From positions 1 through 39,578 of the forward strand of contig JAISHO010000046.1 in assembly GCA_031262485.1 (NCBI GenBank): a DNA stretch of 39,578 nt, in the 5' to 3' direction. Position 1 is the stretch's first letter. Every line of letters starts with the position of its first letter. The notes below the pieces were generated by a model. The model saw nothing but the letters and a program-made list of their open reading frames with translations, made no database searches and had not been told where the DNA came from. This stretch comes from Propionibacteriaceae bacterium (GTDB taxonomy: Bacteria; Actinomycetota; Actinomycetes; Propionibacteriales; Propionibacteriaceae). Below, piece by piece: positions 1-39,578 of the stretch. The translations under genes were made by a program, and so were the position numbers.

Positions 1-1
1 C

Positions 2-103
2 CATCGCCTGGGACGCATCCCCCCGGCCGAGGCCGAGGCCCGATACCATGCCAACAGAACCACCGGCCGCCAGGCCAGTACCCCAGAAACCAACAGTGCA
101 TGA
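2..103 (+). pseudogene. C-terminal end of an IS3-type transposase (OrfB), cut by the window edge
   Basis: Frame 2 from the left edge reads 33 residues to a TGA at 101-103. It begins HRLGRIPPAEAEARYHANRT, which matches the usual end of IS3-family OrfB integrases, where a short stretch after the last catalytic Glu reads like 'RLHxxLGxxPPAEyEaxYY'. The DDE catalytic residues would lie to the left and cannot be seen, so an intact element cannot be told from a fragment. The right IS end should lie within the next ~100 bases; a short inverted repeat (TCCGGG 163-168, CCCGGA 181-186) lies there, but I cannot fix the boundary. Confidence 0.6.
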
Positions 104-251
104 AACCCGGGGCGGTTCAGAGGCCCACGAGGACCCTGATGGCGCCGAGAAACACAGACAGTTCCGGGTCCAACTTATTCCCCGGACGATTCGGTGGGCT
201 GCTTGAGGACGAACTCATCTAACCGCATCCGTCCCTGTGATTTTTCCTCGG

Positions 252-1421
252 TTAATTGAGCGGGACGGTCGGGGTCGCCCGCGAATCGCCGCAGAGGACG
301 ACGAGGAGGTTGGAGACCATTTGCGCTTTGCGCTCTTCGTCGAATTGGACGATGTCGTCTTTCTCGAGGCGTTCCAGGGCGCTTTCGACCATGGTGACGG
401 CGCCTTCGACGATGCGGGAGCGGGCGACGAGCACCGCTTCGGCTTGCTGGCGTTGGAGCATCGCTTGGGCGATCTCGGGGGCGTAGGCGAGCGAGGAGAT
501 GCGCGTCTCGATCACCTTGATGCCGGCGATGGCGACGCGGGCTTGGACCTCGGCGGCCAACTCGGCGGCGATCTGATCGGTCGCGCCGCGCAAGGTCGCC
601 TCGCCCTCTTTGCTGTTGTCATAAGGGTGGCTCATGGCGATGTGGCGCAGAGCCGCCTCGGATTGAACGGTGACGAATTGCTGGTAGTTCTCCACCGAGA
701 AGATGGCCTCGGCGGTGTCGGAGACCTGCCAGACAACGATGGCGGCGATATTGATGGGGTTGCCGTCGGCGTCGTTGACTTTGATCTCGCGGGTCTCGAA
801 GTTGTTGACCTTGACGGAGACGCGGCGCTTCGTCGTGAACGGCATCGTCATGCGCAAGCCCGTCTCGCGCACGGTGCCGACATAGTTGCCGAGGAACTGA
901 AGCACCTTCGTGTCGCCCGGTTGGATCGTCGTCAACGAGGTGCCGAAGAGCGCGGCGATGACGATGAGGGCGACGCCGATGGGGTTGAGCGTGGCCAAGA
1001 ACACACCAAGGAAAAAGACGACGAGCGCCCCGAGCAAACCGAGCAACCCCGGGATCGAGGCGGCCTGCTTCTCGGAAACCACCTTGTCGGGACGGGGAGT
1101 CACGACCGCCGGCTCGGCGAACCCACGGCCTGGCGTCTGATCGAACGGAGGATAAGCCGCCGGAGCAGGCGCGTTGGCGTAAGGCATGACCGCCGCGGAC
1201 GGCCCGGACGCCGGCGCCGCTTGACCCGGGACGCCCTGGCCCTGAGGCCGAGACGGCGGCGCGAACGACGCCGTGGGCGCCCCTTGTTGCGGCACTTGAG
1301 GTTGCTGAGACCGAGGAGACTGCTGCATCGGCGCGCCCGGAACCCCTCCCTGCTGCGGCGCCGGCCCACCCGGATGCGGCACAGATCCCGTCGGCGGGGC
1401 GAAGTTCGGATTCTCAGTCAT
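252..1421 (-). CDS. SPFH/band-7 domain membrane protein with a Pro/Gln-rich N-terminal tail
   Basis: 389 residues. The first ~110 residues are Pro/Gln/Ala/Gly-rich and look disordered. A hydrophobic hairpin follows (GLLGLLGALVVFFLGVFLAT and IGVALIVIAALFG), then an SPFH (stomatin/prohibitin/flotillin) domain with TTIQPGDTKVLQFLG, VNNFETREIKVNDADGNPI and a C-terminal helical ALERLEKDD segment. Such proteins oligomerise on the cytoplasmic membrane and organise membrane microdomains or proteases; the exact role here is not known. The ATG at 1421 is preferred because GAGGAGA (complement of 1428-1434) lies 6-7 bases upstream; a TTG 15 bases earlier would also be open. It is a single gene with no partner in the window. 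Confidence 0.85.
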   Translation of the reverse strand: MTENPNFAPPTGSVPHPGGPAPQQGGVPGAPMQQSPRSQQPQVPQQGAPTASFAPPSRPQGQGVPGQAAPASGPSAAVMPYANAPAPAAYPPFDQTPGRGFAEPAVVTPRPDKVVSEKQAASIPGLLGLLGALVVFFLGVFLATLNPIGVALIVIAALFGTSLTTIQPGDTKVLQFLGNYVGTVRETGLRMTMPFTTKRRVSVKVNNFETREIKVNDADGNPINIAAIVVWQVSDTAEAIFSVENYQQFVTVQSEAALRHIAMSHPYDNSKEGEATLRGATDQIAAELAAEVQARVAIAGIKVIETRISSLAYAPEIAQAMLQRQQAEAVLVARSRIVEGAVTMVESALERLEKDDIVQFDEERKAQMVSNLLVVLCGDSRATPTVPLN

Positions 1422-1568
1422 CGTCAGTCTCCTCAAAGCGGCTAAGAGAACAGATGTATCGTCTCACACCTTGGTGCGCCGCCCCGTCAGTCGAAGCGGC
1501 ACGGCCCAGAACGGACGACGGGAAGACACGCATCGAGGTTCAGACGACCGGGGGGACCGTCTGGGAAC

Positions 1569-1587
1569 TGTTGCAGATTTTGCAACA
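1569..1587. promoter_or_regulatory. Inverted repeat in the SPFH/VOC intergenic region
   Basis: TGTTGCA-gattt-TGCAACA is a perfect 7-base inverted repeat. It lies between the divergent SPFH and VOC genes, just before an AT-rich stretch (GATAATTA at 1601-1608) that could hold the VOC -10 region. It may be an operator or simply a small hairpin. Confidence 0.35.
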
Positions 1588-1700
1588 ATTGCCGCAGAGG
1601 GATAATTACCTCAAGCCACGTATTACAATTTCTATAGTTTCAATCCCCCCATCGCCATCCGTGCGCTGACGAATGGAACCTGGCAAAGGAGCCTCGCATC

Positions 1701-2087
1701 ATGACACCTTTTATTCCTAACGAGATCATTCTCTACTCGGGCGACGTGCCAAGATCGACGGCGTTCTGGGAGAAGGTCTTGGGCGTCACGGCGACGGAAA
1801 CCTTCGGCGACGATTTCTCATTCTTCGCCTTCGACGGCGGGTTCATGCTCGGCATTCAGAACAAGGACGAGATCTCCCCGGCGCCTCAGCCGGCTTGGGG
1901 CGGCTTCGAGATCTGCCTCGCAGACACCGACAATGAGACTGTGAATCGTCTCTACACCGAGTGGAAAGAAGCTGGGATCGAGTTGCTCGACGAACCGGCC
2001 GACCAGGGTTTCGGCTACACCTTCGTCGCCGTCGACCCCGACGGTCACCGCCTCCGCGTCTGCGCGACCGACCCCTCCGCTGGCTGA
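1701..2087 (+). CDS. VOC (glyoxalase/bleomycin-resistance fold) family protein
   Basis: 128 residues, the usual size for a one-module VOC protein with two beta-alpha-beta-beta-beta units. It opens with IILYSGDVPRSTAFWEKVLG, the typical first strand and helix, and ends with GYTFVAVDPDGHRLRVCA, the typical 'DPDGHxxxV' final strands. Members bind a metal and act on varied small molecules, or sequester drugs; no substrate can be assigned. AAAGGAG just before the start (about 1685-1691) fixes the ATG. The gene stands alone, divergent from the SPFH gene. Confidence 0.85.
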   Translation: MTPFIPNEIILYSGDVPRSTAFWEKVLGVTATETFGDDFSFFAFDGGFMLGIQNKDEISPAPQPAWGGFEICLADTDNETVNRLYTEWKEAGIELLDEPADQGFGYTFVAVDPDGHRLRVCATDPSAG

Positions 2088-2175
2088 TCGGAGAGGTGCT
2101 CTCATCCGCTCCGCGAGCAGAGGAGACTACCGAGTTTGTCTCTGCTTGATAGAGCGGAGAACCAGTCTGTGCTCA

Positions 2176-2206
2176 CGTCAAACTAAAGATTATCTGTACT
2201 TTGACG
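2176..2206. promoter_or_regulatory. Upstream degenerate operator of the AbiEi gene
   Basis: A 31-base imperfect palindrome centred at 2191: outer arms CGTCAAA/TTTGACG, then mostly paired inner bases around AAAGATTATCT. It aligns base for base with the perfect palindrome centred at 2233, 42 bases (about four helical turns) downstream. Paired inverted repeats in front of an AbiEi gene fit the known cooperative autorepression of this antitoxin family. Confidence 0.6.
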
Positions 2207-2217
2207 GAGCCGTCCGA

Positions 2218-2248
2218 CGTGAAACTAAAGATAATCTTTAGTTTCACG
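2218..2248. promoter_or_regulatory. Perfect palindromic operator overlapping the AbiEi promoter
   Basis: Arms CGTGAAACTAAAGA and TCTTTAGTTTCACG are perfect over 14 bases, with a 3-base spacer (TAA, 2232-2234). The palindrome covers the expected -35 region of a -10 box TACACT at 2252-2257. A protein bound here would block polymerase. Confidence 0.75.
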
Positions 2249-2251
2249 GGC

Positions 2252-2257
2252 TACACT
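2252..2257 (+). promoter_or_regulatory. Putative -10 box (TACACT) of the AbiEi gene, leaderless
   Basis: TACACT fits the actinobacterial TANNNT -10 pattern and ends 7 bases before the GTG start at 2265. No convincing ribosome-binding site separates them, so transcription probably starts at or next to the start codon. Confidence 0.5.
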
Positions 2258-2264
2258 GGGGGAT

Positions 2265-2873
2265 GTGCCCAGCGATCGACGAGAACTCCGTCAGGCTCTC
2301 GAGACCCTCGCCTTCTCACAGGAAGGATTCTTCACAGCTGCCCAGGCGCGTGATGCCGGCTACTCCTACCAAGCTCAGAAGTACCAAGTCGACTCTGGGA
2401 ACTGGACCCGCCTCGACCGAGGCATCTTCCGTCTTCACAACTGGCCGGACTCACCCACAGACGATTACACGCGTTGGACGCTATGGAGCGGAGGGCGCGG
2501 GGTGCTTTCGCATGACACCGCACTCCACATCCACCACCTTTCTGATGTGGATCCGGCAAAGATTCACCTCACAGTCCCCCGGGGATTCCGCGCCACCGAT
2601 CCCCTAATAGTCGCTCATATCGGGGAAATCTCAGAATCTGACCGGGAAGAGCATGGTTCCTGGTCGGTGACGACTCCCTTGAGGACGCTCGCCGACGTCG
2701 CCGGGAGCGATCTCTCCCAAGAACACGTCGACTCAGCCGTCTCTGACGCCCTCGACCAAGGTGTCGTCAGTCGACGTGCCCTCCTCCGGAGAGCATCAAC
2801 CCTCAGTGAGAGGCCAGCCCTGCGACTAGAACGAGCATTGAAGAATGCGGAGGAGCACAATGGCGACCAGTGA
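2265..2873 (+). CDS. AbiEi-type (type IV toxin-antitoxin) antitoxin-like transcriptional regulator
   Basis: 202 residues, GTG start. The N-terminal ~70 residues form a winged-helix AbiEi domain: SQEGFFTAAQARDAGYSYQA, then GNWTRLDRGIFRL, which is the signature 'W.RL.RGiYRL' wing. The middle has SHDTALHIHHLSDVDPAKIH and the LTVPRGFR strand, and the C-terminal part has TTPLRTLADVAGSDLS, all typical of this family. The N-terminal domain binds operator DNA and the rest neutralises an AbiEii nucleotidyltransferase toxin. Two palindromes sit directly upstream. A start codon (ATG 2860) overlaps its 3' end behind AGGAG, exactly where a toxin should begin, but that frame stops after nine codons. The antitoxin therefore looks orphaned. 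Function is inferred from family and context. Confidence 0.8.
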   Translation: MPSDRRELRQALETLAFSQEGFFTAAQARDAGYSYQAQKYQVDSGNWTRLDRGIFRLHNWPDSPTDDYTRWTLWSGGRGVLSHDTALHIHHLSDVDPAKIHLTVPRGFRATDPLIVAHIGEISESDREEHGSWSVTTPLRTLADVAGSDLSQEHVDSAVSDALDQGVVSRRALLRRASTLSERPALRLERALKNAEEHNGDQ

Positions 2874-3016
2874 CGAACTCCCCTCCTGACTGTGTACGAC
2901 CATATCCATCCATGGCCATCGAGATTGACCTCACCGTCACTGACGTCGCTGATGCCTACGAGATCGAAAAATCAATGTACAGCCGGGCTCTTCACAGTGT
3001 GAATGACCTCCTCTGA
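2860..3016 (+). pseudogene. Probable remnant of the partner toxin gene
   Basis: ATG 2860 overlaps the antitoxin stop and has AGGAG in front, the usual coupled start of an AbiEii toxin, but it encodes only MATSDELPS before TGA at 2887-2889. In another frame, 2912-3016 reads 34 residues (starting MAIEIDLTVTDVADAYE). Neither piece is recognisable as AbiEii, a family of about 250-300 residues. A deletion or decay is the simplest reading, but this cannot be proved from the window. Confidence 0.35.
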
Positions 3017-3088
3017 TTCCCTGACCGAACGCGGAGAAGCGTCAGCTCTGCTGGCGATGATTATGGCGATGGCCCGGAACTCACCACC

Positions 3089-3565
3089 TCACCGTGGGCC
3101 GAGGTCGATGCCTTGGAGGGGCGACTCCTCGGGCGCAAGCGGGGGGATCGACGGGAGGTCGTCGAAGAGGGAGCTCTCGTCGGCCTCGTCGGCGGTGAAG
3201 TCGTGAGCGGCGGGCGACGACGCGGGCCAGGGGTGCGACGAGGGTGAATCCGAGTGCGATGCCGTCGAGGAGCTAGAGGGCGATGTCGCAGGGTGGGTGA
3301 CGGCCGAGCCGTCGGCGTAGTGGGGTTGGCTGACCCCGAGGGAGTCGGAGACTTGGGGGATGATCGCCGTCGACAAGGTGTAGAGCAGCGCGAGGACGAC
3401 GACGATCCCACCGACCGCCTCGAGGAGGGAGAGGGGGGTGAGTTGACGGATGGAGTCGAGGACCCGCTTCGCGGCGATGATGAGGACGACGACGAAGATG
3501 AGCGCGACGATGGCCTCGCCGTTGGCGTCGAGGCTTTGATACAGGTGAAAGAGATACGCCGACAT
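3089..3565 (-). CDS. Small membrane protein with a disordered C-terminal tail, unknown function
   Basis: 158 residues from the ATG at 3565, which has GGGGG a few bases upstream; an in-frame start 10 codons earlier is possible. Two hydrophobic segments are visible (AIVALIFVVVLIIAA and GGIVVVLALLYTLSTAIIP), separated by a short basic loop with RVLDSIRQLTPLSLL. The last ~80 residues are Ser/Pro/His/Asp-rich and end in SLFDDLPSIPPLAPEESPLQ. I do not recognise the family. It is convergent with the AbiEi remnant and reads away from the disordered-protein cluster. Confidence 0.65.
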   Translation of the reverse strand: MSAYLFHLYQSLDANGEAIVALIFVVVLIIAAKRVLDSIRQLTPLSLLEAVGGIVVVLALLYTLSTAIIPQVSDSLGVSQPHYADGSAVTHPATSPSSSSTASHSDSPSSHPWPASSPAAHDFTADEADESSLFDDLPSIPPLAPEESPLQGIDLGPR

Positions 3566-3601
3566 AGTCCCCCAAAAGAGGGAAACTATCACCATGTCAT
3601 A

Positions 3602-3727
3602 TTGCTAACTTGCCTTTCCGGGAGATGGGACGCGCCCGGGGGCTGGAATACGCCGGTGGGCTGGGGTGCGATGAACTGGGATCCGATGGGCGAGGATGAA
3701 CCCGTCAGCTGGGATACGCCGGATTGA
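3602..3727 (+). other. Short Trp-rich open frame built on a DNA repeat, status uncertain
   Basis: From a TTG at 3602 the frame encodes ~41 residues with five Trp (GRWDAPGGWNTPVGWGAMNW, then later SWDTPD and stop). The DNA holds an imperfect direct repeat, GCTGGAATACGCCGG at 3642-3656 and GCTGGGATACGCCGG at 3708-3722. It lies upstream of the divergent small membrane protein gene. No ribosome-binding site is convincing. It may be a gene remnant, a tiny peptide gene, or only repetitive upstream DNA. Confidence 0.25.
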
Positions 3728-3736
3728 GATGCGCCA

Positions 3737-3764
3737 GGGCCGGACCGATCGCTCGGCCCGGCCC
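3737..3764 (-). terminator. Hairpin terminator after disordered protein A
   Basis: GGGCCGGACCGA-tcgc-TCGGCCCGGCCC pairs over 12 bases with one mismatch, 77 bases beyond the stop of the 3841-4548 gene. It is nearly identical in sequence and loop to the terminator at 5548-5579 behind the paralogous gene. Confidence 0.65.
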
Positions 3765-3840
3765 AGATGGATCGTCATTTCTCACATGATGTGAGACACG
3801 ACGCACCACTCATGCTGAAGTGACGAGAGAGTCCCTCCAC

Positions 3841-4548
3841 TCACTCCGCTTCGGCGCGCATGTTCCCCCGGCCGAAGCCGCCCTGGGGCTCATCGTCATC
3901 GCTGCCGCCGCGCTGGCCACGAGCCTCGGAGCCGGTGAACTCCTCACGCTCGGAACGGGGGCCCCGGGCCTTGCGGCCGCCCTCTTCCTCGCCACCGAAC
4001 TGGCCGCGGCCAGCCGTCATGCTGGCGCTGCCGGCGGACATGCCGCCACGCGACTCGCTCGAGCGATCGTCATCGGCCTGCGACGATTCGCCGTAGCCCT
4101 CGCTCATGCGGCCGCCCCGCTTGGCGCCCTCGCTGGCGTAGTCGTCGGCCTCGCTCTGACGGCCGCGGCCACCCTCGACGTCGCCGCCCCGGGAGCGACC
4201 CATGCCGCCCTCGTCGCCACGGCCTTGGGACTTCTGGGCGCGTCCGCCCTCGGGCATCGAACGACCGCCACGACCCATCGAAGCCTGGGCGCCATCGATC
4301 GACATCTCATCGGAGGCCATCGAAGACTGCTCATCCGAGGAGTCCATCATCGACTCGTCACGACCGCCGCGTCCCCGGGGACCGCCGCCGAAACCCTCGT
4401 CACGCTGACCGCTCGGACCGCCCGGGCCACGACCCTCTCCCCGGCCTTCGCCGCGACCCTCGAAACCGCCGCGCTCGCCGCGCTCGGAATACGACTCTTG
4501 ATCGATCTCCGTCCCGTTGTCAGACATGCCTTCCCTACGTTCCCGCAT
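3841..4548 (-). CDS. Intrinsically disordered Gly/Arg/Glu/Ser-rich protein A (paralog of the 5624-6238 product)
   Basis: 235 residues with no hydrophobic segment, no Cys and no recognisable fold. The N-terminal third carries RG/GRG-type repeats (GRGEGRGEGRGPGG, GRGGRD); the middle is Ser/Met/Asp/Gln-rich. It aligns along its whole length with the gene at 5624-6238: shared landmarks are GRGGRSMPEGGR, SASMTAGRGQF, RSEREEF(T/A)G, GQR, and a final GFGR..R.E.E at the stop. AAGGAGA ends ~7 bases before ATG 4548, so it looks like a real, well-expressed gene. Function is unknown. RGG-like and acidic low-complexity composition suggests nucleic-acid binding or condensate formation, which is inference only. 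Confidence 0.7.
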   Translation of the reverse strand: MRERREGMSDNGTEIDQESYSERGERGGFEGRGEGRGEGRGPGGPSGQRDEGFGGGPRGRGGRDESMMDSSDEQSSMASDEMSIDGAQASMGRGGRSMPEGGRAQKSQGRGDEGGMGRSRGGDVEGGRGRQSEADDYASEGAKRGGRMSEGYGESSQADDDRSSESRGGMSAGSASMTAGRGQFGGEEEGGRKARGPRSEREEFTGSEARGQRGGSDDDEPQGGFGRGNMRAEAE

Positions 4549-4958
4549 CTTCTTTCTCCTTCGATGAGTTGGATGACGGTGAGACCTCTTCAGCCGGCGT
4601 CAGCCGAACTGACGAGGACCACCAGAGAGTGGACCGATCGACGTCTTTCGAAACGGTCCGTGTCATGAGGAGAGCCGACGGACGGCTCGTCTCCTGGTGG
4701 GAGACAGTGCGGACACGCGGGAGACCGGGGGAAGTGACAACGGGACATCGGCCTGCGATAAACCCGCCATCATCATAGTGACTTCTCGTTGAGCACACCT
4801 CACGGGAAGTGAATTTATCCCATCTCAAGGGACTCCGCAGCCTCCTCCGGCACAGCCGATGACAGCCCTCACCGAACCCTCACGGAGCGCCCCGACACCA
4901 AAGGAAACGAAGCGGATCGAAAATGAACAGCCAGCCGGGGAAGACCTGACTCGCCTCG
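4549..4958. other. Intergenic region between disordered protein A and the lipoprotein gene (410 bases)
   Basis: It holds the ribosome-binding site and presumably the promoter of gene A (minus strand) and the 3' end of the lipoprotein transcript. I see no convincing gene and no strong terminator hairpin. A TTTCGAAA palindrome lies near 4647. Confidence 0.4.
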
Positions 4959-5402
4959 TTAATTCGCGGAAACGTCCGACACGAACATGATCTCTGAAGG
5001 GTCTCCACAGGAGGAGGGCAGTGTCACCCGCTCGCCCGGGGCGGAGAAGCCGCCTCCGAACGACGCAGTCGATCCAACTGGATAGGACTTTCCGTCATAG
5101 ACCAGTGCGTTGTTCTCAAACGTGGGATCAGCCCACGATGCGAACACCGCAACTGTCTCACTTGGGGAGCCATTGACGAATCTGACCTTGAGGCACCCGT
5201 CGACAACCTCAAGGGTCCCGGTTCCGCCGGCTGTGGCTCGCGGATCATCCCGAGAGGATTCGAAAACGGTCACCGCCACCTGATCCGCAGACGATGTCGG
5301 CGCTGTCGGTTGCGACTGCGCAGCCGTGCACGCGCTCAACAACAGCACGCCAACCAACATCGTTGCCGGTCCTGATTTCCGAGAAATAACCACGGTGCTC
5401 AC
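4959..5402 (-). CDS. Secreted lipoprotein of unknown function
   Basis: 147 residues. A lipoprotein signal peptide is clear: a basic start (SRKSG), the hydrophobic stretch MLVGVLLLSAC, and Cys in an LSAC lipobox, so the mature protein is attached outside the membrane. A Ser/Thr/Pro linker (TAPTSS) leads to a ~100-residue beta-rich domain with TLEVVDGCLKVRFVNG and two Cys that could pair in the mature form. I do not recognise the family. The GTG start at 5402 is uncertain: a GTG three codons later has GGGGTG at a better distance. It lies between two paralogous disordered proteins on the same strand, but long gaps argue for separate transcripts. Confidence 0.7.
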   Translation of the reverse strand: MSTVVISRKSGPATMLVGVLLLSACTAAQSQPTAPTSSADQVAVTVFESSRDDPRATAGGTGTLEVVDGCLKVRFVNGSPSETVAVFASWADPTFENNALVYDGKSYPVGSTASFGGGFSAPGERVTLPSSCGDPSEIMFVSDVSAN

Positions 5403-5547
5403 CCCTTAAAAGAGTGCCAAGCCTAGTTGATTCAGGTGCCTATGCGAAATGTGTCAGGCCGCTGTGGCGAACTGATGCGCGGGGAGAGAAGGGAAAAGAC
5501 GTTTATGAGACGGAAGAGGGGCACGAGAGAAGAGACGAAGAAGCGAC

Positions 5548-5579
5548 GGGGGCCGGGCCGATCACTCGGCCCGGCCCCC
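5548..5579 (-). terminator. Strong hairpin terminator after disordered protein B
   Basis: GGGGGCCGGGCCGA-tcac-TCGGCCCGGCCCCC is a perfect 14-base stem, followed on the minus strand by a pyrimidine-rich tract (TTCTTCGTCTCTTCTC). It shares its core and loop with the hairpin at 3737-3764. Confidence 0.8.
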
Positions 5580-5623
5580 GATCGTTCGGTCATCGTTCGA
5601 TCAACCGTTCATCGGTGACACGA

Positions 5624-6238
5624 TCACTCCGACTCGGAACGCCAATCGCTGCGGCCGAAGCCCGGCTGGTTCCCATCGGCGCCGAATTCTTCACGCTGGC
5701 CGTGGGTTCCCACCCCGGCGAACTCCTCGCGTTCCGAACGGGCCTCGTGGGGCTCGCGGGTCATCTGAGAAGCGGTGTCGAACTGGGCGCGTCCGGTCGT
5801 CGCCGTCGGCGTCGTGCCGGTCGCCGTCATGCTGGGGCTCGCGGCGGGCATGCCGTCGCGCGTCTCGCTCGGACGGCTATAGCCGGTTTGCGCGGCGGCG
5901 CTGTAGCCCTCACGCGTGGGGTCCGGGCGACCGGTCTCCTCCTGCCACCCCTGGCGGTCGCTCATCGAGCGGTCGGTCGTGCCGTAGCTCTCCTGGCTCG
6001 GCTGACGCCCGGCGCCCGGCATGGGGCGGCCGTCACGGCTCATCGTCGCCTGGGTCGTGCCCATCGCCGTCGGCGAACCGGCGGTCATGGAACGATCAGA
6101 GTACGACGAACCCATCGTGGAATCCTGCTGCCCGCGGCCGCTGGGGCCGTCGAAGCCGTCGGAAATCGTCTGGTCGCTCTGGAACGTCAGACCATCGGTC
6201 ATGTCGTTCTCGAACGATTCTCCCCTGTTATCCCTCAT
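5624..6238 (-). CDS. Intrinsically disordered Ser/Gly/Thr/Met-rich protein B (paralog of the 3841-4548 product)
   Basis: 204 residues from ATG 6238, with GGGGAA 6 bases and AAGGAGG 14 bases upstream; a GTG at 6277 would add 13 residues. The protein is low-complexity, with no membrane segment. It shows repeated short motifs (DRSMTAG, DRSMSDR, SRDGRPMPGAGR) and a charged C-terminal block EARSEREEFAGVG ... GQREEF ... QPGFGRSDWRSESE. Spacing and motifs match protein A throughout, though B is less Arg/Gly-rich and richer in Thr and Ala. The matching terminators behind both genes suggest duplication of a whole unit. Function unknown. Confidence 0.7.
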   Translation of the reverse strand: MRDNRGESFENDMTDGLTFQSDQTISDGFDGPSGRGQQDSTMGSSYSDRSMTAGSPTAMGTTQATMSRDGRPMPGAGRQPSQESYGTTDRSMSDRQGWQEETGRPDPTREGYSAAAQTGYSRPSETRDGMPAASPSMTATGTTPTATTGRAQFDTASQMTREPHEARSEREEFAGVGTHGQREEFGADGNQPGFGRSDWRSESE

Positions 6239-6545
6239 CAATCTTTCCCCTTCCTCCTTGATGATGGTGATCTCCACTTCACCACCAGGCGACGACGTCC
6301 GAACGAGGAGTCATAGATTGGACGACAAGGGATTTTTCAAGCCAGATCGTGTTATGAGCACGCCCGGACCCCGCTTGACCGATGGATTCCTGTGGAAACC
6401 CACCACGGAAAGCGAGGATTCGGCGAGCCGACGAAAACGCGAAACGACGGGAGACGAGAACGCGCGATGACAGAAGGCGAAACGAGAAGCGACGAAACGA
6501 GAACGTGTGACGACGAACGCCCGCCCTCGCCGCTCGTGCTCTGCC
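6239..6545. other. Intergenic region with a purine-rich tract (307 bases)
   Basis: It lies between the phosphofructokinase stop and gene B. From about 6425 to 6510 the plus strand is dominated by G and A, with the repeat CGAAACGAGAA at 6478-6488 and 6493-6503. I see no clear terminator for the phosphofructokinase and no gene. Confidence 0.4.
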
Positions 6546-8810
6546 CTACCCGGCGGCGCGGTTGACGACGTCGACGATCCCACGCAACCCGAGCCACCAT
6601 TGCTCGTGGGGGCGTTGGTGGTAGGGATCGGTCGCTTTCATGGCGTCGAGGATGTCCGTCGTGATGACACCGTTGGGAGCGGAGCCGACACAACAGGCCC
6701 CCATCTGGCCGCGCTCGAGCTCCGTGATGACGGTCGTCAGCGCGGCGTCGGCCAGCCGGGTGGCCAGCAGGCGATCGGCCGGAGTCGGCGTTCCCCCTTG
6801 TTGGATGTGGCCGACGACCATGGTGCGGGTGTCGTAGCGCCCCCGCCCCTCTTGTTCGATGATGTGGGCCAGCACATCGGTGGTGTAATCCGGGTTGGCG
6901 TTCTCGTTGCGCAAGGCGATGAAGAGGGTCCGTCCCGTGTCGAAACTGTGGGTCAGCCAGGAGATGTCGCGGTGGATGTCGGCCAGCGTCACCCCCGTCT
7001 CGTTGAGGTAGACCTGCTCGGCCCCACCGGCGACGGCGCCCATGAGGGCGAGGTAGCCGCAGTCGCGACCCATCGTCTCGATGACGAAGGCGCGCTGAGC
7101 GGCCGAGGCGCTGACGCGGATCTTGTCGATCGTGTCGGCGATGACGTTGAGGGCGGTGTCGGCGCCGACGGCCATCTGGGTGCCCGGCAGGTTGTTGTCG
7201 ATGCTGGCCGGCACACAGACGATGGGGATCCGCAACGACGGATACCGGTTGCGTTCAGCGACGAGGAGGGCCGCGCCCTGGTAGGCGGCCCACCCGCCGA
7301 TGACGACGAGGGCGTCGAGCCGGTTCGTCTCCACGCTGCGGGCGATGGCGTAGAGGTCCTCGATGGCGGGGACGAAGCGGCGGGTGCCGAGGGCGGCGCC
7401 GCCCTCCTGATTCCAGCCGTCGGCGTCTTGCCAGGTCAACTCGACGACGTCGGAGGTCATGAGCCCCTCGAAACCGTCGCGCACACCGACGATCTCGTAG
7501 CCGCGCGAGACGCCGAGCCACACGATCGTCTTCGTCGCCGTGTTCATCCCTGGGGCCAAGGCGCCGGCGTGGACGACGCCGATGCGCTTCGGGCGGCCCG
7601 AGTCGTCGAGGACGGGCGGCGCGCTGGCGTGCGTCGGGTCGGACAATTCGTCGAAGATGCGGACGAGGGCGCGGAACTCGTCGCCGCGCAAGCCTTGGGC
7701 CGCCTCGTAGTCGCCCCGTTTGATGAGTTCGGGCACGCGCCGGGTGTCGGAGACGGCTTGGACGAGGGGGAAGCCGACGACCTCGTCGCCGTGGAAACCG
7801 AAGACGAGCCCCTCATCGCCCGGCTCGCCCGTCAACACGTGGGCGCAGGCGGCGTAACCGAGCCAGGTCGAGGCCCAGCGGTCGTAGGCCGAGGGGGTGC
7901 CGCCGCGCTGGACGTGCCCAAGGATCGTGATCCGCGTCTCCTCGCCCAAGGTGTCCTCGATCGTGGCGCGGACATGCTCGGCCGTGATGGGCTGGCCGGC
8001 CCGATCGGTCGCCCCCTCCGCCAAGATGACAATGGTGTCTTTACGGCCGGCCTCGCGCGAGCGGCTGAGCGCCTCGCACATCTCCTTCTCCCACCCGTCG
8101 GCCGGCGGTCGCTCGGGCAAGAGCACGTAGTCGCACCCGCCGGAGATGGCGGCGGCGATGGCGAGGTAGCCGCAATGTCGTCCCATCACCTCAACCACAA
8201 AGCAGCGTTGGTGGCTGGCGGCGGTCGAGGCGACAGCGTCGATGGCGTCCTGGATGCGGTGCAAGGCGGAATCCGCCCCGATCGTCAGATCCGTTCCGAC
8301 TAAGTCATTGTCGATCGAGCCGACCATGGCGGCGAAGAACAAGTGGGGGTGCTCGTCGGCCTGCTCGCGCGTGATCGCCCCGCTGGCGACGAGATCCTCG
8401 AGCAACTCGGGCCACTCGTGGGAGAACTGGTCGAGGCCCGACAAGGTGCCGTCCCCGCCGACGACGACGAGACGGTCGATGCCGTGTTCGATGAGATGTT
8501 GGGCCGCCTTGAGGCGCCCGTCGCGCTCGTAGAACGCCTTGGAACGGTAGGTGCCGATGACGGTGCCGCCGCGGTTGAGGATGCCGGAGACGTCGGCCCA
8601 CTCCAAGGGCTTGATGCCGTCGCCGTCGATCATCCCCTGATAGCCCTCGTGGAGGGCGTAGGGCTGGGCGCCGCAGTTGAGCGCCACCCGGGCGGCCGCC
8701 CGCAGCGCCGCGTTCATCCCCTGGGCGTCGCCGCCGCCGGTGAGGATGCCGATCTTCTTGCCCGCGCCCGCGGCCCGGATCGCCGCCGGGTCCGTCAACA
8801 GTTCTCGCAT
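6546..8810 (-). CDS. pfk: 6-phosphofructokinase, eukaryotic-type fused double-domain form
   Basis: 754 residues, about twice the bacterial PfkA length, with two PFK domains in tandem. It phosphorylates fructose 6-phosphate, the committed step of glycolysis. The N-terminal half keeps catalytic features: GILTGGGDAQGMN (~residues 21-33), VVVGGDGTLSG and GSIDND (~163-168) with the catalytic Asp, then VEVMGRHCGYLA. The C-terminal half is altered: GGWAAY replaces GGDG and ASIDNN (~535-540) lacks the last Asp, as in the allosteric half of animal and fungal enzymes; it still has ETMGRDCGYLA and GHIQQGGTPT. The GGDG motif points to ATP rather than pyrophosphate as donor, since PPi enzymes usually have GGDD. 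The ATG at 8810 was chosen because homology begins right after it; no strong ribosome-binding site is visible. Confidence 0.92.
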   Translation of the reverse strand: MRELLTDPAAIRAAGAGKKIGILTGGGDAQGMNAALRAAARVALNCGAQPYALHEGYQGMIDGDGIKPLEWADVSGILNRGGTVIGTYRSKAFYERDGRLKAAQHLIEHGIDRLVVVGGDGTLSGLDQFSHEWPELLEDLVASGAITREQADEHPHLFFAAMVGSIDNDLVGTDLTIGADSALHRIQDAIDAVASTAASHQRCFVVEVMGRHCGYLAIAAAISGGCDYVLLPERPPADGWEKEMCEALSRSREAGRKDTIVILAEGATDRAGQPITAEHVRATIEDTLGEETRITILGHVQRGGTPSAYDRWASTWLGYAACAHVLTGEPGDEGLVFGFHGDEVVGFPLVQAVSDTRRVPELIKRGDYEAAQGLRGDEFRALVRIFDELSDPTHASAPPVLDDSGRPKRIGVVHAGALAPGMNTATKTIVWLGVSRGYEIVGVRDGFEGLMTSDVVELTWQDADGWNQEGGAALGTRRFVPAIEDLYAIARSVETNRLDALVVIGGWAAYQGAALLVAERNRYPSLRIPIVCVPASIDNNLPGTQMAVGADTALNVIADTIDKIRVSASAAQRAFVIETMGRDCGYLALMGAVAGGAEQVYLNETGVTLADIHRDISWLTHSFDTGRTLFIALRNENANPDYTTDVLAHIIEQEGRGRYDTRTMVVGHIQQGGTPTPADRLLATRLADAALTTVITELERGQMGACCVGSAPNGVITTDILDAMKATDPYHQRPHEQWWLGLRGIVDVVNRAAG

Positions 8811-9015
8811 GGTCCTACACCCTACGCGGTGAATATGGCACGGGTTGGATGGATCGCTCACCATGTCGAGTCAACCGGGCGAAAGCAAACGTCGCCCTCC
8901 ACGCGACAAGCGACCGTGACGTCATGACAAGGCGAAAGAACGCGCGGTCGGGGTCGCGACTGAGGGACGGCGGGCAGTGCGTCACCATCGACGCCGCCGA
9001 CCCCCGAAAAGACCC

Positions 9016-9045
9016 GTGGGGGCCGCCCTGATGGACGGCCCCCAC
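9016..9045 (-). terminator. Terminator of the pullulanase gene
   Basis: GTGGGGGCCG / CGGCCCCCAC is a perfect 10-base stem with a 10-base loop, followed on the minus strand by GGGTCTTTTC. It lies 27 bases beyond the pullulanase stop. Confidence 0.75.
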
Positions 9046-9072
9046 GAGGAGGAGGTGTTGATGGGTGAAGGA

Positions 9073-12000
9073 TCACACGGTCACACGGCGACGCAGCCCG
9101 AGGACTCCCAGGCCGGCGGCGAGGCAGACGAGGGCGGCGGCGGCGAAGCCGGTCGTCATCGTCGAGCCCGTGTCGGGGACCTGACCGGTGGCGGAACCGC
9201 TAGCGGAACCGGAACCAGCGTCGTCGCCCGGAACGGAGGGCAGCGGAGCCGGGGTCGTCTCCCCGCCCGGGGCGGTGGTGGAGCCACCGTCATCCGGAAC
9301 CGTCGGTTCGGTCGTCTCCTCCGGCGCCGGAGCAGGAACCGGATCGACCGCGGCCTGCGGGAGGACGAGGACGGCGGCCGTGCGAGCCGGGATCGTCAAC
9401 GTGCCGGTGGCGGCGTTGAAGGTCGTCGTCTTGACGACAGGATCATAGCCGTTGGCCTGGATGTCGTTGAGCTGCCAGGCGGAACCGGCCTGGCCGTCGA
9501 TCGCCTCGGTGATCGTCTCATCCGACGCGTTGAAGACGACCATGAGGGCCTCGTAAGCCGAATCGAGGTCTTCGGTGGCCGCGCGGGTCGTCGCGGTGGC
9601 CGCCGGATCGTCGATGTGCATGACGATGAAGCCCGGCGTCGGGTTGACACCGTCGTTGAGGAAGGTGACGCGCTCGTTGATGAGAGCGCCGGAGCCCAAC
9701 GTCATGAGCGGGGACATGCTGCGCACCCGCAGCAGGTCGAGCGACATCTGGTACGACTGCTCCATGGCCGCCTGATCAGGCTTGTTGGCCGCGTTCTCGA
9801 GCAGCGGGGTCATGGCAGCGTCATCGCCCGGGGTGACGGGCAGGCCGGTGCCGAAGACGTTCGTCTCAAGCGACCAGTCGATGGCGTTGAAGTGATCGCC
9901 CGAGTTGTACGAGTTGTGATCGAGCGACTTCGAGCGGAGGATGTCGTCGCCGGCGTGCCAGAAGGTGGGCGACTGGCTCAAGGCGGCCGTCGCCAGCCCG
10001 AGGATGCTCATCCGCACCCGGGTGTCCATCGTGGCGTCGGACGGCAGCTTCCAGATGCCGTTGTCGAACGTCGTCGTCCCATCGTGGCAATCAATGTAGT
10101 TGATCACCTCTTGGGGGTCGACGGCGAACCCGGCGGCCTGGCGCCCGGCCACGCCCTCCATGCCATAGGCGGAGCCGTAGCCGAAGTCACGGCCGAGGAT
10201 CGGCGTGCCCGATCCCTTGTCGCTCGGCAACTCATAGGTGGCAAGGTTGCCGATGAGGCCGAGACGGACGAGGTCGGTGCGGTAGTAGAGATCCTTGAGC
10301 GGGTCGTAGGCGATCTCCGTGCCGTCATCGGCGGTGGCCACGACAGCCGGATCCGGGTACTCGTTCGGGTCGGTGTACAGACCCGTGCCGAAGCCCTGGT
10401 AGTCGCGCTGGTCGTTGTCGAAGGGGCCACCACCACGGACGGCGTCACGCATGCGGTCGTTGAAAGCGCCGATGCCGGTGCCGGCGATGTTGGCCTGACG
10501 CGCGGCGGTGAAGAGCGCGTCGTCAACGGAAGAACCATTGTTCCAGGCTTCGCCGTAGAGGTAGATGGCGGCGCCGTCGACCCCGTCCTTCTCGAGCGTC
10601 AGCTCGTCGAGGGCGGCGCGCACGTCGAGCATCGTCTCGATCGAATGGAAGCCCATGAGGTCGAAGCGGAAGCCGTCGACGTGGTAGTCCTTCGCCCACG
10701 TCACGAGCGAATCAACCATGAGCTTGTTGAACATGAGGTGCTGGGACTCGGTGTCCTGGCAGCACGACAACGTCTCGATCTGACCGTTGACGTTGTAGCG
10801 GTGGTAGTACTCCGGAACGACCTTGTCGAGGATGGATTTCTCACCCTGGCCCGACTGCGAGGTGTGGTTGAAGACCTGGTCGAGGACGACACGCAGGCCG
10901 ATCGAGTGCAGGCCGCCCACCATGGAGCGGAATTCGGAGACGCGAGCGCCGCCATCTTGGTTGCCCTCGGAGGCGTAGGAGCCTTCCGGAGTGCTGTAGT
11001 GCCACGGATCATAACCCCAGTTGAAGGCGTCCTGATCGGCGACGGCGGTGATGGCGTCACGGGCCGCCGAGGAGGCCGGGGCGACGTCGGCGGGGACCTC
11101 CGGGGTGACCTGGTCGGCCCGGTTCTCCGGGATCGTCGCGATGTCGAAGCTCGGCAGCAGGTGCACCGTCGTCAACCCGGCGTCAGACAATTCGGCGAGG
11201 TGCGTCATGCCGGCCGACTCCATCTGCGTGAAAGCGGCGTAGGTGCCGCGCAACTCGGCCGGGACTGTCTCGTCGATGGCGGAGAAGTCACGGATGTCGA
11301 GCTCGTAGATCGTCTGCTCGGCTTGGGTGCGCAGCGCCTCCGGGTTCGCCGTGTCCGTCCACAGGCTCGGGGCCCAGGCGGGATCGTCGAGGTCGACGAG
11401 GACGGAAGCGGTCGAATCGATCGTCAAGGCGACGGAATACGGATCGGTCACTTCGTTCTTGAGGACGGCGCCGGCCTCGGGCACGAAGACCTCGATATCC
11501 CACAGGAAGGAACGGTTCTTCCAAGCGGCGTCGCCCGCGACGGCCCAGACGCCGGTGGCGGGGTCGAGCGTGGCGGGGACGAAAACCTCAGCGTTGGCGG
11601 CGTCGGCCAACAGGTGGAGGGTGACGCTCTGCGCCGTCGGGGCCCACAGGCTGAGCGAGGGGACGCCGTCGGCCCAGGTGACGCCGATGGTGGCGTTCTC
11701 GGCGGCGGCGAAGATGTCGTCGAGCAGGAGGGCGGTCTGCATGCCCGTGTTGACGACCGTCTCACCAGCGGCGTCGGTGGCGGTCAGCGCGTAGGGGCCG
11801 GTTTTGAGGGCGGCGACGAGGGCGTCCTCGAGGGAACCCGTCGTGCCGTCGGCCAGCGCGGGGACGAGGGCGGTGTAGCCGGCGGTCAGCTTGTTCTTAT
11901 CCGACAAGGCGGTCGAGACCGTCTCGCCCGGGGTCAAGGTGATCTCCGGATGGCCCGTCCACGACCACGTCAGATCGGCCGGGGTGTGCTCGCCGAGGTT

Positions 12001-12858
12001 CGGCGGCACGGCCAAGGCGGTGCGATCGAGCCAGATGGCGATCGACTGGCCGGTGCCGACAGCGGGCAGCTCGGCGACGTCGACCGTCGTCACATGGGTC
12101 GTCGGATCATAGGTGAAGACCACGTTCTCATCGGCGGCCGTGACGAACGACATGTTCTGCCCGTTGGCGCCGCCCCCTTCACCATAATTCTCCGTCCAGC
12201 CCAAACCGACGGCGACCTTGAACTGGTAAGAGCCCTCGGGCAGGACGTTCGTCGCGAAGGTGTACGTGCCGTCGGCTTGCGGATACATCGCCGAGGCGAG
12301 GCAGGCCGGATCCCATTCACCGCAGCCGAGGGCGTCTTGGTAGTCGCCGGGCAAGGTGACGACCTCGTCGCGCGGAGCGGCGAAGGAGAGGTGGGTGACG
12401 GGGTTGTAGACGAAGTAGGTCGGCTGGTCCGTCGCCGTGAAGTCGATGTTGTTACCACCGGCGACGCCGTCGGCGCCGTAGTTGACGTCCCAGGTGCCGC
12501 CCTCGACGATCTTGAACTGATAGTCGCCGGCGGGGACGTCGATGAGGGCGGAATAAATATTGGTGGCGGGGTCGAGCGTCAGCTGGGTGGCGGAACAATC
12601 GGACTGCCAATCAGAGCCACAGCCAATGGCGAGGTTGAAATCGCCCGGCGCGGTGACGACAGCGGCCTCAGCGGCGACCACCGGATCCGTCGCCGTCTCC
12701 TCGGCCTGCGCGGCGGCAGGGGCGAGCGCTCCGATGAGCGTGACGGCGGCGGCCGTGAGGGCCACGCGCTTGAGGACGATCCGTCGCACCGACCGGCGCG
12801 TCGATGTCACGGTGTTCCATGACGCCGTCCGGCGCGGATGGGAACGGGAAGGGTGCAT
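9073..12858 (-). CDS. pulA: Secreted, wall-anchored type I pullulanase (GH13) with two X25 modules
   Basis: 1261 residues. It hydrolyses alpha-1,6 branch links of pullulan, starch or glycogen outside the cell. A long basic leader and hydrophobic segment (RVALTAAAVTLIGALAPAAA) form the signal peptide. Two X25/SusE-like modules follow (PGDFNLAIGCGSDWQSDC and LPGDYQDALGCGEWDPAC), then CBM48-like and GH13 domains. Type I motif NWGYDPWHY is at ~613; the catalytic Asp is in DGFRFDLMG (~727-735), Glu in YLYGEAWN (~766-773), and the third Asp in YIDCHDG (~921). The C-terminus has a Pro/Thr/Gly linker, VPDTGS, a hydrophobic helix and LRRRV, a sortase-type anchor with Val in place of the usual Leu. AAGGAAA precedes ATG 12858. 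Confidence 0.93.
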   Translation of the reverse strand: MHPSRSHPRRTASWNTVTSTRRSVRRIVLKRVALTAAAVTLIGALAPAAAQAEETATDPVVAAEAAVVTAPGDFNLAIGCGSDWQSDCSATQLTLDPATNIYSALIDVPAGDYQFKIVEGGTWDVNYGADGVAGGNNIDFTATDQPTYFVYNPVTHLSFAAPRDEVVTLPGDYQDALGCGEWDPACLASAMYPQADGTYTFATNVLPEGSYQFKVAVGLGWTENYGEGGGANGQNMSFVTAADENVVFTYDPTTHVTTVDVAELPAVGTGQSIAIWLDRTALAVPPNLGEHTPADLTWSWTGHPEITLTPGETVSTALSDKNKLTAGYTALVPALADGTTGSLEDALVAALKTGPYALTATDAAGETVVNTGMQTALLLDDIFAAAENATIGVTWADGVPSLSLWAPTAQSVTLHLLADAANAEVFVPATLDPATGVWAVAGDAAWKNRSFLWDIEVFVPEAGAVLKNEVTDPYSVALTIDSTASVLVDLDDPAWAPSLWTDTANPEALRTQAEQTIYELDIRDFSAIDETVPAELRGTYAAFTQMESAGMTHLAELSDAGLTTVHLLPSFDIATIPENRADQVTPEVPADVAPASSAARDAITAVADQDAFNWGYDPWHYSTPEGSYASEGNQDGGARVSEFRSMVGGLHSIGLRVVLDQVFNHTSQSGQGEKSILDKVVPEYYHRYNVNGQIETLSCCQDTESQHLMFNKLMVDSLVTWAKDYHVDGFRFDLMGFHSIETMLDVRAALDELTLEKDGVDGAAIYLYGEAWNNGSSVDDALFTAARQANIAGTGIGAFNDRMRDAVRGGGPFDNDQRDYQGFGTGLYTDPNEYPDPAVVATADDGTEIAYDPLKDLYYRTDLVRLGLIGNLATYELPSDKGSGTPILGRDFGYGSAYGMEGVAGRQAAGFAVDPQEVINYIDCHDGTTTFDNGIWKLPSDATMDTRVRMSILGLATAALSQSPTFWHAGDDILRSKSLDHNSYNSGDHFNAIDWSLETNVFGTGLPVTPGDDAAMTPLLENAANKPDQAAMEQSYQMSLDLLRVRSMSPLMTLGSGALINERVTFLNDGVNPTPGFIVMHIDDPAATATTRAATEDLDSAYEALMVVFNASDETITEAIDGQAGSAWQLNDIQANGYDPVVKTTTFNAATGTLTIPARTAAVLVLPQAAVDPVPAPAPEETTEPTVPDDGGSTTAPGGETTPAPLPSVPGDDAGSGSASGSATGQVPDTGSTMTTGFAAAALVCLAAGLGVLGLRRRVTV

Positions 12859-13255
12859 GGGTTTCCTTCGGGGGGTGGGAGAGACGACGATATGGAGGAG
12901 GGGCACGTCATCGTGCTCTAGCGGAGAGTGATGGTGCGGATGCCCCCCACCTGCCGGCGCGCCCGGCTCCCCGCTCCATCGCCCGGCCGATTCAGCGTGG
13001 CTGAGGCGTGCCGTGCAGTGCTTCGCCTTATCGGAGCTTATTGAGAGTCGTTCGCCCGCCGCCAATGGTGGTGAACGTCCGCTCTTAACCTAACAAAAGA
13101 CGCCCCGGCCTGGAAGTGAGACGCCAAGACGGACGACACGAGCCGGAGAGCGAGGGAGCGGTTCGTCCGAGGGCGGGCGACGGGGAATCAGATCGACGTG
13201 AGGTCGCCGCTGGGCTGCCGAGAAGCCGCCGTCGAGCTGCGATGCCGATCGACGA
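12859..13255. other. Intergenic region upstream of the pullulanase gene (397 bases)
   Basis: It holds the pullulanase ribosome-binding site and leader (minus strand) and the 3' end of the first PepSY gene. GGCGAC 13176-13181 and GTCGCC 13203-13208 could form a weak hairpin beyond that gene. I see no further gene and no obvious sugar-regulator operator. Confidence 0.4.
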
Positions 13256-13657
13256 TCATTCCTCGGTCTCGTGGATCGGGTCGATGTCGATGTCGCGAAT
13301 TTCGCCGGTGATCGCGTTGATGTCGTAGTCGTAGTCGAAATTGCCGTAGTCGAAATCGACCTCGTACTCGGTGACGCCATCGTCGGAACGTTCCCTCACG
13401 CGCAGGTTGACGACCTTGTCTTCCGTCAATTGGGCTTGCTCGAGGGCGATCCGTATGGCTTCCTCCTGGCTGATGAAGTCGGCCGGATCGGGCTCGGGGG
13501 CATTCGTCGTCGCAACGGTGCTCGGCTCGTTCGTCGGCGGCACACTCGTCGTCTCGCCCCCGGGGCCGGCGTCATCCGTGCAGCCGGTCAGCGCCATCGC
13601 CGATCCGACCGCTAGGACGATGAGTCCTCGCCTCCAAGGGATTTGTGTTGTTGTCAC
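13256..13657 (-). CDS. PepSY-domain lipoprotein 1
   Basis: 133 residues, GTG start. The signal peptide GLIVLAVGSAMALTGC ends in an LTGC lipobox, so the protein is anchored outside the membrane. A Thr/Pro/Glu linker leads to a single PepSY domain: FISQEEAIRIALEQA (helix), RVRERSDDGVTEYEVDFDYG (strands) and the closing YDINAITGEIRDIDID. PepSY domains are thought to bind or inhibit peptides or proteases, or to sense envelope state; the partner is unknown. It is a paralog of the next gene upstream (13997-14455), sharing YEVDF, FxYDYDI and the final 'A..G.I.D' pattern. Confidence 0.85.
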   Translation of the reverse strand: MTTTQIPWRRGLIVLAVGSAMALTGCTDDAGPGGETTSVPPTNEPSTVATTNAPEPDPADFISQEEAIRIALEQAQLTEDKVVNLRVRERSDDGVTEYEVDFDYGNFDYDYDINAITGEIRDIDIDPIHETEE

Positions 13658-13874
13658 GGCTCACCGTCTCCTCACATGGTCTAAGGGAGTCGTCTCTCCG
13701 AGAATTTTAGGCATCTCGCTATGAGAGGAAACGGAGCCATTCATGAGACACTTCTCATGCGACATTCGTGATGATTGTCTCTATTTCCTCAGATCCTGGG
13801 AGATGACTGACCCCACAAGCGTGACCACGGAACGTGATTTCTCCTGATCCCGAGGGCGAAGGACCTCACGACAC

Positions 13875-13948
13875 GCGAAACCCCGCCTCCTCGTGCGTTC
13901 TCCCCTGGTGACGAGCACCGGGAGACGACACGGGAGACGGGGTTTCGC
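13875..13948 (-). terminator. Long imperfect hairpin beyond PepSY lipoprotein 2
   Basis: GCGAAACCCCG at 13875-13885 pairs with CGGGGTTTCGC at 13938-13948, and the next bases inward also pair in part (CTCCTCGTG with CACGGGAG). It lies ~50 bases past the stop of the 13997-14455 gene. No U-run follows on the minus strand, so it may be a transcript-end structure rather than a classical terminator. Confidence 0.45.
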
Positions 13949-13972
13949 TGGTTGAAAAACCAGAATCATTAA

Positions 13973-13990
13973 GAATTACTCAGGTAATTC
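13973..13990. repeat. Small AT-rich inverted repeat next to a PepSY stop codon
   Basis: GAATTAC-tcag-GTAATTC is a perfect 7-base stem lying 6 bases beyond the stop codon of PepSY lipoprotein 2. It probably contributes to the 3' end of that transcript. Confidence 0.4.
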
Positions 13991-13996
13991 TCAGAA

Positions 13997-14455
13997 TTAA
14001 TCGTCGTAAACGCTATCCCGGCCGGCGTCCCAGATCGTTCCGTCCATCGCGTCGATGTCATAGTCGTATTCGAAATCTCCGACGACGAAATCGACCTCGT
14101 ATTCCGGACGCCCGTCGTCGTAACCAAGACGGACATACATCGCGCGTGTGTCGGCCTCGGCGACGCCAGCCTCTTCGAGGGCGATCCGCTTGGCCTCGTC
14201 CTCGCCGATGAACTGCGACTCGTCGTACTGGGTCGCTCCGCCACGGCCGCCTTGATTGTTCTGGTTGGTCTGATTCGCCGGATCGGTCGTGGCCGCCGGC
14301 TGATTCGCTGTGGTGTCAGCCGGTGCGGTCGTCGCGGCGTTCTGCGTCGCCGCTGGCTGAGCGTTGTTCGTGTTGCCGCCGTTGCCGTCGCCGCATCCAC
14401 TGAGCGCGAGAGCGAGGGCCGCCGCCACGGCCGTTAAACCGAATGCTTTTTTCAT
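13997..14455 (-). CDS. PepSY-domain lipoprotein 2
   Basis: 152 residues. Signal peptide KKAFGLTAVAAALALALSGC with an LSGC lipobox, then a long Asn/Thr/Ala/Gln-rich linker (~55 residues) ending in RGG, then one PepSY domain: FIGEDEAKRIALEEAGV, YEVDFVVGDFEYDYDIDAMD and GTIWDAG. It has the same layout as the neighbouring PepSY lipoprotein 1 with a longer linker, so the pair probably arose by tandem duplication. AAGGA lies 7 bases before ATG 14455. The 339-base gap and a hairpin between the two argue for separate transcripts. Confidence 0.87.
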   Translation of the reverse strand: MKKAFGLTAVAAALALALSGCGDGNGGNTNNAQPAATQNAATTAPADTTANQPAATTDPANQTNQNNQGGRGGATQYDESQFIGEDEAKRIALEEAGVAEADTRAMYVRLGYDDGRPEYEVDFVVGDFEYDYDIDAMDGTIWDAGRDSVYDD

Positions 14456-14684
14456 GATGTTGTCCTTCTTTCGCTGCGGACCACCGTTCCCGTGGGAACG
14501 GGAAGAACTTCAGTCCCTCCGACTGTCTTCTTGTTCAGTGTCAGCAGCAGGGGTAAGAGAATGTGGAGCAGGTGATGAGAATACTCTTAGCCCTGAAGCC
14601 CCGCATTCGGTCGGCCGCCTCGGGAGAACACCTGAAAACCCTTCGTTTCACCTTGTCAGAGAGATGATGATGGCCGACGCGGGC

Positions 14685-14717
14685 CGCCCTTGGCCAGTCG
14701 GGGACGGGCCAAGGGCG
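14685..14717 (-). terminator. Terminator of the aldo/keto reductase gene
   Basis: CGCCCTTGGCC and GGCCAAGGGCG form a perfect 11-base stem around an 11-base loop, 20 bases beyond the reductase stop. The following minus-strand bases are only moderately U-rich. Confidence 0.6.
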
Positions 14718-14737
14718 GGGCAGGGCTCAGGGATGAA

Positions 14738-15673
14738 TCAGGGGATCGTGTACCCGGCGGCCTTGAGCAGCTCGTACCACTCGGGGCGAGTCAGCGTGAT
14801 GTCGGCGCCACGGCAGGCGTCGCGGACGCGGTCGGGCGTCGTCGTGCCGAGGACGACCTGCCACGAGGCCGGGTGGCGCAGGATCCAGGCGGTGGCGATC
14901 GACACCGGGGCGACACCATAACTGTTGGCCAAGCGGTCGATCACACCATTGAGGGCCCCATAGCGGTCGTAGTCGCCGAGGAAGGAGCCCTGGAAGAAGC
15001 CAGCCTGGAAGGGCGACCAGGCCTGGAGCGTGACATTGGCCATGCGGCAATAGTTGATCGTGTCGTTGTCGCGGTCGACCGATTGGGGCAGGGACTCCAT
15101 ATTGGGAGCCAATCCGGCGGCGACGAGCGAGGCGTGGGCGATCGAGTGTTGCATTTGATTGACGACGAGGGGCTGGCGCACCGCCGTCTTGAGCAGTTCG
15201 ATTTGGCCTGGGGTGTGATTGGAGACACCGAAATAGCGCACCTTGCCCTGCTGTTCGAGGGTGTCGAAGGCCCGGGCGACCTCCTCGGGCTCGACGAGCG
15301 CGTCGGGGCGGTGGAGGAGGAGGAGATCGAGCCGATCGGTGCGCAGCGCCTGCAGCGACCCCTCGACCTGGCCGATGATGCGTTCCGCCGAGAAATCAAA
15401 ATAGTTGCCAGCGGCGTTGATGCCGCACTTCGACTGAATGATGAGGCCATCGCGCTCCGAGGGAGTGAGGTTGAGCGCCGTGGCGAACCTCTCCTCGCAT
15501 TGGTGTTCGACGTGTCCATAGATGTCGGCGTGGTCGATGTGATTGACCCCGGATTCGATCCCAGCGCGGACCAGGGCACGGATCTCATCGTCCGACTTGT
15601 CGGCGATCCGCATCATGCCGAGGACGACGGCAGAGGGTGTGAGGCCGGTGCTGGCCAAGGTCGTGGTTCTCAT
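14738..15673 (-). CDS. Aldo/keto reductase, YdhF-like
   Basis: 311 residues, a (beta/alpha)8 NADPH-dependent oxidoreductase. The catalytic tetrad is visible: Asp in GVNHIDHADIYG (Tyr of DIYG four to five residues later), Lys in IIQSKCGI and His in LLLHRPDAL. The cofactor end has VVLGTTTPDRVRDAC. The length and the 'LLHRPDALVEPEEVA' and 'YFGVSNHTPGQIELL' stretches resemble the E. coli YdhF group; the substrate is unknown. ATG 15673 follows GGAG by 9 bases; in-frame starts further upstream have no ribosome-binding site. It diverges from the phosphoketolase gene across a 182-base AT-rich gap. Confidence 0.88.
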   Translation of the reverse strand: MRTTTLASTGLTPSAVVLGMMRIADKSDDEIRALVRAGIESGVNHIDHADIYGHVEHQCEERFATALNLTPSERDGLIIQSKCGINAAGNYFDFSAERIIGQVEGSLQALRTDRLDLLLLHRPDALVEPEEVARAFDTLEQQGKVRYFGVSNHTPGQIELLKTAVRQPLVVNQMQHSIAHASLVAAGLAPNMESLPQSVDRDNDTINYCRMANVTLQAWSPFQAGFFQGSFLGDYDRYGALNGVIDRLANSYGVAPVSIATAWILRHPASWQVVLGTTTPDRVRDACRGADITLTRPEWYELLKAAGYTIP

Positions 15674-15843
15674 TGACGGATTCTCCATTTCAAAGCGCAC
15701 AAAGTCACACACCGGCACCGGATGTCAGCCTACGCCCATCCGCGACGCTTGGCGAGAGAAATGTCACATTTTGCTCTTCGATTCTTCGTCACAAAATAAA
15801 AGAAAATGGCTCGTCGAGATGGTGGAATCCCATCGCCCGGTGT

Positions 15844-15849
15844 TAGTGT
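15844..15849 (+). promoter_or_regulatory. Putative -10 box (TAGTGT) of the phosphoketolase gene, leaderless
   Basis: TAGTGT fits TANNNT and is followed by exactly six bases (gttcac) and then the ATG. No ribosome-binding site is present, so the transcript probably starts at the ATG. Confidence 0.5.
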
Positions 15850-15855
15850 GTTCAC

Positions 15856-18771
15856 ATGAGCGAAAATGATGCCACAGTTGCCGTGCCACACGTCGCCATC
15901 CCCAAACTGACGAAGTCAGAGTTGGAGAAGATCGATGCCTGGTGGCGCGCCTGCAACTACTTGACCATTGGTCAAATTTACCTGCAAGAAAATCCACTCC
16001 TGCGCCGTGCCCTCACCCCTGAGGACATCAAACCGCGTCTCCTCGGCCACTGGGGCACCTCGGCTGGATTGGGCTTCATCTATTCCCACCTCAACCGACT
16101 CATCCGTGAGACGGGGCAGGACTGCCTCTACATCGCGGGCCCGGGCCACGGCGGTCCCGCCCTCGTGGCGGCCTCCTATCTCGAGGGGTATTACACCGAT
16201 GTCTTCCCGCGCATCACGCAGGATGACGACGGCATGCGCGCCCTCTTCCGTCAATTCTCGGCCCCCGGCGGCATCCCCTCCCACGCCTCCGTCACCACAC
16301 CGGGGTCGATCCACGAGGGCGGCGAGCTGGGTTATGCCTTGTCGCATGCTTTCGGCGCGGCCTTCGACAACCCCGACCTGTTGGTCGTCGCCGTCGTCGG
16401 CGACGGCGAGGCCGAGACCGGACCGCTCGAGGGCGGCTGGAAGGGGATCTCCTTCATCAACCCCCGTCGCGACGGCGCCGTGTTGCCCGTTCTCCACCTC
16501 AACGGGGCGAAGATCGCCGGGCCGACGGTGCTGGCGCGCAAGGATCCCGAAGACGTCCAGGCCATCTTCGAAGGCCACGGCTACGAGGTGCTGTGGGTCG
16601 ACGGCGACGATCTGCCGTGGATGCACGAACGCTTCGCCAACACCCTGGCCTACGCCTGGGAGCGCATCCAAGAGATCCAAGAGGAGGCTCGCTCCACCGA
16701 GTCCTTCGAGGGTCCGATGCCGCGGTGGCCGATGATCATCCTGCGCTCCCCCAAGGGCTGGACGGGCCCCAAGCTCGTCGACGGCGAAGTCGTCGAGGGC
16801 ACGTGGCGGGCTCACCAGGTGCCGCTGTCCGGCGTCAAGGAGAACCCCGACCACCTCGCCATCCTCGACACGTGGATGCGTTCCTACCGGATCGACGAGT
16901 TGTTCAACCACGACGGCTCCCCGACTGAGTTGGTCCGCTCGAACAACCCCGACGGCGATCTGCGCATGTCGGCCAGCCCCTTCGCCAACGGCGGACGTCT
17001 CACCAAGGACCTCGATCTGCCCGATTACAAGGACTTCGGCGTCGAGGTGACGCCTGAGACGCGGGCCACCGAACGGATCGAGTCGACCGGCCAGTTGGGC
17101 AAGTACCTGGCGGAGATCTACCGGCGCAACCCGAACAACTTCCGTCTTTTCTGCCCGGACGAGACGAACTCGAACCGGCTCGGCGCCGTCTTCGAGGTCT
17201 CCGACCGCACCTTCATGGAGCCGACCAACGCCATCGACGTCAAGATCGGCGCCGAGGGACGGGTCATGGAGGTGTTGAGCGAGCACAACTGCCACGGTTG
17301 GTTGGATGGCTACACCTTGACCGGCCGCCACGGCATGTTCGCCACCTACGAGGCTTTCGCCATGGTGTCGGCCTCCATGACGATGCAGCAGGCCAAGTGG
17401 CTCGAGGAGATGGACCACCTCGAGTGGCGCGCCAAGGTGCCCTCGACGAACATCCTTCTGTCGTCGACCTGCTGGCGCAACGACCACAATGGGTTCTCCC
17501 ATCAGTCGCCGATGCTGCTCCAGGTCGTCCTCAACATGCGCGGCGACGTCGCCCGGATCTACCTGCCGCCGGACGCCAACAGCCTCGTCGAGGTGGCCGA
17601 CCACTGCTTCCGCTCGCGTGACTACATCAACCTCATCGTCCAAGACAAGCAACCACAACCGCAGTGGATGACGATGGACGAGGCGGTCGAGCACTGCACC
17701 CGCGGCTACGGCATCTGGGAATGGGCCGGCACCGAGGGCCTCGGCAGCGAGAAGCCCGACATCGTCATCGCCTGCGCTGGCGACGTCGTCACGATGGAGG
17801 CGGTGGCCGCCGCCGAGTTGCTCAAGAAGCGCTTGCCGGAGCTGAAGATCCGCTTCGTCAACGTCGTCGACCTCATGACGATGTACCGCCCGAAGGACCA
17901 CCCCCACGGCATGAGCGCGAAGGCCTTCAGCGACATCTTCACCGACGACGTCGATGTCATCTTCGCCTTCCACGGCTTCCCCGGGGCGATCCACCAGCTC
18001 GTCCACGGCCGGCCCGACGCCGACCGCTTCCGGGCTCGTGGATTCATCGAGGAGGGCACGACGACGACGCCGTTCGACATGGTCGTGCGCAACAAGGTGG
18101 ACCGCTACCACCTCGTCATGGACGCCATCAACAACGCGCGTGTCAAGCCACAAGGCAGCCACGAGCTTTATCAGTACTGCGAGCAGATGCTGGCCAAGCA
18201 CGCCGACTGGATCGTCGAGTACCTCGAGGACATGCCCGAGGTGCGCGATTGGCAGTTGGGCCGCGACATCACCGAGGACACCGCCTCCCCCACCGCCACC
18301 GGTGTGGGTTCGGCCGCCACGCCTCAAGCCATGGTGACGTCGCCGGCCTCCCCGGCCGCGTCCGTCGCCCCGGCTGCCACCCCCGTCGTCGAGGAGAAGC
18401 CGGCCAAGCCGGAGCGCGACATCTTCTCCGAGCCGCCGCGGGGACGTCCGCGCCGCACCGCCACGGCCGCCGCCGAGCCGCCGGCTCCCCGCCGCAGCGG
18501 GCGTCAGCGTCGCCGGGGTCGTTCCGGCAGCGAGTACGGGCGCCTCAAGCAGGTCGTGCGCGATTCCATCATGGAGATCGTCGCCAGCGGCCAGGGCGAG
18601 TTCACGACCGCTCAGATCATCACCGGAGCCCGCGAGGACGTGCCGGATATGACGGCCAACCAGGTCGCCGTCGCGATCCGGGCCATCATGGGCGAGAGCC
18701 CGGCGCCGATCGAGCGGGTCGCCACCGGGCTGTACCGCTCCACCGGGCTGACCGGGCCAGACGAGGCCTGA
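15856..18771 (+). CDS. xfp: Xylulose-5-phosphate/fructose-6-phosphate phosphoketolase with a C-terminal AT-hook and winged-helix-like tail
   Basis: 971 residues; ordinary Xfp enzymes have ~790-825. The core (~1-805) splits xylulose 5-P or fructose 6-P with phosphate into acetyl phosphate plus a sugar phosphate, using thiamine diphosphate. Its marks are LGHWGTSAGLGFIYSHLNR, GPGHGGPALVA, the ThDP motif GDGEAETG (182-189) followed by LNGAKI, PDETNSNRL, SHQSPML and the late DVIFAFHGFPGAIHQL. After VRDWQLG (~796) the frame continues without a break: a Pro/Ala/Thr linker (~806-855), PPRGRPRR at 860-867 (AT-hook core RGRP), a basic stretch (RRSGRQRRRGRSG) and a ~70-residue helix-rich domain (896-965) with FTTAQI, NQVAVAIRAIM and a final VATGLYRS hairpin, resembling a winged helix. 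The tail is in frame and has normal codon use. Its DNA-binding role is inference. Confidence 0.93.
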   Translation: MSENDATVAVPHVAIPKLTKSELEKIDAWWRACNYLTIGQIYLQENPLLRRALTPEDIKPRLLGHWGTSAGLGFIYSHLNRLIRETGQDCLYIAGPGHGGPALVAASYLEGYYTDVFPRITQDDDGMRALFRQFSAPGGIPSHASVTTPGSIHEGGELGYALSHAFGAAFDNPDLLVVAVVGDGEAETGPLEGGWKGISFINPRRDGAVLPVLHLNGAKIAGPTVLARKDPEDVQAIFEGHGYEVLWVDGDDLPWMHERFANTLAYAWERIQEIQEEARSTESFEGPMPRWPMIILRSPKGWTGPKLVDGEVVEGTWRAHQVPLSGVKENPDHLAILDTWMRSYRIDELFNHDGSPTELVRSNNPDGDLRMSASPFANGGRLTKDLDLPDYKDFGVEVTPETRATERIESTGQLGKYLAEIYRRNPNNFRLFCPDETNSNRLGAVFEVSDRTFMEPTNAIDVKIGAEGRVMEVLSEHNCHGWLDGYTLTGRHGMFATYEAFAMVSASMTMQQAKWLEEMDHLEWRAKVPSTNILLSSTCWRNDHNGFSHQSPMLLQVVLNMRGDVARIYLPPDANSLVEVADHCFRSRDYINLIVQDKQPQPQWMTMDEAVEHCTRGYGIWEWAGTEGLGSEKPDIVIACAGDVVTMEAVAAAELLKKRLPELKIRFVNVVDLMTMYRPKDHPHGMSAKAFSDIFTDDVDVIFAFHGFPGAIHQLVHGRPDADRFRARGFIEEGTTTTPFDMVVRNKVDRYHLVMDAINNARVKPQGSHELYQYCEQMLAKHADWIVEYLEDMPEVRDWQLGRDITEDTASPTATGVGSAATPQAMVTSPASPAASVAPAATPVVEEKPAKPERDIFSEPPRGRPRRTATAAAEPPAPRRSGRQRRRGRSGSEYGRLKQVVRDSIMEIVASGQGEFTTAQIITGAREDVPDMTANQVAVAIRAIMGESPAPIERVATGLYRSTGLTGPDEA

Positions 18772-19125
18772 CCGCCTGATCACAACATGCCGAGGGGCTG
18801 GGCACGAAGCGATTCGTGCCCAGCCCCTCGTGTGTCATCAGCCGTGCTGGACAGCTGGTGACGATCACTGCGGCCGGAACAGCCTCCCGGATTTGATCAT
18901 TCCGGCCTCGGCCCTTGATCCCAAGGCCTGGCGTCACGCGCGCGAGCGCGCCGTCGCCGTCAGTGATGAGTTGTGCGATGTCAATGGCTGGTGGCCGTGG
19001 GCCGACCCGGCGTCCCGGTCTGTCCGATCCTTGGGTTGACGGGGATCGTCCGGGGCCGGCCTCACGACCGATGTGGCGTCGCGGTCAAGCGGTGAGCTGG
19101 ATCCGCGGGCCTTGAGGCTAATCGC
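18772..19125. other. Intergenic region between phosphoketolase and SGNH hydrolase (354 bases)
   Basis: The first part is the phosphoketolase terminator. The rest (18831-19125) has coding-like base composition and short open frames on both strands, but none shows a ribosome-binding site or a recognisable product. The two flanking genes converge here. Confidence 0.4.
18791..18830 (+). terminator. Strong terminator of the phosphoketolase gene
   Basis: A perfect 18-base stem (CGAGGGGCTGGGCACGAA and its complement) around a GCGA loop, followed by TGTGTC. It starts 20 bases after the stop codon. Confidence 0.85.
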
Positions 19126-20445
19126 TCAGCTGCGCAGCGTCGCGGCGACCGAGTTGGCATAAGCCTGGTTGCCGGCGGCGTTCGGGTGCAGAGCGGAACC
19201 GCTGAGGAGGGAGGCGAGCCCCGTCCCCGTGAAATAGGTGTCGGCAGCGCACATGTCGTGACCCGGGCCGAAGTCGACCGTGATGAACTGCAGGCGGGCG
19301 TCGTCGACGATGTCGACCGAAGCGGCGATGGCGTTGTTGAGCAGCGACGTCATCTCGCGGATCTGCGGGGCGACGGCCGGGAACATGCCGCACATCTGGG
19401 TGCCCTCGGCGGGCGCCATCGACGGATAGGCGACGATGTAGACCTGCGCGTTCGGAGCGGCGTTGAGGACCTGCTGGTAGGTCTGGACCAACTCCGTCTG
19501 CAGCGCGGGAATGCGGGTGCGAACCGTCTGAACGGCGGCGTTGCAGTCGCCGAAGGCGCACTGGGCGGCCAGCTCGGCGAAGCCGAGGTCGTTGCCGCCG
19601 ATCGACAGCGTGACGATGTCAGGGTTGTAGATCTTCGCGGTGCCGTTGTAACCGACGAAACCGTTGAGCTGAGCTTCGAAGGTCTTGCCGTCTTGCGGCT
19701 GCGTGAAGTGCTCGGCGCGAGCGCCGGAGCAAGCGCGGAAGTCGACGAGCTCGGCGCCCAGCTGGTCAGCCAGAAGCACCGGCCAGGAGAGGTCGTTGCG
19801 CTGGCAGGGACGCGAGATCGTCGTGATGCCCGACTCGGTCGTGTTGATGGTGACGTTCTCGAACTGGCCGGCGAAGGTCGGGTCGGCGGCCTGGTCGGCC
19901 TCCCACCAATAGCCCGAGTGCGAACCGAGCGAGATGGCGACACCGGCGCCGGACGAGTACGAGTCGCCGAGGGCGACCATGGTGAGGCCCTGGGCCGGTT
20001 GCGGTTGCGGCTGCGGGGCCTGCGTCGTCGGAGCCTGAGTCGGCTGCGTCGTCGTCGGGGCCGGCGTCGGCGTGGCGGTGGTCGGCGCCTGCGTCGGCTG
20101 GGCCGTCGTCGGAGCCTGCGTCGGCACAGTGGCCGTCGGCAGCGCCGGGGCCGGCGTCGTCGGCGCGGCGGTGGTCGGAGCCGTCGTGGGCTTCGCGGTC
20201 GTCGGGGCCGTGGTCGGCTTCACCGTCGTCGGAGCCGCCGTGGGCTGCGTCGTCGTCGGTTGGGCCGGTTGGGCCGGCTGCCGGTTCCACAAGCTGAGCC
20301 CGCCGAAAATGACGGACAGCGTCATCATGATGGTCGTCATGATCATGGCGACTTGGGCCATGATGCCAAACTGGACGGCGCCCCTGGCCCTCATCCGCGG
20401 GGCCTGAGGCCCCGAATGTTTACTCCTTGTTTTTGAAAAATCCAT
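19126..20445 (-). CDS. Membrane-anchored SGNH/GDSL hydrolase with a Thr/Pro/Gln-repeat stalk
   Basis: 439 residues. After a short basic tail (~25 residues) comes one hydrophobic segment (AQVAMIMTTIMMTLSVIFGG), a signal anchor placing the rest outside. Residues ~55-150 are a low-complexity stalk of TAPTT/TQAPTT-type repeats. The SGNH domain follows: block I GDSYSSG (~160) with the nucleophilic Ser, Gly-Asn block SIGGNDLGF (~282-290) and block V ALHPNAAGNQ (~419) with the catalytic His. Such enzymes are lipases or esterases, often acting on acylated wall polymers; the substrate is unknown. The GACSG-like FRACSGARAEHF and paired Cys resemble secreted actinobacterial esterases. GGGAGG lies 5 bases before ATG 20445. 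Confidence 0.88.
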   Translation of the reverse strand: MDFSKTRSKHSGPQAPRMRARGAVQFGIMAQVAMIMTTIMMTLSVIFGGLSLWNRQPAQPAQPTTTQPTAAPTTVKPTTAPTTAKPTTAPTTAAPTTPAPALPTATVPTQAPTTAQPTQAPTTATPTPAPTTTQPTQAPTTQAPQPQPQPAQGLTMVALGDSYSSGAGVAISLGSHSGYWWEADQAADPTFAGQFENVTINTTESGITTISRPCQRNDLSWPVLLADQLGAELVDFRACSGARAEHFTQPQDGKTFEAQLNGFVGYNGTAKIYNPDIVTLSIGGNDLGFAELAAQCAFGDCNAAVQTVRTRIPALQTELVQTYQQVLNAAPNAQVYIVAYPSMAPAEGTQMCGMFPAVAPQIREMTSLLNNAIAASVDIVDDARLQFITVDFGPGHDMCAADTYFTGTGLASLLSGSALHPNAAGNQAYANSVAATLRS

Positions 20446-20598
20446 AGATCCCTCCCGATTGAATTCAGTCTTCCCCCAGCGTCATGACAGAGCACGCGCC
20501 CTCCCAAGTTATCACACATCAGTGATCTCCTCTACATACTGTAGAGAAACTCGGAGTCGAAAGAACCTTGATCGAGCGAGAGCGGGGGATAAAACAAG

Positions 20599-20628
20599 GG
20601 TGGGTTGGCCCCGAAAGGCCAACCCACC
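20599..20628 (-). terminator. Terminator of the peptide-binding lipoprotein gene
   Basis: GGTGGGTTGGCC-ccgaaa-GGCCAACCCACC is a perfect 12-base stem followed on the minus strand by CCTTGTTTTATC. Confidence 0.85.
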
Positions 20629-20702
20629 ACAGGTCTCGCATCCGGTGGCGATCACACCACCGTGATGGTTCTCTTCAGTTGTCTAGTGTTGCGATCCGAG
20701 GA

Positions 20703-22436
20703 TCAGCTCTCGACGTAACCCACAGCCGTCCAGTCGTACGGGTTGCGGGCGAGGCCCCACGAGCCGACGTTGGCCAAGCCCTCGGTGACGCCGGCGAGCG
20801 CCGGGCGCTGGTAGAGCGGCAAGGTGTGGACGGATTCCCAAATCGTCAGCGCGGCGTCCTGGCCAAGCTTGAGGCGAGCGGCCTCGTCCATCTCGGAGTC
20901 GAGCTGCGGCAGGAGCGCGTCGAGCGTCGGGTTGTCGAGCCGGGCGTAGTTCGAGTCGGAGCCGGCGCCGTAGATCTGGCCGACATTGCGCAACGGCCAC
21001 GCGGTGCCGATCCAGGCGAAGGCGATGATGTCGAAGTCGCCGTCGTCGAGGATGCTCGGCCACTGGGTCTGCGTGTCGACCGACTGGATGACGACGTTGA
21101 CGCCGATCTCCTTGAGCTGGTTCTGAGCCAGGAGGGCCTCGTTCTCCGAGGTCGCGACGTCGGTCAACATGGCGAAGCGGACGTCGAGCTGCTGGCCGTC
21201 CTTCTCACGGAAGCCGGTCGCCTCGTTGAGCGTCCAACCCAGCTCGTCGAGCTTGGCCTTGGCGCCCTCGGGATCGTAGTCGATGCCGGTTTCGGCGCCG
21301 AGGTCGACGTATCCCTCTTGGTTCTCCATGAAGATGTTGTTGTTAAGCGGCGTCGGGTCGACCGGCAGGCCGGCCAGGTCGGATTCGGCGATCTTCGTGC
21401 GGTCGAGGCCCATGACGAGGGCCTGGCGCAGGTTGACATCGCTGAGGATCGGAGCCTGGGAGTTGAAGGTGAAGTGACGGTAGTTCGGGCCGAGCGACTG
21501 ACGGATGACGGCGTCCGAACGGGCGGAGGCTTGCGTGTAGGCGTCGACGTCGGAGGCGATGTCGATGTAGTCGATCTCACCGTTGGCGAAAGCGGTCGCG
21601 GTCTGGGCCGACGAGACCATCTTGAAGGTGATCTTCTCCAGGCGCGGAGCTTGGCCCCACCACGTCTCGGTGTTCGGCACCATGACGAGTTCGCCGGAGG
21701 TCTTGTCGAAGCTTTGGATGATGAAGGGGCCGGAGAACCAGTCATTGTTGAAATCGGCCCAGCCGTCGTTGAAGGTGGCCGGATCGGCGACGCTCTCGGC
21801 GCGCATCGGGCCACCAGTGAAGAGGGCCTGCCAATCGGGGTAGGTGCTCTCGAAGGTGACGACGACGTCCTGCGGAGTCTCGCCGGCCTCAACCGAGGTG
21901 ATCGACTTCCAGCCGTCCGTCGAGGCGACGGAGAATTCGGTGTTGGAGCCGTTCATCGCCTTCCACGTGGCGATCCAGTCGTCGGCGTCGATCTGCTGGC
22001 CGTCGTTCCAGACGGCCTTCTCATTGATCTTGAGATTGACGACGAGCTTCCCGTCGACGACCTCGTCGGTGATCTCGTCGATGTAATCGGGGTTCTCCGT
22101 CAACGCGCCGGCGCCGTCCATGAAGTACCAGGGGCCCATGACGGGGCTGAGGGCGAAGCTGATCTCGGCGTCGTTGCCCGCGGCGGTGTTGAGGTTGAAG
22201 GTGTCGAGTTCGGAGCCGTAGGAGGCGGTGAACTCGCCGCCTTCGGGGACGTCCTCGTAGGCGACGGGGTTGACATCCCAGCCTTCGGCGATGACGGCGT
22301 TGTTCGAGCCGCTACCGGTGTCGGTCGACGAGCCCGTCGTCGCGGCGTCACCGCCCTCATCGGAGGGGCCGCCACACGCGGCCATGGTCATGACGAGAGC
22401 TCCTGAAACGAGCGGAAGCAATAGCTTCTTCTTCAC
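20703..22436 (-). CDS. Peptide/oligopeptide ABC importer substrate-binding lipoprotein (family 5)
   Basis: 577 residues. GTG 22436 is preceded by AAGGAGA at 8 bases. The signal KKKLLLPLVSGALVMTMAAC ends in a MAAC lipobox. A Gly/Ser/Thr linker leads to a DppA/OppA-type two-lobed binding protein: FALSPVMGPWYFMDGAG, VNLKINEKAVWNDGQQIDAD (the 'W.DG..i.A.D' motif), DLRQALVMGLDRTKIA-like VNLRQALVMGLDRTKI, and LWESVHTLPLYQRP near the end. It delivers peptides or similar ligands to the permease encoded just upstream. A 306-base gap with a palindrome separates it from the ATPase gene, so it is probably also made from its own promoter, a common way to over-produce the binding protein. Confidence 0.92.
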   Translation of the reverse strand: MKKKLLLPLVSGALVMTMAACGGPSDEGGDAATTGSSTDTGSGSNNAVIAEGWDVNPVAYEDVPEGGEFTASYGSELDTFNLNTAAGNDAEISFALSPVMGPWYFMDGAGALTENPDYIDEITDEVVDGKLVVNLKINEKAVWNDGQQIDADDWIATWKAMNGSNTEFSVASTDGWKSITSVEAGETPQDVVVTFESTYPDWQALFTGGPMRAESVADPATFNDGWADFNNDWFSGPFIIQSFDKTSGELVMVPNTETWWGQAPRLEKITFKMVSSAQTATAFANGEIDYIDIASDVDAYTQASARSDAVIRQSLGPNYRHFTFNSQAPILSDVNLRQALVMGLDRTKIAESDLAGLPVDPTPLNNNIFMENQEGYVDLGAETGIDYDPEGAKAKLDELGWTLNEATGFREKDGQQLDVRFAMLTDVATSENEALLAQNQLKEIGVNVVIQSVDTQTQWPSILDDGDFDIIAFAWIGTAWPLRNVGQIYGAGSDSNYARLDNPTLDALLPQLDSEMDEAARLKLGQDAALTIWESVHTLPLYQRPALAGVTEGLANVGSWGLARNPYDWTAVGYVES

Positions 22437-22742
22437 AGTGCTGTCTCCTTTCTTTGTGCACGACCAGAGCCACCTCATCGTTGGGAGCGCGGCATCAGCC
22501 GTTCGGATCGGAGACCCCGAGAGGATCAAGGGGTCTTACTCATTCTGGTCCAATGGTTATTTCACCGGAAAGATCTCCGTCGGGCCACATACGACCCTGT
22601 TCCACGTGGAACTGAAACCTAATCGTTACATATCTCCGCATCTCGGAATGTCGTTGAACTCCACCAATCGTGGAAGAAAAACAACCGTCACCGCCCGTCC
22701 TGTTCGCCCGGAACCCCGGCCCTCCGCCGCGAACCAGTGTGC
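22437..22742. other. Leader region between transporter ATPase and binding-protein genes (306 bases)
   Basis: It holds the binding-protein ribosome-binding site and the GTTCCACGTGGAAC palindrome, and probably a separate promoter. No additional gene is visible. Confidence 0.45.
22599..22612. promoter_or_regulatory. Candidate operator (GTTCCACGTGGAAC)
   Basis: A perfect 14-base palindrome ~165 bases before the binding-protein start. A second site with the same half-sites, TCCAC-caatc-GTGGA, lies about 50 bases further (around 22659-22673). Both could bind one regulator of the binding-protein gene. Confidence 0.45.
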
Positions 22743-24959
22743 TCAGAGGACCTCGACGACCCGGGCGTAGTGGCACGCGACCCGATGGTCGTCGCCGCCG
22801 CCCGACCGCATGGCCGGCTGCTCGTCGACACACCGCTTCTGCTCGTCCGTCGTCAACGTCGTGAAGAGGGGGCAACGAGTGCGGAACTTGCAGCCCGAAG
22901 GCGGATTGGCCGGATTCGGCAGATCGCCTTGGAGGACGACGCGGTTGCGGGCCCGCTCGACGGCCGGATCGGGGATCGGGATGGCCGAGATGAGCGCCTG
23001 GGTGTACGGATGCTGGGGGCGCTCGTAAACCTCGGTGACGTCGCCGATCTCGACGATCTGGCCCAAATACATGACGGCGACGCGGTCGGCGATGTGCCGG
23101 ATGACGGCGAGGTCGTGGGCGACGAGGAGATAGGAGAGGCCGAATTTCCCTTGGAGTTCCTGGAGGAGGTTGATGACGCCGGCCTGGATCGAGACGTCGA
23201 GGGCGGAGACCGGCTCGTCGAGGACGAGGACCTTCGGCCCGAGGGCGAGGGCGCGGGCGATGCCGATACGCTGGCGCTGCCCGCCGGAGAAATGCTGCGG
23301 GTAGCGGTTGGCGTGGCTCTCGTCGAGGCCGACGAGCTTGAGCAACTCCATGACGCGCCGCTCGATCTTCTCTTTCCCGTAGCCGAAGACCTCCATCGGC
23401 TCGGCGATGATGTCGAAGACGGGCAGGCGCGGGTCGACCGCCGCCATCGGATCCTGGAAGACGACCTGGATGTGCTGGCGCAGTTCCTTGCGCTCCTTCT
23501 TCGTCAACGTGGCGGTGTCGTGGCCGAGGACGGAGATCGAGCCGGCTTGCGGTTTGACGAGGTCGAGCACCTGGAGCAGCGTCGTCGACTTGCCGGAGCC
23601 GGATTCACCGACGAGCCCCAAGGTCTCGCCTTCGCGGATGTCGAGGTCGATCTTGTCGACGGCGTGGACCTCGCCGACGTGGCGACGGTAGAGGGCGCCC
23701 TTGAGGAGGGGGAAAGTCTTCTCCAGTTGCGTGATCTCAAGGGCGGCGTCGCGTTCGAGACGCGGGGTGGCGGAGTATTCCGGGATCGGCAGATCGGGCA
23801 CCTCGAAGATGTCGGCGTGGCCCCAGCCGTGCTCGACGATCTCGGCCACACGGTGGCAGGCTGCCCGGTGCGGGATCGCCCGGGTGGTGGTGGGTCGGTC
23901 GCCGGAGTTGGTGACCGGCGCCCCGGCCGGTGCGGGGGCGGGTGCGTTGGCGGCGCCGTTCGTCTCGGACGCTTCGACCTCGGCACGGGAATACCCGTGG
24001 TCGGGCGCGGCCATCGGCTTGATCGGGCGCGCCGGGACGTCTTGGAGCTGGGGCTCCGTCGTGTGGCAGATCGGCAGGGCGATCGGGCAGCGGGCGGCGA
24101 AGGGGCAGCCCGGCGGCAAGGCGTTCATCTGCGGCGGGTTGCCTTCGAGGACGGGCAACGCGTCGGTCGAATCCTGGTCGAGGCGGGGCACGGTGCCGAG
24201 CAAACCGATCGTGTACGGCATGGCGGCGTGGGAGAAGATCTCGTCGACCGTCCCTTGCTCGACGGCCCGCCCGGCGTACATGACGGTGACGAAGTCGCAC
24301 GAGCCGGCCACGACGCCGAGGTCGTGGGTGATGAGGATCATGGCGGCGCCGGTGTCGTGCTGGGCTTGGGCGAGCAAGTCCATGACCTGGGCTTGGATCG
24401 TCACGTCGAGGGCTGTCGTCGGCTCGTCGGCGATGATGAGGTCGGGCTGGTTGGCCATCGCCATGGCGATCATGACGCGCTGGCGCATGCCGCCGGAGAA
24501 TTCGAAGGGGTAGGCCTTGGCCCGCTCGGCCGCGTCAGGGATGCCGACGTCGTCGAGGAGGGCGACGGCGCGATCCCACGCCTCCCGCTTAGAGACCTTG
24601 TTGTGGATGAGGATCGTCTCGGCGATCTGCTGGCCGACCCCGTAGACGGGCGTGAGCGCGGAGAGGGGATCTTGGAAGACCATGGCGATGCGCTTGCCGC
24701 GGATCTTCGACATCTCGGCGTCGGTCTTGCCGATCAACTCCTCATCCTCGAGGGTGACGGAGCCGCGCACCCGGGCCGAGGGGGCGTGCAGGCCCATGAC
24801 GGCCAGGCTCGTCACCGATTTGCCGGAGCCGGACTCGCCGACCAGCCCCATCGTCTCGCCCTTGCGCAACCCGAAGCTGAGCCCCCGGACGGCGCGGACG
24901 GGGCCGTCTTCGCTGGGGAAGGTGACGGAGAGGTTCCGCACGTTCAAGACATCGCTCAT
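22743..24959 (-). CDS. Peptide ABC importer, fused double ATP-binding protein (DppD-DppF type)
   Basis: 738 residues carrying two complete ABC ATPases that are usually separate proteins. Domain 1: Walker A GESGSGKS (41-48), signature FSGGMRQRV (~152), Walker B LIIADEP, and an oligopeptide C-terminal cysteine motif [14 protein letters not shown] Pro/Ala-rich linker (PAPAPAGAP) follows. Domain 2: Walker A GESGSGKS (~450), signature FSGGQRQRI (~555), Walker B VLVLDEP, and a second motif [14 protein letters not shown]. The Cys-rich ends suggest Fe-S or metal sites, known in Opp/Dpp ATPases. ATG 24959 overlaps the stop of the permease gene by 4 bases, indicating translational coupling. Confidence 0.93.
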
Positions 24960-26083
24960 GCCTGCGCCTTCCTGATGTCACGTTCGCGGGCGTCTTCGGC
25001 GTCGAGCGGGATCGCCACCTCGGTGGGGACGAGCGACTCGTCTTCGTCCTCATCGGTCAGGGTGAGGACGCCGCCGGAGGCCGAGGTCGGGTCGAGGGCG
25101 TCGCGGATGCCGTCGCCGACGGCGTTCACGCACAAGACGAGGATGACGAGGATGATCGCCGGGAAGCCGAAGATCCACGGGAAGGTCGTCGCCATGCGCG
25201 AGCCCTGGCTGATGAGGGAGCCCAGGGAGACGTCGGGCGGCTGGACGCCCAGCCCGAGGAAGGACAGCCCCGTCTCGGAGAGGATGGCCCCGCCGACACC
25301 GAGGGCGATGTTGATGATGAGGAGGGAGGAGATGTTGGGCACGATGTGGCGCACGATGATGCCGCCGGAGGACATGCCCATGTACCGCGCCGCCAGGATG
25401 TACTCCTTGTTGAGGAGGGATTGGGTCATCGATCGGACGACACGGGCCGTCACCATCCACCCGAGGATAGCGAGGACGAAGGCGAGCATGACCCAGGCGG
25501 CGTTGCCGCTGGCGTCGAAGCCCTTGGTGACGACGGCGACGATGAGGAAGAAGGGGACGATGAGGAGCAGGTCGATGAGCCAGAGCAAGATGCGCTCGAC
25601 CCACCCGCCGAAGTAGGCCGCCGTCGTGCCGACGAGAGTGGCGATCAAGGCGGAGACGATGGCGACGAAGAAGCCGATGAGCAGGGAACGGCTCAGCCCG
25701 TGCAACGTCATCGCCAGCACGTCGCGTCCGGCTTGCGTCGTGCCGAAGAGGTGGTTCGAGCTGGGCGGTTGCAGGAAGTTCGCCGTGTCGATGTCGAGGT
25801 ATTTCCAATAGGACAGGTGCGGGCCGACGACCGCCATGAAGACGAGGATGAGGATCCCGATCGCGCCGACGACGGCCGTCTTGTTACGGAGGAAGCGGCG
25901 CCAGGTGAGCTGGCCGCGGGTGAGGCGGCCGGATTTCTTGGGCGCCGTGGCGTCGGCGGCCCCCGCCGTCGTCGCGTCGGTCGCGCTCGATGTCGCCGTG
26001 GCGGCGGAGGCGCTGCCTGTGACGATCGTGGCGTCCTTGTTCGGATCGCGGCCCGGCGTCGTGCCGGTAGTGTTCTCGCTCAT
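24956..26083 (-). CDS. Peptide ABC importer permease 2 (DppC/OppC type)
   Basis: 375 residues from ATG 26083. A ~65-residue Ala/Thr-rich tail (SASAATATSSATDATTAGAA) precedes the usual OppC start RRFLRNKTAVVGAIGILILV. About six membrane segments follow, and the EAA loop is seen as VVRSMTQSLLNKEYILAARY, then SGGIIVRHIVPN. The conserved end LGLGVQPPDVSLGSLISQG is present. It starts 4 bases after the first permease stop and overlaps the ATPase gene, so all three form one operon. Confidence 0.92.
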   Translation of the reverse strand: MSENTTGTTPGRDPNKDATIVTGSASAATATSSATDATTAGAADATAPKKSGRLTRGQLTWRRFLRNKTAVVGAIGILILVFMAVVGPHLSYWKYLDIDTANFLQPPSSNHLFGTTQAGRDVLAMTLHGLSRSLLIGFFVAIVSALIATLVGTTAAYFGGWVERILLWLIDLLLIVPFFLIVAVVTKGFDASGNAAWVMLAFVLAILGWMVTARVVRSMTQSLLNKEYILAARYMGMSSGGIIVRHIVPNISSLLIINIALGVGGAILSETGLSFLGLGVQPPDVSLGSLISQGSRMATTFPWIFGFPAIILVILVLCVNAVGDGIRDALDPTSASGGVLTLTDEDEDESLVPTEVAIPLDAEDARERDIRKAQA

Positions 26084-26087
26084 CGGA

Positions 26088-27071
26088 TCACCCCAACCTG
26101 ACTCGTGGATCGAGAACGGCGACGACGATGTCGGAGAGGATCGCCCCGACGATGACGCAGACGCCAGAGAAGGCGGCCACGGCGGTGACGCCGTTGACAT
26201 CGTGTCCACCGATCGTCTCGACGAGGTAGCGGCCGATGCCGTTGAAGCTGAAGACCGTCTCCGTCAACGTCGCCCCGGTGAACATCGTCGCCACGGTGAA
26301 GGCGACGTAGGTGCCCGTCGGAATGAGCGCGGTGCGCAAAGCGTGCTTCGTCACCGCCTTGGAATAAGGCAGGCCCTTGGCCCGGGCCGTGCGGACGTAA
26401 TCCTGGCCCAGGGAATCGAGCATGAGGTTGCGTTGGATCCGGCTGAAGGAGGCCGCGCTCGTGATGAAGAGCGCCAGCGTCGGCAATAACAAGTGCTGAA
26501 GCCGGTCGAAGACGGCGGCGAAGGGATAATTGCCGGTGCGCCCCGTCTCGCCGACGAACTCGAAGATGTTGAGCCCCGTCGTCCGGTTGATGTGCACAGC
26601 CAACACCTGGCTGGCTAGGCCGATGACGAAGATCGGGGTGGAGACGAAGAGGAGGGAGAGGAAGGTGATGACGCGGTCGGAGATCTTGTATTGCCGGGTG
26701 GCCGTCCAGGCGCCGATGCCGACGCCGACGATGATGCTCGTGATCGTGCCGATGAGCATGAGCCTGATGCTGACGCCGACGCGCGAGGCGATCTGCTCGT
26801 TGACGTAGGCGCCCTCGGGAGAACGGCCCCAATCCCAGCTGGTGACGATGTTGGAGAGCCAGACACCGTAACGTTCAAGGAGAGGGACGTTATGGCTGAG
26901 GTTGTAGCGCAGCATCATCTGCTCGATGACGGCGGGATCGACCGGGGGCTGGCGGGCGGCGTAGACGGCGTACGGGTTGAGCACCCAGCCGGCCAGGAGA
27001 TAGACGAGCGAGATGGCGATGAACAGAAGGACGGCGTAGTTGAGCAGGCGCTTGAGGATATAGCGCGTCAT
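26088..27071 (-). CDS. Peptide ABC importer permease 1 (DppB/OppB type)
   Basis: 327 residues from ATG 27071, with GGAG 6 bases upstream. Typical opening MTRYILKRLLNYAVLLFIAI, then a periplasmic loop with LSHNVPLLERYG, six membrane segments, and the EAA-type loop RIQRNLMLDSLGQDYVRTAR followed by AKGLPYSKAVTKHALRTALI. It ends VAVLDPRVRLG, the standard OppB C-terminus. It is the first gene of the transporter operon. Confidence 0.92.
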   Translation of the reverse strand: MTRYILKRLLNYAVLLFIAISLVYLLAGWVLNPYAVYAARQPPVDPAVIEQMMLRYNLSHNVPLLERYGVWLSNIVTSWDWGRSPEGAYVNEQIASRVGVSIRLMLIGTITSIIVGVGIGAWTATRQYKISDRVITFLSLLFVSTPIFVIGLASQVLAVHINRTTGLNIFEFVGETGRTGNYPFAAVFDRLQHLLLPTLALFITSAASFSRIQRNLMLDSLGQDYVRTARAKGLPYSKAVTKHALRTALIPTGTYVAFTVATMFTGATLTETVFSFNGIGRYLVETIGGHDVNGVTAVAAFSGVCVIVGAILSDIVVAVLDPRVRLG

Positions 27072-27391
27072 GGGCAACTCCGCTCCACCACAGGGTTCAT
27101 CGGGGGCACTCGTCTTGCTGGGGGCACGACCTCCTCCATCGGCAGGTCGCAGACATCGTAGCACCGACGACGCCTAACTTCCTTGTCGGCCTTCAACGAC
27201 TAGGTGATATCGACGTCACTCCTCGTATGCGGCGATCGTTCGCGAAATGACGAAGCGATCCGTTCCACCGCCCGACCGGATGCCGAGATCGTCACTGATT
27301 CACCTTGTCGGGGCATGAGCACCAGGTCCCTGAAATGAGACGATCGCCCCGGCCCACGACAGCGCGTGGATCCGGGGCGACCGAAGTGAGA
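27072..27391. other. Intergenic region upstream of the transporter operon (320 bases)
   Basis: It carries the operon's promoter region (minus strand) and, at its right end, the DUF805-gene terminator. GGGGGCAC occurs twice (near 27093 and 27115). I see no gene and no riboswitch-like structure. Confidence 0.4.
27341..27383 (-). terminator. Terminator of the DUF805 gene
   Basis: CGATCGCCCCGG at 27341-27352 pairs with CCGGGGCGACCG at 27372-27383 (one mismatch), and CCCAC/CGTGG pairs inside the loop. TCTCATTTC follows on the minus strand. Confidence 0.7.
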
Positions 27392-28372
27392 TCAGCGATA
27401 GGTCTCCTGCCCATAGGAGGAGCCGTCCGGCGTGCCATAGGGGTTGCCGACGGGGTTGCCGCCGTTGATGTCGAAGCGACGTCCCTGCGGGTCGGTCGGC
27501 ATCGCCATGAGGACGATGATGATGATCGAGCCGACGAACGGAATGAAGTTGAGGAACCAGAACGCCCCCGACTTATTGGTGTCGTGCAGACGGCGCCACG
27601 AGATGGCGAGATGCGGAATGATGGCGGCCAGCGAGACGAGTGAGGTGATGATCGTGAGGAACACCCCGAACCCGTTCAGCGTCGTCTGGGGGTAGCCATA
27701 GGCGTCATAGGTCATCTCGCCTTGCCCGAGGGCTGCGGTGAGCAAGCCCATGACGAACCCGAAGGCCACGAGAGCGAGAATCCACCACCAATACTCCCCG
27801 CGGGAGGCCCGGCCGGAGAAGGTGATGTACTTCTTGAAGACACGCTTGATGGCGTCGACGAACCCGATCCCGTACCACGGCTGGTCGAGCGAGCCGGGAT
27901 CACCGCTGGGAGCCGAGGCGGTGATGCCGTAGGGCGAAGCGGCGGGATAACCGGCCGCCTGAGCAGGCATCGGCTGCGGCGTGTACGGGCTGGCCGGCGG
28001 CATCGGCGCGGCGCCGTAAGGGGAGGTCGCGTTCGGAGCGGAGGGCTGAGCCATGCCGGGCTGCCCCGTGCTCGTCTGCCCCATGCCCGTTTGTCCGGCG
28101 CTCGGCTGGCTCGAGCTGTTCGGGCTGTAGCTGGGATACGCGGAGGACGCTGAGCCGGCGGTCGATTGCCCATAGGCCGCCGAGTCGAACGTGGTCGGAC
28201 CCGAGTGCTGGCCCGCCGTGGGCCACGACGGCTGCGACGAGGTGGACGAACCGACGTTCGCAGCGTCAGCGGTCGGCCACGACGGAGCGTCCGTGGTCTG
28301 CTGGCCGGTTGACGGCGCGAACGGCGAAGCGCCATTCTGCCCGGTCGGAGGAACCGGTGTTGATGAAGACAT
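27392..28372 (-). CDS. DUF805 family membrane protein with a long disordered N-terminal tail
   Basis: 326 residues. Residues 1-165 are Ser/Pro/Gln/Gly/Tyr-rich with repeats such as PSWPTA (twice) and SAGQTGMGQTSTGQPGM. The DUF805 domain follows: FKKYITFSGRASRGEYWWWI (the usual 'yf.f.GRasR.eyWw' start), four membrane segments, and ISWRRLHDTNKSGAFWFLNF, the conserved 'RRLHD...sGww.l' loop. The tail after the last helix is Gly/Asn/Pro-rich. DUF805 function is unknown; the topology suggests a small inner-membrane protein with a cytoplasmic low-complexity arm. AAGGG precedes ATG 28372. Confidence 0.88.
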   Translation of the reverse strand: MSSSTPVPPTGQNGASPFAPSTGQQTTDAPSWPTADAANVGSSTSSQPSWPTAGQHSGPTTFDSAAYGQSTAGSASSAYPSYSPNSSSQPSAGQTGMGQTSTGQPGMAQPSAPNATSPYGAAPMPPASPYTPQPMPAQAAGYPAASPYGITASAPSGDPGSLDQPWYGIGFVDAIKRVFKKYITFSGRASRGEYWWWILALVAFGFVMGLLTAALGQGEMTYDAYGYPQTTLNGFGVFLTIITSLVSLAAIIPHLAISWRRLHDTNKSGAFWFLNFIPFVGSIIIIVLMAMPTDPQGRRFDINGGNPVGNPYGTPDGSSYGQETYR

Positions 28373-28527
28373 AATGAACCCTTTCTAGCGCGCTGAGACG
28401 CGCGAAACCCAACACTGAGGTGAGGCATGCGCTTCGATGGTCCCTCCCGAAGCACGCTCGAATAAGCGCCCGCAGGCCCGCCCCTATGAAAATTAACGTA
28501 GCACCCCTGTGCGGGTCGGGTCCATAT

Positions 28528-28545
28528 CGTTCGAATCCACGAACG
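28528..28545 (-). other. Short hairpin at the pyrB stop codon
   Basis: CGTTCG-aatcca-CGAACG directly abuts the pyrB stop (28546-28548). The stem is only six bases and no U-run follows, so a terminator role is possible but weak. Confidence 0.35.
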
Positions 28546-29649
28546 TCACTCGCGCAAGGTCGCCTTCCAGGGGCGCTGCTTCGTCGTCAATTCGACGGCC
28601 TCGACGGAGACGCCGAGCGCGGTGAGGAAGATCGCCATCCGCACTTTCAACCCGTTGTCGGTCTGATGGAAGATGGCGAGCCCCGGCAGGTCGTCGACGT
28701 CGCTTGACAGGTCGAAACTGCCCGGGCGCGAGTCGCGCGGCAAGGGGTGCATGATGACGATGTCGAGGTTGTCGGCCTCGGTCAGGATCGCCCGGTTGAG
28801 CAGGTCGGGGGCCGGGCGGGATCCGGGGGCCAGGCCGGTGTCGGTGGCGGGCAGCCCGCTGATCGAACGGGAGAGCTCCTCGGTCATCCGCTCGCGCTGC
28901 ACCCGCGTCGCGTAGACGGCGTCCGCCCCCGCCACGGCGTCGACGACGGTGTCGCAGAGGGTCACCGTGTGCCCGCGTTCGACGACGGGACGGGCGAACT
29001 CGTCGGGCAATTCCAACCCCGGAGGGGCGAAGAGACGGAATTCGACCTTGTCATGCAGGCTCATGAGCTTCATGAGGGAGTGGACGGTGCGCCCGTAGCG
29101 CAGGTCGCCGAGGATGGCGAGGACGCAGCTGTCGATCGTTTTGCCGCGTTCGGTCAGTTCGCGCTCCAAGGTGTAGACATCGAGGAGGGCCTGGCTCGGG
29201 TGCTCGCCGGCCCCGTCGCCGGCGTTGACAACGGGCACGACGGAGGCGGCCGCGAACTGCGCCACCGATCCCTCGTCGGGATGCCGGACGACGAGGACGT
29301 CGGAATACCCGGAGACGACGCGGGCGGTGTCGGCGATCGACTCGCCCTTCGCCATCGAGGAGAAGGTGAATCCCGTCGTCGTCGTCACCTCCCCGCCTAG
29401 GCGCAGGAACGCCGATTCGAACGAAAGGCGCGTCCGCGTGCTCGGCTCGAAGAAGAGGGACCCGAGCATCGCCCCGTCTAAGACGGTGCACACTCCCCGC
29501 CGTCGGGCGATCGGATCGACGGCGTCGGCGAGATCGAACAGACGCCGCAATGTGCCGCGATCGAACTGATCGACGGAGAGCAGGTGTCGCCCCTGCTCGA
29601 AGAGGGGAAGGGACACGGGCATCGGGCTGGTAGAAGACGTCATGCTCAT
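28546..29649 (-). CDS. pyrB: Aspartate carbamoyltransferase
   Basis: 367 residues. It joins carbamoyl phosphate and aspartate in pyrimidine synthesis. Carbamoyl-phosphate site FFEPSTRTRLSFESA (~66-80); [37 protein letters not shown]; and the aspartate-side IIMHPLPRDSRPG. It is longer than usual (~310) because of a short N-terminal extension, an insert rich in Pro/Ala/Thr before DLLNRAILTE, and a C-terminal tail. Two close ATGs (29649, 29643) are possible; neither has a good ribosome-binding site. It is the last gene of the 31662-28546 operon, 45 bases after the rhomboid stop; no regulatory-chain gene is present. Confidence 0.93.
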   Translation of the reverse strand: MSMTSSTSPMPVSLPLFEQGRHLLSVDQFDRGTLRRLFDLADAVDPIARRRGVCTVLDGAMLGSLFFEPSTRTRLSFESAFLRLGGEVTTTTGFTFSSMAKGESIADTARVVSGYSDVLVVRHPDEGSVAQFAAASVVPVVNAGDGAGEHPSQALLDVYTLERELTERGKTIDSCVLAILGDLRYGRTVHSLMKLMSLHDKVEFRLFAPPGLELPDEFARPVVERGHTVTLCDTVVDAVAGADAVYATRVQRERMTEELSRSISGLPATDTGLAPGSRPAPDLLNRAILTEADNLDIVIMHPLPRDSRPGSFDLSSDVDDLPGLAIFHQTDNGLKVRMAIFLTALGVSVEAVELTTKQRPWKATLRE

Positions 29650-29694
29650 GATGAGGCAAGCTACCACGCGCTGCTGCGTGCCTTGTCAGAGCGG

Positions 29695-30753
29695 TCAGCC
29701 CAGGGCGAAGGCACGCAGTGAGATGGCGACGAGACAGATCGCGGCCAGCATGCCGAGGGCCGTCCACTGGATCAGGTTTCGCCGTGGCCCGCTCGGCGCG
29801 TAGAGAAGGGCGACCGTGGCGATCGCCCCGCCGATGAGACCGCCCAGATGCGCTTGCCAGGAGATGTTCGAGCCGGTGAAGGTGATGACGACGTTGAGGC
29901 CGATCCAAAAGATCAGTTGCTTGATGTCGTAGCGCAGTTTCAGGCTGATGATGAGCAAGGCCCCGAGTAGGCCGAAGATCGAGCCCGAGGCGCCGTAGGA
30001 GAGCGACTGGGCGCCGGAGAGCCACATCACGAAGGCGGAGCCGAACAAGCCTGCGACAAGGTAAAGCGCGAGGAAACGGGCACGTCCGACGACCCGCTCG
30101 ACCGGCGGGCCGATGAAGATGAGGCTGACGCTGTTCGTCAACAGATGGAGCGCCGAGACGTGGGTGAAGATGCTCGTGAACGGCTGCCAGATCGCCCCCT
30201 CGGCGACCCCTGGCATCCACGTGGCGTCCGCGATCGAGGCGCAGACCTGGGGATCGGGCACATTCGGATACCACGAGTTCGTGCCCTCGATGACGCACAT
30301 CCCGCTCGGCATGAGGCCGAGGAGCGAGGTGAAGAATGAGGTCGGGCCGCCCGTCGCGGCGATGAGGACGAAGACGGCGACATTGATTCCGACGATGATG
30401 ACGCTCGTCATCATGGGATTCGACGAGATCGCGCCACCGTAGGGGCCCTCGTTGATCCGCGTCTGCTTGGTGTGGGCTTTGACGCACTGGGGGCACTGGT
30501 AGCCGACGGCGGCAGGGATCATGCAATCGGCGCAGATCGGTTGGCCGCAGCGACGGCAAGTGATCCGGGTGGGGCGTTTGGGATGGTTCTTGCAGAACAT
30601 CGCCGCCGGTTCGGCGGGCGCCGGGGTGGAGAACGCTTGATTGACGTCGAAATGGGGTTGACTAGGCGGCTGACCGGGCGGGGATTGGAAATCGGGCATT
30701 CCCGGGGGCGGATCGCCCTCGGGGCGCGGCTGGCCGGCGGACGTGTCACTCAC
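29695..30753 (-). CDS. Rhomboid-family intramembrane serine protease with an N-terminal zinc finger
   Basis: 352 residues. A Pro-rich start (~50 residues) is followed by a B-box-like zinc finger: CKNHP, CRRCGQPICADC and CPQC, with Cys/His spacing suited to two metals. Six or more membrane segments follow. The Ser-His dyad is visible: Ser in YGASGSIFGLLGA (~256) and His in WQAHLGGLIGG (~301); the upstream SALHLLTNSVSLIFIG carries the His/Asn of the oxyanion region. It cleaves membrane helices of unknown substrates. GTG 30753 overlaps the HAD stop (GTGA), so the two are translationally coupled. Confidence 0.92.
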   Translation of the reverse strand: MSDTSAGQPRPEGDPPPGMPDFQSPPGQPPSQPHFDVNQAFSTPAPAEPAAMFCKNHPKRPTRITCRRCGQPICADCMIPAAVGYQCPQCVKAHTKQTRINEGPYGGAISSNPMMTSVIIVGINVAVFVLIAATGGPTSFFTSLLGLMPSGMCVIEGTNSWYPNVPDPQVCASIADATWMPGVAEGAIWQPFTSIFTHVSALHLLTNSVSLIFIGPPVERVVGRARFLALYLVAGLFGSAFVMWLSGAQSLSYGASGSIFGLLGALLIISLKLRYDIKQLIFWIGLNVVITFTGSNISWQAHLGGLIGGAIATVALLYAPSGPRRNLIQWTALGMLAAICLVAISLRAFALG

Positions 30754-31397
30754 GACAGGAAGCCCTCCTCGGCCAACCAGCGGCGGGTGTCGGCGTCGTC
30801 ATGCCACAGGTGGGCGTGCCAGCCGCGCGCGGCGGCGGCCTCGACGTTGGCGATCCGGTCGTCGATGAACCAGATCTTCTCCCCCGGCAAGCCGAGGGTG
30901 TCCTCGACGCGGCGGTAGATCTCCTCGCCCGGCTTGACCGTCTTCATGACCCCGGAGAAGAACCACGGGTCGGCTAGGCGATACCAATCGAAGTTCACGG
31001 CCGCTTCGGCGAAGGAGACGGGCGCGTTCGAGAGGATTCCGACCGGCGTGTTCCGTTCATGCAATTCGGTGAGGAAGGCGCGGGCGTCGGGTCGCGGCGT
31101 CGCCCACCCGGCGATATCTGCCTTGACAAGGCTCGGCAGACGTTCGCGCAGCTTCTCGTCGCTCCAGCCCAGCCCGAGCGCGTCCGTCGTCACGCGCCAA
31201 TAATCCTCGTCCGTCATGCCGCCGTCGTAGGCGGGGCGCTCGGCCCAGAACACCCGGTCGACGTCATCGGTCGTCACCTCGAGCAGATCGGCCAGGTTGA
31301 CGTTGAGCCCCGTCGGCTCGCACAGCACCATGCCGAGATCGAAGAGGAGATAACGGTCAGTCCGCGCGGACGAGGAGGGAGTGCTCACGCGTGCCAT
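30750..31397 (-). CDS. HAD-superfamily hydrolase
   Basis: 215 residues. Motif I RYLLFDLGMVL holds the nucleophile Asp but has Gly where most HAD phosphatases have the second Asp (the 'FDLGGVL' subgroup, as in haloacid dehalogenase-like and YihX-type members). Motif II is GILSNAP, motif III Lys lies in MKTVKPGEEIYRR, and motif IV is FIDDRIANVEAA. A small helical cap sits between motifs I and II. The substrate, probably a sugar phosphate or nucleotide, is unknown. ATG 31397 is preferred because it keeps the overlap with the upstream small gene short (41 bases). Confidence 0.88.
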   Translation of the reverse strand: MARVSTPSSSARTDRYLLFDLGMVLCEPTGLNVNLADLLEVTTDDVDRVFWAERPAYDGGMTDEDYWRVTTDALGLGWSDEKLRERLPSLVKADIAGWATPRPDARAFLTELHERNTPVGILSNAPVSFAEAAVNFDWYRLADPWFFSGVMKTVKPGEEIYRRVEDTLGLPGEKIWFIDDRIANVEAAAARGWHAHLWHDDADTRRWLAEEGFLS

Positions 31398-31662
31398 TGT
31401 GCCGGGTCCCCCGTGGGGAACCAAACGTGGGTGAGCGCCACTTCGCTCTCAGACAAGCCATGATCTCTTCTGGTGATATGCCGAGAGACGAGTCCGCCTC
31501 CATTTCAGCGTCGCGAGCGTCGAGCATATCCACGACCTCATCGCCACGATCCCCTGACACGTCGTCCATCATCTCGGGTTCTCCCCATAGCTCGGCGGCC
31601 AAGCGGAACTGATCGTAGATGGGAAGCTTTTTCGCCTCACAAAGGATTTCGTCAAACACCAC
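31357..31662 (-). CDS. Addiction-module-like small protein heading the HAD-rhomboid-pyrB operon
   Basis: 101 residues, GTG start. Residues ~2-75 resemble the putative addiction-module component family (relatives of RelB-type antitoxins): an amphipathic first helix FDEILCEAKKLPIYDQFRLA, AAELWGE, then acidic residues and the closing LDARDAEMEADSSLGISPEE followed by IMACLRAKWR. The last ~25 residues overlap the HAD gene start and look like read-through rather than a domain. No RelE/ParE toxin gene lies next to it. A -10 box TAGAAT ends six bases before the GTG and no ribosome-binding site is seen, so it is probably leaderless. Family assignment is moderate. Confidence 0.6.
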   Translation of the reverse strand: MVFDEILCEAKKLPIYDQFRLAAELWGEPEMMDDVSGDRGDEVVDMLDARDAEMEADSSLGISPEEIMACLRAKWRSPTFGSPRGTRHNGTREHSLLVRAD

Positions 31663-31668
31663 GAGCGA

Positions 31669-31674
31669 ATTCTA
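31669..31674 (-). promoter_or_regulatory. Putative -10 box (TAGAAT) of the small antitoxin-like gene
   Basis: TAGAAT on the minus strand, six bases (tcgctc) before the GTG at 31662. Only 13 bases separate it from the divergent alanine racemase -10 box. Confidence 0.55.
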
Positions 31675-31687
31675 AGCGGGAGAAGGA

Positions 31688-31693
31688 TAGGCT
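31688..31693 (+). promoter_or_regulatory. Putative -10 box (TAGGCT) of the alanine racemase gene, leaderless
   Basis: TAGGCT fits TANNNT and is followed by six bases (cggccc) and ATG 31700. The expected -35 position falls on the opposing -10 box, so the two promoters should compete. Confidence 0.5.
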
Positions 31694-31699
31694 CGGCCC

Positions 31700-33004
31700 A
31701 TGCCCGGTGAGACCTTCGCGCGGATCGACGTTGACGCGCTCGGACGCAATCTGACCGCGATCCGGCGCCATGTCGGGGGGCGGAAAATCTTGCTGCCTGT
31801 CAAAGCGAACGCGTATGGGCACGGGCTCGTCGAGGTCGCGCGGGCCGTCGAGGAGAACGGGTGGGCCGAGTGGCTCGGCGTCGCCGCCGTCGACGAGGGA
31901 ATCGCCTTGCGGGAAGCGGGAATCACCCTGCCAGTCCTTAAGCTCTCACCTGCTCACGCTGACGATGTCGCTCGCGCGGTCGCGGCGGGGGTGACGCTGA
32001 CGGTCGAGGACGCCGAGACGATCAGCGCCGTCGCCTCGGCCGGGAGCGCGGAATCCCCTGCGAACGTCCATCTCAAGGTCGACACGGGGATGCGCCGGAT
32101 CGGCTGCGAACCAGGCGAGGCGGCCGGGTTGGCCCGGCTCATCGCGACCGACCCACGGTTGGCGCTCGGGGGCGTCTTCACCCACTTGGCGGCGAGCGAG
32201 GACGAGCACGAGGACGAGTTCACCGCCCGGCAGTTGAAGCTCTTCCGCGGGGCCGTCGCCGCGATTGAGGACGCGACCGGGGAAGCGATCCCGCTCGTGC
32301 ACGCCGCCAACTCGGGGGGCGTGCTGCGTCACCCGGATAGTTGGTTCGACCTCGTGCGCCCAGGCATCCTCTCGTACGGCTACATCCCCGGCGCGGAGAG
32401 CCGGCGACGGTCGCTCGGCGAGTGGCTCGGACTCGACGACGAGGCCGGCGGCGCCCAACCGCGCCCGACCGACGAGTCGAGCGACGCGCCCGGCACGCCC
32501 CCCCACGATCACGCCGATTCTTCGGGCGTTGGCGGCGATCGCGCGGAACTGGTCACGGCGATCGAACCGGTGCTCACGCTCGTCTCGCACCTCTCCTATG
32601 TCAAGGTGGTCCCGGCCGGGCAAACCGTCAGTTACAACCGGCGTTGGCGGGCGCGGCGCGACACGTGGATCGGCACCATTCCGGTCGGTTACGGCGACGG
32701 CTACCGGCGCGGATTGACGAACGAGGGCGAGGTCGTGATCCGGGGGCGGCGCCATCGCGTCACCGGGACGGTGTGCATGGATCAGCTCATGGTCGATCTC
32801 GGGCCCGCCACCGGCGCGGCCGACGAACAGCCCCCCTATCAGGCTGGCGAAGCGGTCGTCCTCATCGGTTCGGACGGGGGGGAACGCGTCGGCGCCGACG
32901 ATCTCGGACGAATCTGCGAGACGATCAGCTACGAGATCCTCACCGGCCTGGCCGCTCGGGTGCCGCGCGTCGTCGTGCGATCCGCCCATCGCCCCGTCGT
33001 CTGA
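31700..33004 (+). CDS. alr: Alanine racemase with an internal low-complexity insert
   Basis: 434 residues; the family is usually 360-390. It converts L- to D-alanine for peptidoglycan. The PLP Lys lies in LLPVKANAYGHG (K35); KVDTGMRRIG, HAANSGG and RPGILSYGYIPG are family marks. The second catalytic base Tyr is in TVSYNRRW (Y312), then GTIPVGYGDGYRRG and CMDQLMVDLG. Residues ~233-285, between the barrel and the C-terminal beta-domain, hold an extra ~45-residue Asp/Pro/Ser/Gly-rich insert absent from ordinary enzymes. Downstream, a 58-residue small-protein gene follows after 57 bases. It diverges from the antitoxin-like operon. Confidence 0.93.
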   Translation: MPGETFARIDVDALGRNLTAIRRHVGGRKILLPVKANAYGHGLVEVARAVEENGWAEWLGVAAVDEGIALREAGITLPVLKLSPAHADDVARAVAAGVTLTVEDAETISAVASAGSAESPANVHLKVDTGMRRIGCEPGEAAGLARLIATDPRLALGGVFTHLAASEDEHEDEFTARQLKLFRGAVAAIEDATGEAIPLVHAANSGGVLRHPDSWFDLVRPGILSYGYIPGAESRRRSLGEWLGLDDEAGGAQPRPTDESSDAPGTPPHDHADSSGVGGDRAELVTAIEPVLTLVSHLSYVKVVPAGQTVSYNRRWRARRDTWIGTIPVGYGDGYRRGLTNEGEVVIRGRRHRVTGTVCMDQLMVDLGPATGAADEQPPYQAGEAVVLIGSDGGERVGADDLGRICETISYEILTGLAARVPRVVVRSAHRPVV

Positions 33005-33061
33005 CGGCGTCTTGGCGAAAAATCGTAGACTGACCCCGTCATCAACCACGAGGAGGCGACC

Positions 33062-33238
33062 ATGTGCCGACCAGTGACGTGCAAGGTGTGCGGAAAGACG
33101 ACGTGGGCCGGCTGCGGCCAGCACATCGGCCAAGTCAAGGCGCAGGTCCCAGCCGGGCAATGGTGCGACGGCAAACACACTCAGGCCGAGATCGACGCGG
33201 CCAAGCCAGCCGGGCTCTTCTCCCGTTTCAAGAGCTGA
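33062..33238 (+). CDS. 58-residue Cys/His-rich (zinc-ribbon-like) small protein
   Basis: ATG 33062 follows GAGGAGG at an ideal distance. The protein opens MCRPVTCKVCGKTTWAGCGQ and continues HIGQVKAQVPAGQWCDGKH; the pattern C-x2-C-x7-C ... C-x3-H fits a small metal site. Similar short 'CRPVTCxxCGKTTWxGCGxH' proteins are common and conserved in Actinomycetota, with unknown function. The C-terminal third (AAKPAGLFSRFKS) is basic. It is too short for many gene finders but looks real. Confidence 0.85.
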   Translation: MCRPVTCKVCGKTTWAGCGQHIGQVKAQVPAGQWCDGKHTQAEIDAAKPAGLFSRFKS

Positions 33239-33344
33239 CACGGCCTTGAGGGGCGTCGACAAGGTGCGACGGCGTCCCTGATTCAACCCTGATCGCAGGC
33301 TCTCGCGGTCACGGAAGTTTGGCTCCGGGGGCTAGCATTCTCAC

Positions 33345-33384
33345 GTTGAGGCGCATCAACAGTTGACAAGAATCAACAAGTTGA
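33345..33384. repeat. Tandem GTTGA/TCAAC repeats upstream of the acyltransferase gene
   Basis: GTTGA occurs at 33345, 33362 and 33380, and TCAAC at 33356 and 33373, giving a 17-18-base unit (GTTGAnnnnnnTCAACa). Adjacent units form the palindromes TCAAC-a-GTTGA and TCAAC-aa-GTTGA. A possible -10 box TAGCAT lies just upstream at 33333-33338. The array could be an operator or part of the leader. Confidence 0.5.
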
Positions 33385-33448
33385 TCACCGGATTTTCCGG
33401 GCGCGGGGTTGTGTGTCGTCGGGTCCTCCGGCGTGAGAGGGGTGGGTC

Positions 33449-35179
33449 ATGTCCTATGAGCCGGGGGGATCGTATGGATACGGTCCTGACGATGATCGTC
33501 GAGACCACAGGACGCCGCCGTCGCGCGGCTACGACGCCGACCGATACGGTGATTCCCCTCGCCCCGGGCGAGATGATCGCTCTGGTGCCCCGCGTCGGGG
33601 AGGGACGGACGATCCCTACCCCTCCTCAGGCCAGGGCGGACGTTCCTACGATGAGGCCGGTTCTTTCGCGCCGCGTGGCTACGACGACGACTACGCCGCG
33701 CGTCGTTCCCCTCGCGGCTACGACGACGACTATCCCGGCGACGATCGTGGCCGGGTGAATCCGGCGTCCACGTCTCCTTCGTCTTCCTCTCCTCGTCCTT
33801 ACGATTCTTACGACCGCGGTCCCGCTCCTAGTCGGCGTGCCGTGCCCGCCGACGGCTACGACTCCCCCGCGCGGACCGCCCCGGCGGCGCGCGGCCGCGA
33901 CGAGTCCTCGACGCGCCCGGCGGGATCCACCGGCTCACGGATGACCGCCGATGCCCGCGGCGCCGGCGCCCCGCAACCGGACCCGGCCTTCCTGCCGACC
34001 GGAGGATCGCCTAGCCAGACGGCGATCGACGGGCCTCGCCCGCTCGTCCCGCGCTTCGTCGCGATGGCGTTCACCGCGATCGTCGCCCTCGTCGTGCTCC
34101 ACCATTGCGCCGCCCCGTACACCGGGCTGGGCGGCTGGTACTACAACCAGCTCTACGTCGACTGGGGCACGGCCGGGATGCTCGGCTTCGTCATCCTCAA
34201 CCGCGTCTGGTTCATGAGCCCGCTGTTCCTGCTGGCCGGCTATGTCACCCCGCTCATCTTCGACCGCGGCGTGCGCCCGTACCTCGTCGACCGGGCCTTG
34301 CGGCTGCTCGTCCCCCTCGTCGTCTATATGGTGGCGCTGCGCCCGCTCGTGCTGCTCGGCGCCTATTCGATCGCGCCGGATCCGAAACCGAACCTGTTCG
34401 TCTACAACTTGCAGACGATGGAGACGGGCGTCATGTGGCCGGTCGCGACGATCCTCGTCTTCAGCGCCGTCTACCTCGGGTGGCGCCTCGTGCGCAAGGA
34501 CCCGCCGGGTTCCGAGACGCGGACGAAGAGCGCGGCCGAGGACGGCGGCGCCCACCTCGACAGCTTCTGGTACCGGATCTCGCACGAGCGTCCGACCTTC
34601 CCGACGGTCGCCGGATTCGCCGTCGTCGTCGCGATCGTCACTTTCCTGTGGCGCTTCGTCACCACCTCCGACACCACCTGGCTCGGCGTCTTGTGGATCG
34701 ACACCCTGCCGGCCCACATCGCCTTCTTCGCCGTCGGCGTCGTCGCGGCGCGACGGGGTTGGTCGCCGCGTATCTCGGGGCGGGCCGGGTTCATCGGCGC
34801 GATCGCTGGCGGGGCCGCTTCGATCGCCGGGCTCTTCCTCTACTGGACGGGCGGCGCGCTCGAGGGGCCGACCTGGCAGTCCTTCGCCTACGCGACTTGG
34901 CAGCAGATCCTTGCCATCGGGTGGACGTGCACGCTGCTCGCCTTCTGCGGCCGATTCCTCGACATGGATGTTCCCATCACCCGCTGGATCGAAGACAACG
35001 CTTATGCTGTTTTCTGTGTTCATGCGCCGGTGACGGTGCTCGTCGCCCAATCCCTCAACGGGATCACCGCTGGCGGTGCGCTCGGCAAGTTCGCCCTTGT
35101 CGTGGTCATCTCGTTCCCGATCTGTTGGCTCGTCGCGACGGCGCTGAGGCTCATCCCGGGCGTCAAGCGAGTGTTGTGA
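33449..35179 (+). CDS. Acyltransferase-3 family membrane protein with a Gly/Tyr/Asp/Arg-rich disordered N-terminus
   Basis: 576 residues. Residues 1-190 are low-complexity, with RGYDDDY repeated (RGYDDDYAARRSPRGYDDDY) and many Arg, Ser and Pro. Then come ten or so membrane segments of an acyltransferase-3 (AT3) domain: VPRFVAMAFTAIVALVVLHH, RVWFMSPLFLLAGYVTP, then YLVDRALRLLVPLVVYMVAL, and a final WIEDNAYAVFCVHAPVTVLV with the family's late His. AT3 proteins move acyl groups onto sugars, lipids or wall polymers across the membrane; the acceptor is unknown, and the usual early catalytic His cannot be fixed with certainty. GAGAGGGG precedes ATG 33449. The RCC1 gene follows after 51 bases, likely one operon. 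Confidence 0.85.
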   Translation: MSYEPGGSYGYGPDDDRRDHRTPPSRGYDADRYGDSPRPGRDDRSGAPRRGGTDDPYPSSGQGGRSYDEAGSFAPRGYDDDYAARRSPRGYDDDYPGDDRGRVNPASTSPSSSSPRPYDSYDRGPAPSRRAVPADGYDSPARTAPAARGRDESSTRPAGSTGSRMTADARGAGAPQPDPAFLPTGGSPSQTAIDGPRPLVPRFVAMAFTAIVALVVLHHCAAPYTGLGGWYYNQLYVDWGTAGMLGFVILNRVWFMSPLFLLAGYVTPLIFDRGVRPYLVDRALRLLVPLVVYMVALRPLVLLGAYSIAPDPKPNLFVYNLQTMETGVMWPVATILVFSAVYLGWRLVRKDPPGSETRTKSAAEDGGAHLDSFWYRISHERPTFPTVAGFAVVVAIVTFLWRFVTTSDTTWLGVLWIDTLPAHIAFFAVGVVAARRGWSPRISGRAGFIGAIAGGAASIAGLFLYWTGGALEGPTWQSFAYATWQQILAIGWTCTLLAFCGRFLDMDVPITRWIEDNAYAVFCVHAPVTVLVAQSLNGITAGGALGKFALVVVISFPICWLVATALRLIPGVKRVL

Positions 35180-35230
35180 CACACACCAGCCAGATCCGAC
35201 CGCCACGGACGAACGAAGAGGTGGCTCCCC

Positions 35231-37048
35231 ATGAACTCTGATCTCCACGGCAATCCTGCGACCGGCCCTGATTTCTCCGACGCCGGAGGCCGGGGGTTCA
35301 TCTCCGACGCCGACGCCGCTGGGATTGTTGCGGCGCCGGGCGCTGGAGCGAATCCGTCGGTTCCCGGGGTTCCTACGACTCCTGGAGCTCATGGGGTTCC
35401 CGGGGCTCCCCAAGGTTCCGGAGCGGGGACGATGGGTCCCGGAGCAGAGCCGACCGTTCCCGGGGCCCCCGGGGTCCCTGGTGCGGGATCGACGACGCCC
35501 GGGGCGCCTTCGGCGGTCGACGGGTTCGGACCGAACGCCGCCGGGCCCACCTTCGTCTCTGCTGGAACCGCCCCCGGGCCAGGGGGAATGGGCGCCGGAC
35601 CGAGTGGTTACGGTCCCACCGGCGATCCTGCCGCCGGGCCTCTCACCGGATTGTCCGCCCCCGCCAAATCGGCCCGCGGTTATGTCATCGCGGCGATCTG
35701 CGTGGCCGTCGCCCTCGTCCTCGTCTTAGGTGTCGTCTTGTGGCGGGTGACGCGGGCCGATTCGTCCGATCCCGATCCCATCGCCCTCCCGAGCGCCACC
35801 GCCACCCCGTCGCCCTCGACCCAGGTGACGTTGCCCGCCAGCGCTTGGACGCCGAGCCCGGAACCCTTGCCGGTGCTACCGAGCGCCACGCCGTCGCCCA
35901 CCGCCTCGCCGACCCCGGCGACCGTCGTCGCCACCCCCGGGTGCGCCGACGTGACAGGATTGTCCGCCGCCTCCGCGACCGTCGCCCAGCCCGGGCAAGT
36001 GTGGGTCTGGGGCGAGGTGCGCGGCGCTCTCGTCGGCTCGGAATCGGCCGGTTTAACCTTGTGTGAGCCTGTTCTCGTCGAAGGTGTCAGCGACGTCGTC
36101 CAGATCGGCGGCTCCTTCTACGCCACCTACGCCGTCACCGCGGACGGCTCGGTCTGGGCCTGGGGGTCAGGCGCCTACGGGGCGGTCGGCACCGGCACGA
36201 ACGCCGACGTCGTCACCCCCACCCGGCTCGAGGGCTTGAGCGGCGTCGTCGCCGTGACCGGCGGATCAGCCTCCGGCTACGCCCTCACCAACACCGGCGA
36301 CGTGTGGGGTTGGGGCGCGAACTCGTCAGGTGAACTCGGCTTGGGCGTGACGACGAGCGTTGTCGCGACTCCGACGATCCCGACCCGTATCCCCACGCTC
36401 TCCGGCGTCGTCGACATCGCCGCCACGACGAGCACGATGAACTCCGCTTACGCCCTCCTGGCTGACGGCACCGTCATGAGCTGGGGCGGCAACAACTGCG
36501 GCGCCCTGGGCGCGTCGATGGAGATCCTTCGCGCCACCCCCGCGCCCGTGCCCGGGCTGATCAACGTCGTCGACATCGCCGCCGGCTACAACACCGCTTA
36601 TGCCCTGAAATCCGACGGCACGGTGTGGGCCTGGGGCTGCAACGACCTGCGCCAGATCAGCGACGAGAGTTGGCTGTATCAGCTCTCCGACCCCTTGCAG
36701 ATCGGTGGATTGTCCGGTGTCGGAACCCTGGCCGCCGGCGCGAAGACCGCCGCCGCCATCCTCGCCGACGGCGCCGTCACCGCCTGGGGCCTCTACCCCA
36801 ACGGAGCCTACGGCGGCCCCGCCCTCATGCCCGGGTTGGAAGGGGAGACGGTCGTCTCCCTCAGCCTCGGCGACGCCGGTTTCGCTTTGCTAGCCGACGG
36901 CCAGGTGCGCGGCTGGGGCGAGAACACCGCCGGCCAGATCGGCGACGGCTCTGTGGCGTCGTCAGCCACCGCCGTCCCCGTGCGCGGATTGTCGGGGATC
37001 AGCTCCGTCACCGCGCTAGACGGGCGGTCGTACGCGATCCAGGGGTGA
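35231..37048 (+). CDS. Membrane-anchored extracellular RCC1-repeat beta-propeller protein
   Basis: 605 residues. Residues 1-145 are Gly/Pro/Ala-rich with collagen-like runs (VPGAPGVPGAG), on the cytoplasmic side. One hydrophobic helix (GYVIAAICVAVALVLVLGVV followed by LWRVTR) is a type II signal anchor. A Ser/Pro/Thr stalk (~80 residues) leads to about seven RCC1 repeats of the form ADGxVxxWGxN...GxLG (SVWAWGSGAYGAVGTG, DVWGWGANSSGELGLG, TVMSWGGNNCGALG, QVRGWGENTAGQIGDG). These fold into a seven-bladed propeller that binds proteins or nucleotides in eukaryotes; in bacteria the role is mostly unknown. It is probably co-transcribed with the acyltransferase. Its stop lies 9 bases from the convergent ornithine carbamoyltransferase stop. 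Confidence 0.9.
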   Translation: MNSDLHGNPATGPDFSDAGGRGFISDADAAGIVAAPGAGANPSVPGVPTTPGAHGVPGAPQGSGAGTMGPGAEPTVPGAPGVPGAGSTTPGAPSAVDGFGPNAAGPTFVSAGTAPGPGGMGAGPSGYGPTGDPAAGPLTGLSAPAKSARGYVIAAICVAVALVLVLGVVLWRVTRADSSDPDPIALPSATATPSPSTQVTLPASAWTPSPEPLPVLPSATPSPTASPTPATVVATPGCADVTGLSAASATVAQPGQVWVWGEVRGALVGSESAGLTLCEPVLVEGVSDVVQIGGSFYATYAVTADGSVWAWGSGAYGAVGTGTNADVVTPTRLEGLSGVVAVTGGSASGYALTNTGDVWGWGANSSGELGLGVTTSVVATPTIPTRIPTLSGVVDIAATTSTMNSAYALLADGTVMSWGGNNCGALGASMEILRATPAPVPGLINVVDIAAGYNTAYALKSDGTVWAWGCNDLRQISDESWLYQLSDPLQIGGLSGVGTLAAGAKTAAAILADGAVTAWGLYPNGAYGGPALMPGLEGETVVSLSLGDAGFALLADGQVRGWGENTAGQIGDGSVASSATAVPVRGLSGISSVTALDGRSYAIQG

Positions 37049-37057
37049 TGACAGGTA

Positions 37058-38062
37058 TCAGCTGATTCCGGCGAGGGTCGCGACGAGGATGGCTTTGATC
37101 GTGTGCATCCGGTTCTCGGCCTGGTCGAAGACGATCGAGGCGGGCGATTCGAAGACCTCGTCGGTCACCTCGAGGCCGTCGCTGAGGCCGGCTTGGCGGA
37201 GGATCTCGCCGCCCATCGTCGTGTTGACGTCGTGGAAGGCCGGCAGACAATGCATGAACTTGACGTCCGGATTCCCGGTTTTCTCGAGGACCTCGCGGGT
37301 GACGCGGTAGGGCAGGAGCATGGGGATGCGCTCGAGCCAGACGTCTTTCGGTTCACCCATCGACACCCACACGTCGGTGTAGAGGAAGTCGGCGCCCTCG
37401 ACGCCCTCGTCGACACTGTCGGTGATGGTGATGCGCGCGCCCGTCTCGGCGGCGATGCCGCGGGCTTGGGCGATGATGTGGGGCCAGTTCTGCAACCCTT
37501 GCGGGGCGACGATGCGCACATCCATGCCGAGGATCGCGCCGGTGACGAGGAGCGAGTTACCGATGTTGTAGCGCGAGTCGCCGATATAAGCGAAGGCGAC
37601 GTCTTGGAGCGGCTTGCTCGTGTGCTCCGTCATCGTCACAACATCAGCGAGTGATTGTGTTGGATGCCATTCGTTCGTCAGCCCGTTCCACACCGGAACG
37701 CCGGCGTGACGCGCCAACTCCTCGACGACCTGCTGGCCGAAGCCCCGGTACTCGATACCGTCGAACATCCGCCCTAGCACCCGGGCCGTGTCAGCGATCG
37801 ACTCCTTGTGGCCGATCTGGCTGCTCGACGGCTCGAGATAGGTGACGTGCGCCCCCTGGTCGTGCGCGGCGACCTCGAAGGCGCAGCGCGTCCGCGTCGA
37901 CGTCTTCTCGAAGATCATCGCGATGTTCTTCCCCGCCAGACGGGCGACTTCCTCGCGATCACGCTTGGCCTGCTTGAGCTTGAGCGACAACTTGATGAGC
38001 TTGTGCCACTCCTCCGGCGTGTAGTCGGCTTCCTTGAGCCAGTGGCGGCCTTTGAAATCCAT
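37058..38062 (-). CDS. argF: Ornithine carbamoyltransferase
   Basis: 334 residues. It makes citrulline from ornithine and carbamoyl phosphate, or works in reverse in the arginine deiminase pathway. Carbamoyl-phosphate site [14 protein letters not shown] (~residues 53-66); [32 protein letters not shown]; ornithine site [11 protein letters not shown] and [10 protein letters not shown]. The overall sequence (for example [20 protein letters not shown] and [20 protein letters not shown]) is closer to catabolic ArcB-type enzymes, so arcB is an equally fair name; no arcA or arcC is nearby. GGAAGGA precedes ATG 38062. Confidence 0.93.
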
Positions 38063-38202
38063 CGGGGGCGTCCTTCCGTCAACCATCGGGAAACGTGAAC
38101 TTTACCGCGCGCCGAGGACGACGAGGGAACGGGACTGTTTCCTGGCACGTCTGGTTCATCCTCATAACAACGGATGAGAGTAAGGAGGCAAATGTCTCTC
38201 CC

Positions 38203-38511
38203 TCACACCAGGATGAGCCGAGATAAAGCTGCGGCGGCCGCTCCGATGATGACGACGAGGAGGAACGGGGCCCGGAACTTGAGGGCGATGGCGGCAGCCA
38301 ACAGCGAGACGAGGCGCGCGTCGAGTGTCAACTCACGGCCGCTCGTGATCGTCGAGGTGACGATGAGGCCGGCCAACAGCCCGATCGTGAGGTTCGTCGT
38401 GACGGCGCGGACGCGGGCGTTCTCCAGCCACGAGGCGGGGACGAGGTAACCGGCCAGTTTGACGGCGAAGCAAGCCAACGAGGCGAGGATGACCCAGAAC
38501 CATAAGCTCAT
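38203..38511 (-). CDS. azlD: AzlD-type small subunit of a branched-chain amino acid exporter
   Basis: 102 residues, three to four membrane segments: WFWVILASLACFAVKLAGYL, LTIGLLAGLIVTSTI and LVVIIGAAAAALSRLI. The size, and the position directly behind azlC, are typical of AzlD. ATG overlaps the AzlC stop by 4 bases and has AAGGAGA at 5 bases, so both subunits are made together. The complex exports branched-chain amino acids and analogues. Confidence 0.88.
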   Translation of the reverse strand: MSLWFWVILASLACFAVKLAGYLVPASWLENARVRAVTTNLTIGLLAGLIVTSTITSGRELTLDARLVSLLAAAIALKFRAPFLLVVIIGAAAAALSRLILV

Positions 38512-39233
38512 GGCGTCTCCTTCTCGCTTGGGTGGGTGGAATCAGGCGTCCCACCGTCGCGCCAACGGGGGATGGCGAGCGTGAGCACGGCGACGACGAC
38601 CGCGACGGCGATCATCGGCAAGCCCGCTGGCAACAGTGGCGTGGCGAGCGCGGCGACGAGAGCGGCGATCACCGCCACAGCGAGGGCGTCGAGGTTCTTG
38701 AGGCGTGGCCAGAGCAAGCCGAGGAACGCGGCGACGGCGGCTCCGTCAAGGCCATACTGTTGTGGATCGCCGAGAACGTCGCCCACCAGGGCGCCGACAA
38801 GGGTGAAAAGGTTCCAGAAGACGAAGACCCCCACTCCGGCGACCCAGAATCCACGTCGTCGCTCCGCCGGATCGGCTTGGGCCACGGCGGTGCCGAAAGA
38901 CTCGTCGATTGTCACCTGGGCGACGAGCGGGCGCATCCGCCACGACGGCCGCAACTCCCCATTGAGATGGGCGGCGTAGACACTGTTGCGCAACCCGACG
39001 AGAAGCGCCGGTATCGTCGCCGCCGCTCCCCCCGCCGCCACCGCGCCGACAAACGCGAACTGGGATCCGCCCGTGAACATGACGAGCGAGAGCACCTGGG
39101 TTTGCATCAACGTCAACCCCGAGGCGACGCCGAGAGCGCCGAACGAGATCCCATAGAGCCCCGTCGCGAGCGCGATCGACAGACCCATCCGCGTCGCGGG
39201 GGTCAGCCGGGAGAAGAGCCGTGCGGGAGCCAC
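38508..39233 (-). CDS. azlC: AzlC-type large subunit of a branched-chain amino acid exporter
   Basis: 241 residues, LIV-E/AzlC family. Marks include GLYGISFGALGVASGLTLMQ, QVLSLVMFTGGSQFAFVG (the conserved 'GasQf' element), AALLVGLRNSVYAAHL-like PALLVGLRNSVYAAHLNGEL, and AQVTIDESFGTAVAQ. About six membrane segments. The GTG at 39233 follows a -10-like TACTCT by exactly six bases with no ribosome-binding site, so the gene is probably leaderless. It is the first gene of the azlCD pair; argF follows after 140 bases. Confidence 0.92.
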   Translation of the reverse strand: MAPARLFSRLTPATRMGLSIALATGLYGISFGALGVASGLTLMQTQVLSLVMFTGGSQFAFVGAVAAGGAAATIPALLVGLRNSVYAAHLNGELRPSWRMRPLVAQVTIDESFGTAVAQADPAERRRGFWVAGVGVFVFWNLFTLVGALVGDVLGDPQQYGLDGAAVAAFLGLLWPRLKNLDALAVAVIAALVAALATPLLPAGLPMIAVAVVVAVLTLAIPRWRDGGTPDSTHPSEKETP

Positions 39234-39239
39234 CCGGAC

Positions 39240-39245
39240 AGAGTA
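39240..39245 (-). promoter_or_regulatory. Putative -10 box (TACTCT) of azlC, leaderless
   Basis: TACTCT on the minus strand, then six bases (gtccgg), then the GTG start of azlC. It follows the same layout as the boxes before xfp, alr and the antitoxin-like gene. Confidence 0.5.
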
Positions 39246-39370
39246 GACGTGGCGTCAATCGGTCCCGATCCTTCGACGGGATGTGGAATGAACAATCGCG
39301 GCGCATCACACGGCTGGTCGCCACGCGCCCGCTATACCCGACATCTTGACGTCATCCGTCGAGGCGAAAT

Positions 39371-39426
39371 GATCATCATGATGGACAAATGAGGCCCAGA
39401 AGAGAGTTTTGTCCATCATAATGATC
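39371..39426. repeat. Long inverted repeat in AT-rich DNA at the right edge
   Basis: GATCATCATGATGGACAAA (39371-39389) and TTTGTCCATCATAATGATC (39408-39426) pair over 19 bases with one mismatch around an 18-base loop. Each arm also contains the short palindrome ATGATCAT or a near copy. This could be a large operator or a stable hairpin. Confidence 0.6.
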
Positions 39427-39578
39427 GGTTTTGTCGTCGATAGCTGACATTTACCACAGATAGAGGCTTATTCATAATGAGAGTTTGTAAAAGTGGAGTG
39501 ATATGACCGCAGTAATAGTTTGTGGGTGTGTGCGGTGAGGTCTTCGGTAGTCGGTGTGGAGTATTCTCCAGTTTTTCA
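39427..39578. other. AT-rich non-coding stretch at the right edge
   Basis: The G+C content falls sharply compared with the rest of the window. I see no gene. A small plus-strand hairpin TGGAG-tatt-CTCCA followed by GTTTTT lies at 39557-39576 and may end a short transcript; whatever lies beyond the edge is not visible. Confidence 0.4.

Follow-up and report, generated by a model that had tools for sequence, protein, structure and literature searches.

A phosphoketolase with a lineage-restricted C-terminal tail containing a putative winged-helix-type domain in a Propionibacteriaceae bacterium

The analysis of a 39,578-nt contig of a Propionibacteriaceae bacterium (JAISHO010000046.1; the whole stretch is referred to as the window) revealed a phosphoketolase that is ordinary except for an additional C-terminal domain, a fusion restricted to one lineage. 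The xfp gene occupies 15856-18771 on the forward strand and reads without interruption from ATG to TGA over 971 aa. We give about an even chance to the reading that the enzyme acquired its tail within this lineage and is tethered by it to nucleic acid or to a partner. The features of the gene and its 3' side are as follows.

15856..18270, + strand: phosphoketolase core, residues 1-805, with XFP_N, XFP and XFP_C (Pfam; alignment with the solved structure 8io8)
18271..18414, + strand: Pro/Ala/Ser/Thr-rich linker, residues 806-853, net charge -3 (composition; no DNA homology to relatives past 18287)
18415..18522, + strand: Arg-rich stretch, residues 854-889, net charge +9, PRGRP at 861-865 (composition)
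18523..18768, + strand: small domain of putative winged-helix type, residues 890-971, net charge -4, DUF7669-like (Pfam DUF7669 below cut-off; AlphaFold2)
18791..18830, + strand: perfect 18-bp hairpin with a 4-nt loop, 19 nt past the stop codon of the tail, probable transcript end (inverted-repeat scan, fold z-score)

All three domains of the phosphoketolase family Xfp/Xpk (PF09364, PF03894 and PF09363) were complete in the protein, and each exceeded its curated Pfam cut-off: XFP_N at residues 18-381 (E 1.4e-157, 524.6 bits against 23.7), XFP at residues 413-587 (E 5.1e-78, 261.3 bits against 22) and XFP_C at residues 598-800 (E 1.7e-81, 273 bits against 23.4), which places the protein among the phosphoketolases. 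The NCBIfam model NF003619 (phosphoketolase) also matched residues 16-802 above its cut-off. Core residues 15-800 aligned end to end with the solved phosphoketolase 8io8 (E 2e-279), and the nearest relative by identity, L010, shared 88% identity with the core over 266 columns, so decay of the enzyme has no support. The core is thus predicted to be an intact and working phosphoketolase. A tree of the core, calculated without the genus-mate L009, gave the gene no well-supported placement. The first-pass annotation had put the end of the core near residue 805, with about 165 further residues in the same frame. Both statements held, as XFP_C ended at residue 800, the DNA homology to seven relatives (four genus-mates, L010, L011 and L012) stopped at 18252-18287 (residues 799-811), and the rest of the 971-aa frame carried a coding bias.

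The tail is coding in the frame of the phosphoketolase. At codon positions 1/2/3, the core had GC contents of 0.63/0.42/0.89, the linker 0.75/0.76/0.86 and the small domain 0.66/0.51/0.94. A codon-usage score trained on 13 other ORFs of the window gave 0.57, 0.29 and 0.60 bits/codon in frame for the core, the linker and the domain, respectively, while the other two forward frames scored negative and the best reverse frame in the domain reached 0.15. The hairpin at 18791-18830 (fold z-score -6.74) was the sole repeat reported in an inverted-repeat scan of 18240-19120 (arms of at least 10 nt, at most 60 nt apart); it follows the tail, with none after the core, and is the probable end of the transcript. 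It was omitted by the terminator scan since that scan requires a T run, which the hairpin does not have. A hairpin with 84% complementarity was also seen 3' of the shorter xfp of L010.

The xfp gene, recognized by XFP_C, was present in 5 of the 19 genomes of the genus, including that of the window. The frames of the other four genus-mates (L005, L006, L007 and L009) were 809-814 aa long and ended 19-22 residues past the last Trp of the core with short Pro/Lys/Arg tails of net charge +2 to +4. A relative from the collection of genome contigs, L011, had a 27-residue Pro/Lys/Arg tail (net +3); the 14-residue end of L010 (net 0) and the 23-residue end of L012 (net -2) were not basic. The genus xfp genes look as if a basic tail were their ancestral state. 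In the class, XFP_C was detected in 223 of 394 genomes, and the at least 150 XFP_C matches listed contained 39 with a stop-to-stop frame of at least 860 aa; shorter frames were excluded from the tail search since they leave no room for a tail of about 165 residues, barring a cut by a contig end. The longest stretch past XFP_C was 34 residues for 38 of these 39 and one 852-aa frame, and up to 35 residues for six further matches, the comparison leaving out one of two G415 matches and two on the minus strand. Compared with the roughly 165 extra residues of the window protein, none of these 45 other class members, among the matches listed, extended more than 35 residues past XFP_C. The search for other long phosphoketolases with such a tail, suggested by the first-pass annotation, therefore returned none besides that of the window within this set. 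As judged from these sequences, the tail is lineage-specific: none of the relatives with an inspected xfp end carried it.

Searches for the small domain elsewhere gave a similar picture. Within its own genome, a 49-contig draft, the domain found itself and only two further matches (E 0.10 and 0.13). In samples that overlap one another, the domain was matched in 2 of 97 genomes of the family (E <= 0.01; the window's own and a match in a 49-aa frame with an internal stop), 1 of 391 of the order (E <= 0.001; no other genome with the domain) and 7 of 394 of the class (E <= 0.01), and the whole tail in 1 of 396 of the phylum (E <= 1e-5; no other genome with the domain). The six non-self matches in the class scored 18-21.7 bits, the best (E 6.6e-4) containing an internal stop, and we judged them to be chance from their local alignments, in which that of L062 was not recovered. 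With the whole tail as the query, 15 of 19 genomes of the genus gave matches at E <= 1; the non-self ones lay on the Pro/Ala/Arg linker, none reaching beyond query residue 113 (residue 918 of the protein), so that the domain was spanned by none of them. A query combining the XFP_C part and the tail identified four relatives from 26 candidate stretches in the genome contigs, and the tail was matched by none of them. The domain had no match in plasmids (E <= 0.01) or phages (E <= 1), and none of 15 candidate stretches from viral contigs was confirmed. Other profile libraries gave E values of 0.12 (NCBIfam), 0.014 (PHROGs) and 0.069 (PADLOC AbiEi), and the best match among PDB sequences was an allophycocyanin (E 0.96). 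In these sequence searches, none of the domain matches was convincing as a homologue in the family, order, class and phylum samples, the plasmids, the phages or the viral contigs.

The composition of the first part of the tail agreed with the first-pass annotation, which had described a Pro/Ala linker (here residues 806-853), a strongly basic stretch (residues 854-889, net +9) and RGRPRR with the AT-hook core RGRP. RGRPRR was located at 862-867, with PRGRP starting at 861. An AT-hook consists of an RGRP core flanked by Pro and basic residues, and PPRGRPRR at 860-867 matches it as a sequence pattern. When residues 806-889 were shuffled 200,000 times, 0.26% of the shuffles contained PRGRP and 1.6% contained RGRP; the test was picked after the motif had been noticed. 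An AT-hook core is present at the level of the motif, yet it is one motif within an Arg/Pro-rich stretch. The Arg-rich stretch is likely a binder of polyanions.

The small domain starts at residue 890 and includes ERVATGLYRS from residue 953. The Pfam model DUF7669 (PF24706) matched the domain alone with E 0.0016 and 19.1 bits, short of the curated cut-off of 23, and within the whole protein with E 0.21 and 12.3 bits. A six-sequence DUF7669 profile scored 16.4 bits against the domain, a value reached by none of 20000 shuffles (maximum 10.9), and its best alignment covered residues 12-60 of 82, leaving the wing outside. The hhalign comparison gave E 7.7e-5 and a probability of 62% with six DUF7669 sequences, and E 0.0022 and 13% with three. 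The same six-sequence profile, when run against the genome of the window itself, did not match the tail domain at E <= 1. The domain shares with DUF7669 the RD-I and GEF-T motifs, the second and third helices and the closing RV-GxY-R; it differs in its score below the cut-off and in being shorter ahead of the wing. The DUF7669 members examined were standalone or N-terminal on a DUF6884 protein, whereas the tail domain sits behind an enzyme. One such member, from a genome of the same bacterial family (L070, 13-1734, minus strand), with DUF7669 N-terminal to DUF6884, indicates that DUF7669 does occur fused to other modules. The likeness to DUF7669 is no proof of fold, as PDB sequences gave no match to the three-sequence DUF7669 profile. 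DUF7669 found no mention in the open-licence PMC literature.

The fold was predicted by two AlphaFold2 runs on a single sequence each, as a usable alignment was not found; a search of viral contigs for a deeper one, with the domain plus DUF7669 members and with two DUF7669 sets, confirmed no relatives. The first model (residues 890-971) was all-helical, with four helices, a mean pLDDT of 69.5 and a poor final helix. In contrast, the trimmed model (residues 892-964; mean pLDDT 76.0, pTM 0.62) showed helix 2-20, strand 24-26, helix 27-37, helix 43-54 and strand 68-70, which is the helix-strand-helix-helix-strand order of a winged helix, with pLDDT of 69, 56 and 49 in the final three blocks (wing region about 49-69). 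In the Foldseek search against the PDB, the top 10 chains for the first model were all Fur/PerR/Nur/Zur/Rex proteins, which we take to be winged-helix regulators (best E 1.4), and the top ten for the second model were five ZBP1 or ORC chains, presumably winged helices as well, and five EF-hand proteins (best E 0.87). The best match to viral models had E 0.29, and none of these values was significant. The secondary-structure order of the second model, the DUF7669 similarity and the nearest solved folds together favour the winged-helix type as the putative fold. The helix-rich, winged-helix-like domain proposed by the first-pass annotation was thus partly borne out: the trimmed model and the DUF7669 likeness agree with it, whereas the first model was all-helical. 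Its suggested fold comparison led to winged helices in 10 of 10 and 5 of 10 nearest PDB folds, at non-significant E values.

We propose that a working phosphoketolase gained, in one lineage of the genus, the linker, the Arg-rich stretch and the winged-helix-type domain. The tails of the enzyme oligomer would hold the enzyme on the nucleoid or on RNA via the Arg-rich stretch, mostly without sequence preference, or alternatively the winged helix would contact a partner, and catalysis would be unaltered by the tethering. If the assembly is as in S. elongatus, the tails of both subunits in a dimer would exit close together, which would suit a multivalent tether. Both the contact with nucleic acid and the tethering are inferred. 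Counted in favour are the in-frame coding bias, the intact core, the +9 stretch with PRGRP, the winged-helix order, the DUF7669 similarity and the short basic tails at the same place in all four genus-mates with xfp and in L011. Counted against are the occurrence of the tail in a single genome, the net acidic domain, the all-helical first model, the Foldseek E values of at least 0.87 against the PDB, the DUF7669 score below the cut-off with the wing unaligned and the profile search of the own genome silent, and the ends of L010 and L012 without a basic tail.

The domain itself contains 7 basic and 11 acidic residues, and its presumed recognition helix (residues 934-945, ANQVAVAIRAIM) has one basic residue; this charge and this helix disfavour strong sequence-specific DNA binding. 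They bear on a reading that we consider decidedly unlikely, in which the tail recognizes particular promoters, either that of xfp or those of sugar genes, under the control of the enzyme's ligand state. Such a switch would be in keeping with the presence of both an AT-hook core and a winged-helix-type domain on an enzyme of central metabolism, and with an imperfect palindrome (two 11-nt arms of 82% complementarity, separated by 1 nt) located at 15754-15776 in the spacer that separates xfp from the divergent aldo/keto reductase gene. However, shuffling this intergenic stretch 2000 times gave palindromes of the same class in 155 cases, which is near chance, and the same scan upstream of xfp found only unrelated palindromes in the four genus-mates and none in L010, a comparison that is weak evidence either way since these relatives have no tail. 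In the S. elongatus phosphoketolase (PMC10365998), ATP binds at the interface of the dimer, where the C termini of its subunits face each other. H706 and R721 of the six ATP-contact residues given there were kept in the window protein, whereas Y710, R711, H719 and R753 were replaced by H, G, R and N in the 8io8 alignment, so ATP inhibition of this enzyme is doubtful, which also speaks against a ligand-operated switch. In the most far-reaching version, the phosphoketolase would itself be a nucleic-acid-binding regulator: winged helices and AT-hooks would be presented in pairs next to the C-terminal interface of the dimer or of a larger ring, and how firmly the enzyme holds the nucleoid or sugar-gene promoters would depend on its substrate or nucleotide state. 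This version seems very doubtful to us. The first-pass annotation had suggested an enzyme with a putative DNA-binding tail that might bind promoters; the fusion is real, while gene regulation by the tail is possible but unsupported, considering the net acidic domain, the near-chance and unshared palindrome and the absence of the tail in relatives.

The acidic charge and the few basic surface residues would fit with the domain being a protein-protein or oligomerisation module, with the Arg-rich stretch a mere spacer or solubility element and nucleic acid unbound. Dimer-dimer contacts near the C terminus, described for the S. elongatus enzyme (PMC10365998), point the same way, but a plain spacer would not usually carry a net charge of +9 and an AT-hook core, and we regard this reading as rather unlikely. 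The restriction of the tail to one genome, missing in all four genus-mates with xfp, would also be expected of a recent functionless fusion, a neutral tail still to be lost; against this, about 165 open codons with host-like codon bias suggest that the domain was selected as a protein before or after the fusion, and such a neutral origin is unlikely. That the core was joined to an unrelated gene in assembly or sequencing is most improbable: the assembly is a 49-contig draft and no relative has the tail, but the reading frame continues across the junction and both of its sides show coding signal, the sole inverted repeat in 18240-19120 follows the tail and not the core, and no ribosome-binding site was evident by eye ahead of an in-frame ATG near 18331.

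Two other origins of the tail were rejected. Loss of a stop codon into a neighbouring gene was ruled out because the DNA 3' of xfp in the relatives had no homology to the tail, and an independent small gene because the ribosome-binding site was wanting, as judged by eye, at the ATG near 18331.

PutA, BirA and NadR are enzymes that also regulate genes via a DNA-binding domain. Like them, the window protein combines a metabolic enzyme with a DNA-binding-type module in a single polypeptide; unlike these known and tested regulators, it carries a module that occurs in one genome only and whose DNA binding is putative. Among the open-licence PMC papers listed, none described a phosphoketolase fused to such a tail, judging by titles and the openings of abstracts. 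Should the tail bind nucleic acid, it would add a new example of a DNA-binding-type module gained by an enzyme of central metabolism. The interest lies mainly in the recent origin and in the natural tail-less controls, namely the four genus-mates with short basic tails only; if nucleic acid is indeed bound, the first steps towards a regulating or anchored enzyme would become directly testable.

The gene neighbourhood of xfp differed within the genus. The genus-mates L096 (2-562, plus strand) and L098 (266-850, minus strand) carry the 3' end of a ribonuclease E/G gene directly ahead of xfp (RNase_E_G, E 1.3e-57 and 1.2e-59, respectively), unlike the window, in which the upstream neighbour is the divergent aldo/keto reductase gene. 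Elsewhere in the window, a pullulanase-type protein of 1330 aa, whose end weakly matches an LPXTG cell-wall anchor, is encoded at 9073-13065 (minus strand), and an oligopeptide-type ABC transporter operon, consisting of a substrate-binding protein, fused ATPases and two permeases, is located at 20703-27164 (minus strand).
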